From: Fulvivirga sp. M361
Lineage (GTDB): Bacteria; Bacteroidota; Bacteroidia; Cytophagales; Cyclobacteriaceae
DNA length: 64,000 bases
Assembly (NCBI RefSeq): GCF_007097395.1
Contig: NZ_VKDC01000012.1
Location: forward strand, 62,001-126,000
Reading direction: 5' to 3'
A model generated the notes under the pieces. The model searched no databases. It was not told where the DNA came from and worked only from the letters and a program-made list of their open reading frames with translations. The position numbers and the translations under genes are program-made. Below, piece after piece: positions 1-64,000 of the stretch; within the stretch, counting starts at the first letter, position 1, and each line of letters opens with the position of its first letter.

Positions 1-764
1 TTACCCGGCAGACCCACTCTAAAAGCAAATTCCCCGGCCTCATCGTAAAAACCACAAGTCATCATAATAGCCGTAATCCTCTTGAACTGACTTTCACTTA
101 GGTATTTTTTTTTGTTTATAATACTTTTGCCATGATTTGCGATCGTACAAAACGCTTTTGCCAGCTCCTGGCAGCTCATTTCCAATGAACAGAAGTCGTA
201 ATAAAGTTCCAATACGTCTTCTACATCATTTTTTATGTTACCAAAAGATTTCATGAGGTTGACAATAGCGGCATTTTTGAATCCACATTGTTTTTCAGAC
301 TTTGCCACACCAGCATTATACGCCACCCCTTGGCTACCACTGATCGCTCTGGCAAATTCAAGAAAGTACTGTTTGGGATCATCGAAAGCGTCAATGAGCA
401 TGTCCGTTATCACTAAAGCCCCGGCATTAATAAAAGGGTTCCTGGGAATACCTTGTTCATATTCAAGCTGCACCAATGAGTTAAAAGGGTCACCAGAGGG
501 TTCGACATCTACTCTTTGATACACACGCTCGCCTAACTTACCCACAGCCATACAAAGCATTAGCACTTTGGAAATACTTTGTATGGAAAACTGTTCCTCA
601 GCGTCTCCCATAGCAAAGGACTCTCCTTCCAGAAAATGTAAGTAGATACCAAACTTGCCAGGGTCTACCTTAGCCAGTTGCGGAATATAATCTGCTACCT
701 GCCCTTTGCGGATAAGCGGTAAAACTTCATCATAGATAGTAGAGAGGGTTTGTGCGTAATTCAT
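1..764 (-). CDS. glsA: Glutaminase, C-terminus cut by window edge
   Basis: Serine-dependent glutaminase (beta-lactamase-like fold) that hydrolyses glutamine to glutamate and ammonia in the cytoplasm. The reading frame starts with ATG at 764 and runs off the left edge after about 254 codons; the family is usually about 300 residues, so roughly the last 50 are missing. Visible family features are the SxxK catalytic motif within QSISKVL, the segment PRNPFINAGA and the segment NHGKS. There is no signal peptide. It is transcribed leftwards, like the genes to its right, but is separated from the DUF3137 gene by about 85 bases and need not be in its operon. Family assignment is firm. Confidence 0.93.
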   Translation of the reverse strand, partial: MNYAQTLSTIYDEVLPLIRKGQVADYIPQLAKVDPGKFGIYLHFLEGESFAMGDAEEQFSIQSISKVLMLCMAVGKLGERVYQRVDVEPSGDPFNSLVQLEYEQGIPRNPFINAGALVITDMLIDAFDDPKQYFLEFARAISGSQGVAYNAGVAKSEKQCGFKNAAIVNLMKSFGNIKNDVEDVLELYYDFCSLEMSCQELAKAFCTIANHGKSIINKKKYLSESQFKRITAIMMTCGFYDEAGEFAFRVGLPG

Positions 765-849
765 GGATTAGTGATTTGGCTAAAGTTAACTCAATGGATA
801 AACCCAAGGAATATCCTATTGAAAAGGGTGATATTGATTAAACCTTTGG

Positions 850-1986
850 TTATAAAAAAGGCTCAACACTAGCCAGTGCTAACCGAAAGTCATCATAAGC
901 ACTTTCTACAACCTTTTTTGTGACCTCTTGGTCCAGTGTAAGCTCAAACTTATCCTGCCAGCCGGGAATTAGCACCCAAATACTTCCCGAATGTATGGCA
1001 TACGTTAATGTAGTACGAACAGTGCTATCCAGTAGGCGGTGATCTAAAAGTTGAAAGCTTTTCACTTCAGCAAGTTCCTGAATAGCTGCATGGTCGACAA
1101 ATCCATCACTTAACAAACGTTGAAGTTTCTCATTTTTAGTGATCTGTTGAAAAGTATTGTCTGTATCGCAATATGCCTTATAAGGCTTTTGGCTATCTGC
1201 ATTTAAATCATGTTCATCCATGCCAGCTGCCAGTGCAGACATGGATGGCGACCAGGAAAAATCCATGTTCATACCCTGACTCATTACCTGCATGTTAAAA
1301 GCTTTTTGTTCTGTCAAGCTCATACCCGGATCACGCTTAAACTTCATACCAGCGACACTGCTAATGGATTTATTCATTTTACTTTTAGGAATTACAAAGG
1401 CACTCCCTTGAAATTCTTTTTTCACTTCTACAAGTAATCCATTAAACCCTTGTGTGCTATCATCTTTTGTAAAGCCTTGGTCTTTGCGTACCCGTGAACG
1501 CATGATCAAATTAATGATCATCAACTGATTCCCCTTCCAGAGACCGCTTACGACATCATCTACCTTTACGGTAGTATTACGTTTGATATTCAATAACTGA
1601 GATCGTAATAACTCCTCTTTACTCAGGTTTCCATCGGGGTCATAATTAAGGCTCGGATCAATAAAAAGCAGTACTTTTTTTACTACTTCATTTTTAAAAC
1701 GATTTTGAAGTTCACCCAGTCCGATTTTCTTTAGTCGCAGCTTCACGAGGTGGTCTACCAAAAGATATCCTGATATGACGGTAGAAAAAATGGTAACCAA
1801 AGCAATGCCAAAAGAGTCAGAGAGCTTGTTTAAGACAATACCTGCTACAACAGAAATTAATCCTACCACTATCATCAGTATCCGGACGAGTCTTTTCCTT
1901 TTCTCTCCGTATTTTTTGCGCTGAGCTTCTATGGCAGCAACTTCAGAGGTCAATTCATCCTCGTAAAAGGTATTAAAATCAGGCAT
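850..1986 (-). CDS. DUF3137 family membrane protein
   Basis: Function unknown; the overall pattern fits DUF3137. A basic, helical N-terminus (about residues 1-32) is followed by two closely spaced membrane helices (about 33-53 and 58-80) and a soluble C-terminal domain of about 290 residues. The soluble part has the short beta-rich segments FNGLLVEVKKEF and GSIWVLIPGWQDKFEL typical of this family. I chose ATG at 1986; a frame beginning two codons earlier would use TTG and adds nothing. It is probably a single-gene unit, since the next gene to the right is 147 bases away. The family assignment is good and the role is not known. Confidence 0.75.
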   Translation of the reverse strand: MPDFNTFYEDELTSEVAAIEAQRKKYGEKRKRLVRILMIVVGLISVVAGIVLNKLSDSFGIALVTIFSTVISGYLLVDHLVKLRLKKIGLGELQNRFKNEVVKKVLLFIDPSLNYDPDGNLSKEELLRSQLLNIKRNTTVKVDDVVSGLWKGNQLMIINLIMRSRVRKDQGFTKDDSTQGFNGLLVEVKKEFQGSAFVIPKSKMNKSISSVAGMKFKRDPGMSLTEQKAFNMQVMSQGMNMDFSWSPSMSALAAGMDEHDLNADSQKPYKAYCDTDNTFQQITKNEKLQRLLSDGFVDHAAIQELAEVKSFQLLDHRLLDSTVRTTLTYAIHSGSIWVLIPGWQDKFELTLDQEVTKKVVESAYDDFRLALASVEPFL

Positions 1987-2132
1987 TGGCAATTAAGATG
2001 TTTGCCACAATTTAAAAATAAAACCCAGGATTCATAACTCCGGCTGATCCATATCTTTCATTTGATAATCTATTTATATCACATCACCATCACAACCACA
2101 AGCCACTGAATTATAGAAAATTAATCAAGAAG

Positions 2133-4052
2133 CTATTTTTTAAACATATCCAATGGAATATTCATGGATTGGTCTTCTCCTATCTCTATGGCTGAACTTC
2201 CAAATACTTTTATTTCAGCCTTAATAAAGTCATCTGCCTCAGCTTTAAAAATATTATCTACATACTTCTGGGGATTCCTGTCGATGTAAGGAAACCAGGT
2301 ACTGTGGATCTGTATCATAATGCGGTGGCCTTTTTTGAAAGTATGAAGGATATCTTGTAATGGAAAATTTACCTCTTCTATTTCTCCGGGTTTGAAAGGT
2401 TCGGGTTTGGCAAAACTATTACGAAACCTCCCTCTGAATACTTCACTACGCACCAATTGTTGATAGCCTGGCATTACCACATGATCAGGAGTGACTTTAG
2501 TGGGTTTAACATCCGGACCATTTACGTCAATTAACTTGACAATGAAGTCAGCATCCGTACTTGACAACGCTACTTTCAGGCGCGCTACTATCTCTCCCGC
2601 CAGCACCACGTCTTCTTTTAATGGACCGGTTTGAAAGGTAAGCACATCAGGTCTTTTGCTGGCATGACGCTGATCATCTGTCATAAACTTGCGTGGAGTA
2701 AATGTGACAGGCTCTGTTTCTGATACATAAGGCACGGGTTTTGCAGGGTCACTGACATAGGAAAATACAGCTTCTTTATCCACCTCTTCATTTATTAATA
2801 GTTTACCTCCGGAAGCAAATCTGAGTTTCACAGGATCAATGTTGGCAGGAGGCCAGACATCAAACTTTTGCCATTTATTAACACCGGTATCAAACATATA
2901 GGCTTCCGGCAGGTTGGCAACGCCCTCTCCTTTCAAGTGATAATTAAAAAAAGTACGTTCTATGTTTTTCTGATAAAAAGTGGAGATGCTATCACCAAAA
3001 TAAATATGATTTACCGCCTGGTGTCCCTTCTCTCTTGCCCAGTCCCCATGACTCCAAGGACCCATCACGATGCTGTTTTTAGCTTTTGGATTATTCTTTT
3101 CTACGGTTTTATAGATATTCAACGGCCCATACAGATCCTCCGCATCAAACCAACCTCCTACAGTCATTACCGCATGGTCTATGCCGGACAAATGAGGCAA
3201 GATGCTTCTTTTCTGCCAAAACTCATCATAATTAGGGTGCTCTACAGTCTGTTGCCAAAAGAAGTTATCAGGTAGTAGCTTCTCTGTCACATTTTTCAAC
3301 GGTCCAAGCTCCAGCCCATAAGAGTAGCCATCTTTTGTGTCAGCATAATTCCTCATAGCGCCCCATTTGTCATCATACCAGCTTTCTGAGGTAGGTTCTG
3401 TTTGATAACCAAAAACAGGATAAGCCGCTAAGTAACTTTGCAAGAACGCCCCCATGTGGTGAAAATCGTCAAAAAAGAAATCGGAAATAGGTGCCTGGGG
3501 AGAAGATGCTACCAGTGCCGGATGCGCCTCCGGTAAAGCCGCCGCGGTATAGAAACCAGGATACGATATTCCCCACTGCCCTACCTTGCCGTTATGCCCC
3601 TTCAGGTTTTTCAAAAGCCAATCAATCGTATCGAAAGTATCAGAGCTTTCATCAATTTCCTTTTTATTCCTGCGATTATTTCCTTTGATATGCGGTCTCA
3701 TATTATCATAATCACCTTCTGACATCCAACGTCCGCGAACGTCCTGGTATACAATAATGTAAAGGTCCTTCATCAGGTGGGGTGACGGACCTATGGATTC
3801 GCGCATCTGACCTTCACCATACGGACGAGAGCTGTATGGCGTACGCTGCATCAGAATAGGGTACTTTTGGTTTTTATCTTTAGGCATATACACCGTAGTA
3901 TGCAGGTTAATGCCATCGCGCATAGGCACTTTGTATTCAAATTTGTCATAATGCTGCTTCACAAACAGCGAATCTTGTGCTGTGGCCGGAGGGATAGCGG
4001 CCATAAGAATAAACAACGCGTTTAATGCAATTTTTAATGGGTTTTTAGACAT
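2133..4052 (-). CDS. Secreted CocE/NonD-family hydrolase (S15-like)
   Basis: An alpha/beta hydrolase of the CocE/NonD group, related to X-Pro dipeptidyl peptidases and cocaine esterase. A signal peptide of about 26 residues ends in ATAQ, so the protein is exported. The catalytic triad can be placed: Ser in GQWGISYPG (about residue 162), Asp in GGWFDAEDLYG (about 300) and His in GPWSHGDW (about 332). The last 200 residues form the jelly-roll domain usual in this family. It lies 4 bases downstream of the beta-propeller gene and is surely co-transcribed with it. Substrate could be an ester, an amide or a peptide; the sequence does not decide. Confidence 0.88.
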   Translation of the reverse strand: MSKNPLKIALNALFILMAAIPPATAQDSLFVKQHYDKFEYKVPMRDGINLHTTVYMPKDKNQKYPILMQRTPYSSRPYGEGQMRESIGPSPHLMKDLYIIVYQDVRGRWMSEGDYDNMRPHIKGNNRRNKKEIDESSDTFDTIDWLLKNLKGHNGKVGQWGISYPGFYTAAALPEAHPALVASSPQAPISDFFFDDFHHMGAFLQSYLAAYPVFGYQTEPTSESWYDDKWGAMRNYADTKDGYSYGLELGPLKNVTEKLLPDNFFWQQTVEHPNYDEFWQKRSILPHLSGIDHAVMTVGGWFDAEDLYGPLNIYKTVEKNNPKAKNSIVMGPWSHGDWAREKGHQAVNHIYFGDSISTFYQKNIERTFFNYHLKGEGVANLPEAYMFDTGVNKWQKFDVWPPANIDPVKLRFASGGKLLINEEVDKEAVFSYVSDPAKPVPYVSETEPVTFTPRKFMTDDQRHASKRPDVLTFQTGPLKEDVVLAGEIVARLKVALSSTDADFIVKLIDVNGPDVKPTKVTPDHVVMPGYQQLVRSEVFRGRFRNSFAKPEPFKPGEIEEVNFPLQDILHTFKKGHRIMIQIHSTWFPYIDRNPQKYVDNIFKAEADDFIKAEIKVFGSSAIEIGEDQSMNIPLDMFKK

Positions 4053-4056
4053 GGTT

Positions 4057-7000
4057 CTAGCGGTTTTGCAAGGGTTGATAATCTTTGAAAGGAGAAAGGT
4101 CTACAGCTTTGATCTCACTACTGTAAGCAGCCCAGTCTTCAACATAGAATTGATTCACTTTTTGAATAGCCTGCTCTAAATGCTGCTCAGCATGCTCTAC
4201 AAGTCTCAGTTGCGTGTCACCAGGCGCTTCCCGTGCACTTCCCACATAGTATCTGGCAGTATTCAGTCTTGTGGAAACAGACGGAATGGGAGAACGGACA
4301 ATCCCTTGGTTATCGCTGGTATCTTCTCCAACAAATGGAACCATCAAAGCATCCAAACTATCTTTTAACTGTTCGCTTGTTTCAATGAGCATTTTGAAAC
4401 CGGCTTTATCCTTTTTCTTCATTCTCTTCATATAATCTTCCACTATCGTTTTAGATTCCACAAGGCGAGTCATGGCCTCGGCAGCAATGGACTGACTCTT
4501 TTCCAGGCGCTTTAACATAGTTCTTTTTGCACTAAGTACTGAAGTGGGCATAGTCACCCTTGGATCAAACATCACCTCTATTTCTGTAGTGTCACTCATT
4601 TCACCATAAGTCAACGTTAACTGGTACTTGCCAGGCAATACCTGCACGCCGCCCGATTCAGGTGCATTTTCCTTCGCCAGTTGTCTGGAGATAGCAGGTA
4701 TACCTTTCTCGTCCAATTGCCAAAATATGCGCTGTATCCCTTTTTCCTTGTCCAGTTTCTTTTTCAATGTACGAATTAGTGTGCCTCCGCTATTGAAAAT
4801 CTCTAAAGTAAGGCTATCATAATTCACTGCAGAAGTATCTTTTTGTACTTCTTCCGCCACGGGTGTAGCTACCTTGGGCCTGCGTTTTTTTGATTTACCT
4901 TTTTCCGGGACTTCCACCTTCGTTTCATCTTTTTCCCCTGGTTTGTTGACGATATAAGATATCATGGCCCCGGCCGGGCGATTTTCTCCGTTGAATATAG
5001 CGTCTGCACCAAAACGGGTACCGGAAGGCTCCTGGGCTAACCATGTGTAAGCAGTTGGTGGTGTAAAAATCTTTACCTGTTTTTTCAGCGAGGCGGCCCC
5101 TTCACTAGCCAATATTCGAAGAGGCCTGATATCATCAAGTATATAGGCAGCCCGTCCAAATGTAGCAATTACCAGGTCATGTTCCCTGGGATGGATCACC
5201 AGATCTTTTGTAGAAACTTTAGGAAAACCACTGGTCCACTGTGTCCAGGTTTGCCCGGCGTCAATGGTTACGAACAAACCACCATCAGTGCCTAAAAACA
5301 TTAAATTGGGCTCTTCCAGGTCTTGAACGAAAGAAAGAGTATAGGTCCACACCTGGCTTTCCTTAACGAGGTTGGTCCAGGTTTTACCATAATCAGCAGT
5401 ATGAAATAAATAGGGTTTAAAATCAAAATTCCGATAGTTGTTTACCACAGCGAAAGCTTCCCCGGCATTGTAAGTAGATGCTTTAATTTGCGCTACCCAA
5501 CTACCTTCGGGCATACCTGCTGCTGCAGGGGTAACATTACTCCAGGTATCGCCGCCATTGCGTGAGATCTGAATGTAGCCATCATCCGTACCCACCCAAA
5601 GCAATCCTTTTTCTATAGGGCTGGGAGCTATAGTCAGAATAGTAGTATGATTTTCCGCACCGGTAGCATCTGTCGTTAAACCACCGCTTTTATGCTGCTG
5701 CTGTTTTTCGGGATCATTTGTGGTGAGATCCGGAGAGATAATTTTCCAGGTAGCTCCTTTATCTGTACTTATATGCACAAACTGGCTACCAAAATAGAGT
5801 GTTGAATTATCAAAGGGGTCTTGAGCTATAGCCGCGTTCCAATTAAATCTTAGCAACTTATCCGGGTCAGGATGGGTGGGTCGTATGATATAGTAATGCC
5901 CTGTCACCCTATCATAGCGTACTACAAATCCTTGTTGCGACATAGAGTAACCGTATCTTGAATCATCAGGGTCAGGGATCACATCAAAACCGTCTCCAAA
6001 AGATAATTCCTGCCAGTAAGCATTACGGATCCCTTGTGTCTTCCATACATAAGCCGGCCCTCCCCAGGAGCCGTTGTCCTGCATTCCACCGTACACGTTA
6101 TAAGGGTATTCCAGGTCCACATTAATATGGTAAAATTGAGCTAGTGGAAGGTTTTCCACAAATCGCCAGGACTTACCTCTGTCACGGGTAATGTTTAATC
6201 CCCCATCATTTCCCTCAATTATATAATCCGGGTTTTCAGGGTGTATCCACCAGGCATGGTGATCAGGATGGACCCCATTATTTACACCATAAGCCGGCAT
6301 AAGTTGTTTAAAGGATTTACCGGCGTCTTCGCTTACATTCACATAGGTAAAAATGGTGTAGAGCCTGTTCTCATTCTTGGGATCAGCGTATATTTCTCCA
6401 TAATAAAACGGACGATTACCTATTTCACCTGGTTTGTCATTTACCTTTTGCCATTTAAAACCACCATCATCTGACCGGTAAAGTGCATTTTTTTCAGATT
6501 CCACCAGGGCATATACTCGCTTGGGATTACTACGCGCCACTGTGACCCCTATTCTGCCTAAGTCACCTTTCGGAAAGCCCTCCTCCTCCGTGATCTTTTT
6601 CCAGTTTTCTCCACCGTCAACGGTGACATATAACCCTGATCCGGGTCCGCCGGAATGAAACGTCCAGGGCTTTCTTCTATGTTCCCACATAGCTGCAAAA
6701 AGTTTATTAGGATTAGAAGGGTCTGCAACCAGGTCTGCAGCACCTGTTTTCTCATTTATGTACAGCACCTTATCCCAGGTTTTACCTCCATCGGTAGTTT
6801 TAAAAACGCCACGTTCGGGATGCTCCCCCCAAGGTGACCCTATTGCACCCACATATACCGTATTTGGGTCGTCCTTATGAATTATGATCCTATGTATATT
6901 TCTTGTTTTTTCGAGGCCCATTAAGTTCCAGGTTTTCCCTGCATCCAGACTTTTGTAGATCCCATAGCCCCCATTCAGACTATTTCTGGGGTTGCCTTCC

Positions 7001-7326
7001 CCTGTACCAGCCCACACCACATCAGGGTTGTCCTGCTGAATAGCCACTGATCCGATAGACATAACTTTTTCATCATCAAAGATCGGCTTCCAATGTATCC
7101 CTCCACTTTCCGACTTCCACAACCCTCCTGAAGCTGTACCAGCGTATATTACATTACCACTATTATGAACTACATCTATGGCAGTAACACGCCCGCTCAT
7201 TCCGGCAGGGCCTATACTTCTGGTTTTCATTCCCTTCAACAACTCCATATCCAACATCTGAGCATGGACTAAATTGACTACAAGAGAAAAAGAGAATACC
7301 AGGAAAATCTGAATTGATTTGATCAT
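4057..7326 (-). CDS. Secreted BNR/sortilin-like beta-propeller protein
   Basis: A secreted protein of about 1,089 residues made mainly of Asp-box (BNR) repeats of the kind seen in sortilin/VPS10 and in glycosidase-type propellers. Many copies of the S/T-x-D-x-G-x-T/S-W motif are visible, such as SLDAGKTW, TTDGGKTW and SRNGGDTW. The C-terminal third (after the propeller, about residue 720 on) contains a Lys-rich linker, a beta-rich domain and a helical end. The start was set at ATG 7326, giving the signal peptide MIKSIQIFLVFSFSLVVNLVHAQ; the frame is open 11 codons further up but that would bury the signal. It precedes the CocE-type hydrolase by 4 bases, so the two may act on the same extracellular substrate. 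Such proteins are common in Bacteroidota and their ligand is unknown. Confidence 0.85.
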   Translation of the reverse strand: MIKSIQIFLVFSFSLVVNLVHAQMLDMELLKGMKTRSIGPAGMSGRVTAIDVVHNSGNVIYAGTASGGLWKSESGGIHWKPIFDDEKVMSIGSVAIQQDNPDVVWAGTGEGNPRNSLNGGYGIYKSLDAGKTWNLMGLEKTRNIHRIIIHKDDPNTVYVGAIGSPWGEHPERGVFKTTDGGKTWDKVLYINEKTGAADLVADPSNPNKLFAAMWEHRRKPWTFHSGGPGSGLYVTVDGGENWKKITEEEGFPKGDLGRIGVTVARSNPKRVYALVESEKNALYRSDDGGFKWQKVNDKPGEIGNRPFYYGEIYADPKNENRLYTIFTYVNVSEDAGKSFKQLMPAYGVNNGVHPDHHAWWIHPENPDYIIEGNDGGLNITRDRGKSWRFVENLPLAQFYHINVDLEYPYNVYGGMQDNGSWGGPAYVWKTQGIRNAYWQELSFGDGFDVIPDPDDSRYGYSMSQQGFVVRYDRVTGHYYIIRPTHPDPDKLLRFNWNAAIAQDPFDNSTLYFGSQFVHISTDKGATWKIISPDLTTNDPEKQQQHKSGGLTTDATGAENHTTILTIAPSPIEKGLLWVGTDDGYIQISRNGGDTWSNVTPAAAGMPEGSWVAQIKASTYNAGEAFAVVNNYRNFDFKPYLFHTADYGKTWTNLVKESQVWTYTLSFVQDLEEPNLMFLGTDGGLFVTIDAGQTWTQWTSGFPKVSTKDLVIHPREHDLVIATFGRAAYILDDIRPLRILASEGAASLKKQVKIFTPPTAYTWLAQEPSGTRFGADAIFNGENRPAGAMISYIVNKPGEKDETKVEVPEKGKSKKRRPKVATPVAEEVQKDTSAVNYDSLTLEIFNSGGTLIRTLKKKLDKEKGIQRIFWQLDEKGIPAISRQLAKENAPESGGVQVLPGKYQLTLTYGEMSDTTEIEVMFDPRVTMPTSVLSAKRTMLKRLEKSQSIAAEAMTRLVESKTIVEDYMKRMKKKDKAGFKMLIETSEQLKDSLDALMVPFVGEDTSDNQGIVRSPIPSVSTRLNTARYYVGSAREAPGDTQLRLVEHAEQHLEQAIQKVNQFYVEDWAAYSSEIKAVDLSPFKDYQPLQNR

Positions 7327-7700
7327 AAGAAAAAATTTATAATACCTAAAATGAGCCAATGAAGCTGCCCATCCAACTAAGATTTATGGAACAAGGCTAT
7401 TGTTTCCATGAATGGCAAGTATGACGATTGGCGGTAGACCAAACCTGGCCATAACGCAGTATATCAGACAGATATTGTTACATCCGACCTTCCTTCAAGA
7501 TCTAAGTGAGAGATAAAATCACAAAACTAATTTTTCAAACACCTTATCCATAGCACGAAAAGACAAAAGCCATCTTCTTAAACCTGGATTATGCCGTTTA
7601 GGCACACTGCCATAGAAAGTAAACACCCTGCTTTTTCATAATCAGCTTTTAAGGGACCTGCTAACAGGGTGGTTTTAGCAAATGTTGTCTGGAATTCGGA
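7327..7700. other. Intergenic stretch, no gene seen
   Basis: Non-coding gap of 374 bases between the propeller gene and birA, both leftward. Near birA, CACCCTG (about 7624) and CAGGGTG (about 7665) could pair around a long loop and may end birA transcription, but the T-run is poor. On the minus strand TAGTTTTG at 7522-7529 fits the Bacteroidota -7 element TAnnTTTG, with no convincing -33 element; it would give the propeller operon a leader of about 190 bases. Nothing else stands out. Confidence 0.3.
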
Positions 7701-8453
7701 TCAGAAGATAAATTTCACTTCTTTAAAATCGTACATTTGTGATCCATTAGCACGTTCTATTTCCACTTGGCCATTATCCTGAACGTCTACAATCCTCCCA
7801 CTGAAAACTTCACCGTCATCATACAGCCTGTCCTCTCTAAACCCTAAAAGATGAGTGAGGTAATCCCTTTTTAAAAGAATGGTCTCACCGGATTTGAGTT
7901 GTAAATACCGTTTTTCAATGGCATTGCAGACTTCTTCAAGTACTATTGACAATTCCTGCCTCTTACCCAATATTGTTTTCAATGAGGTAGCCGTCGGGAA
8001 AATAAAACGCGTTTGATTTACGTTAAGCCCAACCCCAATGATGGAGTTTTCTATGAATGTTCCTTTGAGGCTATTCTGAATAAGTATTCCACATACCTTC
8101 TGATCCCGGAAGTAAATGTCATTAGGCCATTTCACTAAAAAGCCTGCCTTCAAATTATTCAAATAATCTATTATCCCTAAAGACACCACCATGGTCAGCT
8201 CAAATTGATGGCCTGCTTGTAGAAAATCAGGCTTTAATATCAGTGAAAATGTCAGGTTTTCTCCAGGCTCGGACTCCCACATATTTCCACGCTGACCATG
8301 CCCCCGGGTTTGATTATCTGTAATTATCAGGGTGCCTTCAAATAACGGACCGGACTTAGTCAGTTCAACAGCCTCTATGTTAGTGGAATGACAAGATGGC
8401 AGGAAAACGACCTTTTTTCCCAGAATTAAGGTTTTGGCAAGAATTTTATACAA
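7701..8453 (-). CDS. birA: Biotin--[acetyl-CoA-carboxylase] ligase, TTG start
   Basis: Attaches biotin to the carrier subunit of acetyl-CoA carboxylase through biotinyl-AMP. The catalytic domain shows the biotin-AMP loop as GHGQRG (GRGxxG in most homologues), KWPNDIYF and KVCGILIQ, and a small C-terminal SH3-like domain. There is no N-terminal helix-turn-helix, so this is the mono-functional form without repressor activity. A stop codon lies directly before the TTG at 8453 and no ATG follows near the N-terminus; the resulting MYKILAKTL...PSCHSTN start matches the usual beginning of Bacteroidota homologues. It is divergent from rsfS with only 40 bases between the two start codons. Confidence 0.92.
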   Translation of the reverse strand: MYKILAKTLILGKKVVFLPSCHSTNIEAVELTKSGPLFEGTLIITDNQTRGHGQRGNMWESEPGENLTFSLILKPDFLQAGHQFELTMVVSLGIIDYLNNLKAGFLVKWPNDIYFRDQKVCGILIQNSLKGTFIENSIIGVGLNVNQTRFIFPTATSLKTILGKRQELSIVLEEVCNAIEKRYLQLKSGETILLKRDYLTHLLGFREDRLYDDGEVFSGRIVDVQDNGQVEIERANGSQMYDFKEVKFIF

Positions 8454-8462
8454 CTATTTATG

Positions 8463-8470
8463 TAGTTTTG
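8463..8470 (+). promoter_or_regulatory. -7 element of rsfS promoter
   Basis: TAGTTTTG is an exact match to the Bacteroidota -7 consensus TAnnTTTG and sits 23 bases before the rsfS ATG. No clear -33 TTTG is seen at the usual spacing. Confidence 0.55.
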
Positions 8471-8481
8471 ATAGATACAAC

Positions 8482-8489
8482 CAAAGATA
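8482..8489 (-). promoter_or_regulatory. -7 element of birA promoter
   Basis: Read on the minus strand this is TATCTTTG, an exact TAnnTTTG match, 28 bases before the birA TTG. It lies inside the start region of the divergent rsfS transcript, so the two promoters overlap. Confidence 0.5.
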
Positions 8490-8493
8490 CTTA

Positions 8494-8871
8494 ATGGATG
8501 TAAATAGCGATTTATCACCTTCCGAAAAGTTGAGTCAGGCAGTGGTGAGGGGAATGCAGGAGAAAAAAGCTTCCGACATAGTTTTAATGGACCTAAGAAG
8601 TGTTAAAAACACCGTAGCAGATTTTTTTGTTCTATGTACCGGCAGTTCAGACACTCAGATTGATGCTATTGCTGAATCAATTGATGAAGAGGTGAATAAA
8701 GAGCTAGGTGAAAACCCTTGGCATCAAGAAGGTAAAGATAATAAAGAGTGGATGCTAATGGATTATGTGAATGTGGTTGCTCATATTTTCAGGAAAGAGA
8801 AACGTGAGTTTTACGCTCTTGAAAAGCTTTGGGGAGATGCATTGATCCATTCTTATCAAGAAACCTATTAA
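8494..8871 (+). CDS. rsfS: Ribosome silencing factor RsfS
   Basis: Binds ribosomal protein uL14 on the large subunit and blocks subunit joining when nutrients are scarce. The family pattern is clear: ASDIVLMDLR, the segment VADFFVLCTGSSDTQ, then NPWHQEG and the hallmark WMLMDYVNVVAHIF. At 125 residues the length is usual. I use ATG 8494 (MDVNSDLSPSEK); the frame stays open 20 codons further up but that region holds the divergent promoters. The downstream ftsH starts 59 bases after the stop with no terminator, so the two are probably co-transcribed, an arrangement frequent in this phylum. Confidence 0.94.
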   Translation: MDVNSDLSPSEKLSQAVVRGMQEKKASDIVLMDLRSVKNTVADFFVLCTGSSDTQIDAIAESIDEEVNKELGENPWHQEGKDNKEWMLMDYVNVVAHIFRKEKREFYALEKLWGDALIHSYQETY

Positions 8872-8930
8872 AAAGTAAACGTTAGTAAGTTAAAGCCGTT
8901 AAACAAGAGATTTAATTTTAGAAGAGGAAG

Positions 8931-10988
8931 ATGCCAGATAAGAAAAAAATAATACCGAAGACGCCAAAGCCAAATTATCAGATTTGGATAATAGCGGTAC
9001 TGATTGCGCTTATATTCGGTGTAACTTATTTCAACGGTGCTAATTCGCTACCGGTTGTTTCCAGTAACAGGCTGGAGAATATGTTACTAAGCAATGATGT
9101 GAGGAGAGTAGTGTTGATCAGGAATCAGAATTTTGTAGAGATCACATTGAAATCAGAGGCTCTGGATAATGCAAAATATAAGTCGGAACTGGAATCAAAC
9201 AGCGCCTTCGGCGTAGGTTCCGGGCCGCATTTCAAATGCAAGTTTGGCGACATTGCCAAATTTGAAAACGATTATGACGAATGGAATGAAAACCTGCCCA
9301 AAGAACAGCAGGTAGCCATGGAATATGACGAGCGGTCAGACTTCACCAACATCATATGGCAGTGGGGCTTCTTAGCATTTATTTTATTTGGCTTCTGGTT
9401 TTTAATGCGTCGCATGACAGGTGGTGCAGGACCTGGTGGGCAGATCTTCAATATTGGAAAATCAAAGGCCGCACTTTTTGATGCTGAGAATAAAGTAAAA
9501 ATCACTTTTGGTAACGTAGCAGGACTGGACGAAGCTAAGGAAGAGGTAAAGGAGATCGTGGATTTTCTTAAGAACCCTGGGAAATTCACAAAGCTCGGTG
9601 GAAAAATTCCTAAAGGGGCCTTATTAGTAGGCCCTCCGGGAACAGGAAAAACATTATTAGCTAAAGCCGTGGCAGGTGAAGCAGCGGTACCATTTTTTAC
9701 ACTTTCAGGTTCCGACTTTGTAGAAATGTTTGTTGGAGTAGGTGCTGCAAGAGTACGTGACTTGTTTAAGCAGGCAAAAGAAAAAGCACCTTGTATTGTA
9801 TTTATTGATGAGATTGACGCCATAGGGCGATCACGGGGAAGAGGACAAATGCCCGGATCCAATGACGAGCGTGAAAATACATTGAACTCACTGCTGGTAG
9901 AAATGGATGGTTTCTCTACGGACTCCGGTGTCATTATTCTTGCCGCTACTAACCGTCCTGACGTATTGGATTCCGCCCTGATGCGACCCGGACGATTTGA
10001 CAGGCAAATTAGTATTGATAAACCGGACATTGTTGGTCGTGAAGCAATATTTAAGGTGCATTTAAAGCCCCTTAAAATGGCAAAAGTGGTTGATCCCAGA
10101 AAACTGGCTGCCCAAACACCTGGTTTTGCAGGAGCTGAAATCGCTAACGTATGTAATGAAGCGGCATTGATCGCTGCGCGAAGGGATAAGACAGCGGTAG
10201 ACATGCAGGACTTTCAGGATGCCATCGACCGTGTAATTGGTGGGCTTGAAAAGAAAAGTAAGATAATCTCACCTGAGGAAAAGAAGATCGTAGCCTATCA
10301 TGAAGCCGGACACGCCGTAGCCGGATGGTTCCTGGAACATGCTGACCCTTTGGTGAAAGTGAGTATTGTTCCCAGAGGTGTGGCCGCACTTGGCTATGCT
10401 CAATACTTGCCTAAGGAACAGTTTCTCTATCAAACTGAACAACTTATAGACGAAATGTGTATGGCGTTGGGAGGGCGAGCTGCTGAAGAGCTGACGTTCG
10501 GTAAAATATCAACAGGAGCGCTGAGTGACCTGGAAAGAGTAACAAAAATGGCTTACAGCATAGTGAGTGTTTATGGTATGAATGATAAAATAGGCAACCT
10601 ATCATTCTACGACTCCAAGCAGTCAGATTACAACTTCACCAAACCTTACTCTGAAGCTACAGCAGAAACCATCGATGCAGAAGTAAGAAAGCTGATCGAC
10701 TCAGCTTACGATAGTACCAAAGCTTTATTGAGTAAGCATGGCAAAGAGCTGGAAGTGGTGGCCCAGGAGCTATTAGAAAAAGAGATCATATTCCAAACGG
10801 ACCTGGAAAGGCTTATTGGTAAAAGACCGTTTGTACACCAAACCTCTTATGAAGCTTTTACCAATAATGGGCATGAAGAAGAAGAGCCTGCAAAAAGTGA
10901 AGATGAAGTTGTGCCTGAAGTATTGACTCCTGATACCGATAACCCTTCCAAGGAAGAAGAAACGGTAGATGTAAAAAAAGAAGATTAA
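8931..10988 (+). CDS. ftsH: ATP-dependent zinc metalloprotease FtsH
   Basis: Membrane-anchored AAA+ protease that degrades unneeded or misfolded membrane and cytoplasmic proteins. Order of parts: first membrane helix at about residues 17-36, periplasmic domain, second helix at about 141-160, AAA module with Walker A GPPGTGKT and Walker B IVFIDEID, arginine-finger region RPGRFDRQ, then the M41 protease domain with zinc site HEAGH. The tail after about residue 640 is rich in Glu and Asp and ends with VKKED, as in many Bacteroidota homologues. The length of 685 is normal. A strong hairpin terminator follows the stop. Confidence 0.97.
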   Translation: MPDKKKIIPKTPKPNYQIWIIAVLIALIFGVTYFNGANSLPVVSSNRLENMLLSNDVRRVVLIRNQNFVEITLKSEALDNAKYKSELESNSAFGVGSGPHFKCKFGDIAKFENDYDEWNENLPKEQQVAMEYDERSDFTNIIWQWGFLAFILFGFWFLMRRMTGGAGPGGQIFNIGKSKAALFDAENKVKITFGNVAGLDEAKEEVKEIVDFLKNPGKFTKLGGKIPKGALLVGPPGTGKTLLAKAVAGEAAVPFFTLSGSDFVEMFVGVGAARVRDLFKQAKEKAPCIVFIDEIDAIGRSRGRGQMPGSNDERENTLNSLLVEMDGFSTDSGVIILAATNRPDVLDSALMRPGRFDRQISIDKPDIVGREAIFKVHLKPLKMAKVVDPRKLAAQTPGFAGAEIANVCNEAALIAARRDKTAVDMQDFQDAIDRVIGGLEKKSKIISPEEKKIVAYHEAGHAVAGWFLEHADPLVKVSIVPRGVAALGYAQYLPKEQFLYQTEQLIDEMCMALGGRAAEELTFGKISTGALSDLERVTKMAYSIVSVYGMNDKIGNLSFYDSKQSDYNFTKPYSEATAETIDAEVRKLIDSAYDSTKALLSKHGKELEVVAQELLEKEIIFQTDLERLIGKRPFVHQTSYEAFTNNGHEEEEPAKSEDEVVPEVLTPDTDNPSKEEETVDVKKED

Positions 10989-11004
10989 AGATCAATTATA
11001 TATA

Positions 11005-11040
11005 AAAAATCAGGCACATGTATGTGTCTGATTTTTTTTT
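11005..11040 (+). terminator. Intrinsic terminator after ftsH
   Basis: ATCAGGCACA and TGTGTCTGAT form a ten-pair stem (one G-U pair) around a short loop, followed by a run of nine T. It lies 16 bases after the ftsH stop and ends the rsfS-ftsH unit. Confidence 0.88.
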
Positions 11041-11052
11041 GCCCGAATCTAT

Positions 11053-11832
11053 ATGCTCGCAGAGGTATCATCATTAGACAATCAATACATCTATTTTGCT
11101 TCTGATTTTCATTTAGGTGCCATCTCTAAAGAAAATAGCCGCGAGAGAGAAAAAAAGATAGTCCGATGGCTGAATATGATACAAAAAGATGCTCATACCA
11201 TATACCTGATGGGAGACATCTTTGATTTCTGGTTTGAGTACAGGCAGGCCATTCCCAAAGGATTTATCAGGTTACAGGGTAAGTTGGCAGAGTTGACAGA
11301 CGCCGGGATACCTGTGGTTTTTTTTACTGGCAACCATGACATGTGGATGTTTGACTATTTTCCCTCAGAGTTAGGTATACCAATATACCGTGATGAGCAG
11401 GTACTAAAAGTAGGTCAGCAAAAGTTATTCATAGGCCATGGAGATGGCCTTGGTCCTGGAGACCATACTTATAAATTACTCAAAAAAGTCTTTCGCAGTC
11501 CTTTGTGCCAATGGTTGTTTGAAAGAATACATCCAAATTTGGGTATAAGTATTGCAAACTTCTGGAGCAGAAGCAGCCGCATCAGAAATACCGGTGGCAA
11601 GAGCGAGGACAAATTTCTGGGAGAAAAAGAGTTTCTGATACAATATTGCAAAGAGCAAGAGCTTAGGGAGCATCATGATTTTTATGTGTTCGGTCATAGA
11701 CATCTTCCATTAGAAGTCCCTATTGGAGAAAGTAGCAAATACATTAACCTTGGCGAATGGGTAAACCATTTCACCTATGCAAAGTATGACGGTAAGAATA
11801 TGCAGTTACTTACTTTTGAAAAGGATCAGTAG
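11053..11832 (+). CDS. lpxH: UDP-2,3-diacylglucosamine diphosphatase-like phosphoesterase
   Basis: Calcineurin-like metallophosphoesterase of the LpxH type, the step of lipid A synthesis that releases lipid X from UDP-diacylglucosamine. All metal-binding blocks are present: SDFHLG, GDIFDFW, GNHDMW, IGHGDGLGP and FGHRHLP. The ATG at 11053 directly follows the ftsH terminator, so it must have its own promoter or depend on read-through. The next gene overlaps its last codons. The assignment as LpxH rather than another phosphoesterase rests on the GDIFDFWFEYR and GHGDG pattern and is likely but not certain. Confidence 0.85.
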   Translation: MLAEVSSLDNQYIYFASDFHLGAISKENSREREKKIVRWLNMIQKDAHTIYLMGDIFDFWFEYRQAIPKGFIRLQGKLAELTDAGIPVVFFTGNHDMWMFDYFPSELGIPIYRDEQVLKVGQQKLFIGHGDGLGPGDHTYKLLKKVFRSPLCQWLFERIHPNLGISIANFWSRSSRIRNTGGKSEDKFLGEKEFLIQYCKEQELREHHDFYVFGHRHLPLEVPIGESSKYINLGEWVNHFTYAKYDGKNMQLLTFEKDQ

Positions 11833-12613
11833 GATACTGCTGTTCCTTTTGATGACAGCTTCTGCTACATCGGCGCAGGAATATCAACTGATAGATTCAC
11901 TCAGGATCGGATCTTTACAGAAGGCATCGATTGACAAATTCAATAATATTTACCTGGTAAGCCAAAATGGTGGTATTGATAAATATGATATCAATGGCAC
12001 ATTACTAACTCATTTTTCTCCTAATAAACCTGGAGACGTTACCTTGATAGAAGCCTGGAACCCACTGAAGGTCTTTGCTCTCTACGGAGACTTCCAGGAG
12101 TGTTTATTTTTAGATCGTTTTCTGGTCGCGGAAAACCGGTTTTCTCTTACGCCTATCTCCAGTTACATTGGCCTGGCCACAATAAGTGCTGATAACAACC
12201 TTTGGCTGGTGGATTATAGTGATTTCAGCTTAAAAAAATACGACCTGCCTTTTGGCCAAGTGACTATTCAACGGCCTTTCGATCTGTTATTAGATCCAAA
12301 TGACTACGACCTGACGTTTATGAGGGAATATCAGAACCTGCTATTTCTATCTGAATCATCAAGCGGTATTTTAGTTTTTGATAATCTGGGAAATTACCTG
12401 AATTCAATTCAAGAAGCCGGGATTGATTACTTCAGCTTCTTTGAGAATGAGCTTTACTATCTGAAAGGTAATGTGTTGTACTTTCAAGATATTTATAACC
12501 ATGCAAAACGAGAAGTAGAAATACCAAAAAGTGCACACTTTGCTTTTTGGTTTGACACTCAACTGGTCTTGGTAACAGATCATAATTTCTTGATCTATGC
12601 TATTAATGAATGA
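11816..12613 (+). CDS. Secreted propeller-like protein, TTG start
   Basis: No firm family. A TTG at 11816, overlapping the end of the LpxH gene by 17 bases, gives a clean signal peptide (MKRISRILLFLLMTASATSAQ). The frame is open further up, with an ATG at 11777, but that would put about 13 extra residues before the signal. The mature part of about 240 residues has repeated short beta segments such as FNNIYLVSQNGGIDKYD, NNLWLVDYSDFSLKKYD and SGILVFDNLGNYLNSI, in the style of an NHL-type six-bladed propeller. It is translationally coupled to lpxH. Function unknown; an envelope role is an inference from export and neighbour. Confidence 0.7.
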   Translation: MKRISRILLFLLMTASATSAQEYQLIDSLRIGSLQKASIDKFNNIYLVSQNGGIDKYDINGTLLTHFSPNKPGDVTLIEAWNPLKVFALYGDFQECLFLDRFLVAENRFSLTPISSYIGLATISADNNLWLVDYSDFSLKKYDLPFGQVTIQRPFDLLLDPNDYDLTFMREYQNLLFLSESSSGILVFDNLGNYLNSIQEAGIDYFSFFENELYYLKGNVLYFQDIYNHAKREVEIPKSAHFAFWFDTQLVLVTDHNFLIYAINE

Positions 12614-13120
12614 GATTTAACGTCAATTGGGGGATTCATTTGTTCGTCAATAGTAGGAACTTCGTTTAAGTTCTGATTGATTCAAAAGCTTCCCTTTGTT
12701 ATGGTGTTAAAACTATATTAGAGGGAAGTTTTTATATGGCCTCATATTCCGGATTCCTGACAGGTTAGACTATTCTACTCTTATTTGTTGATTATTGATC
12801 TTAATTGTCAGGACAATCACTATTGCTTTGTCGTATATAGCAGCTAATACAGCGTCAGTTGGAGCCTTCCTAATATGGGAAGCGTCCATAGTTTCACTAC
12901 AGTATGATACTTTTCTACTCTAAGACGCAAGTCGTAGGGTGTGATCAGGTAAAGCCAGTATTTACAAGAAGTCGAGACCGCGGTATTCTTCAACCTCAAC
13001 TTCTTAATAAGTTCTGATTTATTCTGAACTTTCCATCATGAATACCTGACCCATTTGATTAGCTAGAAAGTCCAATACACTTTTTATTGGCTATTTTATA
13101 CTTAATACATAGCACTATGA
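12614..13120. other. Intergenic stretch, no gene seen
   Basis: About 507 bases between convergent genes. Apart from the hairpin at its left end I see no convincing frame, RNA gene or repeat. Short similar pieces (TTCTGATTGATTC and TTCTGATTTATTC) occur but are too short to mean much. Confidence 0.3.
12684..12735 (+). terminator. Possible terminator, large loop
   Basis: CTTCCCT and AGGGAAG pair, flanked by A-run and T-run that extend the stem, with the T-run GTTTTTAT at the end. The loop of about 26 bases is large, so support is moderate. It would end the lpxH/propeller transcript. Confidence 0.4.
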
Positions 13121-13501
13121 TCATTGCAGGCACCAGGATGCACAGGAATCTTCATCATTATGAAATATCATTGTTTCATAATTCCTTACATCTTCTCCAC
13201 CTTCTATTAAATACTGGATAGTTAACTCTTTGGTCATACTAGGCACAACTACTCCCCATTTCTTAACCCCATTTTGTTCGGCGAAAACACCTGTGTTCAA
13301 CCATATGTCCTGCATCTCTTCCCCGAACATAGCATCGTCATCTTCTACCACTACCATGAGTGCGGTTACAGGGTTATCAGTCACCATTTTCATAAACTCA
13401 TCTAATCCATGTTGATAACTGGAGGTTGGATTACCTTTCAAAAATTTGAAGTAAGCCACCTTATTCTCAAGCAACTCACTCTCGTGTACTTTCTTTTGCA
13501 T
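13121..13501 (-). CDS. Small SpoIIAA/STAS-like protein
   Basis: A 126-residue soluble protein with alternating beta and helical segments: VAYFKFLKGN, ALMVVVEDDD, KKWGVVVPSM, and a terminal segment TMIFHNDEDSCASWC. The end resembles the F-x-d-x-x-x-A-x-x-W closing motif of SpoIIAA-like (STAS-related) domains, but the match is by eye only. It starts 30 bases after the stop of the GAF/PAS sensor and is surely co-transcribed with it. This suggests it is the sensor's partner, as STAS proteins are in partner-switching systems. That role is an inference. Two cysteines close the chain (CASWC). Confidence 0.6.
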   Translation of the reverse strand: MQKKVHESELLENKVAYFKFLKGNPTSSYQHGLDEFMKMVTDNPVTALMVVVEDDDAMFGEEMQDIWLNTGVFAEQNGVKKWGVVVPSMTKELTIQYLIEGGEDVRNYETMIFHNDEDSCASWCLQ

Positions 13502-13531
13502 TTTTTACTTAGTGTTTAATTTATATTTGAT

Positions 13532-15532
13532 TTAACTGGCTTCTGACTGATTTTTAAGATTTCGAATCTCAATTTTCATCTCATCCAATTGCATTAGATT
13601 ACGGGCAATCTCTTTATCTTTTTTGAGTTCCTGGGATATGTCCCTGACGTAGGCAAGAAAAACAGCCTTATGATTGATAAATACTTCAGTCAGGTACAAT
13701 TCTGTCTTAAATATACCACCAGTCACATCTTTGGCCTTTACTTTTCTTTTAGCATTCAGATAGGTAGGACAGTTTTTAATATCTACATTAAGAATCAGTT
13801 GATTGAAGTTATCAGGCACATCATTTTCACCTGTTATTTTAAAAAGGTCCCTGGCAGCCTGGTTGAAATCAAGTATCGATCCATCGGAAGTAATGTGTAA
13901 AATGGCATCTATTGAGTTTTCAAAATAGGAACGGGATTTTTCTTCCTTGACCAAAAGGTCCTTTTTTAACTGGTCCATTTGCATCATACTTTTTGCCAGC
14001 TCACGATCCTTTTTCAGCTCATTGAGAATGTCACGAATGTAAATAATGAAGAGTTTTTCATTTCCAACAACCGCACTGGTGAGGTACATTTCCGTTTTAA
14101 AACTGGTCCCCTGGTCATTAACCCCTTTTACTTTTCTCTTTTTGTTCAAATACACTTCAGGAGCCTTTAGGTCCACTCCCTGGATGATGTCATTAAAATG
14201 ATTTGACTTCATTTGTGTTTGATCGAACCCAAATATTTGAGTTGATGCAGGATTACTGTCTATTATGCGACCATTCTCATCTGTAGTAATAATCGCATCT
14301 ACGGAGCTCTGAAAGTAAGACCTGGCTTTAGCTTCGCTCTCCTTCAGAAGGTTATCTTGTTGTTTTTTTATCGTTATATCACGAAGAAAAAGTATGAAAA
14401 CTTTAGCTGCCCCTATTTGACTTTGACTGATGCGGACCTCAACAGGGAATGTGTTTCCATTGTTCTTTATTCCACTAATCTCTCTGGCTTCAGCGGTTAA
14501 TTTGTCTTCTCGGTTATAAAAATCTTCTGCTTCTAATATCTTCTTTATACTTTGCCCAAATACTTCATCCGAGCTATAACCAAACATTTCCTCTGCTGCA
14601 GGATTAAACTGATCCACTAAACCCTTACTATCCACAGTTATAATAGCATCAATAGCATTATCAAAGATCATTCTCGTGCGGGCCTCGCTGCGCGTCATAG
14701 CTTCCTGAGTGGCCTGAAGTTCCTCCATATTTTGACGCATTTCCTCTTCCTGAGCCATTAGCTCTTCAGACATTTGTTGAGATTCTTCTAACAAATGCTT
14801 GGTACGTGCACTTGTTTTGATATTGGAAATAGTAGCGGCTATATTCTCACCAACTTTTCGGACAAAATCAATCTCATGTTGGTCAAAATGCTCAAATGTG
14901 GCTAGTTCTATAACTCCATATGATTTGTCATTCACCGTTAATGGTGAAACCAAAAGGGTATCAGGCTTAGCTTCACCCAGGCCTGAAGTTATATTTACAT
15001 ACTCATCAGGAATTTCTTTTAGGTATAAGTATTCGTTTTCTAAAAAAGCCTGCCCTGCCAGGCCTTGACCAATCGCTATTTTCTTGCCTACATATTTCTT
15101 TCTATCGTAAGCATAACACCCCATTAACTCAAGAAAAGGGTTTTCAGGTTCTTCTTCATTTAATATAAAAATGCTCCCCTGGTTTGCTTTTACATACTTG
15201 ACTAAAGAACTGATGACCTTCGTTGAGAAATCTTCCAGTGACTCATAATTATCTCTTAGAATATCGGCGAATTTCGCTAACCCGTCAGAAGTCCAGTTAC
15301 GCTGCTTTTCAGCTTCAGAGGTCTCCATCATTTTATGATGCATTTTTATAAGAGACTCAATCAATGGATTAGCTTCTCCATTATTATTGGTCAGTTGAAT
15401 GTCCCGTTCACCTCGCTCTATACCCTCTACAAATTCAATGGCGTTGTTGATTTGAACATGAAGTTGAGCCATCGATTGGTTAATATGTCTAACTTCTTCT
15501 GCCTTAAGGATCTTATACGGGAATACTCTCAT
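13532..15532 (-). CDS. Cytoplasmic GAF - coiled coil - triple PAS sensor
   Basis: A 666-residue sensor without a membrane helix and without a kinase, cyclase or phosphatase domain. Parts in order: helical N-terminus, a GAF domain at about residues 80-245 with the motif IPDEYVNITSGLG, a coiled coil at about 245-285 (QEEEMRQNMEEL), then three PAS domains at about 285-395, 400-520 and 540-650, the last two similar to each other and both followed by a helix with DREL or DKEI. Its GAF and coil are close paralogues of the proteins at 52.6 and 57.2 kb. With no output domain it must act through a partner, the obvious candidate being the small protein encoded next. Confidence 0.85.
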   Translation of the reverse strand: MRVFPYKILKAEEVRHINQSMAQLHVQINNAIEFVEGIERGERDIQLTNNNGEANPLIESLIKMHHKMMETSEAEKQRNWTSDGLAKFADILRDNYESLEDFSTKVISSLVKYVKANQGSIFILNEEEPENPFLELMGCYAYDRKKYVGKKIAIGQGLAGQAFLENEYLYLKEIPDEYVNITSGLGEAKPDTLLVSPLTVNDKSYGVIELATFEHFDQHEIDFVRKVGENIAATISNIKTSARTKHLLEESQQMSEELMAQEEEMRQNMEELQATQEAMTRSEARTRMIFDNAIDAIITVDSKGLVDQFNPAAEEMFGYSSDEVFGQSIKKILEAEDFYNREDKLTAEAREISGIKNNGNTFPVEVRISQSQIGAAKVFILFLRDITIKKQQDNLLKESEAKARSYFQSSVDAIITTDENGRIIDSNPASTQIFGFDQTQMKSNHFNDIIQGVDLKAPEVYLNKKRKVKGVNDQGTSFKTEMYLTSAVVGNEKLFIIYIRDILNELKKDRELAKSMMQMDQLKKDLLVKEEKSRSYFENSIDAILHITSDGSILDFNQAARDLFKITGENDVPDNFNQLILNVDIKNCPTYLNAKRKVKAKDVTGGIFKTELYLTEVFINHKAVFLAYVRDISQELKKDKEIARNLMQLDEMKIEIRNLKNQSEAS

Positions 15533-15759
15533 TTTCTACAGGAAATTACTATGCTGTCAATCAAAAAAGCCTATACCGCTCTTATTTAAGAATAAGTGAT
15601 ACGACAAATGTTATGTTCCGAAATGAACTCAATCCGCTTTTGAAGGCTGATTCCATCATCCGGTTGTATAATTTAAAACTAGTAGATACGATACAATTTG
15701 ATAAAAGGGATGTCCCTGATTTTGCACCGGATAATTACCCTTATAGATTACGTAGTTAG
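15508..15759 (+). pseudogene. Possible 3' remnant of a lost gene
   Basis: A plus-strand frame, open from 15508 to the TAG at 15757-15759, reads like real protein in its second half: YLRISDTTNVMFRNEL, LLKADSIIRLYNL and DFAPDNYPYRL. The only internal ATG (15613) would give 48 residues without a signal or start site. It begins beside the start of the opposite-strand sensor gene. I read it as the surviving end of an older gene whose front was lost, but a short real gene cannot be excluded. Confidence 0.3.
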
Positions 15760-15974
15760 ATATTCGCTTTTAACCGGTTCGGATGGAGGCAATAAACTTT
15801 TGCCGCTCACAGCTGTTTTTTATTGTTGAATGTTAAGAAGCTAAGTTGTTATACGTCAGACAGCAAAGTATTTACTATTCCGTAGCGGGCCGGACAATGA
15901 AGGAAGTTTCTAAAGACAACTTTTAGCACTGCTCTTACTTTTTGTATCTTCATTAAAGATGTCGTTTTACACCC
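15760..15974. other. Intergenic stretch before peroxiredoxin-like gene
   Basis: No gene. TACTTTTT at about 15938, close to TAnnTTTG, may be the -7 element of the peroxiredoxin-like gene, but the last base does not fit. Confidence 0.25.
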
Positions 15975-16520
15975 ATGAAATTAACCAGAGAAATACAGGC
16001 TCCCTTGTTCAATGAAATAGATATTTTCGATAGAAAAATCGACTTGAATGATTACAGGGATAAAAAAACATTGATTGCTTTTTTTCGTCATGCAGGATGC
16101 CCTTTTTGCAATTTACGAGTTCATAACCTGATGAAGATCTCACAAGAATTAAAGGATAAGGGCATGGAAATGATATTCTTTTTCGAATCCAAAAAGCACA
16201 TTTTGTTGCGTAGCACTTTTCACGAAGAAATATCACCAATACCCTTAATAGCCGATCCGGAAAAGAAATGGTACGACGCCTACGGACTGGAAAGTTCAGG
16301 TTATATCTCCGCGGTAAGCCACATTACCACTTTTGTGCAGACAGCTTTCAAAGCCTATCAAGAGAAGGTACCCATGCATATGATGGCGGATGGCGAATCA
16401 ATCAAAACTATCCCTGCAGAATTCCTGGTGGACCATGATCTTGTGATCAAAAAAGTTCATTACTCTAAAAGTTTAGCGGATCGTATAGATATTGAGGAAG
16501 TCAGAGCTTTCGCAGATTAG
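15975..16520 (+). CDS. Peroxiredoxin-like (AhpC/TSA-type) protein
   Basis: A 181-residue thioredoxin-fold protein. The active site is FFRHAGCPFCNLR, a CxxC at about residues 40-43, in the place of the peroxidatic Cys of AhpC/TSA proteins. The following segments KGMEMIFFFES and IPLIADPEKKWYDAYGL are typical of peroxiredoxin-like family proteins. There is no signal peptide, so it acts in the cytoplasm, probably as a thiol peroxidase or disulfide reductase. No operon partner is seen: the next gene is convergent. Confidence 0.8.
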   Translation: MKLTREIQAPLFNEIDIFDRKIDLNDYRDKKTLIAFFRHAGCPFCNLRVHNLMKISQELKDKGMEMIFFFESKKHILLRSTFHEEISPIPLIADPEKKWYDAYGLESSGYISAVSHITTFVQTAFKAYQEKVPMHMMADGESIKTIPAEFLVDHDLVIKKVHYSKSLADRIDIEEVRAFAD

Positions 16521-16558
16521 CTTCGAAGGACAAACTTCACGGAAGGCCTGATACTGAT

Positions 16559-16592
16559 AAAAAAGAGAAATGCCTCTGGTCGGAGGCATTTC
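16559..16592 (-). terminator. Intrinsic terminator (minus strand)
   Basis: GAAATGCCTC and GAGGCATTTC form a perfect ten-pair stem with a six-base loop. The T-run follows only when read on the minus strand (CTCTTTTTT), so it serves the leftward TapB-like gene, though it lies about 210 bases past that stop. Confidence 0.75.
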
Positions 16593-16803
16593 CAAGGTCA
16601 AAAACTCAAAATAAATAGGATAAATTCTTAATTCATCCAATAACAACACTGCCAATATAACAAGAATATCTGAAAAAGAGTTTATCTATTTCTGAAAAAT
16701 TATCAGCAGGTTGACATACCGTAAACATAATATCTATGCCTGTGAAAACTTTTTCAACCGGACGGTTTAGAGGTGGATCATTCTACTTTAGGACACGTAC
16801 GGC

Positions 16804-17478
16804 CTAGTTGAGCTTTGTTATCTCACTATAGCCAACTAATTTTCCTGACTTATTGAACGTCTCTGTTCTAACCATCCCTACATTTTTTGAAATATAATCT
16901 ACACCTGTGCTTTCAATGTTCATCAGCATTTTAGTGGCGACTTTATAGCTAATTTTATAACATTCGAAGGTGCCTGCCGGAGTAGTAATGTTTTCCTTGC
17001 TCTCAACCTTTCTATCCGTAACCGTAACTTTTACGGTCATGGGCAGGTCACCGGTTAAGATCACTGAACCGTCATCCAGCGTCATACCTACCTCAAGACC
17101 GGAAGGTATTTCAATATTATCCATTTCCAATTTCATATTCATATCCTGAAATGCTTCCAGTTGTTCATCAGAGATCAATCGTGTCATGTCCAGCGTTACC
17201 ACACCTGCTGCACAGCCCATCTCGATATTTTTGTCATAAACTACTCTGTCCTTCTTATCATAAAGCACCATGTGCAAACTGGCATCCCAACCGTCCCCAT
17301 TAGCTTTTAACTCTTTTATTTCATTTTCCTGCCGTCCTTCTATTTTTCCTTTTCCGTTATAATTAGTGAGCTCCCACTTACTACCTTCCTTAAAATTAAA
17401 AAAAGGATTACACTGGGCATATGTTACCACATTGACCGTCAAACAAATAGCAACAGACAGAAGTAAATTCTTTTTCAT
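16804..17478 (-). CDS. Secreted TapB/DUF3108-like protein
   Basis: A 224-residue exported protein; the signal peptide ends at about residue 21 (VVTYAQ). The mature part opens with CNPFFNFKEGSKWEL and contains TTPAGTFECYKISY, KNVGMVRTE and a terminal SEITKL, the pattern of TapB/DUF3108-like beta-barrel domains that are abundant in Bacteroidota. Role unknown, probably periplasmic or surface. It stands alone, divergent from the NtrC-type regulator. Confidence 0.75.
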   Translation of the reverse strand: MKKNLLLSVAICLTVNVVTYAQCNPFFNFKEGSKWELTNYNGKGKIEGRQENEIKELKANGDGWDASLHMVLYDKKDRVVYDKNIEMGCAAGVVTLDMTRLISDEQLEAFQDMNMKLEMDNIEIPSGLEVGMTLDDGSVILTGDLPMTVKVTVTDRKVESKENITTPAGTFECYKISYKVATKMLMNIESTGVDYISKNVGMVRTETFNKSGKLVGYSEITKLN

Positions 17479-17693
17479 AGTGATTAATAATCTGGTTTAG
17501 GAGCATAAGGTAAAATTATTTAATGTGTGATTAAAGTATTGATTAACAATTCCTCACAATTTGATTAACTTATGTTCGTTATCGGCCATATTTGTGCAAT
17601 AGAGAACAGCCAGACAGCAAGAAATGTCTCTCCGGACCGTGACGCAGTTTGGCATCATTTTAGTCATATAGCATATTTTTAAACCTAGACGTA

Positions 17694-19085
17694 ATGACTT
17701 CAAGCAAAGAGATTGGTAAAATTTTAATGATTGATGATGACGAAGATGTCTTGCTTGCAGCCAAACTCCTTCTCAAGAAACATGCTCACCAGGTAATTAT
17801 TGAGAAGAATCCCAAGAAAATTCCTTTCCTGCTCAATAATGACACCTATGATGTTATCCTTCTTGACATGAATTTCAGCAAGGACATCACCAGTGGTAAA
17901 GAAGGTTTTTACTGGTTAAGCCAGATCCTGGAAAAAGACCCTTCCGCCGTTGTTATTCTTATCACTGCTTTTGGTGATGTGGAAATGGCCGTCAGAGCAC
18001 TGAAGGAGGGCGCTACTGACTTCGTTTTGAAGCCATGGCAAAATGAAAAACTGCTGGCTACTATTTCTACTGCTATCAAACTCAACAAAACATACAAAGA
18101 GGTAGACAAGCTCAAAAAAGCCAAAAAACAGCTGGAAGAAGATATCAATCAACCTTTCAAAGATATCATAGGGCAGAGCGGGTCTATCAAAAAAGTATTT
18201 AACCTTATTGACAAAGTCGCTAAAACAGATGCCAATGTACTGATCCTGGGGGAAAATGGTACAGGTAAAGAGCTTATTGCCAGAGCTATCCACCAGCGTT
18301 CAGAACGTCACGACGCCAGTTTCGTCGGAGTGGATATGGGAGCCATTACGGAATCGCTTTTCGAAAGTGAACTTTTCGGTCACAAGAAAGGCTCTTTCAC
18401 CGACGCCAAAGAAGACAGGCCCGGAAGGTTTGAAGTAGCCAATGGCGGCACATTATTTCTGGATGAAATAGGGAATCTCAATATGCCGCTGCAGTCTAAG
18501 CTCTTAACGGCGCTCCAAAACCGTGAGATCACCCGGATCGGGTCTAATAAACCCATGAGCATTGATATACGACTCGTATGTGCCACTAACATGCCGCTGC
18601 ATGAAATGATCCAGGAAAATACTTTCCGGCAAGATCTGCTTTATAGAATCAACACCGTTGAAATCACCCTGCCTCCATTGAGGGACCGGCAAGAAGATAT
18701 CCCGCTGCTGGCCGATCACTTTCTACAAAAGTATAGCAAAAAGTACCGCAAAGAGATCAGTGGCATTTCAGAAGAAGCATTTTTGAAACTGAGAAAGTAC
18801 AGTTGGCCGGGAAATATCAGAGAGCTACAGCATGCCATAGAGCGGGCTATTATCATGTCTGATAACGCCTACCTGGAACCTGAAGATTTTTTCTTTCTCA
18901 CCCAAAGTAAGTCCGGCAGCACTCAGGAAGTTATGCCCAGTGATAACCTGAACCTTGATGAAGTAGAAAGGTCTATCATACAAAAGGCCATTGACATACA
19001 TGACGGTAATATCTCCAAAGCAGCAAAGGAACTGGGGCTTACCCGGGCTTCACTGTACAGGAGGTTAGAAAAGCATGGACTTTAA
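17694..19085 (+). CDS. Sigma-54-dependent response regulator (NtrC family)
   Basis: Three-part activator: receiver at about residues 8-130 (acidic pocket MIDDDED, phospho-acceptor Asp in VILLDMNF, then LITAFG), AAA+ domain at about 155-385 (Walker A GENGTGKE, Walker B GTLFLDEIG, RQDLLYRIN) and a Fis-type helix-turn-helix at the end (ISKAAKELGLTRASLYRRL). The sigma-54 contact loop reads GSFTDA instead of GAFTGA. The sensor kinase gene starts 11 bases before this one ends, so the pair is translationally coupled. rpoN itself lies at 39-40 kb. Targets are not visible from the sequence. Confidence 0.93.
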   Translation: MTSSKEIGKILMIDDDEDVLLAAKLLLKKHAHQVIIEKNPKKIPFLLNNDTYDVILLDMNFSKDITSGKEGFYWLSQILEKDPSAVVILITAFGDVEMAVRALKEGATDFVLKPWQNEKLLATISTAIKLNKTYKEVDKLKKAKKQLEEDINQPFKDIIGQSGSIKKVFNLIDKVAKTDANVLILGENGTGKELIARAIHQRSERHDASFVGVDMGAITESLFESELFGHKKGSFTDAKEDRPGRFEVANGGTLFLDEIGNLNMPLQSKLLTALQNREITRIGSNKPMSIDIRLVCATNMPLHEMIQENTFRQDLLYRINTVEITLPPLRDRQEDIPLLADHFLQKYSKKYRKEISGISEEAFLKLRKYSWPGNIRELQHAIERAIIMSDNAYLEPEDFFFLTQSKSGSTQEVMPSDNLNLDEVERSIIQKAIDIHDGNISKAAKELGLTRASLYRRLEKHGL

Positions 19086-20430
19086 TAACACCAAAAAAAA
19101 CATTCTTTATCGTGTAGGACTGATCATCCTTACCACCATCATGCTATGCAGCCAGCTTTTTAATGACGGCTTTATCGTTACAGAGCTTTTTTTCTTTGGC
19201 CTTCTTATATTTCAGGTAGTACTCCTAATGAAATACACTCAAAAAAGCAGCCAGGAGATCATTGACTTTTTTAACTCCATCAAACACGATGACCTGGCAC
19301 GTTCTTATAAAACCAATTCAAAAAATGAAGATGTTAATAAGTTAAACACAGAATTAAACCGTGTACTGAAAGATTTTAAGGCATTAGGTAAGGAAAAAGA
19401 AGCTGAATTTCAATACCTGAAAAACATCGTGCAGCATATTGGTATTGGCCTTATTACATTTAATAAAGAGGGGCAAGTGCAGATTATGAATACCTCGGCT
19501 AAAAAACTGCTCAGGGTAGGTAATATCAAAAATGTATCTGAACTAAAAAGTGTCAATAGTCAGTTGGTCGATACCTTTTTCAGGCTGCGCACGGGAGGGC
19601 GCGATCTACTTCGATTTGAGATTGGTGGAGAAATAGCTCAAATGGCTATTTACGCTATTGAGCTTACCTTACGGGGCAAATTATACAAGCTCGTTTCAAT
19701 ACAAAATATCCAAAATGAACTGGAAGAGAAGGAGATGGAGGCCTGGCAGAACCTGGTACGTGTACTCACGCATGAAATAATGAACTCGGTAACCCCCATA
19801 TCCTCTCTGGCCACTACCGTAGAAGAAGAACTTAGTCTACAGCTTACCAGTGAGGAGGAAATAACGGCTATTCCCAATCATGAAATTGAAGACATTCACC
19901 TGGCGATACAAACCATAAAAAAAAGAAGTGAGGGTCTTATTCGATTTGTACAGGATTTCCGCAACCTGACCCACATACCCAAACCGAAAATTGCGGAGAT
20001 AAGTGTAAAGCAGCTATTGGATGAGTTGGTAATGCTCCACAAAAATGAAATAGAGAAATCAGGGGTGACAGTAACGATGAGTGTGGATCCCGAAAACTTC
20101 ACGATCAATGCCGACAAGGACCTCATAGAACAGGTATTGATCAACTTACTGAAAAACGCTTTACAGGCTTTTGACGATCATACTTCAAAACTAATCGAGT
20201 TAAAGGCCTTTTTTGATGAGAAAAGCCGTCCGATCATTTCGGTAAAAGACAATGGGAATGGTATTGATGATGAGGCACTGGAGAAGATATTTATCCCCTT
20301 CTTTACCACTAAAAAAGCGGGTTCGGGTATAGGTCTGAGTTTGTCACGCCAGATCATGCGTCAGCATCAGGGTATTTTGGGAGTAAAGTCAAAAGTGGAC
20401 GAGGGAACAGAGTTCTTTTTGAGGTTTTAA
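19075..20430 (+). CDS. Sensor histidine kinase, NtrY-like
   Basis: Cognate kinase of the preceding regulator. Two short membrane helices lie in the first 55 residues (LIILTTIMLC and FFFGLLIFQVVLL) with almost no periplasmic loop, so the signal is probably cytoplasmic or in the membrane. A PAS-like segment at about 120-215 contains VQHIGIGLITFN. The phospho-acceptor His is in LTHEIMNSVTP, followed by an ATPase domain with N box LINLLKNALQAF, G1 box DNGNGI and G2 box GSGIGLSL. Length 451. The HEIMNSVTP form of the H box is typical of NtrY-type kinases. Confidence 0.92.
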   Translation: MDFNNTKKNILYRVGLIILTTIMLCSQLFNDGFIVTELFFFGLLIFQVVLLMKYTQKSSQEIIDFFNSIKHDDLARSYKTNSKNEDVNKLNTELNRVLKDFKALGKEKEAEFQYLKNIVQHIGIGLITFNKEGQVQIMNTSAKKLLRVGNIKNVSELKSVNSQLVDTFFRLRTGGRDLLRFEIGGEIAQMAIYAIELTLRGKLYKLVSIQNIQNELEEKEMEAWQNLVRVLTHEIMNSVTPISSLATTVEEELSLQLTSEEEITAIPNHEIEDIHLAIQTIKKRSEGLIRFVQDFRNLTHIPKPKIAEISVKQLLDELVMLHKNEIEKSGVTVTMSVDPENFTINADKDLIEQVLINLLKNALQAFDDHTSKLIELKAFFDEKSRPIISVKDNGNGIDDEALEKIFIPFFTTKKAGSGIGLSLSRQIMRQHQGILGVKSKVDEGTEFFLRF

Positions 20431-20439
20431 TTATTTTCC

Positions 20440-20447
20440 TAGCTTTA
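20440..20447 (+). promoter_or_regulatory. Possible -7 element before acyl carrier gene
   Basis: TAGCTTTA matches TAnnTTTG at all but the last position and lies 22 bases before the ATG of the acyl carrier protein. Confidence 0.3.
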
Positions 20448-20469
20448 CGGAATTCGTTAAAAAAGCACT

Positions 20470-20706
20470 ATGAATACCACCGAACAAATCACTAAAATTC
20501 TGGTAGATAAACTTGGAATTGCCGAGACAGAGGTCACCCCGGATGCCAACTTCGTTAAAGACCTTGGCATCGATTCATTGGACTATGCCGAATTAGTGAT
20601 GGAGTTCGAACAAACCTTCAGTATTCGTATCCCGGATGAAGATGCAGAACAACTACAAACCATCAATCAGGCAGTAACTTATATTGAGGCCAAGATAAAA
20701 AGCTAG
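20470..20706 (+). CDS. Acyl carrier protein
   Basis: A 78-residue acidic carrier protein. The phosphopantetheine site is Ser36 in LGIDSLDYAELV, and the VKDLGIDSLD context is canonical. The usual four-helix length is complete. It is not next to fatty-acid genes (fabF or fabD are not here), so it may be a second carrier for a special lipid or secondary product rather than the main AcpP. It stands alone behind the two-component pair, separated by 39 bases. Confidence 0.9.
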   Translation: MNTTEQITKILVDKLGIAETEVTPDANFVKDLGIDSLDYAELVMEFEQTFSIRIPDEDAEQLQTINQAVTYIEAKIKS

Positions 20707-20757
20707 GTTAGCATTGTGATGAAGCTGTTTGTTCATTTTATGAACGCACTGCTTATT

Positions 20758-21093
20758 CTAACTTAATTCCGTTGTTTCATAATAATTACACAATTTCACC
20801 ACTTCATTCAGGTTAAAGTTTTTTGTGGGTAATCTTTCCTTGTTACCGGCCATGCTTTGCCAATACCAGCTTCCCTCCTCCGGATCCCAGCAGATCATAT
20901 ATTTATGCTGGCCCTTGAGCACAATGTCATTTTCATACAACTCCGTTTCTGCCTGATCCAGGAAACCGGTAAATTGTAAAAGAATATGATTTTGTTTTAT
21001 AAGCAACCCTTTTTTGCATTCAATCTGGTTAAGTCGCACCATCAGGTTATTCTCCTGGTCCCAGGCTTTAAATTTAAATGGTCGGATAAGCAT
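20758..21093 (-). CDS. YopX-like domain protein
   Basis: A 111-residue protein with the YopX signature: an N-terminal FKFKAWDQENN, then LLQFTGFLDQ, ELYENDIV and a terminal beta segment. YopX proteins are best known from phages and mobile elements, and their role is unclear. No other phage gene surrounds it and the frame is intact, so it looks like a domesticated stray. Convergent with the acyl carrier gene. Confidence 0.65.
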   Translation of the reverse strand: MLIRPFKFKAWDQENNLMVRLNQIECKKGLLIKQNHILLQFTGFLDQAETELYENDIVLKGQHKYMICWDPEEGSWYWQSMAGNKERLPTKNFNLNEVVKLCNYYETTELS

Positions 21094-21284
21094 ACAGGCA
21101 AATTAGGCAGACTCCGGACAAGTACAAAAGTCATCACTGATCTTTATTTCCTTCAGGCACCCGGGCCTTGGATCCCTGATGACACTTCAGTATAAAGATT
21201 ACCTAACTATTTACTGAATGGATAAACCGGTATCGAGGTTGCCTCATTAAAATCAAATTAGCACCGGCTATCTTAAAAAATAAC

Positions 21285-22361
21285 TCAACCCGTCAGTTTT
21301 CGAAATACCCACTCCACCGGCCCGGATCCTTTATATTTCATGATCAGAACAGAAGAAATAATACAAATTGTAATAAATGCCAAAGCATATATAAATGAAA
21401 AATGAATGGTATAGTCCCCCATTTTCTCCGGGTCAATAGCTTCAATTATCCCCATGCCCAACACGACATGCGCTACATAAAATGTTAAAGCCAGTTGCCC
21501 GGTATTTCTTAGCGTTATTATTGTCCGGCTTGTTTCAAATTTTCTCGCTAGTATGATGCAGGATGAAATAATAAACAGGGCAATACTGCTTCCTGAAATC
21601 ATATATAGCGGTAGTGGCGGCATAGGGCTTGTCCCCAGCACATAACTCAGCTCTTTTTTAAGTTCCGGATCTCCTCCTGAAAAAAATGAAACAGAAAAGA
21701 TGGATAACACCTCAACGAATAAAAATGTAAACAGACTGCCCCACATCACTTTTTTAACCACCGCCTGACGATTCAACTCCATTTTCCCAAACCACAACCC
21801 CACTAACATGAAAGCACTCCAGGGGACTACCGGGTGGAAACCATTATAAAAAAGGTTTCTTATAAAGCCACCTACGGTCCAAATATCCCGGTACTCCATT
21901 TTATCATAGTCCCAACCAGTATCATAATTGTAACATAACATGATCAGCGGGTAGAGCACTACCAGTATACAAGCGCTTATCATCAATACCTTCTGACTGC
22001 TTTTCAGCAAGATCAAAGCGATCACCAGGTAAACTCCATAAAAATGTAGAATATCTGCCGGCCAGATGCTGAGGTACGAAAGACCTATCAGGAATAGTAC
22101 TATAGCTCTTCTGAAAAGCCTGGCCTGCTTCTTTTTAAGTTTCTCCGCATCATTTTTCTTTAATGCTTCATTAGATATCAAAGCTATTCCAACTCCGGCT
22201 AGTACAACAAAGGTAGCTGCCGCCTTACCGCTTAGTACGTTTAAAAAATTATTCAGATCCGGATTGCCTTGATCACCAAACACCATTTTAAAATTGACGA
22301 TGATCATACCGAAAACGGCCAACGCACGTGCTACATCAATCCCTGTTATTCTTGTTTGCAT
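21285..22361 (-). CDS. DUF418/acetyltransferase-like membrane protein
   Basis: A 358-residue integral membrane protein with about nine or ten hydrophobic helices. It opens with ITGIDVARALAVFGMIIVNF, the start typical of the DUF418 and heparan-alpha-glucosaminide acetyltransferase group, and ends with GPVEWVFRKLT, the DUF418 closing motif. The family may transfer acyl groups across the membrane, but this is not proven. It follows the AraC-type regulator by 69 bases on the same strand and may be its target or co-transcribed with it. Confidence 0.75.
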   Translation of the reverse strand: MQTRITGIDVARALAVFGMIIVNFKMVFGDQGNPDLNNFLNVLSGKAAATFVVLAGVGIALISNEALKKNDAEKLKKKQARLFRRAIVLFLIGLSYLSIWPADILHFYGVYLVIALILLKSSQKVLMISACILVVLYPLIMLCYNYDTGWDYDKMEYRDIWTVGGFIRNLFYNGFHPVVPWSAFMLVGLWFGKMELNRQAVVKKVMWGSLFTFLFVEVLSIFSVSFFSGGDPELKKELSYVLGTSPMPPLPLYMISGSSIALFIISSCIILARKFETSRTIITLRNTGQLALTFYVAHVVLGMGIIEAIDPEKMGDYTIHFSFIYALAFITICIISSVLIMKYKGSGPVEWVFRKLTG

Positions 22362-22430
22362 ACATTTCTACCTTGACTCACAAAAGTAGAAATGTCATCA
22401 ATGTCAATTATTGTTCATTTTGGACATCTT

Positions 22431-23300
22431 TTACTTTACAGGAATGTAGATCTCTGTCAACAGGTCTTCTTCCGGAGTGCTGTCTGTATCATTCAAATAA
22501 AACTCCAGTGTAGGTTTGTCCTCAAATTCCAGTTGGACCTGCGTCATCCAATGTCCATAAATTTCATTATATGTATCCTGGCAACTTTCATGACTTCCTT
22601 TATGTACAAATTTGGCATATTTCTGTTTCTGAATTCTTTTTACTTTAAAAAGGCCTCCCAGTGAAAAATCTATTGGCTTTTCTAATACAATAGCCGCATT
22701 ATAACGACAATTAATCGTTTCAGTAATTTCATTATCGTCCAGTACCTCTCCCAGCACAATACTGTCTTCATGGAGTAAATCGTATTTCAAGGCATAGTCT
22801 ATTAATTGCCTCCAGGTGTCTTTAATGCCGTAGATGTTATCGTAAGTTCCCTGAAAAGTTAAGTATACCACTTCAAGGTCCGGAATTTCTTCTACGTCAA
22901 AACTGAACGCAGAATGCGGCTCCTCGGGAATAGAAATAGTGCTTCGTGTAATGTACCGCTTATTAAGTTCATGTGAACTTCGAAAAGCAGAAGGCGAACA
23001 ATTAAAGTGCTTTTTAAATGCTTTGCTAAATGCTGCGATATCACTGTACCCCACGTCACAAGCAATTTCAGTGATGTTATTTGTAGAAAATTTTAGATAT
23101 TCAGCTGCCTTTTCCAGTTTTATTCTTTTTATGTATTGACCAATAGTTTCATTATGTAAGGCCTCGAATATTCTATTGATATTTCGATAAGAGTAAAACG
23201 AAATATCCTCTATATCCTCAACACTTAAGTCTTCCTTAAACTTTGCCTCGATAAATTCAATCAGCTTTTTATACCGGTCCAATTGTGTAGAATTTTTCAT
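22431..23300 (-). CDS. AraC-type regulator with GyrI-like effector domain
   Basis: Two domains: an N-terminal AraC helix-turn-helix pair (about residues 8-105; IGQYIKRIKLEKAAEYL and ITEIACDVGYSDIAAFSKAF) and a C-terminal GyrI/SoxS-like small-molecule domain (about 125-289). This is the Rob/MarA-like order in which the ligand domain follows the DNA-binding part. ATG 23300 (MKNSTQLDRYK) is chosen; the frame is open 14 codons further up. The ligand is probably a hydrophobic or cationic compound, which is only an inference from the family. Confidence 0.87.
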   Translation of the reverse strand: MKNSTQLDRYKKLIEFIEAKFKEDLSVEDIEDISFYSYRNINRIFEALHNETIGQYIKRIKLEKAAEYLKFSTNNITEIACDVGYSDIAAFSKAFKKHFNCSPSAFRSSHELNKRYITRSTISIPEEPHSAFSFDVEEIPDLEVVYLTFQGTYDNIYGIKDTWRQLIDYALKYDLLHEDSIVLGEVLDDNEITETINCRYNAAIVLEKPIDFSLGGLFKVKRIQKQKYAKFVHKGSHESCQDTYNEIYGHWMTQVQLEFEDKPTLEFYLNDTDSTPEEDLLTEIYIPVK

Positions 23301-23534
23301 GATAGCTAACAATCCTTTTAATTTAAGCTGTGCCCGAAGCACTATCCATTCACAGGGCCACGTACTGATCCAACAAGTTGATAAAACAGTGGCGATTCAC
23401 CAATCATGAGTTACCGTTTTAAACAATCTCTTTATAATACGGCTACTTCATTCAACCACAGCTACCTTCTATTTAAGGATTTCAGCGAATGAGTTTTGTC
23501 TAAAATGGACAAACGGTGGCTCGAAACTGCGCAA

Positions 23535-23542
23535 TACTTTTG
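23535..23542 (+). promoter_or_regulatory. -7 element before the frameshifted lipocalin gene
   Basis: TACTTTTG matches TAnnTTTG exactly and ends 20 bases before the ATG at 23563. Confidence 0.5.
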
Positions 23543-23562
23543 TCAAAAAGTAAAATAGCTAC

Positions 23563-23953
23563 ATGAAATATTTCGGCTTAAAAGCGATTCTATCTTTACT
23601 GCTCGGTGCTTCAATACACTTTGCCTTTGGCCAGCATCCGGATAAAACAAGGTCTTCTTAAAAGATGGTACCTGGACAAGTACAAAATAGCCAACAAAGC
23701 GTATCCACCCTCCAGGGTAGAAAAAGATGATTATATCCTTTTCAAGGAAGACATGACATTTATTTCCAGGTCTGAAGGAAAAATGGAAGAAGGCAGTTGG
23801 TCATTTAACACTAATGGAAGTTACATCGAGATGCTAGACGGTACGGGTGAAAAAGTAAAAGCATATGTGATCACCATCACAGCCAACCTACTGATACTCC
23901 GGTTTGATGTGGAAGAAATACGGGATATGCAGGCAATTTATCAAGCGCATTAA
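23563..23953 (+). pseudogene. Lipocalin-like secreted protein, frameshifted
   Basis: A complete signal peptide (MKYFGLKAILSLLLGASIHF...FGQ) starts at ATG 23563 but its frame stops after HPDKTRSS. The body of the protein continues one frame over: LLKRWYLDKYKIANK, DYILFKEDMTFISRS, EEGSWSFNTNGSYIEM, the pattern of small lipocalin-like domains. Removing one A from AAAA at 23644-23647 joins them as HPDKQGLLKRWYLD. The break is therefore a recent frameshift, a sequencing error in an A-run, or conceivably slippage. Its promoter element and body are intact. It overlaps the next gene by one base (TAATG). Confidence 0.75.
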
Positions 23954-25029
23954 TGATCCTTTATTTAATGAAACCGGCCCGATTAATCACATTCCTTTTT
24001 GTTTCAGGGCAGGCTTTTTCTCAGACCGGCATTGTTCTCAATACCGTCCCATTTGATACCAATGATTCATCCGTTCACATACATGAAGTCATAGATGTAA
24101 GAGCGGATAAAATCTTAGGCTATAAAGAAAACAAAAACAGGACAAAGGATACTTTAATATTATACGGTGGAGCCTCCAGCGCTATCAAACAATTTATGAA
24201 TACTTCTTTTTCTCCTGCTCCATGGAAAAAGCCCATCTGCATTAATGTGAAAGTACTTGAAGTTGATCAAGCTCAAACTAGTATAACTGAACTGACATCG
24301 AGAGTTTATATGGAACTTACTTTTTTAGAAAAACAAGAGCAGGGATTCAAAGTATTATATAATATCAGGCATCATGACGACCAGGCTTTTCCATTATCCG
24401 GCAGAGCTGAGTCATTTGAAACACACGAAAAACGCATCCGGGCAGGGTTGGAATATTGCATGAGAAATTTTATTCATGCGAAAGAAAACGGTTTTCAACC
24501 TCTGCCAATCGATAGTTTAGGGGGAAACAAAGAAAATGCGTCAATACCGGATAATCCAAAATTAAGAAGATGGTTCAACTTATTAACGATAAAAAAAATA
24601 CGTAGCAGGTATAATCAAGGATGGACAGTAAGTTATATCGGTTTTGCAGATGACAATAAGGATTTCATTAGTCCCTTTGTTATATCTTACGGTCAGTCTA
24701 AAGTCAGGTCTGGCACTATACCTGATAAATACAGCGCTATTAACACATACGCATTAAGTACAGGATTCAACGGTCTTCTCAAAATAGCATCGGGAGTGTA
24801 CGCTAACATAGGGTTAGAAATACCAGTTGGCATTGAAGCGCTGGAAGATAAGCAAAGCAGGAAAACCAACAATTTCCTTATAGGCATTAATACGCGACAA
24901 GGAATAAGAATTATATCCTTAAGAGACTTTGGAGTAGTTATTGGCGCTACTTTCTTTCAACAAATACAAACTTCGAAAATAAACAAAGCAAATCTTGGTT
25001 TTGAACTGGAGCTAGGGATCAACTTCTAA
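23953..25029 (+). CDS. Secreted protein of unknown function
   Basis: Not recognised. Exported, with a signal peptide MKPARLITFLFVSGQAFSQ that begins at the second ATG (23968); the first ATG at 23953 overlaps the stop of the lipocalin-like gene and adds five residues. The N-terminal half (about residues 20-180) is a mixed fold with ALSGA-type loops. The C-terminal half (215 to 358) has alternating beta strands with aromatic ends (WTVSYIGF, GVVIGATFF, NLGFELELGINF), like an outer-membrane barrel ending in Phe. An outer-membrane location is likely. It is coupled to the preceding lipocalin-like gene. Confidence 0.6.
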   Translation: MILYLMKPARLITFLFVSGQAFSQTGIVLNTVPFDTNDSSVHIHEVIDVRADKILGYKENKNRTKDTLILYGGASSAIKQFMNTSFSPAPWKKPICINVKVLEVDQAQTSITELTSRVYMELTFLEKQEQGFKVLYNIRHHDDQAFPLSGRAESFETHEKRIRAGLEYCMRNFIHAKENGFQPLPIDSLGGNKENASIPDNPKLRRWFNLLTIKKIRSRYNQGWTVSYIGFADDNKDFISPFVISYGQSKVRSGTIPDKYSAINTYALSTGFNGLLKIASGVYANIGLEIPVGIEALEDKQSRKTNNFLIGINTRQGIRIISLRDFGVVIGATFFQQIQTSKINKANLGFELELGINF

Positions 25030-25099
25030 AAAGACAGCATAGCCTGACAGCCCAACCACACAATGTTTTAAACAACTCAACCGGGATACATCAATCTTA

Positions 25100-26242
25100 T
25101 CATCGGATCAAATACATCGTACCGCGATCTGCCTCCATACCTTTTTGATCGACAGCTCTATAAAAATAGGCTCCCATTGGAGCTACGATACCTGTAGTTG
25201 TATAGCCATCCCAAAATGTCTCTTGGGTAGACACAACATTCAGCCGCTTTATCAGCACACCACTCTTATTAAAAATATCTACGGTTCCTGTCATATCATC
25301 AGGAAGCTCAAAGACCCACCTTTCTCCTCTCTCAGGTGAAAACGCCTTTTGCTCTTTCGAACATTCATCACCGACAATAACAAATGTTTTAGTAAGCGTA
25401 CAATCACCTTCATCCGATAGCAAAAGTTGATAAGCCCCGGGCTTAATTCCTGATTTGATGTTTTCCCTTATTAGAATGGAATCAGGTAATAATAGTATGC
25501 TCAATTTATTATTCTTTACCCGTTGAATCAAGTCATCAGGAATTTGTATAGAACCTGATTTACACTGATCTGTGACTTGCAGGTCAGCTTCTGCGAGGTT
25601 TGCAAAACAATCATCTCCGCCAGGAAAAGTAAATGGTTTCACCGGGACGATTTTGGTAAAATTATTAACAGGTTTTTGAGTACTTAGGTCAGGTATTTTC
25701 TTCTGAATACGAGGTAGCAAAACAGGAGCCTGACCATTATGATCAGACTCCATGGTAACAGGTATATGTGTTGAATACTCCTCTTGTTGTAATGAAGAGG
25801 CCATCGAAGACCCTCCTATAAGCTGCTCTTTTTCTATTTCATCTTCTTTATTTTCATTTGTGATGTCGGATGGAATTGTTGTTTCATTTTTAGACTGAGC
25901 ACTGATAATTTCCAGCTTAGTGTCTTCAGTCTGTACAAACTCTGACTCCGTTGATATCAGTGACCAGGTAGACAAAACAGCTACAGCTAACCCCCCAACT
26001 CCCAAAGCTATCTTACCATTTCGAGGGAAACTGGAATGGACCTGGTGGTCCATAAAAGTTTCTATATCCCCTTTGACTGTTATCAACTCGTGATCGACAA
26101 TGGCCTCTTGTACAGCTCTGTGAGCAGCTACTTCTTGTCGAAGAGCGCTATCAGAGTTCATCTCTTTTTCGAAAGCATCGGCTTCTGCTTCACTTAACGC
26201 GTTGTTTAAATAAGCTTCAATTTTCTCTATGTACTCGTCCAT
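25100..26242 (-). CDS. Anti-sigma factor with CHU_C-like periplasmic tail
   Basis: Encoded 3 bases after the ECF sigma gene. Cytoplasmic helical part at about residues 1-75 (EKIEAYLNNALSEAEADAFEKEM, typical of anti-sigma N-termini, without a zinc motif), one membrane helix at about 78-97, a low-complexity periplasmic linker to about 190, then a beta domain (GAYQLLLSDEGDC) and a C-terminal domain resembling the gliding-motility-associated sorting domain: AFSPERGE, VDIFNKSGVLIKR, FWDGY, APMGAYFYRA. The last two pieces match in order those of the T9SS substrate at 33.6 kb. Anti-sigma function is inferred from context and layout; the CHU_C likeness is by eye. Confidence 0.72.
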   Translation of the reverse strand: MDEYIEKIEAYLNNALSEAEADAFEKEMNSDSALRQEVAAHRAVQEAIVDHELITVKGDIETFMDHQVHSSFPRNGKIALGVGGLAVAVLSTWSLISTESEFVQTEDTKLEIISAQSKNETTIPSDITNENKEDEIEKEQLIGGSSMASSLQQEEYSTHIPVTMESDHNGQAPVLLPRIQKKIPDLSTQKPVNNFTKIVPVKPFTFPGGDDCFANLAEADLQVTDQCKSGSIQIPDDLIQRVKNNKLSILLLPDSILIRENIKSGIKPGAYQLLLSDEGDCTLTKTFVIVGDECSKEQKAFSPERGERWVFELPDDMTGTVDIFNKSGVLIKRLNVVSTQETFWDGYTTTGIVAPMGAYFYRAVDQKGMEADRGTMYLIR

Positions 26243-26245
26243 CGT

Positions 26246-26818
26246 CTATTGGGTCAGTTCATTTCTGAATTCAGTCTGCATCTTGACTTTCTCTATCAAG
26301 GACTTTTTACATTTATATTTTTTTGACTTGGCTACATCTTCCGACTTAAAACCCATTTTCAAGGCGATCTCAGTCATTGAAAGGTTTTGATAATATGCCA
26401 ATACCAGTAACTTTCTACAAGTTTCTCCCAACTGGGCAAAAAGTAAATTAACTTTCTTTTCTCTTTCCGAGGTCAATACCTGCTCAAGAACGTCTTCCTC
26501 GTCTGTCAGCTTGCCAGCCACTTCCTCCAGGTCGGTAAGCCTGCCGTCTTTCTTTAATTTATTGATCCAAAGGTTCCGTGCTATGGTAAAAATAAAAGCT
26601 CCGACCTCATAGCTTTCGTTATACCTCCCTAACTTCAACTGCCTGTAGAAAACTAAGACAGTGTCTTGAAAGACATCCTTGGCGTCCTCTTCATCTCCTC
26701 CTCTGCTCCTAACCATAGAAGCAATTTTTTTAAATTCACTCTTGTACAATAGCGCTATGGCTTTGTCATTTTTTCCAGCACGGATATACTTCAAGATCTC
26801 TGTATCTCTCCTTTTCAA
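26246..26818 (-). CDS. ECF sigma factor, TTG start
   Basis: RNA polymerase sigma-70 factor of the ECF class, 190 residues: sigma-2 region with DAKDVFQDTVLVFYRQ and FIFTIARNLWINKL, then sigma-4 with CRKLLVLAYYQNLSMTEIALKMGF. The frame begins with TTG at 26818 (MKRRDTEILKYIR); no nearby ATG fits. It is co-transcribed with the anti-sigma gene and faces the PorP/T9SS-substrate genes across 147 bases, so that intergenic region is a natural place for its own promoter and target promoter. Confidence 0.9.
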   Translation of the reverse strand: MKRRDTEILKYIRAGKNDKAIALLYKSEFKKIASMVRSRGGDEEDAKDVFQDTVLVFYRQLKLGRYNESYEVGAFIFTIARNLWINKLKKDGRLTDLEEVAGKLTDEEDVLEQVLTSEREKKVNLLFAQLGETCRKLLVLAYYQNLSMTEIALKMGFKSEDVAKSKKYKCKKSLIEKVKMQTEFRNELTQ

Positions 26819-26965
26819 AATGGTCCGTTTATTACGGCTACAATGTCAACCCTTAAAAGTAACCGCTAATAGAAAAAATTTATGGCCTGTTACTCATAAT
26901 TAAAAAAAGGGCATATTAGCAAAACAAAAGCCCTCTGTCTATAGTAAAGTGCAATTTGAAGTTAA

Positions 26966-27850
26966 ATGAGAAAACCAACTCCCGTTTTTATTATTCTCAT
27001 TTTCTGTCTGTCAAAATTTTCTTCCATTCGGGCACAGCAAGAGGAACTATTACCGGTCCGCTTTTCCCTGTTCACGGCAAACTACCCTATGCTAAACCCT
27101 GCTTTGATCAATATGAAAGACCCCAGATCATTGGCCATGGGCACCCAGCTGACCGCTGGCGGTTTTGATAATGTATATTCCTTCTATGTAAATGGAGCGC
27201 TAACTATTTTTCCTAATGGAAGGCCTTCCCATCGTCTGGGTATTTCTGTCATTGGGGATTGGGAAGGAGAGTTGATCTCACGGAGTTGGTTAAAACTAAT
27301 GTATGCTATTGAAATACCCATTTCCCAAAACGTCAAGATCGGAAGTGGGGCGCATATAGGGCTTATGAACTACGGTGTGCAAAATACGGCCTTAAGCGCC
27401 GGTGGCTCTGACATTGCCCCTGTCATCTCCGTAGGTCTGAAGCTCCGTAATGACCACGGCCATCTAGGCATTGCCATCAATCAGGCTAACCAGGCCATAC
27501 TGGTCCCTGTGGAACAGCCCATACGCTTGAATCGTCATATCAATTTAACTTCTGACTATGACCTGCAAATAAGTAACGCATTGGTATTGACACCGGCATT
27601 ATGGTCACGTTGGCTGAGGGATAGTTTTCATGAATACACCTTGAGTCTGGAAGCAAAATTGAATGAGGTATTTTCTTTTCAAACGTTATGGTTTCACGAA
27701 AGAAATTTAAGTTTCTCAGTAGGAATGAAAAATATCCGGTTCATCCAAGCTGATCTCAGTATTCAGTTTTCTTATACCGTACCCTTTGGGCCTGAAGTAT
27801 TTGATCAGTTCAAATTATATGAAGCACATATGGGGTTGAATGACTTTTAA
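26966..27850 (+). CDS. PorP/SprF-family outer-membrane protein
   Basis: Outer-membrane barrel of the PorP/SprF family, which accompanies T9SS substrates and helps carry or anchor type B substrates on the cell surface. Signal peptide to about residue 24 (SIRAQQ). Family hallmarks are the N-terminal NYPMLNPALINMKDPRSL block, the many amphipathic strands with FSxGM-type turns and the C-terminal strand. The length of 294 is usual. The two genes that follow encode T9SS substrates, the common arrangement for this family. Divergent from the ECF sigma gene. Confidence 0.88.
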   Translation: MRKPTPVFIILIFCLSKFSSIRAQQEELLPVRFSLFTANYPMLNPALINMKDPRSLAMGTQLTAGGFDNVYSFYVNGALTIFPNGRPSHRLGISVIGDWEGELISRSWLKLMYAIEIPISQNVKIGSGAHIGLMNYGVQNTALSAGGSDIAPVISVGLKLRNDHGHLGIAINQANQAILVPVEQPIRLNRHINLTSDYDLQISNALVLTPALWSRWLRDSFHEYTLSLEAKLNEVFSFQTLWFHERNLSFSVGMKNIRFIQADLSIQFSYTVPFGPEVFDQFKLYEAHMGLNDF

Positions 27851-27929
27851 TTTATTTCATCCATGCACGGTTACTTTTGATGATATGCCATGTAGTCTAA
27901 GTATAGAATCAAATTTTTAATCTATTGAA

Positions 27930-30900
27930 ATGAGACACTTATTCACAATTTTTTTAATCTTGGGCGTAGCTTGGCTCAATCTTACCCAGGCGCAACTACC
28001 CCCACCCACAGACTGTGATATTCAGGTCAGGACTGTAGCCTCCAATGCATCCGTAAACGTTAGGTTTGAGTTGAATTGGACGTATGGGTGCTTTGGATAC
28101 ATGAAACCTGTATATGTGCAGGAATCCATAGGTAACGATCAGAATTTCGTCACATTGGATACCATAGAGAACAATCTTTATACGGACCTGCCCGAACGCC
28201 AATATGGTCAAACCTATTATTACAGGGTCTATTATCCCGAAGAAGACCGTTACTCTAACATTACCGAAAAGCGTGTACCCAATGAATACCCTGTGAGCAT
28301 TCCATTTCGCAATGCGCTACGTAGAAACTTGCCCAACGCAGTTACTTCCAACGGAGAACTCATTATTACTGAAGCGATTAACACCACCGGCACACTGGAT
28401 CTATTTAATCAAAATATTAGTGATATCCGCGGGATAGGTTATTTTATCAACATGGACAGTATTATTGTAGATGAAAATCCGATCTACCACTTTCATGGTA
28501 TATCTCAGTACCTCTACCAAGACGGTACTCCGCCGATTGTATCAGTGAACAATACTTTTCTTACTTTTCTGGATTTTAACTCTGTAGACGGCTTAAAGGT
28601 CTACAACGATTTTCTTTTCGATAACTTTCAGAAGATCCGTGTGAGGCTCCAGGTCCAGAATTTTGAAATAAGACCCGGGCTTCATGGTGGTGGAACACAT
28701 CAATTCATGATAGCCCAACCGGGTGATCAGGTCACCGTAAGCCTCACCCAGTACATAGGGGGATCAGGTCTATTCCATGACGACAATCGGTATCACTGGT
28801 ACAAGGATGGCGCTTTCCTGTCAACCACGGAAGATATAACATTCACTTTGACATCAAATGCCACCACAACAAATGCCGGGGCATATTATTGTGAAATCAC
28901 CAATGTCAATTACCCCAAAGTAACGTTACGATCGGATGTATCTGTTTTGAGCGTGGCCAACAGCCCTGATGATCTCCCTACCACTCCTGTCAATGATCCG
29001 ATAGCAAAGGAATACCTTCGAAGACATTCGCATGGCGCGTATTTCACTTCAGACGGTGATTTGATACAAAATGCAGTCAAAGCACTAAAGTATATCTATC
29101 TTGACCGGGTCGAAGATTCTGATTCTCTCAAAGCACAACTAAAGGACCTTTCATTTCTTGAAGAAGCTATCTATGCAGAGGAAATACAGATCTCACACTC
29201 TACGGCTGAGATCATGCCACCACTCACGGGATTTAGTCAATTACGTATTGTAGAACTCAACGACAACAAGTTGACCAAAATTCCCGCTCTGGCCAACAAT
29301 ACCGCATTATCCATTGTAGATGTAAGTAATAACCGACTCACCTTTGAAGACCTGTATCCGTTAAAAGACCTGGATATCAGGCGCCTGAAACTTTTCCCGC
29401 AAAAAGCATTTAACGACGGGGGGTTAATGGAAGCGTCCCTGGGTGATCCTGTTACGCTTGACTTAGCGATCAGTGATCCACTACCGGGTAATGTATACGA
29501 GTGGTATAAAGACGGAGTATATGTAACGAGTACGAACGAAGGCCGTTTGGTGATACCAAGCCTCTCGGCCAATAATGAAGGGCTTTACCGGTGCCGGATC
29601 ATCCATCCGGAGTTTCCGGGAAACAGCATTCTCTCAGGAGTATATAACGTGAAAGACATCAATGGTCCCGGCCCCGGTTTTTATACCCTGAATGATCCGG
29701 TCTTTGCCGATTGGCTCAATACGAATTTCGATGGATTGATCGTAAATGGAAATGAACTGAATATCTCAAGGGCTGCGGAGATCACAGAACTTCACATAGA
29801 TGGGATAACAAAAATAACAGACCTGGACGGCCTGCAACATTTTGTTTACCTGAAAAAGTTTACAAGTAGTCATTCATCCGTCCAAAGCGTACCTGATCTT
29901 TCTAATTTGGCTATCAATGAGTTGTTTATCCTTCAACATGCTAACTTATCGTTTACCTACCTGCAGTCGCTGGAAGGTCTAAAGTCAGATTCAATGCTGA
30001 TCGAAAACACTGATTTTATTTTCCAGCCATTGGAACCCTACGAGAATTTGAGGCCATCCATAAGCGGCTTTGATTTTGGTGATAAGATCACACTAAAGAA
30101 TAACTCTTTGAAGTCAATGCACGAGCAAAGTACTTTCCATTGGTACAAAAATGATGGACTCATACAATCCGGCAAACCCGACTCTCTTATGATAGAAGAA
30201 TTCAGACGTTCAGATATTGCCACCTACTCAGCGAAAGTAACGAATCCCCTGTTTCCCGGAGATACATTACGTTTTTGGCCTCGTACTATTGCCAGCAGCA
30301 ACAAACCTTCATGGTGGCCTGCAGAGTTCAAAATAATAAACCCGGGCCTTGACAGTACATTCTTCATGTTATTTGTTGAAAATAATCACTTACAGGCAGG
30401 GGCTATAGAACCAGGTGATTACATGGGTGTTTTTTTTGAAGATGAACAAGGTGCCTTACAAGTAAGCTCAGCCGGGATCTGGGATGGAAAGTTCTTAAGA
30501 GCGCTAAGTATATTACAAGGAGATCCTGACGGCATCGATCCAAAGATCGGTTTTGATAAAGATGAGCCGTTCAGGTATAAGCTGTGGGATCCCCTCATCG
30601 AAAAAGAGTATAATGTTATGGCGGAATACGTACAGCCTGCAGAAGCCCTACCCTTGTTAGAGTCTACAGGATGGGTTATAGCTGAAGAATTTCTGGATAG
30701 AATCACTTTCCATACCGATGGCCTGTTCCATCCCACCAAAGGTAATGATGTAGCTGATGATGAAGGCAAGGGCTGGAATTGGTCCTTGATCTCTAATATT
30801 ACAGGCAAACAGCTGTCTTATTATACACTCAAAGATCCTGCTTTTGCCAACTGGCTTGATAGCAATATCAATGGCTTGATCGTCAACGGAGATCAACTGG

Positions 30901-33554
30901 ACATAGCAAAAGCCACTGAGATCACAAGTATGAATATTGGCACTACCAGCATAAAAGACCTGGATGGTTTGCAATATTTCACTCAACTTCGTGAATTTAC
31001 CAGCAAATCCAATATCCAACGAGTTCCCGACCTTTCCAGGCTGAATGCTCTCGAGACTTTCGTAGCTACCGGTGCCAATCTGTCTTTCAACCAACTATTG
31101 GGACTGGAAAATCTCGTTGCTGATTCTATAAACATTAGTAATGGTCATTTCGTATTCCAGCCACAAGAACCCTACCGGACACTATTCAAATCTGATGGGA
31201 GATTTTTTGATTTGGGTACAGATATCACTCTTAAGAATACTTCTCTCAAAGATATACATGAACAAAGTATCTGGCATTGGTATAAAGATGATGTGATTAT
31301 CCAATCAGGACAAGAAGATGGGGTCAGTATTCCTTTCCACCAACGGAGCGATGTAGGTATTTATTCTGCCCGGGTAACGAACCCATTATTCCCCGGAGAT
31401 ACACTTCATTTTGCATCGATTTTTCTTGCGATTGATAACATCCCTTCCTGGTGGCCCCATGAAGTACCTGTTCATGGTGCCGGGGACGCCTATGGAGATG
31501 CCTTACTGACATTCAGTAATAATGACCTCTTAATCGAAGGAGGCATTGAACACGGTGATGTAGTAGGTGTATTTTATGAAGATGAAAATGGTGTTATGCA
31601 GGCGGCCAAGGCTGGGATCTGGTCAGGAAAAGAGCTTAGAGGTCTCTTTCATTTGCAGATAGATGTGGATGGCGTAGACCCCAAGACAGGCTTTGAAGAA
31701 AATGAGCCATTACGTTACAAACTTTGGGACCCTGTACGGGAAAAAGAATACGATGTTCAGGCAGAATATAGTGACCGCTGGCTTGCTAATTCTATTTTCC
31801 AGGAGCCGTCAGGTTTAAATGAAGAAGAAGGCTTAAGTTATACTACCGAAGTACATAATGACGGATTATTCCACCCGTCAAATGCTATACTAGATGCCGA
31901 AAATAAAGTAGTTGGAATAAATTTTGCGTTTTCTATAGTAACAAACCTGGTAGGTAAAAATACCCCTCCATGGGAAGTAATATCCGGAGGTCCGGACAAT
32001 CAACTGGTCATTATACCTGCAGATGTCTCAGCAGATATACAGGGACAGCCTTTGGAAACAGGCGATTATATAGGACTCTTCTTTGAAGCAGAAGATGGAG
32101 CATGGGTTTGCAGCGATCTGGCCCAATGGACAGGAGAAAGCTTAGCGCTGAATCCGTGGTTATCATCAGGCAGTATCCCAAAGGACGGATATGCGCTCAA
32201 TGAAACGTTGAAAATGAAAGTTTGGAAACAGGACAGTAGAGAGGAGTTCATTGTGGATGTAATTGTTTATGAAGATCAGGTGCCTTTTGATGCCACTGGC
32301 CTGTTTAATCCTAATAGTATGAGCAAGGTCAACGCTATTCAAGCTGACCCTCCCTGCACTACTCAATCTATTCCATTATACCCTGGATGGAACCTCATTT
32401 CAAGTTATATCATTCCGGAAGAAACTACTATGAATGATATTTTTGAAGGTTTCAATCAGATAATCGTAAAAGATGACCTTGGAAGCATTCTTTACGCTCC
32501 GCAAAACGGGATCACAACAGGTCTATGGGACCACCGTCAGGGTTACCAGGTATTTGTCATAACGCAAGATACACTCCATTTATGTGGCTCTCCTGTTCAG
32601 GACGGTTCTTCCATTGATGTTCCCCTCAATACATATCCTTACTTCCTGCCTTACTGGGATGCACAGCCTGCACCAGTGAATGAAATAATGGCGTCGGTAG
32701 AAGGAAAGTATGATTACCTGCAAAGAGTGAAGTATGATGTCAGGCAGCGACGTTTTATTGCTGATAACTACATCCCCTCACACATCATAGATCCACCTAT
32801 AGACCAAATAGGAAGTATGGAACCTGGACTCGCATACAAAGTTAAAATGAATGGCCCGGCACGGTACGCATTCCCAAATGTGTCTGTCCAAAATGGCAGA
32901 ATAGCAGATATCTTTACCAGGACACACGATCATAGCTTCCGATACTACGGTCAGAGCCCTCAAAAAAGTCTGGACAATACCATTATAATTGTACCTGCAG
33001 ATGTTTTGAAAAAACTGGAAGGTATTGAGTATGGAGATGAACTAGCCATAAAAACACCTTCAGGGAGTGTTATGGGCATAGGTATCTTCTCTGGCGAGTC
33101 TATGGCAATAACTGCATGGGATGTGGAAGGATTAAAGCCTGGGGATTTATTACAAATAGAGGTATGGCATTCAGCATCCAACGAGGTAGAAAAATTGAAA
33201 ACTTCGTTTACAACAGATCAAGGTTATCAATCCGGAAGATTGATGAAAGTATCAGATTTGAAAAATGCACCAAAGGGAAATCCAATGTTACCAGCGACTG
33301 AATTCATGGCATATCCAAATCCCGCTACAACGCAGTTACATGTTCGTATACCCTTTAATAATAATGAAACGGGTGTAATGAATATTACTGACGTAACCGG
33401 TAGAGTGATCTGGAATGGTGACATTAAAGCGGTTAATGATCCTATTGACATTGATGTCTCTGACATGGAAAAAGGTATTTACATGCTTGAGATCAATATG
33501 AGTGTAAACGATACCACATGGTCAGTAGTCAAAAGAATTGCAATTGCCGATTAA
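27930..33554 (+). CDS. Giant T9SS-exported LRR/Ig adhesin-like protein
   Basis: A 1,874-residue secreted protein. Signal peptide 1-22. Then a fibronectin-like domain (about 27-100) and four units in which a leucine-rich block (for example ITDLDGLQHF, IKDLDGLQYF) is followed by an Ig-like domain (HWYKDDVII, YSARVTNPLFPGDTL). From about residue 790 come repeated GDY-x-GVFF/W-x-G modules, a GWNLISSYI domain at about 1480-1640, another module, and the T9SS type A sorting domain at the end (MAYPNPATTQLHVRI, GVMNITDVTGRVIW, MEKGIYMLEI). It should be exported by T9SS and attached to the surface. Adhesion is an inference from the repeats. It sits between a PorP-type protein and a type B substrate. 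Confidence 0.87.
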   Translation: MRHLFTIFLILGVAWLNLTQAQLPPPTDCDIQVRTVASNASVNVRFELNWTYGCFGYMKPVYVQESIGNDQNFVTLDTIENNLYTDLPERQYGQTYYYRVYYPEEDRYSNITEKRVPNEYPVSIPFRNALRRNLPNAVTSNGELIITEAINTTGTLDLFNQNISDIRGIGYFINMDSIIVDENPIYHFHGISQYLYQDGTPPIVSVNNTFLTFLDFNSVDGLKVYNDFLFDNFQKIRVRLQVQNFEIRPGLHGGGTHQFMIAQPGDQVTVSLTQYIGGSGLFHDDNRYHWYKDGAFLSTTEDITFTLTSNATTTNAGAYYCEITNVNYPKVTLRSDVSVLSVANSPDDLPTTPVNDPIAKEYLRRHSHGAYFTSDGDLIQNAVKALKYIYLDRVEDSDSLKAQLKDLSFLEEAIYAEEIQISHSTAEIMPPLTGFSQLRIVELNDNKLTKIPALANNTALSIVDVSNNRLTFEDLYPLKDLDIRRLKLFPQKAFNDGGLMEASLGDPVTLDLAISDPLPGNVYEWYKDGVYVTSTNEGRLVIPSLSANNEGLYRCRIIHPEFPGNSILSGVYNVKDINGPGPGFYTLNDPVFADWLNTNFDGLIVNGNELNISRAAEITELHIDGITKITDLDGLQHFVYLKKFTSSHSSVQSVPDLSNLAINELFILQHANLSFTYLQSLEGLKSDSMLIENTDFIFQPLEPYENLRPSISGFDFGDKITLKNNSLKSMHEQSTFHWYKNDGLIQSGKPDSLMIEEFRRSDIATYSAKVTNPLFPGDTLRFWPRTIASSNKPSWWPAEFKIINPGLDSTFFMLFVENNHLQAGAIEPGDYMGVFFEDEQGALQVSSAGIWDGKFLRALSILQGDPDGIDPKIGFDKDEPFRYKLWDPLIEKEYNVMAEYVQPAEALPLLESTGWVIAEEFLDRITFHTDGLFHPTKGNDVADDEGKGWNWSLISNITGKQLSYYTLKDPAFANWLDSNINGLIVNGDQLDIAKATEITSMNIGTTSIKDLDGLQYFTQLREFTSKSNIQRVPDLSRLNALETFVATGANLSFNQLLGLENLVADSINISNGHFVFQPQEPYRTLFKSDGRFFDLGTDITLKNTSLKDIHEQSIWHWYKDDVIIQSGQEDGVSIPFHQRSDVGIYSARVTNPLFPGDTLHFASIFLAIDNIPSWWPHEVPVHGAGDAYGDALLTFSNNDLLIEGGIEHGDVVGVFYEDENGVMQAAKAGIWSGKELRGLFHLQIDVDGVDPKTGFEENEPLRYKLWDPVREKEYDVQAEYSDRWLANSIFQEPSGLNEEEGLSYTTEVHNDGLFHPSNAILDAENKVVGINFAFSIVTNLVGKNTPPWEVISGGPDNQLVIIPADVSADIQGQPLETGDYIGLFFEAEDGAWVCSDLAQWTGESLALNPWLSSGSIPKDGYALNETLKMKVWKQDSREEFIVDVIVYEDQVPFDATGLFNPNSMSKVNAIQADPPCTTQSIPLYPGWNLISSYIIPEETTMNDIFEGFNQIIVKDDLGSILYAPQNGITTGLWDHRQGYQVFVITQDTLHLCGSPVQDGSSIDVPLNTYPYFLPYWDAQPAPVNEIMASVEGKYDYLQRVKYDVRQRRFIADNYIPSHIIDPPIDQIGSMEPGLAYKVKMNGPARYAFPNVSVQNGRIADIFTRTHDHSFRYYGQSPQKSLDNTIIIVPADVLKKLEGIEYGDELAIKTPSGSVMGIGIFSGESMAITAWDVEGLKPGDLLQIEVWHSASNEVEKLKTSFTTDQGYQSGRLMKVSDLKNAPKGNPMLPATEFMAYPNPATTQLHVRIPFNNNETGVMNITDVTGRVIWNGDIKAVNDPIDIDVSDMEKGIYMLEINMSVNDTTWSVVKRIAIAD
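29689..30821 (+). repeat. First copy of a 380-residue internal unit
   Basis: LRR block, Ig-like domain and GDYMGVFF module inside the giant protein; it aligns with the following unit over nearly its whole length (YTLNDPVFADWL against YTLKDPAFANWL). Confidence 0.75.
30822..31971 (+). repeat. Second copy of the internal unit
   Basis: Direct tandem partner of the unit at 29689. The two DNA copies have drifted (about two thirds identical by eye in the first 90 bases), so the duplication is old. Confidence 0.75.
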
Positions 33555-33599
33555 TGGAATCTATATTAGTTTTAAAGTAGAAAAATAAGGTCACAGGGT

Positions 33600-34991
33600 A
33601 TGATCACTAGAAATCAAATTATTTCAATACTCATTATCTTCCTGAGCGTCAGTTCCGCCTACGCTCAGGAAGTACCCTGGACCTTTACTCCCTCTGCGTT
33701 ATCACATACTATATTCATCTCTAAAGAAAACGTACCCACCATTAGCCAGGTACCACTGGATTCCGGTGATTACATAGGTGTTTTTTTCCTGGATGATAAC
33801 CAAAAAGCTCAGAATGCTGGTTTTACGCAATGGAAGGGAAACGACACATTTATAACCGCTTATGGTGACGATGGCATTACGGACGGGTTCCAACCGGGAG
33901 AAGTATTTGGTTTTAGGATCTGGCGTAGGGTGAACGAATGTACTCTATTGGAATTTGACGTAGATTTTTTAACCGGAGGAATTTACAATAGTGCAGGGGA
34001 ATTTCAAACCAATGGGATCAGCGGAATATCAAAGTTAGCAGGAACTCCCATCGGGATTACTTATTCGACAGCTGCGTTATGTACCGGTGATCCGATACTG
34101 GTACCTGACGTTCCGGACAACACAGAACAAACCTTTTTCTCTTCTTCCAATGGGTTATGGCTCGATGGGAACACAGGTACCGTTGATCCTGCACAAAGTG
34201 AAGCAGGTATTTATACCATTTCCTTTCAATCAACCAACTGTCTGTTATCAGATGAATTTGAAATTACCATTCGGGAAGCCCCCATTGTTGACCTGGCCAC
34301 CCTTTTTTCAGGTTGTGACTCGGTATTTATCGACGTTGGTGAAGACACAGAATATAATTATCGTTGGGTAAATGAAGATACGTCAGATGGGATAGGCCAA
34401 TCAGCAGAAATAACCATTAAAAATAGCGGAAATTATACTTTGCGAGTTACTAATTCCAATCAATGCACGCTGGAAAAAACAATCGAGGTCCTTGTCAGTT
34501 CACCCATATCCATTGACAATATCAATCTTGAAAAAAATTTCATCCCATGTGGTACTGAAGGAGAGCTTATTATAAAACTTGAATCAACGACCGGCAGTAT
34601 TCCTCCGCTTAGCTTCACAATGGAAAATATAACAGGAAATGTATTTACTTCATCCAATGGCATATTTGGATCACTTCCGGAAGGTAATTATCAACTTACA
34701 GTTTCTGACTCTTTAAAGTGCTTATCGGAGTCTTATAGTGTTGAATTCAGAAATCAACAATCTTGTAAAAACGCCGTACTCACTCCAAATAATGATGGTT
34801 CATTGGAATCACTTTATATTGAAGAAAACGGACTGGCTAAGATCTATGATCGTAATGGGGTAATCCGAAATGAAATCATTATTCCTGCATATTGGGATGG
34901 TAGAAATGAATCCGGAAATGTATTACCCATGGGTACCTACCTGATCATAGTCAACGGCACAAAAAAAATGACCGTCACTATTGTTAAATAA
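33600..34991 (+). CDS. T9SS type B substrate (CHU_C-type ending)
   Basis: A 463-residue secreted protein. Signal peptide to about residue 22 (SSAYAQ). It opens with the same module found in the giant protein (PWTFTPSALSHTIFI, GDYIGVFF, FTQWKG). Next come beta domains (CTGDPILVPDV, GNYTLRVTNSNQC) and a SprB-like repeat (GNYQLTVSD). It ends in a gliding-motility-associated sorting domain: LTPNNDGS, AKIYDRNGVIR, YWDGRNESGNVLPMGTY. T9SS type B substrates are carried by PorP/SprF partners, and such a gene lies two genes upstream. The 45-base gap to the giant gene suggests one transcript. Confidence 0.85.
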   Translation: MITRNQIISILIIFLSVSSAYAQEVPWTFTPSALSHTIFISKENVPTISQVPLDSGDYIGVFFLDDNQKAQNAGFTQWKGNDTFITAYGDDGITDGFQPGEVFGFRIWRRVNECTLLEFDVDFLTGGIYNSAGEFQTNGISGISKLAGTPIGITYSTAALCTGDPILVPDVPDNTEQTFFSSSNGLWLDGNTGTVDPAQSEAGIYTISFQSTNCLLSDEFEITIREAPIVDLATLFSGCDSVFIDVGEDTEYNYRWVNEDTSDGIGQSAEITIKNSGNYTLRVTNSNQCTLEKTIEVLVSSPISIDNINLEKNFIPCGTEGELIIKLESTTGSIPPLSFTMENITGNVFTSSNGIFGSLPEGNYQLTVSDSLKCLSESYSVEFRNQQSCKNAVLTPNNDGSLESLYIEENGLAKIYDRNGVIRNEIIIPAYWDGRNESGNVLPMGTYLIIVNGTKKMTVTIVK

Positions 34992-35102
34992 ATAAGTCAA
35001 ACCTGGCTATCCAAATCATGCCTTTTTAAAGAACCCTATGGCATTCCTTAACTCATGAGCAAGTACCTGACATTCATATAGGTTATTCCGCCCATACCTC
35101 TC

Positions 35103-35315
35103 TCAGTTCCTTTTGTACTTGGCATATCTCTTCCAATTTTCTCGTTTTACCGGCTTAGTACTACGATAAGCCGGGCAAATTGATTGATTGTCTTTTTTCA
35201 TCATATCAGAAGTGTATCGTGTATATCCACGACTTGAACTGCATGAAAACAGCATGGACAGGGACAAAACTAAAATAAACCCTACACGGCCCCGGTTTAC
35301 CAATGAGTCTCTCAT
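35103..35315 (-). CDS. Small putative lipoprotein
   Basis: About 70 residues. ATG 35315 gives a hydrophobic leader with the lipobox-like LSMLFSC, so Cys25 would be lipidated after cleavage. The remainder is short and basic (SSSRGYTRY, KRENWKRYAKYKRN). Many Bacteroidota encode such tiny basic lipoproteins, but no family is recognised. The open frame continues 21 codons upstream, which would hide the leader. It may be a chance frame; the lipobox is the main support. Confidence 0.45.
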   Translation of the reverse strand: MRDSLVNRGRVGFILVLSLSMLFSCSSSRGYTRYTSDMMKKDNQSICPAYRSTKPVKRENWKRYAKYKRN

Positions 35316-35837
35316 TTTAAAGGGAGGTGTTTCTGCGGAACGATTTGTATCATTGAATTTATTCTTAAAAGAACACACGTTTGACAGAGCCCCGATGGTT
35401 ACAGCTTAGTTTAAAACTACTTGCATTATCCCTAAGGGCAAATATGAAAAATAATTTATGACATAGTCAATGACCAAGGTTGGTTATTTTAAGCTTATGG
35501 TACTGGATAATGCTTACCAATGATTCATCACTCTTTTGAAAGGTTACATTAACTGACCCAATAACCATTTCAAGAAAATAGCTCAATTGCCAGCATATGA
35601 TAACCGTTTTACCTGTCGTATTTCCAGATTCCTTCATATCATAAGCTCAGATACACTGGAAATGTGATACTTTAACCTTGCAATATCATTCTTGGGGTAT
35701 CGTGGATATTAAGCTATCAGTCTGGATCAATCGAGTGTTAATACCAATAGAATTAAAACAACCTATTGATTGCCGGAAATCTAAGTTTTGACACTTTTTT
35801 TCTGAAGAGCATAAAATATGTCAATGCATTAATCAAT

Positions 35838-35922
35838 AAAAAAGCCCTTAGAATAAAATCCAAGAGCCTTTGATGTTCGAAGGATTCCGATTACATCCCA
35901 CTTTTGTGACTTCCACAGGATT
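35838..35922. repeat. Degenerate copy of tRNA-Arg 3' end and terminator (att-like)
   Basis: AGGATTCCGATTACATCCC...CACAGGATT at 35881-35922 matches 37520-37560 with four mismatches and one gap. The preceding AAAAAAGCCCTTAG...CAAGAGCCTT is a worn copy of the tRNA terminator. This is what an ancient tRNA-targeting integration leaves at the far end of an element. Confidence 0.65.
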
Positions 35923-36025
35923 GTGAAAATAGCCGTTAAACTGCCCCCAAAGCATTTTTTTGCAGTTCTTGTGACAAACAAATGAATAAAATATTTTATT
36001 CTATTTGACATAGCCCGGAAACCAT

Positions 36026-36048
36026 TTAGTAACTTTACTCGTTACTAA
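36026..36048. promoter_or_regulatory. Inverted repeat, probable HigA operator
   Basis: TTAGTAAC and GTTACTAA form a perfect 8-base inverted repeat with a 7-base spacer, 17 bases before the higB ATG. TAACTTTA inside it resembles the -7 element, so a protein bound here would block the promoter, as in autoregulated toxin-antitoxin operons. Confidence 0.55.
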
Positions 36049-36064
36049 CGGATAGCATTACTAC

Positions 36065-36346
36065 ATGATAAAATCATTTGGCGACAAAGAAACTCAGAAG
36101 GTTTGGGAGGGATTTCGTTCAAAAAAACTTCCAAATGAGATTCAAAATATCGCTAGAAGGAAATTGAGAATGATCAATAACGCCCAAGATATTAATGATC
36201 TTCGAATACCACCGGCTAACCGATTAGAAAAACTAAAAGGTAATCTAGAGGCATTTCACAGTGTAAGGATCAATAAGCAATGGAGAGTCATTTTTATTTG
36301 GAGTGATGATAATGCATTTGACGTGGAAATTACAGATTACCATTAA
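36065..36346 (+). CDS. higB: HigB-type toxin (RelE superfamily)
   Basis: A 93-residue toxin of the HigB/RelE family, ribosome-dependent mRNA interferase. It shows MIKSFGDKETQKVWEG, ARRKLRMINNA, LRIPPANRLEKLKG and the conserved ending QWRVIFIW...VEITDYH. The antitoxin starts 11 bases after its stop, toxin first as usual for hig operons. It lies inside the tRNA-Arg element remnant, where it may have helped keep the element. Confidence 0.9.
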   Translation: MIKSFGDKETQKVWEGFRSKKLPNEIQNIARRKLRMINNAQDINDLRIPPANRLEKLKGNLEAFHSVRINKQWRVIFIWSDDNAFDVEITDYH

Positions 36347-36357
36347 ACGAAAATGAT

Positions 36358-36654
36358 ATGGAAAAATTAGCTAACATACATCCAGGAGAAGTTCTTAAAG
36401 AAGAGTTTTTAGTTCCATTGAATATATCAGCTTACAGATTAGCGAAAGCTACTTTTATTCCACAAACCAGGATCAGCGAAATCATAAAAGGGAAACGAAG
36501 AATTACAGCTGACACAGCCCTGAGGCTGTCAAAGTTCTTTAGTACTACGGCTAAATTCTGGCTTGGTCTTCAGGACGACTATGATCTTGAAGAAGAAAAA
36601 TCAGATAAAATAGAGCTCTTAAACGAGATTAAAAGTATCACTAATGCCGCATGA
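36358..36654 (+). CDS. higA: HigA-type antitoxin (XRE family)
   Basis: A 98-residue helix-turn-helix protein of the HigA group: IHPGEVLKEEFLVPLNISAY, then the HTH AKATFIPQTRISEIIKGKRR and LRLSKFFSTTAKFWLGLQ. It neutralises HigB and, with it, represses the operon, probably through the inverted repeat upstream. Full length for the family. Confidence 0.9.
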   Translation: MEKLANIHPGEVLKEEFLVPLNISAYRLAKATFIPQTRISEIIKGKRRITADTALRLSKFFSTTAKFWLGLQDDYDLEEEKSDKIELLNEIKSITNAA

Positions 36655-36719
36655 TTCTCAGTTTCATGAATTCTTTTAGACAGATTGTATGAAAAGAAAG
36701 AATACCTGGACTGGCGTTC

Positions 36720-37389
36720 TGCTTTCGAATAATCTGACCAATTAAAAAGTTTGAAAGGATTATTTCTATCTTCCAAGAGATCAAATTTAATCTTTAATCG
36801 CTCTTTTAACATAAGTGTTTAATGTCTTCAGATATTTAACCACACGGGTAAGCTCCAACCTTTTAGTAATACCACCCTTAGTGAAGGAATATCCGCGCAA
36901 AAAAATCTCAAAATTATTAAGAAATGAATAATTGACGTCATCAAAGGCTATAAAGCTTTTAAATTCAGCCAAGCGATTAATAAATCCCTGATGGTTCCTG
37001 ATCGTCCCAGGAGACAGATCAGTTCTTTTTGCTAAATCCAATTTAATGAATTGAGAAAAGGATTGGTATTCTTGATTCAGTTTTCGATCCGCGATTAAAT
37101 CTGTGACGGAATATTTTCTTCGCCTGGCGATATACCATTGTTCATTATCTTCTATACGCCTGAGCTCATTCTTAATTCGGATATTAAAACTCTCCTTAGC
37201 CGGATGATTTTTGACTTTATTGCGTTTGGCATCCCATTGTTCGGGCCTCAAATGAGTACCTGTCCCCACCAATTTTCTTTTGCTACCATAATATACTCTG
37301 ATATGTATAGCACTTTCCCCTCTCTTATTAGCAGAATTATTGTAGTTGTATACCGGTGTGATCTTAGCCAATTTCAATTTGTACGGCAC
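36720..37389 (-). pseudogene. Tyrosine recombinase remnant (integrase), truncated and frameshifted
   Basis: From a GTG at 37389 the frame encodes the N-terminal arm-binding domain (RGESAIHIRVYYGSKRKL, GTHLRPEQWDAKRNK) and the SAM-like core-binding domain (FSQFIKLDLAKR, LNNFEIFLRGYSF) of a Bacteroidota phage-type integrase. It stops after YVKRAIKD. One frame over, the expected continuation LLEDRNNPFKLF is still readable, so a frameshift of one base has occurred. Nothing of the catalytic domain (R..HxxR..Y) remains before higA. The gene is dead. Confidence 0.8.
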
Positions 37390-37477
37390 TAAATAAATGA
37401 ACCTGTAAGTTAAAGGTTAGTATTTTTGTGACAAAATTGTGACAAAAACCTGGAATACGATGGGAAGGCATAGAAAC

Positions 37478-37512
37478 AAAAAGCCCTCAAAATTTAATTT
37501 GAAGGCTTTTTT
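37478..37512 (-). terminator. Terminator of tRNA-Arg
   Basis: AAAAAGCC/GGCTTTTT (8 pairs) and TCAAA/TTTGA (5 pairs) with one mismatch between them and a six-base loop; T-runs on both strands. It lies 33 bases past the tRNA 3' end. Confidence 0.75.
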
Positions 37513-37519
37513 CTTCTAC

Positions 37520-37560
37520 AGGATACCGATTCATCCCACTTTCGTGACCTCCGCAGGATT
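37520..37560. repeat. Intact copy of the att-like repeat
   Basis: Covers the last 16 bases of the tRNA gene and 25 bases beyond it; partner of the degenerate copy at 35881-35922. Confidence 0.65.
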
Positions 37561-37618
37561 CAAACCTGCAACCTCTTGAGCCGTAATCAAGTGCTCTATT
37601 CAGTTGAGCTAGGAGGCC
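37545..37618 (-). tRNA. tRNA-Arg (anticodon ACG)
   Basis: Folds as a full 74-base cloverleaf: acceptor GGCCTCC/GGAGGTC (one G-U), D stem GCTC/GAGC, anticodon stem CTTGA/TCAAG with loop TTACGGC, T stem GCAGG/CCTGC with loop TTTGAAT, discriminator A. The CCA is not encoded. A terminator follows and an integrated element remnant lies behind it. Confidence 0.95.
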
Positions 37619-37685
37619 ATTTATTTTGCGATTGCAAAGGTATATAATTATCTAGCTGAAAAAAAGGTACTTTTTCAAAAAACCT

Positions 37686-37693
37686 TATCTTTG
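37686..37693 (+). promoter_or_regulatory. -7 element before the barrel protein gene
   Basis: TATCTTTG is an exact TAnnTTTG match, 39 bases before the ATG at 37733. Confidence 0.5.
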
Positions 37694-37732
37694 CCGCCAC
37701 AATAATTCACAGGAATTTAGGTTTAGGTAGGT

Positions 37733-38485
37733 ATGATCAAAAAGCTTTTTCTTTTATTTATAATCACCAGCATATCTTTTGGTTCAATGGCAAGTGACGG
37801 GGACAAGCCTCATTCAAAAAAGTTGTCGCCCATGAAAATCCGAAAAAGAAATGCAAGACCTGACATTCCCGGAACATTTCTTATTGAACTGGGCTGGAAT
37901 GTACTTCAAGACAACCCGGATGCTATGAAGATTTCCACCATAGGGTCACGTTCACTGAATTTGTATTACTTCTACAATATTGAACTGCCTATAGGTGGTG
38001 GGCGTTTCGAGCTTATGCCCGGTTTTGGTGTAGGGCTTGACCGTTATAAATTTGATGATGATATCACTCTTACTGAAAGTAATGGTAGTAACGGTGTCGT
38101 TTCTATAGACACGCTGGACCTCGACGACGTAAGTAAGTCAATGTTAGTGGCTAACTATTTCGATATTCCCGTGGAGTTACGCTTTTATGCTAACCCAAAT
38201 GATAAACGCAGAAGTTTCAAAGTGGGTGTAGGTTTTAAAGCTGGCATACGATTCAGCTCACATACCAAGATCAAATATGAGGATGACGGTGATGCCATCA
38301 AGAACAAGAACAAACGCAGCTTTGGTTTAAATCGCTTCAGGTACGGTGTCACCGGACGAATTGGCATTGGTGGTTTTAACGTGTTCTACTATCAAAGTCT
38401 TTCAGATCTTTTCGAAAGTGGAGAAGGTCCCTTAGAATCGACAGCTACCAATATTACCGTAGGACTATCCTTTACTGGTTTTTGA
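37733..38485 (+). CDS. Outer-membrane beta-barrel protein
   Basis: A 250-residue protein with signal peptide (about 1-20, ends SMAS), an N-terminal basic stretch, and beta strands with the alternating pattern of porin-like barrels (LNLYYFYNIEL, FKVGVGFKAGIRF, YGVTGRIGIGGFNVFYY). It ends in ITVGLSFTGF with a terminal Phe. Related to the PorT/outer membrane beta-barrel group. Function unknown. Single gene, with the PAP2-like gene convergent. Confidence 0.78.
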   Translation: MIKKLFLLFIITSISFGSMASDGDKPHSKKLSPMKIRKRNARPDIPGTFLIELGWNVLQDNPDAMKISTIGSRSLNLYYFYNIELPIGGGRFELMPGFGVGLDRYKFDDDITLTESNGSNGVVSIDTLDLDDVSKSMLVANYFDIPVELRFYANPNDKRRSFKVGVGFKAGIRFSSHTKIKYEDDGDAIKNKNKRSFGLNRFRYGVTGRIGIGGFNVFYYQSLSDLFESGEGPLESTATNITVGLSFTGF

Positions 38486-38502
38486 AAAACTCTCATACTC
38501 TT

Positions 38503-39123
38503 TCAAATAAACAGGTAAATCGCACCAAAACAGGTGCCAAAGCCCAGAACAGAGCCAAGCATCACTTCTTTGGGGCTATGCGCGTTGAGCAACAGCCGTG
38601 ATGAATTGATCAGTCCTGAAAGCAACATCATAAAGAACACGGGCCATAAGAGCCTGCTATCAGGAAATTTAATCTGAATAGAAAGTAGTAATCCTGTAAC
38701 TCCCCAAATACCGGCAGCGTGAGCGCTTACTTTAAAAAAAGTGGTCACTATAGCAACGAGTAAAATAGTGGCGGTAATAGCGCTGAACAGAACAATCAGT
38801 GTCTCACTCAATACCAGCTTATAAGAAAAAAGGTAAACTGTCAATGCGTAATAAGCCGCTACAAAAAAAAGTGGCATTATCCTTTCACGTCTGTCTTCCA
38901 GTTTCATACTGGTAATAGAAGCTGTAAGTCTAAGCATACCTATGCTCAAGGCAGGTACCAGAAAAGTGATAATAAAAACCATGGTGAGAATTGATAAAAT
39001 ACTCTCAGCATCTATGGGCCTGAGCGATGAAGGAGCGTACAAATACAATATGATCATTACTAACGTAGACATTAGTAATGGGTGAAACGCGTATGAAATT
39101 ATTTCAGCTCCCTTTTTTAACAC
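38503..39123 (-). CDS. PAP2-like membrane phosphatase, GTG start
   Basis: A 206-residue membrane protein with about six helices. Traces of the PAP2 motifs can be seen: KLEDRRER (K-x6-R), SAHAAG in the place of SGH, and SRLLLNAHSPKE (SR-x5-H). Several positions differ from the textbook consensus (Ala for Gly in SGH, Glu for Asp at the end), but such variants are common in the family in Bacteroidota. The GTG start overlaps the rpoN stop (TAGTG), so translation is coupled to rpoN. The substrate, if any, is probably a lipid or undecaprenyl phosphate. Confidence 0.7.
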   Translation of the reverse strand: MLKKGAEIISYAFHPLLMSTLVMIILYLYAPSSLRPIDAESILSILTMVFIITFLVPALSIGMLRLTASITSMKLEDRRERIMPLFFVAAYYALTVYLFSYKLVLSETLIVLFSAITATILLVAIVTTFFKVSAHAAGIWGVTGLLLSIQIKFPDSRLLWPVFFMMLLSGLINSSRLLLNAHSPKEVMLGSVLGFGTCFGAIYLFI

Positions 39124-40562
39124 TACAGCTCTTTTCTTAATCGGGCGACGGGTATGCCCAACTGCTCACGATACTTTGCCACTGTACGCCTGGCTATATT
39201 ATACCCCTGAGCTTTCAAAAGTTTCTCCAGCTTATCATCAGACAGAGGTTTGGCTTTATCTTCATCGTCAATGAGTTTTTTCAGCTCATTTTTCACTTCT
39301 CTACTACTTACATCCTCACCGGAATCAGTGGCAATACCTTCTGAAAAGAAATACTTCAAAGGAAAAATGCCAAAATCTGTTTGCACTGATTTGCTGTTAG
39401 CCACCCTGGAAACTGTGGAGATATCCATATTAATAAGGTTAGCAATATCCTTTAAGATCATTGGGCGTAATTTACTCTCATCTCCCTCAAGGAAATAGTT
39501 ATACTGAAAATCAACGATGGCCTGCATAGTATTGAGTAAGGTATTCTGCCGTTGCTTGATAGCATCAATAAACCATTTTGCAGCATCGAGCTTTTGCTTC
39601 ACAAAACTTGCCGTCTCACGCAATTTTTTATCCCTTTTATTACTCTTATCATAGGCCTGAAGCATTTCAGAATAAGATCTACTTACCCTTAGTTCAGGAG
39701 CATTACGGCTATTCAGCGCTATTTCAAGTACTCCATCATTATTAGTAAGCATAAAATCAGGTATGAGGTACTGCGTCCGTAGCAACCCTGCAGAACTTCC
39801 TCCTGGCTTTGGGTTTAATTTCCGGATAAGTTCTATGGCATCTTTGACAAAGTCCTCGTCTTCGATATCAAGCTTTTTCATGATCTTGGAGTAATGCTTT
39901 TTAGTAAACTCCTCAAAACAGTTTTCCAAGATCTGTTTTGCTACGTAAACGTCTACATTCTGTTCATCATCTCTTCTTTCTAACTGTAGTAAAAGACATT
40001 CCTGTAAATTCCTGGCTCCAATACCGGGAGGATCAAAATTCTGTATTTTTCTGAGTATCTCTTCTACTTCATCTATATCGGTCTCGATGTTTTGTGAGAA
40101 TGCCATATCATTGATGATGGACTCAATTTCTCTGCGTATGTATCCGTCACTTTCAATACTACCTATAAGCTGATTGCCAATAGCCTGTTGCCTGTCATCC
40201 AGCTTAAGAAAACCCAACTGGTCTTTCAGCTGCTCATTCAGGGTATTATACATGGCAATAGGCATCTCTTTATCCTCCGAGTTATCTCCATCCCCCTGCA
40301 TTTTATATCCGCTGAGGTCGTCATCTCCCAGGTAATCTTCTACATCCAACTCATCATTATTATCCCCAGCCTCTTCATCTCCATATTCATCAGCAGAATC
40401 CTCAGGTTCATCGGCACCTTCTTCTAAGGCGGGATTATCTTCCATCTCTTCTTCTACACGTGTTTCCAGTTCTGCTGTAGGAATTTGCAACAGTTTAATA
40501 AACTGTATCTGTTGAGGAGATAATTTCTGTTGTAAACTTTGGGTTAAACCAAGTTTTTGCAT
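39123..40562 (-). CDS. rpoN: RNA polymerase sigma-54 factor
   Basis: Complete RpoN: N-terminal activator-interaction region (LGLTQSLQQKLSPQQIQ), an acidic linker (about residues 45-95), the core-binding part and the helix-turn-helix MDISTVSRVANSKSV, and the RpoN box ARRTVAKYRE near the end. Length 479 is typical. Together with the NtrC-type regulator at 17.7 kb it shows that the organism uses sigma-54 control. It is divergent from asnS. Confidence 0.97.
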   Translation of the reverse strand: MQKLGLTQSLQQKLSPQQIQFIKLLQIPTAELETRVEEEMEDNPALEEGADEPEDSADEYGDEEAGDNNDELDVEDYLGDDDLSGYKMQGDGDNSEDKEMPIAMYNTLNEQLKDQLGFLKLDDRQQAIGNQLIGSIESDGYIRREIESIINDMAFSQNIETDIDEVEEILRKIQNFDPPGIGARNLQECLLLQLERRDDEQNVDVYVAKQILENCFEEFTKKHYSKIMKKLDIEDEDFVKDAIELIRKLNPKPGGSSAGLLRTQYLIPDFMLTNNDGVLEIALNSRNAPELRVSRSYSEMLQAYDKSNKRDKKLRETASFVKQKLDAAKWFIDAIKQRQNTLLNTMQAIVDFQYNYFLEGDESKLRPMILKDIANLINMDISTVSRVANSKSVQTDFGIFPLKYFFSEGIATDSGEDVSSREVKNELKKLIDDEDKAKPLSDDKLEKLLKAQGYNIARRTVAKYREQLGIPVARLRKEL

Positions 40563-40707
40563 CCGGTAAAGACTATTAAAAGATGTGCAAGTTAAAGATG
40601 TCTTAAAGTTATTATATTTCCAGCATTCTTTGACAAAAAGCTCAAATAATCGTTTTTTTGCCGCTTATTTCGCAAAATCAAACTGTAAATCTAAGCATTT
40701 TAAAAAG

Positions 40708-42150
40708 GTGAGGCCGGGTAAAAGAACCAAGATAAATGAACTACTGAGCACTGCTCCTGTAGGAGAAAAGGTAATCGTAAAAGGATGGGTACGCACCTTT
40801 CGGAATAACCAATTCATAGCATTGAATGATGGATCTGCGCTAGAAAATATCCAGGTAGTGGTAAACTATGAGGACCTGGACCCGTCCATACTTAAAAGGA
40901 TCACTACCGGGTCGTGTGTGTCCATTACAGGTGAAGTAGTGGAATCACAAGGTAAAGGTCAGAAAATAGAAATTACTGCCAAAAAGGTCGATATTTTAGG
41001 AGATGCTGATGCGGAAAAATATCCTCTGCAACCTAAAAAACATACGCTTGAATTTTTGCGGAAAATTGCGCATCTAAGAGTAAGGACAAATACGTTTGGC
41101 GCGATTTACCGTGTGCGTCACGCGATGATATTTGCAGTACACAAATTTTTTACAGAAAAGGGATTCTATAATATCCATACTCCAATCGTTACAGGATCGG
41201 ATGCAGAAGGTGCCGGGGAAATGTTTCGTGTTACCACACTTGACCCTGCCAATCCGGTAAAAACAGATAGCGGTGAAGTTGATTACAGCAAAGATTTCTT
41301 TGGAAAAGAAACCAACCTGACTGTATCTGGTCAGCTTGAGGTAGAAACAGCGTGTCTGGCATTATCCGATGTCTATACATTCGGCCCTACCTTCAGGGCT
41401 GAAAACTCTAATACATCAAGGCACCTGGCAGAGTTCTGGATGATAGAACCTGAAATGGCTTTTTATGATATTCATGATACGATGGACCTCGCCGAAGAAT
41501 TTCTAAAATATTTGGCGAATTATGCGTTGGCCCACTGTAAGTCAGATCTCGAATTTTTGGATAAAAGAGCAACGGAGGAAGAAAAATCAAAACCACAGGT
41601 TGAAAGAAACGAATTAAGCTTGTTAGAGCGACTACAGTTTGTAGTAACTAATAGTTTTGAAAAAATAAGTTATACGGAGGCCATTGACATATTAAGAAAC
41701 TCCAAGCCTAATAAGAAAAAGAAATTTCAATACCTTATCAATGAATGGGGCGCAGACCTTCAATCCGAACATGAACGCTTTTTAGTTGAAAAACATTTCA
41801 AAAGACCGGTTATACTCTATAACTACCCTAAAAACATCAAGGCCTTTTACATGCGTCAAAATGATGACGATAAAACCGTGGCCGCCATGGATGTACTATT
41901 TCCCGGTATAGGAGAAATCATTGGGGGCTCACAACGAGAAGAGCGTTATGATGTATTAAAGCAACGTATTGAAGAACTTGATATTCCCGAAAAAGATCTT
42001 TGGTGGTATCTGGAACTAAGAAAATTTGGTAGCGCACCTCATAGCGGATTTGGCCTGGGGTTTGAAAGACTCATCCAATTTATAACAGGAATGGAAAACA
42101 TCAGAGACGTGATACCTTTTCCAAGAACACCTGAGAGCGCTGAATTTTAA
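40708..42150 (+). CDS. asnS: Asparagine--tRNA ligase
   Basis: Class IIb aminoacyl-tRNA synthetase: OB-fold anticodon domain at the start ([13 protein letters not shown]), motif 2 [15 protein letters not shown] and motif 3 [23 protein letters not shown] and [11 protein letters not shown] are typical of AsnS. I set the start at GTG 40708 ([12 protein letters not shown]), which agrees with the usual beginning of homologues; the frame is open another 41 codons back to a GTG at 40585, a stretch that looks non-coding. About 480 residues. Confidence 0.95.
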
Positions 42151-42175
42151 TTCAGAAAAGATTGAGAAACTGATT

Positions 42176-42544
42176 TTAACGTTTCAAAAATTTATAGGTC
42201 TCCTTGAAAGAACCCTGATCGTCCCGGATGGCGACAAGGTAATAACCCGGTGACAGATCTTTGACCTTCACCATATATTCAGAAGCTCCAATGGGTCTTA
42301 TATCTGCTTCTACTACACTACCTATAATAGTGTGGATGACAATTCTTGGTGATTTAATCGTTGAATTACTAATTCTGACTTTAAGGTACTCTATAGCAGG
42401 GTTTGGGTAGAGTTTTATCTCATTTGTAGGAGTGAGTTCTTCATTGGTAAACCTCTCGAGCTCACCACTCTGACCTTGACCAAAAGAGGTATTTACAGAG
42501 ACTAATACACAACCAATAAAAAACAAAAGTACTATTTTCTTCAT
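42176..42544 (-). CDS. Tiny secreted protein ending in T9SS type A domain
   Basis: A 122-residue protein consisting of a signal peptide (to about residue 23, NTSFGQ), a short linker and a T9SS type A sorting domain (IKLYPNPAIEYLKVRI, IVIHTIIGSVVEADI, LSPGYYLVAI). There is no room for another domain. It may be a secreted stub, a decoy, or a carrier of a short peptide. It is convergent with asnS. Confidence 0.75.
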   Translation of the reverse strand: MKKIVLLFFIGCVLVSVNTSFGQGQSGELERFTNEELTPTNEIKLYPNPAIEYLKVRISNSTIKSPRIVIHTIIGSVVEADIRPIGASEYMVKVKDLSPGYYLVAIRDDQGSFKETYKFLKR

Positions 42545-42688
42545 ATCAACAGGGGATTAATCAACAATCAAAATGAAGCAAAAATCAGTCCATTATTTTG
42601 ATCAAATTATAATTTTTCCAACTGTTTTCCGTTTACAGCTTTAAAGTAATACGCATGAACTGGCAATTTGTTCACCTCTTCTGCCAGT

Positions 42689-44179
42689 TTATCTGTGATT
42701 TTTTTTGAATGCAGCAGAGATATTAGCGACTATATCGCTGGCAATCAGCCCTGTTTGTCCTCTTTCTTCGCAAGCTATGTCTCCGGCCATACCATGTATG
42801 AACATGCCAATTATTCCCGCATCTTCCGGTGCATATCCTTGAGCCAGTAATGCCGTAATGATGCCGGTAAGTACATCACCACTACCAGCCGTAGCCATAC
42901 CAGGGTTACCTGTTACATTAAAATAAACATCTCCTGCAGGTGTAGTCAACGTGGAATGTGCCCCCTTTACTAAAAGAATTACATTATACTCTTGAGAAAA
43001 TGCTTTTTGTTTTCCAAGGCGCTCAAAGTCATCTTTCCAATCTCCGGCCAGCCTCCTGAATTCTGTAGGATGTGGGGTCAGTATAGAGTGCTCCGGCACC
43101 ATTTGCAGGAGTTCACGGTTTTCTGAGATAAGATTCAGTCCATCGGCATCAATTACCAAAGGTAACTGTGCCACTTCCAACGTTTTTTTAATGCTTTCAA
43201 GAGCATACCTACTCTTCCCGATTCCGGGGCCTATGCCAATAGCTTCATAATTATCAAATGAAGGGATATCGCTGAGCTCATTATCCTGATTATCAGCAAT
43301 AACCATTGCCTCAGGTACTGCTGTTTGAATTATAGTATACCCACATGCAGGTGTATAAACTGTCAGCAGGCCTACTCCCGATCGTAGTGCCGCACGAGCG
43401 GCTAGTACAGCTGCCCCTACCTTTCCATAACTCCCTGCCATGATCAATGCTTTACCATATGTCCCCTTATGATCATACTTTTTCCTTGATTTGATCTTAT
43501 CCTGTATGTAGGAACGGGACAGCGCAAAATGCGAAGTGGGTTGTTCTTCAATAAAGCTTTGATCCAAACCAATAGGTATTGTATACCACTCTCCAACGTA
43601 TGGAGCATTCTGAGGAAAAAAGAAAGCCAGTTTGGGCTGTTGAAAAGAAACCGTATGATCAGCTGTGAAAATAGTTCCTTGTGACGATTGATCGGCAAAC
43701 AGCCCTGAGGGAATGTCTACTGCCACTTTAATGGATGGAAGTAAATTTAAATGAGTAATAATCTCCTGATACAATCCAGCTACCGGCCTGCTCAGTCCCG
43801 AGCCAAAAAGAGCATCAATGATAACATCTTCAGGTCCGGGTTTGGGTAGGTCTTCGACATCTTTTACATGAGAAAATCCACTTGACTTATTCAAATTGGT
43901 AGTAAAGTCTTTTGAACCAGCCTCAATGTTCCCCACCACATAAACTTGCACCTTGTACGTTCTTTCCAGCAGTAGACGCGCCACAACTAATCCATCTCCA
44001 CCATTGTTGCCTGTACCACATATGACATGTACGACGTGAATGGGGCTAAAATGAGTAACAAACCAGTTCGTGAATGCCAGTGATGCACGTTCCATTAAAG
44101 CAATGGACGGGATAGGTTCATTTCGAATGGTAAATTGATCAGCCTGCCGGATTTGTTCTGCTGACAGTATTTTGATCAT
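42689..44179 (-). CDS. nnr: Bifunctional NAD(P)H-hydrate epimerase/dehydratase
   Basis: Repairs hydrated NADH and NADPH. The N-terminal YjeF epimerase domain (about residues 1-210) shows MERASLAF and [16 protein letters not shown]. The C-terminal dehydratase domain (about 220-496) has the ribokinase-like GxGD motif in [12 protein letters not shown] and [11 protein letters not shown]. The ATG overlaps the stop of nuoD (ATGA), so it is in the nuo operon; a repair enzyme for NADH next to a NADH oxidase subunit makes sense. Full length. Confidence 0.95.
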
Positions 44180-45393
44180 CGGTCCACTTCTCCAAGTACA
44201 ATATCTATTGATCCCAAAATGGCTACCAGATCTGCAATTAGATTTCCCTTGCCAAGTTCAGGTATCACAGATAAATTAACAAAGGAACAAGCCCGGGCTT
44301 TACATCGAAATGGGATGTCACTCCGGCCATCCGATCGAAAAAAGAATCCAAGCTCTCCTTTCGGATTTTCAGCACGTACATAAAAATCACCGGATTTAGG
44401 ACGTACTTTCTTTGGCACTACTTCCTGGGGGTTGAACTCCCTGGTACGCTTGTGGTCCGTCTTCAAGCGATGGAGACATTGCTCTATGATCTTAATAGAT
44501 TCATGAACTTCTAAAACACGTACATAAGTTCTATCCCAGCAATCACCTACCGCTCCCATTTTACCTTCTCCAATGGGTATATCAAAATCTAATTCAGGAT
44601 ATACAGAATACCCATCTACTTTTCTAAGATCCAAACGTAGTCCGGAAGCCCTGAGCATAGGGCCCGTAACTCCATAATTAATAGCCACGTCACGTGAGAG
44701 TACCCCTACATTAGCCGTACGTTCTATAAATATCTTATTTTGGATCACGATCTCCTCCAACTCTTTGAGTTTAGGCTTAAAATAACGCACAAATTCCATG
44801 CATCTCTCCTCAAACCCCACTGGCAGATCATAAAACAACCCACCTATCCAAATATAATTGTAAAGCATTCTGGCACCGGAAACCCATTCCAGCAGGCGTT
44901 GGATGTGCTCTCTATCACGCATCATCCAGAAAAATGGGGTAAAAGCCCCAATGTCCATAGCATAAGTGCCTATCGCAACAAAATGGGATGACATACGGTT
45001 TAATTCAGCTACCAATACCCGTATGAATTCCACACGTTTGGGTATTTTATCTTGAATGCCCAACATTTTCTCTACCCCCATGGCATAAGCATGCTCCGAA
45101 TTCATAGCTGCCAGATAGTCCATACGATCTACATAGGGGATGATCTGATTGTATGGCAGCGACTCAGCATGCTTTTCAAAGCAACGATGTAAGTAACCCA
45201 GATGTGGAACGATGTCTTTGATCAACTCACCCTCTGCCAGTACTTCAAGACGTAATACCCCATGGGTAGAAGGGTGTTGAGGGCCAAGGTTAATGACTAC
45301 TTCCGTCGACTTAAGTTCTTCCTCAACATATTTGTTTGGCTCCGACTTTACAAGATTGTCGTCTTTGTATTCGTATTGGATCTTACCTGCCAT
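44176..45393 (-). CDS. nuoD: NADH-quinone oxidoreductase subunit D
   Basis: 49-kDa-type subunit of complex I, part of the peripheral arm near the quinone site. Conserved blocks: [45 protein letters not shown]-like segment, and [17 protein letters not shown] near the end. The start was set at ATG 45393 ([11 protein letters not shown]), which overlaps the nuoC stop by one base; the open frame runs 24 codons further into nuoC. It is followed by nnr, not nuoE. Confidence 0.96.
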
Positions 45394-45878
45394 TAATACT
45401 CCACTTTTATTCCACGGTAATACTCCTGATGCTTGTAGTCTTTTCTTAACGGATATCCCTCCCAATCAGCAGGAAGTAATATTCGACGCAAATCCGGATG
45501 CCCTTCAAACGTTATACCGAAGAGATCATACGTTTCCCGCTCATGCCAGTTGGCTGTTTTCCATATGTCTGAGATCGTATCTATCTTTGCATTTTCTCTA
45601 TCCAGTATCACCTTAAGCATAAGCTGAAAATCAAAAGGAATAGAGTACAGGTTGTAGGCTACTTCAAATGTATTGGCCTCCACACCGTTATCAATCCCGC
45701 TAATACAAGACAACATATCAAAATAAAGCTTAGAGTCTTCAAAAAGCACCTGACAAACCGATCTTAGATCCGTGTCTGGCACTATTAGCGCTGTCGGAGA
45801 TGATTGCTCGTCTATGGTCAGAAATGACGTCTTGTCTAACTTATTCTCCAGTATTTTTATAATATCTTCAAGCTGCAT
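45393..45878 (-). CDS. nuoC: NADH-quinone oxidoreductase subunit C
   Basis: 30-kDa-type subunit. The family signature is [24 protein letters not shown], split here as [12 protein letters not shown] and [21 protein letters not shown]. 161 residues. It starts 2 bases after nuoB and overlaps nuoD by one base, so the order A-B-C-D is conserved. Confidence 0.95.
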
Positions 45879-45880
45879 GT

Positions 45881-46399
45881 TCAGGCCTTTTCGCTCATCA
45901 TCTTTTCCAGGGCTTTGGGTGCCATACGCGACTCACTACGTATTTTCTCCTGAAGCTTTAAAAATCCACCTATCAATGCTTCCGGTCTGGGCGGGCAGCC
46001 AGGCACATAAACATCTACGGGTATTATCCGGTCTACCCCTTTGACCACATGATAGCCGTGCTCCCAGTATGGTCCTCCGCAATTCGCACAGGATCCCATG
46101 GAGATCACATACCTTGGTTCTGGCATTTGTTCATAAAGCCTTCTCAACCTGTCGCCCATTTTAAACGTAACAGTACCCGCTACGATCATAACATCTGATC
46201 GCCGGGGACTGGCAAAGGGAACTATCCCAAACCGATCTAAATCATAAATAGGTGTTCCGGCTGTCATGAACTCTATGGCACAACAGGCCAAACCAAACGT
46301 CATGGGCCACATCGAAGAGAGGCGGGCCCAATTGATGAAGTCATCCACTTTGGTAATCATTACTCCGCCGCTGTTAAATTGCTTATCCAATAACCCCAT
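45881..46399 (-). CDS. nuoB: NADH-quinone oxidoreductase subunit B
   Basis: PSST-type subunit binding iron-sulfur cluster N2. Cysteines are in place: [22 protein letters not shown] and [11 protein letters not shown]. 172 residues. 12 bases separate it from the small open frame upstream, and 2 from nuoC. Confidence 0.96.
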
Positions 46400-46411
46400 C
46401 GTGTATTCTTT

Positions 46412-46510
46412 TCATTTCTTTGCTTTACTTAACTTTCCCCAGTGTAATTCACCAAATTCATCCTTCTGCTGCTCACGTATGTATGAAAAAATTGGATAGA
46501 AAGACTTCAT
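46412..46510 (-). CDS. Possible 32-residue small protein in the nuo operon
   Basis: ATG 46510 lies 10 bases after nuoA, and the stop 12 bases before nuoB, so the frame fills the gap exactly as a gene would. The product, 32 residues, begins MKSFYPIFSYIREQQKDEF and ends KLSKAKK. It has no membrane helix. I know no family. The placement is the main support; conservation in relatives would decide. Confidence 0.4.
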   Translation of the reverse strand: MKSFYPIFSYIREQQKDEFGELHWGKLSKAKK

Positions 46511-46520
46511 AATCACTAAA

Positions 46521-46997
46521 CTATTTATATCGATCGTTAATTTTCTCATACAATTCTTTGGGCACAGGAGAATTGTATTCCTCTTTTTTAACAGACGGTT
46601 TAGGCCAGTCAAGAAACCCTTTTACCCAAGCATATGCCAGCCCAAGGCCGAGTATAGCGATAAAGATAAACATCTCAGTTAACGCATACCTCCCCCACAT
46701 CCCATTCGTACTTTCTATTAATGATTTGTTGCCAAATATTGTGGCCCATGGGAAAAGAAAAATAATTTCCACCTCAAAAAGTAAAAAGACCAATGCAACA
46801 AGGTAAAATCTAATGTTGATCCGCCCCCAGGCACTCCCCATGGGTTCTTCACCACTTTCATAAGTGGTCAGCTTTTCTTCGTTAGGTCGGGAAGGACGGA
46901 TAATCCAGGAGGTAAGTAACCCTCCACACAAAAAAACCAACCCTCCTACAAAAAAAAGCAGCACTTCTCCAAAGCCTGAAACTGTCAGTTGCTCCAT
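46521..46997 (-). CDS. nuoA: NADH-quinone oxidoreductase subunit A
   Basis: Small membrane subunit with three helices (about residues 9-33, 64-84 and 108-127). The conserved loop is [22 protein letters not shown]. At 158 residues it has a longer C-terminus than the usual 120-140. First gene of the leftward nuo operon. Confidence 0.95.
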
Positions 46998-47004
46998 ATC
47001 TAAT

Positions 47005-47012
47005 CAAAGATA
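47005..47012 (-). promoter_or_regulatory. -7 element before nuoA
   Basis: TATCTTTG on the minus strand is an exact TAnnTTTG match, but it ends only 7 bases before the nuoA ATG, which would give an almost leaderless mRNA. It may be a chance match or one of several promoters. Confidence 0.3.
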
Positions 47013-47120
47013 GAAAAAGTACTTTGAGCATGTTAGCCACACTGAATTAATTATAAGTAAAAGCTATCTTACCATTGGAATAAATGATCTGGAATATTAT
47101 CCTTCAAATCCCCTAATGGG

Positions 47121-47128
47121 TACCTTTG
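47121..47128 (+). promoter_or_regulatory. -7 element of dps promoter
   Basis: TACCTTTG is an exact TAnnTTTG match, 23 bases before the dps ATG. Confidence 0.55.
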
Positions 47129-47151
47129 ACTTAAATAAATAATCAGAAGTT

Positions 47152-47592
47152 ATGAATAATCAAGCAATAATTGACCAACTGAATTTGCTACTGGCAGACT
47201 ACCAGATCTACTATCAAAACCTGCGTGGCTTCCATTGGAATATACAGGGAAAACACTTCTTCGAACTGCATGCCAAGTTTGAAGAGCTATACACCGACTC
47301 AGCGGAAAAAATAGATGAAATTGCGGAACGAATCTTAACCATTGAAGGAGTCCCGCTTCATTCCTATGCTGACTATATCGATACCGCCAATATCGCTGCA
47401 AAAAAGAATGTACATGACGGCGAAAAAGCTGTCGGTGCAATTATTGAAAACCTCACTGCGGTATTGGAACTGGAACGCAAAATCAAAGAAATGGCCGCAG
47501 AGGTCAATGACAACGCCACGGAAGATCTTATGTCTGGTTTTATTGACGAACAGGAAAAGACCATGTGGATGATGAAGGCCTGGATGAAATAA
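47152..47592 (+). CDS. dps: Dps-family ferritin-like protein
   Basis: A 146-residue DNA-protection and iron-storage protein, assembling into 12-mers that oxidise iron with hydrogen peroxide. Ferroxidase residues are visible: NLRGFHWNIQGKHFFELHAKF with His, and DSAEKIDEIAERI with Asp and Glu. Full length. It has its own promoter element and terminator. Confidence 0.95.
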   Translation: MNNQAIIDQLNLLLADYQIYYQNLRGFHWNIQGKHFFELHAKFEELYTDSAEKIDEIAERILTIEGVPLHSYADYIDTANIAAKKNVHDGEKAVGAIIENLTAVLELERKIKEMAAEVNDNATEDLMSGFIDEQEKTMWMMKAWMK

Positions 47593-47597
47593 ACCAA

Positions 47598-47632
47598 GGG
47601 CCTTTTTCAGCAACAAACAAGGCCCCTTTATA
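47598..47632 (+). terminator. Possible terminator after dps
   Basis: GGGCCTT and AAGGCCC form a seven-pair stem with a 14-base loop, followed by a short CCTTTATA stretch. It starts 6 bases after the dps stop. Confidence 0.5.
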
Positions 47633-47656
47633 ACTAACTATAATATTGTGTTAGGT

Positions 47657-48154
47657 TTATTCGGGCCTTTTCTTTCTTTTATGTCTGGCGTGCCTGAGGC
47701 GTTGCATTCTGTTGACGACTTTTAACATGACACTGTCGAACTTAGGTTTTTGAACCTCATTACACACACTGCGTAATTTCCTTAAATGCTGAAAGTTATA
47801 CCTTTCTAATTCAGCCTGTTTAGTAACTACCGCACGGATCAATTCTTCCACGGCTGCCGTATCAGGTTCTTCTGCCAATAATCGGGTTAGTGCTACACGG
47901 GCACTATGCATATCCTGTGTCAACGTTTGTATAGATTTAAAATGTTCGCGCCGGGCGCCCTTAAAAAACCTGATCTGTTCTTCGTTAAGGTTTAATTCTT
48001 TTCGCAGGTAACGTTCTACCCTAAATTCATCGGATAAGTTGACGTGATCTTTTTTAATCGATCTTGAAAACCAAAGAAATGATAAGGTGATCAGATTAAT
48101 GACAATCAGTACTGCCACCGTGAATACCCACCTTTTATTATTTATTTTTCTCAT
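47657..48154 (-). CDS. Membrane-anchored Spy/CpxP-like protein
   Basis: A 165-residue protein with one N-terminal membrane helix (about 10-29), then a helical periplasmic domain with LNLNEEQIRFFKGARREHF, the L-x-x-x-Q repeat type of Spy/CpxP and heavy-metal sensor proteins. The C-terminus is strongly basic (RHARHKRKKRPE). ATG overlaps the anti-sigma stop (ATGA). Its role may be a periplasmic chaperone or stress sensor. Confidence 0.75.
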   Translation of the reverse strand: MRKINNKRWVFTVAVLIVINLITLSFLWFSRSIKKDHVNLSDEFRVERYLRKELNLNEEQIRFFKGARREHFKSIQTLTQDMHSARVALTRLLAEEPDTAAVEELIRAVVTKQAELERYNFQHLRKLRSVCNEVQKPKFDSVMLKVVNRMQRLRHARHKRKKRPE

Positions 48155-48453
48155 TCTACAAGTTCGTTAGTATAAATCGAAGTCCACTCCATATTATATT
48201 CGGAGGCCAGTTGCGCTACATTATCGGTGTTATCCTCTTCCTGGTTCATCGAAAAATTGAGATAAGTAAAAACGTTAAAAATAGTAATGATACACAAACT
48301 TGCCAGGCCCCACTTTAATTTGAAAACAGGCTGTTCCGATACCTCCATCCTGGCTCTTAACTTTGAGTAGAAATAAGAACCTGCTTCCAATCGATCGACC
48401 TGATCTACACTAGCCAGTGTTTTCTCCACTTCATTTTTGAAACTTTCTTCCAT
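48151..48453 (-). CDS. Putative anti-sigma factor, short
   Basis: A 100-residue protein with a soluble cytoplasmic part (about 1-47, VEKTLASVDQVDRLEAGSYFY), one membrane helix (about 48-68) and a short periplasmic tail. It starts 2 bases after the ECF sigma gene and overlaps the Spy-like gene by 4 bases. The topology and position are those of anti-sigma factors; no zinc motif is seen. ATG 48453 is used (an in-frame TTG lies two codons earlier). Function is inferred from context. Confidence 0.65.
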   Translation of the reverse strand: MEESFKNEVEKTLASVDQVDRLEAGSYFYSKLRARMEVSEQPVFKLKWGLASLCIITIFNVFTYLNFSMNQEEDNTDNVAQLASEYNMEWTSIYTNELVE

Positions 48454-48455
48454 AA

Positions 48456-49052
48456 TCAATCTTTTTCGCTTTTATAATATTCCCTTAAACTCTTCCTCAG
48501 ATTCATTTTAGCCCGGTGCATTAATGATTCCACAGATGAAACAGTAGTTTCCATAATTTTTGCTGCTTCGGCATAGCTTTGCCCTTCTACTTTATGCAAT
48601 AAGAAAACAGTACGCTGCTTTTCCGGTAACTCATCTATCTTGGAAAACAGTAACGTCACTCTCTCTTTGTTTTCAAGTTTTACCCCAGGATGCATCTCAT
48701 CCCGATGATACCGGGCCACGTACTCTTCCTTTCCGAATAGAGAATATACGAACGCCCATCTTTTGTTGCGATTGAGCCTCCGTATATATTCAAGAGACTT
48801 ATTCACTGTGATACGATATATCCAGGTACCCAGTCCGGATCGCTCCCGGAAGTTACCGATGGACTGATAAACCTCAATAAAAACTTCCTGTGCTAAATCT
48901 TCTGCCTCAGACCGGCTTCTGAGATAACTATAACATAAATTGTAAACCTTGTTTTGATAATATGTCACCAGCGTTTTGAAGGCATCTTCATTGTGTTTCT
49001 TCAATTGATTAACTAGATCATCTTCTTTCAACCCTGGTGACGTCAGTTGCAC
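48456..49052 (-). CDS. ECF sigma factor, GTG start
   Basis: A 198-residue sigma-70 factor of the ECF class: sigma-2 with EAEDLAQEVFIEVYQSIGNF and GTWIYRITVNKSLEYIRR, sigma-4 with ELPEKQRTVFLLHKVEGQSY and AAKIMETTVSSVESLMHRAK. The GTG at 49052 comes one base after the stop of the upstream Spy-like gene, so translation is coupled. The anti-sigma factor follows, flanked on each side of the pair by a Spy-like gene. Confidence 0.92.
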   Translation of the reverse strand: MQLTSPGLKEDDLVNQLKKHNEDAFKTLVTYYQNKVYNLCYSYLRSRSEAEDLAQEVFIEVYQSIGNFRERSGLGTWIYRITVNKSLEYIRRLNRNKRWAFVYSLFGKEEYVARYHRDEMHPGVKLENKERVTLLFSKIDELPEKQRTVFLLHKVEGQSYAEAAKIMETTVSSVESLMHRAKMNLRKSLREYYKSEKD

Positions 49053-49053
49053 G

Positions 49054-49530
49054 TTATTTATCGCCTCTTTGTCCCATTGATCGTTTCATTCTTTTGTGAC
49101 CAGTCATTCTACCAGCATGACTATCAAAAAACAGGCGCTGCTCTTCCGTTAATTCAGCTCTTACTTTTTGACGATGTGCTACTGCTACCTTCATCATTCG
49201 GATTTTTATCACACCCATCTCGTCAACCAGTTTGTTAAGATCATTCAAATTGGTTTTTTCAGTGGTAGAAAGGGTGTTGAGTCTGGCCTCTTTTTCACGT
49301 AGCTGGTTTCTCAAAGGAAGCATTTGCTTCTGCATATCCACTCTCAAATCATTCAGCTTTTCTTTTTGAGTATCTGTCAGATCGGGTATTTGGTCTAATA
49401 GTGCACCTCTCCGTGAAACATTATCTCTCATTCCCCGGCCCCTCTCATGCTGCTGAGCATAAGTAGTTGTAAATGCCGATATCATGATAAATAATATGGC
49501 ACCCGTCATTAATAATTTTGAGTTTTTCAT
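49054..49530 (-). CDS. Secreted Spy/CpxP-like protein
   Basis: A 158-residue exported protein, signal peptide to about residue 25 (TTTYAQ). The helical body has the LTxxQ-type motif twice in form: DLTDTQKEKLNDLRVDM and ELTEEQRLFFDSH. Basic, Met-rich surroundings (GRMTGHKRMKRSMGQ). Spy/CpxP proteins are periplasmic chaperones and feedback regulators of envelope stress systems. First gene of the four-gene sigma operon. Confidence 0.82.
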   Translation of the reverse strand: MKNSKLLMTGAILFIMISAFTTTYAQQHERGRGMRDNVSRRGALLDQIPDLTDTQKEKLNDLRVDMQKQMLPLRNQLREKEARLNTLSTTEKTNLNDLNKLVDEMGVIKIRMMKVAVAHRQKVRAELTEEQRLFFDSHAGRMTGHKRMKRSMGQRGDK

Positions 49531-49591
49531 AACATTATTTATTTAGTTCAATGTTTTGGATGCCATCCAACTGAAAAACTTGCGGCTACAA

Positions 49592-50065
49592 CTAAAATAA
49601 AACTGAAAAATAGTAGTAGCACATAAACAGGCAGGCGATTAACTTTATTAAACTACCCAATAAAAACCCAACAAAAGAGCCCCAGGCAGCCTTAAGCGCT
49701 TGTTTTGAATTTTTACCTGCCACATACTCACCGATCAACGCACCTAACAAAGGTCCCACGATAATTCCTACCGGGCTGAAAAACAGGCCAATGATCAATC
49801 CTGCGAAAGTGCCTATCACCCCCAAACGGCTCCCTCCATACTTCTTTGTACCATATGCCGGGATGATATAATCCAACACGGTCACTGCAATAGTGATGAG
49901 CAGCCAAATGACCATGAATTTAGTGGAGAAAGGCGCTTCCGAACGCAACTGTAGCAGTAACAACCCGGTATACGTGATCGGCGGACCGGGAAGTATTGGA
50001 AGAAAACAGCCTATGATGCCTACCAGCATTAAAATTCCCACAATAACAAACAATACAATATCCAT
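49592..50065 (-). CDS. DUF456 family membrane protein
   Basis: A 157-residue protein with about four membrane helices. The N-terminus FLPILPGPPITYTGLLLL and the glycine-rich middle (GLIIGLFFSPVGIIVGPLLGALIGEY) are the DUF456 signature. No function is known. It is divergent from the HEAT-like protein with only 20 bases between the start codons. Confidence 0.9.
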   Translation of the reverse strand: MDIVLFVIVGILMLVGIIGCFLPILPGPPITYTGLLLLQLRSEAPFSTKFMVIWLLITIAVTVLDYIIPAYGTKKYGGSRLGVIGTFAGLIIGLFFSPVGIIVGPLLGALIGEYVAGKNSKQALKAAWGSFVGFLLGSLIKLIACLFMCYYYFSVLF

Positions 50066-50085
50066 ACTTCTACTATATTAGGACA

Positions 50086-50604
50086 GTGGACATCAAAAAA
50101 GAAATTCTTAAGGAACATTCCAAACAGCAGGTTGTTAAAATCGCCAATTATATAGCAGACGATAAAGAGCGGTTTGAGGAATTATTAGACCTTCTATTAG
50201 ATCAGGAATATAGGATAAGCCAGCGGGCGGCCTGGGTAATGAGTCATTGTGTTGACACCCATCAGCACCTGATAGTACCGCATTTAAAAAAGGTAATTTC
50301 AAATCTTAGAGGCCCTATACCTGTAGCTGTTACCCGAAATACATTGAGAATACTTCAATTCATTGAAATTCCCAATGAGCTACTAGGTGAAATGGCAGAT
50401 ATTGGCTTTAAGATCATGGAATCTGGCAATCAACCTATAGCTGTAAAAGTTTTCGCCATGACTGTACTGGCTAATATTTGTGAACAAGAACCGGAACTCA
50501 AAAATGAACTGGCACTCTTAATCGAAGACCAGATGCCCTACGGATCCGCTGGATTTAAAAATCGAGGGGGAAAGATCCTAAAAAAACTCAGAAGCCGGGC
50601 TTAA
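50086..50604 (+). CDS. HEAT-repeat-like protein, GTG start
   Basis: A 172-residue all-helical soluble protein: EELLDLLLDQEYRISQRAAW, LKKVISNLRGPIPVAVTRNT and FAMTVLANICEQEPELKNEL look like ARM/HEAT-type helix pairs. Conserved in Bacteroidota by my recollection but without a known role. GTG at 50086 is the only good start. Its stop overlaps the stop of the convergent dehydrogenase by 3 bases. Confidence 0.7.
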   Translation: MDIKKEILKEHSKQQVVKIANYIADDKERFEELLDLLLDQEYRISQRAAWVMSHCVDTHQHLIVPHLKKVISNLRGPIPVAVTRNTLRILQFIEIPNELLGEMADIGFKIMESGNQPIAVKVFAMTVLANICEQEPELKNELALLIEDQMPYGSAGFKNRGGKILKKLRSRA

Positions 50605-51932
50605 TTCACCTGCTGCTCGGTCATGTTAAAACCAAGCTCTGCGAGCTCCTGTAAAATAGGATCATAAATCTCCTTTTTTATAGGGATTTGAACACCTGGT
50701 TGATCAATCTTGCCTTCCATTATAAGCCGGGCGGCAATTCCCGCCGGTAAACCTACTGTCTTGGACATAGCAGTACTACGTGAATCATCTCCTACAGCAA
50801 TCAATGTACTGTTAATCTCTTTTTGAACACCGTTTTCAAGGTAAATAAATTTGTGCCACATAACAATCATATCTTTATCCTCTTCCTTCAGCGTCCATTT
50901 CTTCTTCAGGATGTGTTCAAGTAATTGCGCAGGAGTGCCATTATCTAACCCTATTTTGGTATCATCAAACATGCCTGCCCATTTTAGCCGATACATTTCC
51001 GGGCCATCCAGATCTACTCCCATGTAATGCGCCAGTTTTAACTCTACAGAATCAGAAGGGTTGTATGACAGGAATGAGTTAATGAAATCCCTGTGTGTCA
51101 TATCACCCACAGCTTCCATCTCATAAGTATCATCTGTAGCGCCTAGCTGAACAAAAATATTCCAGGCACGACAAAAACCCGGTCTCCTGAAAGTCCCACG
51201 ATACATAGTTTTAATATCACGAAGTCCATATACGTCAAGGTATTTTAAAGAATCACGGTTAGCGTATCCTTCGAAATAGCCATAACCTGGTATATGGACC
51301 TGCTCCGTTCTACGAAAAAGTCTGTGATATGGAATGTATTTGGACTTTTCTTCCTGTATGAATTTAACAATACCCTGACCTGCCAATACCACGTTTCTTG
51401 GGTTCCAGGTAAATTTATACTCCCAGGGATTTTCCTGATCTGCATCTGGCGCCAACAATCCTCCGGTAAATGTCTCGAAACCGATAAGCTGTGAACCTGC
51501 GTGCCTGATCTTATCAATCACCTTCATCGCCGACATATGGTCAATACCCGGGTCCAACCCACATTCATTCAATAAGGTCACTCCTTTTTTCCTGGCATCT
51601 GCATCAAGTGCACGCATCTCATCGCTCACATAGGAGGCCGTGACAAGGTTAACACTATGTTGCACACACAAGGTAGCTACCAAAGGATGAAAACGTGCCG
51701 GCAACATAGAAATTACAATGCCGGCCCGGGCAATTTCCTGCTCCCGTTGGCTTTCATTATGGATATCAAACTGAAATGCTTCACCAGAAGACTGTGGCGG
51801 GCACTTCTCTCGGGCCGACTCCAATGAATAATCTCCGATTCTCACTTTCCAGCCATCACTGGCATGGCCTAACAGATAGGTTATCAAAGAGGTAGCAGAC
51901 CTTCCGGCCCCAAGAACAAGGATTGTTTTCAT
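50601..51932 (-). CDS. Saccharopine dehydrogenase family protein
   Basis: A 443-residue NAD(P)-binding oxidoreductase of the saccharopine dehydrogenase family. The N-terminal Rossmann motif is ILVLGAGRSATSLI, followed by SMLPARFHPLVATLC and LNECGLDPGIDHMSAMK, which is the typical LYS9-like block. A glutamate-forming (lysine-degrading) or a related reductase function is likely. ATG 51932 is chosen; the frame is open 20 codons further up, with a less suitable N-terminus. Confidence 0.88.
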   Translation of the reverse strand: MKTILVLGAGRSATSLITYLLGHASDGWKVRIGDYSLESAREKCPPQSSGEAFQFDIHNESQREQEIARAGIVISMLPARFHPLVATLCVQHSVNLVTASYVSDEMRALDADARKKGVTLLNECGLDPGIDHMSAMKVIDKIRHAGSQLIGFETFTGGLLAPDADQENPWEYKFTWNPRNVVLAGQGIVKFIQEEKSKYIPYHRLFRRTEQVHIPGYGYFEGYANRDSLKYLDVYGLRDIKTMYRGTFRRPGFCRAWNIFVQLGATDDTYEMEAVGDMTHRDFINSFLSYNPSDSVELKLAHYMGVDLDGPEMYRLKWAGMFDDTKIGLDNGTPAQLLEHILKKKWTLKEEDKDMIVMWHKFIYLENGVQKEINSTLIAVGDDSRSTAMSKTVGLPAGIAARLIMEGKIDQPGVQIPIKKEIYDPILQELAELGFNMTEQQVN

Positions 51933-52071
51933 ATGATCCAAATGTATATCAAGGGCGACCAAGATAAAAGATTTGTCAAGCTTATTTGGCAATAATCATA
52001 CATAATATTTTGATGCCCGATATCTAGTGTTATATTGCAATTATTTGACAATAAATGGATGTTAAAAGTCT

Positions 52072-52536
52072 ATGGAAGGTTTTAATACCTACACAAATGA
52101 AGGCACTCTCGATCCATATTTTTTAAAATTGATCAACCGTGCAAGAAGTGTTACTAATTCAAGTTATTCCCCCTATTCCAATTATCGCGTAGGCGCAGCT
52201 TTGTTACTGGAAAATGGACAAATTTTAACAGGATCAAATCAGGAGAATGCATCATACCCTGCCGGTTTATGTGCGGAAAGAGTAGCCTTATTTTATGCTG
52301 CTTCATCGTATCCTGATCAGGTGATCAAAGCTGTAGCTGTTGTGGCAAGAAGCGCCAGGGAAACAGAATTTAAGCCTGTATCTCCTTGTGGAATCTGCCG
52401 GCAAGTGGTTTTGGAGTATGAAATGAAACAAGGTGTTCCAATTCAATTGATTTTTCAAACACAAGACAAGCAGTGGATCATCACTAAAAATAGCAGGGTA
52501 TTACTTCCCTTTTGCTTTGATAGAGATAATCTGTAG
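52072..52536 (+). CDS. cdd: Cytidine deaminase
   Basis: Zinc-dependent deaminase in pyrimidine salvage, cytidine to uridine. The active site is clear: NASYPAGLCAERVAL with the zinc Cys and catalytic Glu, and SPCGICRQVV with the other two Cys. The substrate-binding YSPYSNYRVGAALL segment is present. 154 residues, tetrameric type. Divergent from the dehydrogenase. Confidence 0.95.
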   Translation: MEGFNTYTNEGTLDPYFLKLINRARSVTNSSYSPYSNYRVGAALLLENGQILTGSNQENASYPAGLCAERVALFYAASSYPDQVIKAVAVVARSARETEFKPVSPCGICRQVVLEYEMKQGVPIQLIFQTQDKQWIITKNSRVLLPFCFDRDNL

Positions 52537-52614
52537 GCACATCTATTAAGAGTATAATATTTAACAATAAATTGTAATTTAGTCCATCTCGGTCTTTAGT
52601 ATTCAGGCGTTAAT

Positions 52615-54894
52615 ATGAAATTTGATCTCCGAAACCTTAGTATAAAAGCGCAGGCGTTTGTTATTTTTGGCGTTCTCACCTTATTGTCGATCATCAATTT
52701 TCTGGTATTGAACGATGCTGTAAGAAGGCATCAGACAGCTTCGCAAAAAATGGATATTGCGGGAAAAACCAGAATGCTATCGCAACAAATTGCATTGATA
52801 GCAAATCGTATTGATGGAGGTGATGACGATCTGAAAAATGAATTAAAAAAAGCAATAGACGAACAAGAAAACATTCTGGGTGCATTTGAATTTGGCGGTA
52901 AAGTACCTGGATATAATTCTACTATGGAGCCTCTCACCGGCGCTGCAAAAGCTAGTTTGTTAAAAGTTGTGAAAGGCTGGAACACCTATAAAGTAAATCT
53001 CGAAATACTTTTAGGTGCCCGACAAGCTCCCAACCAAAAAACTAATTCGGATGAAAATAACCAGGATTGGGACATTGCTACGTCAAAAGAAGAGGCGTTA
53101 GGCTTTATCAATAAAAATTCTGAGACGCTGCTCAGGGATTGCAAGGAAATGGCAAAGACCATATTAAGCGAATTAGAAGAAAAGGGCAGTCGGCTGAACT
53201 ATTCCCTCATTTTCTTTTTGGGAGTTAACCTTGTCATTTTAATGATAATTGTTTTCACCATCATCCATTACTTTTTCAAACCGTTGAAAAACATCAGTGA
53301 TACTGCCAAAAAAATAAGCGAAGGTGATCATGAGGTAATTTCTCAATATGCCTATACAAACGAGGTAGGCTATATTTCCAATACGCTTAACGAGATGGCC
53401 AAAAGCTTAAGAAGTGCGACGGCTTTTGTTGAAAAAATCGGAGACGGAAATCTTGATGAGCAATTTGAAGGAGCAAATGAAGATGAGCTGAGTAAAAACA
53501 GCCTGATAAAAGCGCTCATTACCATGCGTGAGCAAATGAAAGAGGTCAGGGAGGAAGAGCAAAAAAGGAAGTGGTCCACAGAAGGGTTGGCGCTGTTCTC
53601 AGACATATTACGTTCTACAGACGTTGATTTACATGAACTTGGCAGAATAATAATTGCCAAACTCGTTGAGTATTCCGGTGCTAATCAGGGTGGGTTGTAC
53701 CTGCTGAATGAAGAAAGTGAAAAAAAATTAGAATTGATCGCTCTTTATGCTTACGACCGGCATAAATACGATGAAAAAGTAATTCGTTTGGGAGAAGGAC
53801 TTATAGGACAGACTTTTCTTGAAAAGAAAACCACCTTATTGCTTGAAATACCAGAGGATTATATTCGTATAGGTTCCGGATTAGGATATGCCGAACCTAA
53901 ATCGATCATTATTGTTCCGTTGATGGTCAATGAAGAAATCTTCGGTATAGTAGAACTAGGCTCTTTTAAAAAGTTTGAGCCTTTTGAAATACAGTTTGTA
54001 GAAAAATTGGGAGAAAACATAGCCTCTACCATTTCCAGTGTAAAAGTTAATCAGCGCACGAAACAACTTCTCGAAGAATCTCAACAGCTTACGGAACAGA
54101 TGCAGGCCCAGGAAGAAGAAATGAGGCAAAATATGGAGGAGTTAACCGCGACTCAGGAAGAAATGCAACGCACAGAATTAGAATTATATTCACAGCAAAC
54201 TGCTATTAATGCCAATGTGGGTATTGCAGAATTTGGTTTGGACGGAAGGTTAACTACAGCCAATGCTACTTACATTCAAAACCTGGGATACGTTAAAGAT
54301 GAACTTTCAGGCATGTACTTTTCTCAGATCACACCTAATGCCGAATTATGGGACAAAGTAATTAAAGGACATGAAGCAAAAGGGTGGTATGAAAAAGCCA
54401 AAAGAACAGGCGAACAGGTCAAAATGCAATCTACGTTTGTATTGGTTAAAACTGAATCAGATAGCAGAGTAGTAGAATTAATCACAGAGTTCGACTTAGA
54501 AAATGTTACTGTAGAGAAAAGTAATGAAAGCGAAATAGATGATCTGTTACGTCAACAACTTGAAGAGCTCAACATCACTCAGGAACAGATGGATGAACAA
54601 ATGAGGGCCGTTGAAAGTAAGTTCCAGGTTTTTGATAACAACCTCTTCTATCTTATTTGTGATCATAGTGGTGCCGTAATTGAGGTGAATACCAGGATCA
54701 AAAACACCTTCAATATTGAAGGTCAAATCGGGTCAGAATTCAACTTAGACATCATTTTCGAACAAATAGAACTCGATGAAGGTATAAAAACAGCTTCTTT
54801 GAAAAATAATCAGGTACCTGTGGAGGTAATTGTAAAAGTATTAGAAGAAAAAGAAGGAGTTAAAACCTTTTTAGTACTTTGGGACTTAAATTAA
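52615..54894 (+). CDS. PilJ-HAMP-GAF-PAS membrane receptor
   Basis: A 759-residue membrane receptor. Parts in order: first membrane helix (about 13-30), periplasmic PilJ-type sensor domain (IAGKTRMLSQQIA motif at about 45-57; about 40-190), second helix (about 197-221), HAMP (about 222-275), helical linker, GAF (about 320-478, with IPEDYIRIGSGLG), coiled coil (about 480-525, QEEEMRQNMEELTATQEEM), a PAS domain (about 525-640), a second helical link and a short PAS-like domain (about 660-759). No kinase or MCP signalling tip with the canonical hairpin is seen. It is the first gene of a co-directional run with CheR and CheB. Confidence 0.87.
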   Translation: MKFDLRNLSIKAQAFVIFGVLTLLSIINFLVLNDAVRRHQTASQKMDIAGKTRMLSQQIALIANRIDGGDDDLKNELKKAIDEQENILGAFEFGGKVPGYNSTMEPLTGAAKASLLKVVKGWNTYKVNLEILLGARQAPNQKTNSDENNQDWDIATSKEEALGFINKNSETLLRDCKEMAKTILSELEEKGSRLNYSLIFFLGVNLVILMIIVFTIIHYFFKPLKNISDTAKKISEGDHEVISQYAYTNEVGYISNTLNEMAKSLRSATAFVEKIGDGNLDEQFEGANEDELSKNSLIKALITMREQMKEVREEEQKRKWSTEGLALFSDILRSTDVDLHELGRIIIAKLVEYSGANQGGLYLLNEESEKKLELIALYAYDRHKYDEKVIRLGEGLIGQTFLEKKTTLLLEIPEDYIRIGSGLGYAEPKSIIIVPLMVNEEIFGIVELGSFKKFEPFEIQFVEKLGENIASTISSVKVNQRTKQLLEESQQLTEQMQAQEEEMRQNMEELTATQEEMQRTELELYSQQTAINANVGIAEFGLDGRLTTANATYIQNLGYVKDELSGMYFSQITPNAELWDKVIKGHEAKGWYEKAKRTGEQVKMQSTFVLVKTESDSRVVELITEFDLENVTVEKSNESEIDDLLRQQLEELNITQEQMDEQMRAVESKFQVFDNNLFYLICDHSGAVIEVNTRIKNTFNIEGQIGSEFNLDIIFEQIELDEGIKTASLKNNQVPVEVIVKVLEEKEGVKTFLVLWDLN

Positions 54895-54959
54895 TTTAGT
54901 ATAAAAAAAATTCATTATTATACTATTTATCAAGCACATCAGAATTTCTGTATGATATA

Positions 54960-55778
54960 ATGAAAGATATTGACATAGCTGATCTAAGGAAGATAACAGA
55001 GCTCGTAAAACTAAAGCATGGGTATGATTTCACTAATTACGCCATGTCGTCTTTTAAAAGACGACTTGTCAGAATATTAGAGCTATACAACCTTAGTATT
55101 GAAGCATTAATCCGTAAGCTGCAAGAACCTTCTTTTGTAGAAGAATTCCTCAATGAAATCACAGTTAACGTGACCGAAATGTTTCGTGACCCTTCTTTTT
55201 GGAGAGTTTTGAGGGACGACATTATTCCAGGCATACTATTAAATCATAATAAGATCCGGATATGGCATGCAGGATGCTCATCCGGAGAAGAAGTTTTTTC
55301 AATTGCAATTTTGTTAAAAGAAATGGGTATTCTCCACAATGTACAGATCATCGCTACTGATTTGGATACCAATATTCTTGAAAAAGCTAAATCAGGTTCA
55401 TATAACATCAAAAGTATGGACCTCAATGAGAAGAATTACATCCGATTTCAGGGAACCGGGTCTCTCAAAGATTATTACAAGGAAGTAAATGGTAAGGCGA
55501 TTATGGATGAATCACTACTCATGGACGTATCATTTAGAAAGCATGACCTGGTAAAAGGTGATATCTTCAATAAGTTTGACCTCATCTTGTGCAGAAATGT
55601 CATGATATATTTTAATCAAACCTTACAGAACAATGTCCTAAAGAAATTTCATGAAAGCCTTTTCAAGTACGGATACCTGGCAATAGGATCTAAGGAATCT
55701 CTTATTTGGTGTGACATAGCCAATAAGTTTATTGTTGTAAACAATGAAGAAAAAGTTTATAAGAAGATCAAAGACTAA
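54960..55778 (+). CDS. cheR: CheR-type protein glutamate methyltransferase
   Basis: A 272-residue S-adenosylmethionine-dependent methyltransferase that esterifies glutamates in coiled-coil receptors. The N-terminal helical domain (FTNYAMSSFKRRL) is followed by the SAM-binding fold: NEITVNVTEMFRDPSFW, IRIWHAGCSSGEEVFS, IIATDLDTNIL and FDLILCRNVMIYF. All the motifs of active CheR proteins are there. It starts 65 bases after the receptor gene. No CheA, CheW or classical MCP is encoded in the window. Confidence 0.93.
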   Translation: MKDIDIADLRKITELVKLKHGYDFTNYAMSSFKRRLVRILELYNLSIEALIRKLQEPSFVEEFLNEITVNVTEMFRDPSFWRVLRDDIIPGILLNHNKIRIWHAGCSSGEEVFSIAILLKEMGILHNVQIIATDLDTNILEKAKSGSYNIKSMDLNEKNYIRFQGTGSLKDYYKEVNGKAIMDESLLMDVSFRKHDLVKGDIFNKFDLILCRNVMIYFNQTLQNNVLKKFHESLFKYGYLAIGSKESLIWCDIANKFIVVNNEEKVYKKIKD

Positions 55779-55799
55779 GCGCAACAGCATACTTAGGGG

Positions 55800-56396
55800 A
55801 TGAATAAATTTAAACTAAATAGCAAATACAAGGCTGTAGTTATTGGAGGTTCTGCCGGAAGTTTTCAGGGAATTGTAAAAATACTTTCTAACTTACCCCC
55901 CAACTTCCCGCTACCCATTATCATGTGCTTACATCGTCTGAAACATGTTAGAAATGGTTTTGTTGAAGCCCTTTCGCTTAAAAGTATCGTTGAAGTAACT
56001 GAACCTTTTGATAAAGAAAACATAAAAAAAGGAAAAATATACCTGGCTCCGGCAAACTACCATATGAGTGTGGAATTAGGTCATTATTTTAGCCTGTCAA
56101 CAGAAGAGATGATCAACAACTCGAGACCAGCGATAGATATTACACTGGGAACAGCGGCTTATGTATATCGTGACAAATTAGTAGGCATTCTACTATCAGG
56201 GGCCAATAAAGACGGAGGCCTTGGTATGAAATATATTAAGGACCGCGGAGGCATCACCATTGTACAGGAACCCTCCGAGTGCATGATAGATACCATGCCC
56301 AGGGCAGCGATGAATGCCACTAATATCGATCATGTGCTCAAGATTGATCAGATCGTACAGTTTTTAAAGGAATTACATAAACATTACATTTCATGA
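55800..56396 (+). CDS. cheB: CheB-type methylesterase without receiver domain
   Basis: A 198-residue protein consisting only of the CheB catalytic domain. The catalytic triad can be placed: Ser in VIGGSAGSFQG, His in IIMCLHRLKHV and Asp in LLSGANKDGGLGM; IYLAPANYHMSVE is the other family block. Because there is no receiver domain, its activity is not controlled by CheA phosphotransfer. The stop overlaps the next ATG (ATGA). It should reverse the action of the adjacent CheR. Confidence 0.92.
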   Translation: MNKFKLNSKYKAVVIGGSAGSFQGIVKILSNLPPNFPLPIIMCLHRLKHVRNGFVEALSLKSIVEVTEPFDKENIKKGKIYLAPANYHMSVELGHYFSLSTEEMINNSRPAIDITLGTAAYVYRDKLVGILLSGANKDGGLGMKYIKDRGGITIVQEPSECMIDTMPRAAMNATNIDHVLKIDQIVQFLKELHKHYIS

Positions 56397-57232
56397 GGTT
56401 TGATAACAGAAAATTAGGCTTATCACTTGTATTGATATACATTGTTTGTGCCATATTCGCAGCATATGTTTCTTTCAGTCTGTCAGATGAACTTGTGACG
56501 TCAGGCGTACTAAATTTGTCAGACCTGTCTGCCGGAGAAGATTTTTTCTTAAAAATGTATTTGGCAACAAGTCTTACATTATTGATTGGGCTGGGCAGCC
56601 TTGTATATCTGTTGAATAACAGAACAGAGGATGTTATTTATGTTGAAAAGAAAAAAGAGAAATCGACTCAATCCAATGATGAAGATAACGACGACGATTA
56701 TCATGATCTGGACATAGGTCAGATCAGGGAAATCGCTGAGAAGGGCAAGTCGGACCAGAGTCAGTTGATTCAGGATATATTAAATGCTGTTTGTAAGGAG
56801 TTAGAAGCTGGCTTGGGCGCATTTTACGTCGCTCGTAAAGAGAACGGCAATAGACAACTGGACATGACCGCTACTTATGCACTTGCTCTTGGAGAATCAC
56901 AAAAGCCATCTTTTGAATTCGGTGAGGGGCTTGTCGGCCAAGTAGCTTCGGAAGAGAAAGTAATTAACATAGATGATATTCCGGAAGGTTATATTAAGAT
57001 AGTATCCGGACTGGGTCAGTCTACGCCCAGATATTTATTGATCATTCCTGTTAAATTGGAGAAAACACTCTATGGAGTGGCAGAAATTGCCTCATTCACT
57101 CAGTTTGATAAAGGAATAGTATCCAGTGTAGAAAAAGCATTTAAAGTAGCCATGGAACAGTTATTGACTGAACCAAAAGCGCCTAAGAAAAGTAAAGGTG
57201 CTGCTACAAATAAAGGAAGTAAAGAATCATAA
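56393..57232 (+). CDS. Membrane-anchored GAF protein
   Basis: A 279-residue protein with two membrane helices (about 9-29 and 58-78), an acidic linker and one GAF domain (about 120-265). The GAF has GLGAFYVARK, GEGLVGQVA and IPEGYIKIVSGLG, matching the other GAFs of this window. The end is Lys-rich (PKKSKGAATNKGSK). No output domain is seen. It overlaps cheB by 4 bases and precedes the PP2C gene by 15 bases (to its ATG), so it belongs to the operon. It may dimerise with the phosphatase to adjust it. Confidence 0.82.
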   Translation: MRFDNRKLGLSLVLIYIVCAIFAAYVSFSLSDELVTSGVLNLSDLSAGEDFFLKMYLATSLTLLIGLGSLVYLLNNRTEDVIYVEKKKEKSTQSNDEDNDDDYHDLDIGQIREIAEKGKSDQSQLIQDILNAVCKELEAGLGAFYVARKENGNRQLDMTATYALALGESQKPSFEFGEGLVGQVASEEKVINIDDIPEGYIKIVSGLGQSTPRYLLIIPVKLEKTLYGVAEIASFTQFDKGIVSSVEKAFKVAMEQLLTEPKAPKKSKGAATNKGSKES

Positions 57233-57247
57233 AAACATCGATTGCGC

Positions 57248-60200
57248 ATGTTCAGAAGATTGAAAATAAGCACAAAAATAACAGGCCTTGTTCTCATCAT
57301 GGTGGTTATGACGCTCATAGCCATCAGCTATATATCTTTCACACTGAGCAAACAGGCTATACGTGAAAGGTATGATGAAAGCCTGATCGTTTTGACAAAT
57401 CACAACGCAGACAGGCTGGATAGGTACTTTGGTCAGATCAAGGCTAACCTTGAATTTGTCATTAAAACTAAAACCATAAAAGATGGAGCAAAATCTCAAC
57501 CGCAAACTCAGACCGCCTCATTGAACTTCTTTTCTGCCCCCACAGACGACCCCTTTGCCGTAGGCGACGACTCCTTTGTTGCCGAGGATCAAAGTAACTC
57601 CGGAGAAGATCCCGGTTTCGATACTGTTCCTGCAGAACCAGAGGTCAGTTACGATGTCAATGGGTTTCTGAGTGATATAAAAGCCGCACAGGGATATGCA
57701 GATATACTTATTACAGAACCTAATGGAAAGATCACACATAGCACCAATAGTAGCATAAAAAGCGGAGATAATTTTACAGACCCAACAGGACAAACGATCA
57801 CTGAGGTAAAAAAAGGACTGCATTTCAGTCAAATTGTCAAGGTTGAAGACAAGTACTTTATGTACGCGGGTCTTCCTATTTCGAAAGATGATACCCAAAG
57901 CCCTTTATTTCTTGTTCGAATTGACGTGGCGCAGATTTACGATATGGTGGAAGATACTGTTGGACTGGGCGCTACCGGAGAGGTAATCTTGTCCAAGCTG
58001 GATCCCTCCAGTAAAAAGGTTAGCTTTTTAAATCCTTTAAGAAACCGTGAAAGTAGTACGCTCTTTTGGAAAGACCTCGGCGAAGCAGAAGTTTCACTAG
58101 CGGCTAAAAGTATCATGGAAGAAGCTGGCTCAGGTATGGGTACTGATTACAGAAATCAACGGGTACAGGCAGCCTGGTCTCAAATACCAACCGTGAACTG
58201 GGGCATTTTAACCAAAATTGACGACTACGAAATCTCAAGGGAGATCAATACATTAAGTATGCAATACCTCATAGCCGGAGCCATGTTATTGGTATTGGCC
58301 GTGCTTGGTTCATTACTTTTTTCACGTCACGTAACCAATCCACTAAATTCATTAAAGACCACATTGGAGCTGGTAGGAAACGGAGTACTACCTGAAAATG
58401 TAACTCAAAAATCTAAAGATGAAATTGGCCTGATGGCACAAAGTGTTAATTATCTGGTACAAACACTCAAAAAAACCGCTCGTTTTGCACAGCAGATCGG
58501 CGAAGGCAACTTCGACGCCAATTTTAAGCCTATTAGTAATGACGATGCATTGGGGAATGCGCTTGTAGGTATGAGGGACAACCTGATTGAAGGCGAAAAA
58601 AAGGATAAAGAACGTACCTGGATCGTGACAGGTGTAGCAGAAATTGGCGAGATACTTCGTGCCCATGATGAACTTGAACAACTAGGGGACGAAGTCATTC
58701 AATATATAATAGGTAAAATAAATGCCGTTCAAGGGGCATTTTATGTCGTCAATGATGATGACGATGATGAAAATTACCTGGAGATGAAATCTAGCTTTGC
58801 TTATAACCGAAAGAAGCACCTTAAAGCGAATTTCAAGTTTGCCGAGGGGCTGGTAGGTCAGGCAGCGGCAGAAATGGACACCGTTTTAAGAACGGAGATC
58901 CCTGATGACTATGTATCTATCACTTCAGGTATATTGGGTGATCAAAAGCCAAGCGCTATCCTTATCGTACCGCTTATAGCGGAAGAAAAAGTATATGGTG
59001 TACTGGAATTTGCCGGTTTCATCAAATTTGATAGCAGCAACGTCAAATTCGTGGAAGAGCTCAGTGTTATACTGGCAAGAACGGTATTCAATATAAAAAT
59101 CAATGAACGTACACGTAAACTGCTGGCTGAATCACAAGCGATGAGTTCCGAGCTCCAGGAAAAGCAGGAGATCTTACGCCAAAATGCAGAGGAAATGCAA
59201 GCCACTCAAGAGGAATTGCAAAAATCAAACGCTAAGCTCGAAGAACAGATTGAAGAGGTTAACAGAACCCAAAAAAGAATGCAGCTTCTGCTGGAAAATG
59301 CTTCTGAGGTGATCACGATCTATGAAGAAGATGAAACCATACGATATATTAGTCCATCTGTAGAACCTATTATGGGGTATACTCAAAAAGAGATGATGGG
59401 GGTAAGTGATGTGGACAAAGTTGGCGATGAGTTCAAAGATGCATTTAAAAACATGTTCAAGCATTTAATAGATTATCCTGAAGAGCAGGTAACTATTCAA
59501 TACGAGTATAAAACGAAAGAAGGCACTTACATCTGGATTGAATCTACAGGTACTAATTTCATGTCAAACCCTGCCATCCATGGTATGATTGTCAACTCAC
59601 AGGATATTACTCAACGCCGACGTGCTGAACAAGAGCAACGTATGAGGAGTAAAATGCAGGCACTCTCTGAAAACTCTCCTGATTTGATCACTCGATTGGA
59701 AAAAGAAGCCATTTCTTATATTAATCCGGTCATAGAAGAATATACCGGGCAAGCTCCGGATAATTACCTGCACCACAAGTTTGATGAACTGGACCTCAAC
59801 TCAGCCGTGTTAGACAAATGGCTTGAAATAGTGGAAGAGGTCAATTCTACGAATGACAAGGTGGCCACGGAAATGGATTTTCCTTCTGAAATGGGGGATA
59901 GGATCATGCAGGTGAATGCCATCCCGGAATTCGATGAAAATGAGCTGTTAGAATCTGTTTTAGTCGTATCTCATGACATTACCGACCGTAAGGTGATCGA
60001 ATTAGAGATACAAAATAAAAACAAAAAGATCGCAGATAGTATTAATTATGCAAAGCGTATTCAAAATGCTATACTGCCCAATAATACTGTCATCAATCGT
60101 ATATTACCAGATTCATTTATCTTGTATAAACCCAAAGACGTGGTGAGCGGTGATTTTCCATGGTATGTCCAAATGGGGGAAGATATCTATATGGCTGCAG

Positions 60201-60781
60201 TAGATTGTACCGGACACGGTGTTCCCGGAGCGTTGTTATCATTGATTGGATATTTTCTACTCAATGACATCGTACGTAGTAGAAAAGTATCTGACCCGGG
60301 ACTGATCCTAGATCAGCTGGATGAAGGAGTGACCTCTACGCTACGACAAGATCAGGATGATTCGAAAACGAAGGATGGTATGGACATTGCTCTTTGTAAG
60401 ATCAATACCAAAAATCGGAAAGTCGAATATGCAGGTGCACATAGGCCCTTGTACATCATGAAAAAAGGTGAGATGGAAGAAATAAAGGGTAATAAGTTTG
60501 CCATAGGCGGAGGGATATATAAAAACCAGACCAACTTCACTAATAGTACGATCAGTCTGGAAAAGGGTGATTCTATTTATTTCTGCTCTGATGGCTTCCC
60601 TGATCAATTCGGGGGCCCTGAGAACAGAAAATTCGGACCAAAACGAACACGAGAATTAATTACCAAGATACATCAAAAAACAATGAAGCAAGCTTACAAG
60701 ATCTTCGATAAAGAGTGGGAAAATTGGAAAGGTGAAGAAAAACAAACTGACGATGTTTTATTAATAGGTATAAAATTTTAG
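57248..60781 (+). CDS. Sensor PP2C (SpoIIE-type) phosphatase, SiaA-like
   Basis: A 1,177-residue membrane phosphatase. Order: helix (about 12-32), a periplasmic Cache-like domain with a low-complexity insert (about 33-335), helix (about 339-358), HAMP (to about 410), GAF (about 475-615, IPDDYVSITSGI), coiled coil (about 620-680), two PAS domains (about 680-790 and 798-914), helical link, PP2C/SpoIIE domain (about 930-1177). Metal-binding Asp residues are in VSGDF, AAVDCTGHG, DGMDIAL, CSDG and TDDVLLIG. It should dephosphorylate a SiaC/STAS-like partner; SiaB and SiaC homologues follow. ATG 57248 is used instead of the TTG two codons earlier. SiaA in Pseudomonas lacks the GAF and PAS domains. 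Confidence 0.88.
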   Translation: MFRRLKISTKITGLVLIMVVMTLIAISYISFTLSKQAIRERYDESLIVLTNHNADRLDRYFGQIKANLEFVIKTKTIKDGAKSQPQTQTASLNFFSAPTDDPFAVGDDSFVAEDQSNSGEDPGFDTVPAEPEVSYDVNGFLSDIKAAQGYADILITEPNGKITHSTNSSIKSGDNFTDPTGQTITEVKKGLHFSQIVKVEDKYFMYAGLPISKDDTQSPLFLVRIDVAQIYDMVEDTVGLGATGEVILSKLDPSSKKVSFLNPLRNRESSTLFWKDLGEAEVSLAAKSIMEEAGSGMGTDYRNQRVQAAWSQIPTVNWGILTKIDDYEISREINTLSMQYLIAGAMLLVLAVLGSLLFSRHVTNPLNSLKTTLELVGNGVLPENVTQKSKDEIGLMAQSVNYLVQTLKKTARFAQQIGEGNFDANFKPISNDDALGNALVGMRDNLIEGEKKDKERTWIVTGVAEIGEILRAHDELEQLGDEVIQYIIGKINAVQGAFYVVNDDDDDENYLEMKSSFAYNRKKHLKANFKFAEGLVGQAAAEMDTVLRTEIPDDYVSITSGILGDQKPSAILIVPLIAEEKVYGVLEFAGFIKFDSSNVKFVEELSVILARTVFNIKINERTRKLLAESQAMSSELQEKQEILRQNAEEMQATQEELQKSNAKLEEQIEEVNRTQKRMQLLLENASEVITIYEEDETIRYISPSVEPIMGYTQKEMMGVSDVDKVGDEFKDAFKNMFKHLIDYPEEQVTIQYEYKTKEGTYIWIESTGTNFMSNPAIHGMIVNSQDITQRRRAEQEQRMRSKMQALSENSPDLITRLEKEAISYINPVIEEYTGQAPDNYLHHKFDELDLNSAVLDKWLEIVEEVNSTNDKVATEMDFPSEMGDRIMQVNAIPEFDENELLESVLVVSHDITDRKVIELEIQNKNKKIADSINYAKRIQNAILPNNTVINRILPDSFILYKPKDVVSGDFPWYVQMGEDIYMAAVDCTGHGVPGALLSLIGYFLLNDIVRSRKVSDPGLILDQLDEGVTSTLRQDQDDSKTKDGMDIALCKINTKNRKVEYAGAHRPLYIMKKGEMEEIKGNKFAIGGGIYKNQTNFTNSTISLEKGDSIYFCSDGFPDQFGGPENRKFGPKRTRELITKIHQKTMKQAYKIFDKEWENWKGEEKQTDDVLLIGIKF

Positions 60782-60878
60782 ACATATTGATTAAATGCGT
60801 ATTTTGGAGGAATCAAGCGAAATCCTTCATTTATCATCAAAGAACTCAAGGAATTACGAATAAATTAAATAAGACCTT

Positions 60879-61409
60879 ATGAAGTATATTTTCGATTTGC
60901 ACAAAACCATGTTGGACAACCATCTAATATTGGTTTACGAGGGCGAATTCACACAGGAAATAACCAAGTCTGTATTGGCAATGGCTGAAAGAAACATGGA
61001 TTCATCTGGTGAAGAGTCTAGCATCAAAAGAAAGGTATTCAACGTTATGGTTGAATGTCTTCAAAACATTGTTAAACATGCGAACGACGTTCAGAACAAT
61101 CACTCTGCCATTTTCATGGTAGGCAAGCAGGAAGATGAATATCTTGTGGTATCGGGCAATTCAATTGAAAAAGCGGGTATCGATGATCTTAAAGAAAAGC
61201 TTGATCAGATCAATAGTCTTGACAGGGATGGATTAAAAACTCTTTACAAAGACATTATAAAAAATACTGAAATATCAGACAAAGGCGGAGCTGGTCTTGG
61301 TTTTGTAGATATGGCTCGTAAATCCGGCAATGCATTGGAGTACGAGTTTTCTCCCATTGACGACAAAACTTCTTTTTTCTGCCTTAAATCATCTATTTCA
61401 AGGGTCTAA
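60879..61409 (+). CDS. SiaB-family protein kinase
   Basis: A 176-residue GHKL-type kinase related to SiaB and anti-sigma kinases. The N-box-like stretch VMVECLQNIVKHAND carries the Glu and Asn for magnesium-ATP, and DKGGAGLGFVDMARKSG forms the G box. In P. aeruginosa SiaB phosphorylates SiaC on Thr68, the opposite activity to SiaA. The order phosphatase, kinase, phosphoprotein is the same here. It starts 97 bases after the phosphatase gene. Confidence 0.87.
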   Translation: MKYIFDLHKTMLDNHLILVYEGEFTQEITKSVLAMAERNMDSSGEESSIKRKVFNVMVECLQNIVKHANDVQNNHSAIFMVGKQEDEYLVVSGNSIEKAGIDDLKEKLDQINSLDRDGLKTLYKDIIKNTEISDKGGAGLGFVDMARKSGNALEYEFSPIDDKTSFFCLKSSISRV

Positions 61410-61446
61410 CTACTACAACGGCTTAGATTTTTTAAACAACATTCAA

Positions 61447-61809
61447 ATGGAAATATTAAATTTAGAAGGAACAGAGGATACCCCAAAAATCATTCTTGAT
61501 CAGGGTAATGGAATCTTTGAGATTTCCGGAAGGTCCTTACCAGAAGATTCTGCAGAGTTTTATCAGCCTGTATTGGATTGGATATCAGAGTATTCTAATT
61601 CTCCTAACCCTTCAACTGAATTTACCTTTAAACTGGAATACTTCAATACTGCTTCATCAAAACTAATTTTAGATGTTTTATCTGCATTAGAAGATATCGA
61701 TGGTATGTCTATCATGTGGTACTTTCATGAAGATGATGAAGATATGGAAGAAGCTGGTGAAGAATTTTCGGAGTTGGTTGAGATCCCCTTCGAATTCAAA
61801 ACATATTAA
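61447..61809 (+). CDS. SiaC-family phosphoprotein (DUF1987)
   Basis: A 120-residue protein of the SiaC/DUF1987 family. The conserved NTASSK motif contains Thr68, the same number as the Thr phosphorylated by SiaB in P. aeruginosa SiaC. Other family blocks are GIFEISGRSLPEDSAEFY at the start and YFHEDDEDMEEAGEEF near the end. Start is ATG 61447; the open frame runs upstream into siaB, but in another gene's sequence. In Pseudomonas unphosphorylated SiaC activates the diguanylate cyclase SiaD; no such enzyme is seen here, so another target must exist. Confidence 0.9.
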   Translation: MEILNLEGTEDTPKIILDQGNGIFEISGRSLPEDSAEFYQPVLDWISEYSNSPNPSTEFTFKLEYFNTASSKLILDVLSALEDIDGMSIMWYFHEDDEDMEEAGEEFSELVEIPFEFKTY

Positions 61810-61869
61810 AGCTGGTTTTACCAGATTTTTTGAACTGAACAACGCTCTTTACAGAGCACCCGCTAATAC

Positions 61870-64000
61870 ATGAGTGAGGAAATCCTTAAAGCGTTAACTC
61901 AACTTTTTGCCATCATCACCAAACAGGATGGCGGTGTTACCGAAAAGGAGAGAAAATTTGTTATCAGTTTCTTCAAACAGGAACTGGACCAGGAATCGGT
62001 GAGCGAATACCTGGAGCTTTATGACAAGTTTTCCGGTTACGCCAGTGATGAGGGAGAAGAAACGGAAAAACCTAAAAGGAATAGTAAACTAACCTCTGTA
62101 AGGGACTCAGTTAAAACTTTAGGTCTTTGCAAAAAGATCAATAAGACCCTTACTCAAAAACAAAAAGTAGTAGTACTGATCAAAATCCTGGAATTGGTGG
62201 GTTCTGATAAGAATTTCACATCTCAGCGAATGGAGATCATAAATACCATAAGTACGGTATTTAACATTGTAAAGGACGAATATGAACTGATCGAAAGTTT
62301 CGCTATTCAAGATGATGTCAAAAATCTGAACTTTGGTGACATATTATTGGTAAACGCTTCCGGTGATCCAAAGGAAACCTCTGTTGAAAACGCAAAGCAC
62401 TATCAAAGTGAAATTCGTGGCAACATTGTTTTTCTAAGGGTTAACAGTGTAGACATGTACTTTACAAAGTACCTGGGTGAAGATGAAATTGTTCTCAATG
62501 GATTCATAATGCTCACCAACCGTATTTACTTGTTTTCCCACGGTAGTACTATTAAAACGCCACTTGGCGCCGCCATATATTACAGTGATCTTATCAGTTC
62601 CTTTAGTGAGGAACTTCGCACCACAAAACTTTCATTCAACGCTGATATAGAAGAGTTTCGTTTCCCTAACGGGGGGCTTGGGTTGAGAGGCGTTAAGATT
62701 TCTGAAGGTCCGGGAAAGCTAATTGGTATAATGGGGGCCAGCGGAGCGGGAAAAACTACTTTGCTCAATGTACTGGCGGGTATTGAGCAACCATCCATTG
62801 GAGATATTAAGATCAATGGTTTTGATATCAACACTCAGAAGGATAATATCCATGGGGTCATTGGTTATGTTTCCCAGGATGATCTTTTGATAGAAGAACT
62901 CACGGTATACGAGAACTTATATTATAATGCTAAATTATGTTTTGCCGGCTATTCTAATGAAGAGCTCGACAAACGCGTAATGACAGTATTGGAGAGTCTT
63001 GGTTTGGAACAACGCAAGGATCTCAGAGTAGGAAGTGTCCTGGATAAAACCATTAGTGGCGGGCAGCGGAAAAGGTTGAATATTGCATTAGAATTAATTC
63101 GAGAGCCTGCGGTGATGTTTGTGGATGAACCTACATCAGGACTATCTTCCAGAGACTCGGAAAATGTGATTGACCTTTTAAAAGAGTTATCCTTAAAAGG
63201 TAAACTCATATTTGTGGTAATCCATCAACCGTCTTCAGACATCTATAAAATGTTTGACAAAATGTACATGATGGACACTGGTGGTTATCCTGTTTTTTAC
63301 GGAAATCCCGTAGAGGCCGTCACCTACTTTAAACGAGCTACTAATCAGGTGGACAGCGAACGTGGCCAATGTGAAACATGCGGTAATGTAAACCCTGAGC
63401 AGATTTTTAATATCATTGAAGCCAAAGTAGTTGATGAGTATGGTCAGTTAACGAACAAAAGGAAGGTTAACCCTAAAGGTTGGAATGAAAGTTTCAAAAC
63501 CAATTTCGTTATAGAAAATGTAGAGGATGTAAATGAAGAGCCTCCACACTCACTTAATATTCCCAACAGGCTCAAGCAGTCCGTAATTTTTACTACGCGC
63601 GACTTATTGAGCAAGATAAGTAACCGCCAGTATTTATTAATAAATCTGCTGGAAGCACCGCTTCTGGCTATTATTCTGGCATTTATTATTCGCTATAAAA
63701 GTTCACCATATGGTGATGAGTATATTTTCCGCTTTAACGAAAATATACCTGCCTTTATGCTGATGAGTATTATTGTAGCTCTATTTATGGGGTTAACCGT
63801 AAGTGCAGAAGAAATAATACGGGACAGAAAAATTTTAAAAAGGGAGTCATTCCTGAACCTGAGTTGGAATTCATACCTCATCTCAAAGCTCTTTATTCTT
63901 TTTCTGATGTCTGCCATTCAGACCATTACCTTTGTCATAATAGGACATTTAATACTGGAAATAAGAGGTATGACCTTTGCTTTTTGGCTCGTACTCTTCA
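61870..64000 (+). CDS. TerB-like domain fused to ABCG-type transporter, cut by window edge
   Basis: At least 710 residues, C-terminus missing. The first 140 residues are helical, with MSEEILKALTQLFAIITKQDGG and EKERKFVISFFKQEL resembling TerB/DjlA-type domains. A small domain of about 110 residues follows (to about 260). Then comes an ABC ATPase of the ABCG/White type (about 265-490): Walker A GASGAGKTT, signature TISGGQRKRLN, Walker B VMFVDEPTSGLSSRD, and the switch VVIHQPSSDIYKMFD. A CETCGN cysteine pair lies at about 505. The membrane domain starts at about 585 (LLINLLEAPLLAIILAFII) and continues past the edge. It starts 60 bases after siaC. Known from Bacteroidota as an architecture, role unknown. 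Confidence 0.85.
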   Translation, partial: MSEEILKALTQLFAIITKQDGGVTEKERKFVISFFKQELDQESVSEYLELYDKFSGYASDEGEETEKPKRNSKLTSVRDSVKTLGLCKKINKTLTQKQKVVVLIKILELVGSDKNFTSQRMEIINTISTVFNIVKDEYELIESFAIQDDVKNLNFGDILLVNASGDPKETSVENAKHYQSEIRGNIVFLRVNSVDMYFTKYLGEDEIVLNGFIMLTNRIYLFSHGSTIKTPLGAAIYYSDLISSFSEELRTTKLSFNADIEEFRFPNGGLGLRGVKISEGPGKLIGIMGASGAGKTTLLNVLAGIEQPSIGDIKINGFDINTQKDNIHGVIGYVSQDDLLIEELTVYENLYYNAKLCFAGYSNEELDKRVMTVLESLGLEQRKDLRVGSVLDKTISGGQRKRLNIALELIREPAVMFVDEPTSGLSSRDSENVIDLLKELSLKGKLIFVVIHQPSSDIYKMFDKMYMMDTGGYPVFYGNPVEAVTYFKRATNQVDSERGQCETCGNVNPEQIFNIIEAKVVDEYGQLTNKRKVNPKGWNESFKTNFVIENVEDVNEEPPHSLNIPNRLKQSVIFTTRDLLSKISNRQYLLINLLEAPLLAIILAFIIRYKSSPYGDEYIFRFNENIPAFMLMSIIVALFMGLTVSAEEIIRDRKILKRESFLNLSWNSYLISKLFILFLMSAIQTITFVIIGHLILEIRGMTFAFWLVLF

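Follow-up and report, generated by a model that had tools for sequence, protein, structure and literature searches.

A conserved sigma/anti-sigma module with a tail related to type B sorting domains as a possible T9SS-linked switch

In the DNA analysed here (64,000 nucleotides of Fulvivirga sp. M361, hereafter the window), an ECF sigma factor is encoded beside a 380-residue protein (25100-26242, minus strand) that appears to be a membrane anti-sigma factor, with a periplasmic end related to T9SS type B substrates. As judged from sequence comparison, this tail is homologous to T9SS type B sorting domains, and the module to which the pair belongs consists of the ECF sigma factor, the tailed anti-sigma factor, a dedicated carrier of the PorP/SprF family, in most cases divergent, and a surface protein of type B (the X protein). 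We propose that these four parts could form a T9SS-linked sigma switch, in which cargo synthesis would be matched to free carrier, a reading on which we are evenly divided. The features of the window are collected in Table 1.

Table 1. Features of the module in the window (positions of the window; residues are those of the anti-sigma factor).
Feature	Position	Strand	Basis or remark
CHU_C-like C-terminal domain, no NGDG-type loop (putative decoy sorting domain)	25103..25357	-	
SprB-like repeat with four Cys (212, 227, 281, 294)	25358..25615	-	
Disordered periplasmic tether, about 110 aa	25616..25945	-	composition and pLDDT about 25-37
Transmembrane helix, residues 79-99	25946..26008	-	hydropathy and model
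Presumed sigma-binding domain, cytoplasmic, helical, residues 1-69	26036..26242	-	
ECF sigma factor, TTG start	26249..26818 (ORF 26246-26818)	-	Sigma70_r2, TIGR02937
Promoter-like site GTTACTTT-N13-TGTAG, upstream of sigma	26838..26863	-	source of the pattern
PorP/SprF-family outer-membrane carrier	26966..27850	+	PF11751; module-specific PorP group
Second exact promoter-like site, between PorP and LRR/Ig surface gene	27870..27895	+	
1874-aa LRR/Ig surface protein, T9SS type A tail	27930..33554	+	predicted regulon member
463-aa type B surface protein (SprB-like and X-type CHU_C tail)	33600..34991	+	

The start of the anti-sigma reading frame is separated from that of the sigma factor by a 3-base gap. 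The earlier note had given the whole interval 25100-26818 to the anti-sigma factor; the interval does hold it, but also covers the sigma gene, which is recognised by Sigma70_r2 (E=8e-10) and TIGR02937 (65.6 bits, above the cut-off of 42.9) and whose TTG start is found, by eye, at the same place in the sister species. Adjacency to an ECF sigma gene, with one membrane helix behind a cytoplasmic N-terminal domain, is the arrangement of a membrane anti-sigma factor. The soluble N-terminal domain of about 70 residues, which would bind and inhibit the sigma factor, forms three helices in the AlphaFold2 model (pLDDT 82-89 over residues 11-40). Its residues 9-48 match the anti-sigma model NF052375 with E=0.0018 and 18.3 bits, far under the cut-off of 100 (5 of 23 relatives match at E<=0.01), and it scores 14.3 bits against zf-HC2 (cut-off 22.2); no Pfam match to the FecR family is found for the window protein (E<=1) or the 23 relatives (E<=0.01). 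Hydropathy is maximal at residues 78-96, and the modelled helix has a low pLDDT. Residues 95-210 are disordered in the model, the family median of tether length being 106 residues (41 rows, 3 of them duplicates). The four cysteines of the SprB-like repeat are invariant in an alignment of 23 rows, and not all four are kept in another set of 14 rows; the SprB Pfam family is matched at E<=0.01 by 13/23 relatives and is absent from the window protein itself. The C-terminal domain is modelled as a confident beta fold, an 85-residue Ig-like sandwich (residues 296-380) with a pLDDT of 93. The membrane helix, beta repeat and CHU_C-like domain read by the earlier note are thus borne out by the AlphaFold2 model and the family profiles.

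The four motif pairs quoted in that note can all be found, in unchanged order, both in the anti-sigma factor and in the type B protein encoded at 33600-34991 (plus strand). Direct BLASTP aligns the two proteins over 92 residues with 26% identity (E=1e-5, single comparison), and when the whole genome is searched with the anti-sigma factor, the type B protein is the second-best match (residues 262-361, E=0.004). Taken as a single sequence, the tail stays under every threshold, with 22.3 bits for FlgD_ig (cut-off 27), 16.4 for CHU_C (27) and 15.5 for TIGR04131 (35), and so does not reach the curated cut-offs for type B substrates (TIGR04131 / PF13585). The relation is firm because of family-level profiles: CHU_C is matched at E<=0.01 by 20/23 relatives, and anti-sigma tails and module type B tails match each other, profile against profile, with a probability of 98.2 and E=4e-14. 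The anti-sigma profiles include the window protein and 22 relatives, and 12 of the proteins that the X-tail profile later found had served as its seeds. The type B protein of the window, whose tail lies at 34773-34988 and which is itself among these seeds, matches the X-tail profile at 3e-29; it scores 26.6 bits for CHU_C in isolation (cut-off 27) and 29.4 in the genome search. A local CHU_C profile was built from 8 tails, at least one (L001) in the wrong frame, and the tail/PorP counts given below rest on other profiles.

The best PDB matches of the predicted tail structure are PorU and PorZ, both T9SS proteins, and the fold is common to FlgD and other Ig-like domains. When the PDB was searched with a sequence profile of the tail, designed repeat proteins and a PQQ-type protein ranked highest, although none of their stretches passed singly; the leading matches over one stretch are to FlgD (6e-4), and PorZ is reached at 0.008. 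The absence of any structural relation to CHU_C had been set beforehand as grounds for refutation, and the relation holds by both profile and predicted fold.

The tail nevertheless differs from true sorting domains. An NGDG-type loop is found by regular expression in 0/36 anti-sigma tails, as against 27/31 of the X tails and, among ordinary type B tails, 7/8, this expression overlooking a genuine variant in at least one X tail (L096, by eye); a different, earlier expression, run over the first 30 residues, had found it in 1/39 tails, duplicates counted. As in sorting domains, 35 of the 36 tails end within 2 residues of the C-terminus. A type B substrate has an N-terminal signal peptide and no cytoplasmic domain; here a cytoplasmic domain precedes the helix. 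A sorting domain has apparently been reused as a sensor.

On the other side of the sigma gene, the earlier note had placed a PorP gene on the strand opposite to the anti-sigma gene. The PorP gene is indeed on the plus strand, but it does not lie opposite the anti-sigma gene: it adjoins the sigma gene, divergently, across a 147-bp gap. Its product belongs to the PorP/SprF family by PF11751 (74.4 bits, cut-off 22.3), and scores 50.8 bits with TIGR03519, under the cut-off of 90.55. The LRR/Ig protein exceeds the cut-offs for Ig_2 (66.4 bits), LRR_EndoS (33.4 bits) and Por_Secre_tail (40.1 bits), and its gene is followed after 45 nt by the type B gene. SprF has a disulfide-anchored tail with a C-x-C motif (PMC12635249). 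This motif is absent both from the C-terminal 40 residues of 31 module PorPs and from the C-terminal 60 residues of the 24 other PorPs of the genome.

The same arrangement recurs elsewhere. Among 38 deduplicated loci, sigma adjoins anti-sigma in all 38, PorP is divergent in 33 and co-directional in 2, and a type B X protein is found in 32, directly after the anti-sigma gene in 25; the other 6 have none, and both modules of one locus (L109) are counted with one shared X. The 33 divergent PorPs comprise 31 plus that of L089 and a partial one of 110 residues in L090, these last two by the module profile (with Pfam, L090 is under the cut-off and L089 gives nothing). No PorP was found beside L072, on a short contig, or L076. 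In a sigma-seeded set of 80 named loci, PorP is present anywhere in the locus in 13/14 cases with an SprB/CHU_C-tailed anti-sigma factor versus 4/66 untailed ones, and is divergent within 1.5 kb in 10/14 versus 0/66. Two of the loci counted as tailed (L101, L102) have the SprB part only. The corresponding Fisher values (1e-10 and 6e-10) overstate independence, because near-copies (L104/L107, L139/L142, L082/L083) are among the loci and one genome can contribute several. The PorPs themselves form a dedicated group, 31/31 module PorPs lying on one side of a branch and 28 others opposite (support 100/99). For a Sporocytophaga anti-sigma factor without the CHU_C-like domain, the adjoining PorP and type B protein are both of the ordinary kind. 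The link between anti-sigma factor and PorP that the earlier note had drawn is therefore stronger than one window could show, as a dedicated PorP group travels with the tailed type.

The module recurs as many parallel copies within single genomes, with 13 matches to the anti-sigma query in one of them (G134). In an even sample of 395 genomes of the phylum, only the window's genome and one other (G181) reach E<=1e-25, a spread that may be undercounted because 4 candidates were scored per genome; the second was rejected as a module, since its type B gene and the adjacent PorP are both ordinary. A single-sequence search of genome contigs gave no matches. By eye, the partners of related sigma factors carry trypsin-like or other tails. 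Our literature searches brought up no description of a sigma/anti-sigma/PorP/type B module.

Promoter-like sites suggest which genes the sigma factor drives. The exact site GTTACTTTN13TGTAG occurs only 3 times in the 8.1 Mb genome, in front of the sigma gene, of the LRR/Ig surface gene behind PorP, and of the gene of another secreted-looking surface protein (1507 aa, contig C105). It also occurs 3 times in the sister species (G010), at the same three positions, and the proteins behind the third site of each genome are 65% identical over 412 residues. Over 35 module loci (584 kb) the family pattern is matched 10 times, in 9 cases in front of a sigma or surface gene, versus 0 times in 66 other sigma loci (1.17 Mb); this count includes one locus that repeats a contig (L126, that of L083) and one match away from module genes (L101, position 20140). 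In non-redundant module loci, the site lies behind PorP in 5/26, compared with 0/24 for the other PorPs of the window's genome, and in front of PorP in 0/26 (1/26 by a looser expression). It fits part of the family, 11/26 by the looser and 7/26 by a tighter expression. Sites with up to one mismatch were dismissed as background (12, versus 30 for the reversed pattern), and PorP is not supported as a regulon member, the site being rare in its direction. The pair probably controls surface-protein genes. As far as sequence can show, the tie between regulon and T9SS expected by the earlier note holds for this predicted regulon, which comprises the sigma/anti-sigma genes, the surface operon with its T9SS tags and a further secreted-looking protein.

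The proposed mechanism would be as follows. The anti-sigma factor would sit in the inner membrane with its sigma-binding domain on the cytoplasmic side, and the tether would hold the SprB repeat and the degenerate sorting domain towards the outer membrane. Cognate PorP/SprF carriers are known to be bound by type B tails, and secretion of an SprB fusion depends on each of five tail motifs (PMC12618676; PMC9143113). With a sorting-domain fold at the extreme C-terminus and no NGDG-type loop, the tail would probably dock on the dedicated PorP, alone or within the SprA translocon, without being exported. Type A tails contact extracellular loops of PorV inside the SprA pore (PMC10994853), so a periplasmic tail would need either access to the translocon or a different contact face on PorP. 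Since sigma would drive its own operon and the T9SS surface cargo, and PorP is apparently not under the same promoter, we infer a matching of cargo to carrier: a free carrier would engage the decoy tail, loosen or destabilise the anti-sigma factor and let sigma switch cargo on, and arriving cargo with a true type B tail would then compete for the carrier, occupy it and close the switch. Almost as likely is the opposite sign, in which displacement of the tail by cargo would release sigma. The idea of the earlier note, that the anti-sigma factor senses PorP or T9SS occupancy by competing with cargo, is thus partly supported by the sequences.

Specific mimicry of the module's own cargo was rejected. 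Across 27 modules, the tails of anti-sigma factor and cargo are more similar in own-module than in other pairs (p=0.0004), an excess that shared history can explain, and within single genomes this is not significant (G134, n=9, p=0.45; G101, n=5, p=0.11). For SprB plus tail, the values are p=0.0002 (27 modules), 0.06 (G134) and 0.35 (G101). Co-divergence of tail and PorP beyond co-inheritance was likewise rejected. Once the history of sigma is allowed for, it is weak (partial r=0.24, p=0.01) across the 24 modules in which each of the four parts could be assigned, to which the test was confined; within G134 there is none (r=0.17, p=0.22, n=7).

Other readings of the same module could be considered. 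An LRR/Ig or type B surface receptor sitting on PorP could signal a ligand through PorP to the periplasmic tail, as a TonB-dependent transducer does to FecR. The LRR and Ig-like domains of the X proteins scanned are typical of binding, the 13 anti-sigma matches of G134 would suit many ligands, and X and PorP co-occur with the anti-sigma factor. This is nonetheless unlikely, at about one chance in a handful: as sigma is predicted to induce the surface protein and not PorP, a cargo role fits better than a receptor-transducer pair, and the LRR/Ig protein of the window has a type A tail, not the PorP type. The tail could also be a generic periplasmic Ig-like stress sensor that never touches PorP, a mere neighbour or client; its widespread fold and the variety of tails among related sigma factors would agree with this, but the tight association of tail type and PorP, the dedicated PorP group, the PorP gene without a promoter-like site and the two T9SS proteins as best structural matches make it improbable. 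Slightly less probable still is an exported tail, moved to the surface by T9SS and PorP with the helix left in the inner membrane, so that the anti-sigma factor would span both membranes or be pulled or cleaved by the secretion motor: by our own estimate of contour length the tether could cross the periplasm, the C-terminal position is that required of sorting domains and Bacteroides Dma proteins have domains from outer membrane to cytosol (PMC13088901), but the NGDG-type loop is missing and mutating any of the five conserved type B motifs, of which the loop is presumably one, blocked SprB-fusion secretion (PMC12618676).

As regards the coupling of surface adhesin expression to export and anchoring in Bacteroidota, the control of T9SS genes that we found described runs in P. 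gingivalis through PorXY-SigP and in F. psychrophilum through a promoter motif of ECF type. With the sigma switch proposed here, cells may match surface-protein production to export, and as the set is conserved and combines a carrier of its own with a decoy sorting domain and a predicted regulon that is compact, this coupling is testable, for example in Cytophaga aurantiaca.

Several known systems resemble the module in part. FecI-FecR-FecA cell-surface signalling also consists of an ECF sigma factor, an inner-membrane anti-sigma factor and an outer-membrane barrel; here the FecR family is not matched, and PorP replaces the TonB-dependent receptor with its signalling domain. The flagellar anti-sigma factor FlgM is a substrate of the secretion system itself, and in both cases, as proposed here, an anti-sigma factor would tie substrate genes to the state of export by way of a secretion route; FlgM, however, is soluble and exported by a type III system, whereas the present protein is membrane-bound and probably not exported. 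Dma proteins, also of Bacteroidota, share the N-terminal anti-sigma domain, the single membrane helix, the long disordered tether and a C-terminal part aimed at the outer membrane, but they end in their own outer-membrane beta-barrel, where the window protein has a sorting-domain-like sandwich and the barrel is a separate PorP gene; the main text of the Dma2 paper contains no occurrence of T9SS, type IX or PorP. In SprF-SprB and PorP-PG1035, a PorP-family barrel is likewise encoded beside a type B surface protein; here a sigma factor belongs to the set, and the anti-sigma factor bears a type B-like domain without signal peptide or NGDG-type loop. In PorA-PorXY-SigP of Porphyromonas gingivalis, a CTD-bearing protein feeds a signal into a T9SS-tied ECF sigma factor, through a separate CTD protein and a two-component system that controls machinery genes (PMC7712824), whereas here the domain is part of the anti-sigma factor and the target is predicted to be cargo. 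Tentatively, and with a confidence somewhat short of even, the module could therefore be a new secretion-coupled sigma switch, a T9SS counterpart of FlgM with the Dma barrel moved to a separate gene, in which a non-exportable decoy of type B cargo would read the occupancy of a dedicated PorP.

The 380-aa protein encoded next to the ECF sigma gene is presumed to inhibit the sigma factor, on the basis of its gene position, its topology and a weak match to an anti-sigma model (18.3 bits, for a cut-off of 100). The window's genome also encodes the T9SS translocon SprA (2501 bits), and contains 34 CHU_C matches (31 exceed the cut-off) and 25 PorP/SprF matches, among which the window's PorP scores lowest against the family model.

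Genes of the locus in the window, and promoter-like sites in the whole genome
Feature	Position	Strand	Context
ECF sigma gene	26246-26818	(-)	ORF upstream of anti-sigma gene
Anti-sigma factor, 380 aa	25100-26242	(-)	starts 3 bases after sigma ORF
PorP/SprF gene	26966-27850	(+)	divergent from sigma, 147-bp gap between
LRR/Ig protein, 1874 aa, T9SS type A tail	27930-33554	(+)	next after PorP
Type B protein, 463 aa	33600-34991	(+)	next after LRR/Ig gene
First GTTACTTT-N13-TGTAG site	before sigma		present by construction (pattern source)
Second GTTACTTT-N13-TGTAG site	gap between PorP and LRR/Ig gene
Third GTTACTTT-N13-TGTAG site	contig C105		upstream of 1507-aa surface-type protein

In the AlphaFold2 model (12 sequences), the N-terminal domain is helical and a helix at 79-99 is predicted with low confidence; residues 95 to 210 are disordered, the stretch up to about 297 is poorly resolved, and a confident C-terminal sandwich follows. 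The middle part shows an SprB repeat pattern, with four Cys that are invariant in 23 aligned relatives; in another set (n=14), not all are kept. Pfam (E<=0.01) detects SprB in 13, FlgD_ig in 12 and CHU_C in 20 of the 23 relatives, and the anti-sigma tails match those of the type B proteins of similar loci with a probability of 98.2 (E=4e-14), which bears out the CHU_C-like domain that had been read at the periplasmic end. Modelled alone, the last 85 residues fold confidently (13 sequences; pLDDT 93.2, pTM 0.83) and retrieve P. gingivalis PorU and PorZ on top (both 8e-4) when searched by Foldseek against 350,542 PDB chains. These E-values are modest and FlgD, the next match, and FlgD-type Ig domains trail closely; rank 27 is a 75-residue chain, presumably the RemZ tail, of the RemZ-bound T9SS translocon. 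By sequence search, the PorZ match lies at residues 698-742 of 758.

As in sorting domains, the domain ends at most 2 residues from the C-terminus in 35 of 36 anti-sigma tails. A loop of the N-x-D-G type is matched in none of these 36 tails, versus 27/31 type B proteins of similar loci and 7/8 ordinary ones of the window's genome; another, earlier loop pattern matched 1/39 tails, duplicates counted. In F. johnsoniae, an SprB fusion is reported to need each of five conserved type B motifs in order to be secreted (PMC12618676); judging by position, the loop would be one of these motifs. As the tails lack this loop and type B motifs are needed for secretion, the tail looks like a sorting domain that has lost its exportability.

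A search of 145 related genomes with the anti-sigma sequence gave some match in 38, the window's genome among them, and 29 neighbourhoods were retrieved and read, most of them around stronger matches. A second set was seeded by a sigma alignment in named genomes (best 80 of at least 480 confirmed loci). Tailed anti-sigma factors, SprB and/or CHU_C-like, occur in 14 of these 80; PorP is present anywhere in 13/14 tailed versus 4/66 other loci (Fisher 1e-10), and is divergent within 1.5 kb in 10/14 versus 0/66 (Fisher 6e-10), both values being overstated because the loci are non-independent. When both sets are pooled minus three duplicates, sigma adjoins anti-sigma in all 38 loci. The earlier note had placed a PorP/SprF gene on the opposite strand in the window; a divergent PorP is present in 33/38 loci: 31 by the first profile, plus two added by a module-PorP profile, in L089 (2.7e-39; no Pfam match) and, close to a contig end, in L090 (partial, 110 aa; 3.7e-22; Pfam 17.7 bits, below cut-off). 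PorP is co-directional in L101 and L103 and was not found in L072 (a 3.7-kb contig) and L076; L108, with 95 bases upstream, stands outside this tally. A type B surface protein with the characteristic tail lies within 32/38 loci, directly behind the anti-sigma gene in 25, and was not found in six, some at contig ends. All three of these proteins that were scanned by Pfam (L104, L106, L139) have LRR over and Ig-like domains below the Pfam cut-off, and two have CHU_C over it. Across 395 genomes sampled evenly over the phylum (4 candidates scored per genome), the module of sigma, tailed anti-sigma, PorP and type B protein was met only in the window's own genome; its distribution is patchy.

Genome G134 has 11 fetched anti-sigma loci (L077, L090-L099), one per contig, with PorP in 11/11 (one partial; one split, L095:5169-6043, minus strand) and the type B protein in 9/11; together they form a large set of paralogous signalling loci. 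The sister species G010 has its anti-sigma gene split over two overlapping frames (L081:7925-9072, minus strand), by either a frameshift or a sequencing error, and the gene is also split in a Sporocytophaga MAG (L102:10573-11311, plus strand). Sigma relatives in L078 (8637-9743), L079 (9024-10145), L120 and others pair with a different membrane anti-sigma type, ending by eye in a trypsin-like peptidase region. In L160 and L178 (Saprospiraceae), the gene after sigma encodes an anti-sigma factor with a different C-terminal end that by eye resembles Ig or FlgD domains and may have arisen in parallel.

Maximum-likelihood analysis of 59 PorPs gives one branch (support 100/99) that separates 31 module PorPs from 24 further PorPs of the window's genome and 4 from elsewhere; the tree predates the recognition of L089 and omits the partial or split PorPs of L090 and L095. 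In contrast, the Sporocytophaga anti-sigma factor ends after the SprB repeat. The genes that follow it encode a type B protein of the ordinary kind, with full CHU_C (85 bits), and a PorP, likewise ordinary (245 bits), which groups among the non-module PorPs. Judged from these sequences, the carrier is dedicated to the module.

The sigma-side gap holds a promoter-like site of fixed spacing (GTTACTT, 14 bases, TGTAG), whose -10 part is similar to the CGT box in a motif of ECF-type promoters that is reported to serve T9SS genes in F. psychrophilum (PMC9723704). A loose pattern at spacing 14 is found in the sigma direction in 11/26 non-redundant modules (shuffled mean 0.11) and in the PorP direction in 1/26. 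A site behind PorP occurs in 5/26 (shuffled mean 0.12), with 0/26 on the opposite strand and 0/24 behind the other PorPs of the window's genome. The family pattern has 10 matches in 35 module loci (584 kb, window left out), nine of which precede a sigma or surface gene; the 66 other sigma loci (1.17 Mb) have no match. In L103, from a Flavobacteriales MAG and ordered PorP, type B, sigma, anti-sigma, an exact site separates PorP from the type B gene. The window's own site occurs exactly three times in its genome, and three times in G010 (reversed control pattern zero). The sites are equivalent in the two species, the third being upstream of a surface-type protein in each (65% identity over 412 aa, the G010 protein being compared by its first 442 aa). 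Use of the third site is less certain, given its distance of about 320 bp to the annotated start. The sigma regulon so predicted would be related to T9SS genes, in line with the proposed control of surface proteins: sites precede sigma, the T9SS-tailed LRR/Ig gene and a further surface-type protein. The cargo genes would apparently be under sigma, and the carrier not.

The third predicted regulon member, distant from the module, is a secreted-looking protein (L193:11151-15674, minus strand) with FGE-sulfatase-like and CarboxypepD_reg domains. In L104 (5421-8321) and L107 (4164-8297), the product of the big gene behind PorP is of GH18 type, has CBMs and matches a T9SS type A tail, and a promoter-like site lies between this gene and PorP.

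With cargo but not carrier apparently under sigma, a cargo-like anti-sigma tail and a dedicated carrier, the simplest circuit would match cargo supply to the carrier that is free or to the capacity of the translocon. Type B tails are reported to bind PorP-like carriers and are thought to remain anchored by them (PMC9143113), and type A tails to bind carrier loops within the SprA pore (PMC10994853); the tethered tail could enter this same pore from the periplasm, and we infer a tail-carrier circuit of this kind, leaning slightly towards sigma being freed when the carrier is free. Against it, tail and PorP co-diverge weakly once sigma history is accounted for (partial r=0.24, p=0.01, n=24), an effect not seen within one genome, and neither within G134 nor within G101 does the tail resemble its own cargo more than the other cargo tails of that genome. 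The patchy distribution of the module, and the loci in which PorP or the type B protein was not found, also count against it. Furthermore, the main regulon member in the window carries a type A tail and would depend on PorV instead of PorP; the candidate for PorP cargo is the type B protein encoded behind it.

In the titles and opening abstract lines of the best-ranked papers, largely open-access ones, we found neither a PorP tied to ECF/anti-sigma pairs nor an anti-sigma factor that carries CHU_C or SprB. Closest in design is the Dma family, described as having a C-terminal barrel fused to the protein, whereas the barrel is here a separate PorP (PMC13088901). We regard the module as a new version of sigma/anti-sigma signalling across the envelope, and it may hold the first secretion-coupled anti-sigma factor of the T9SS.
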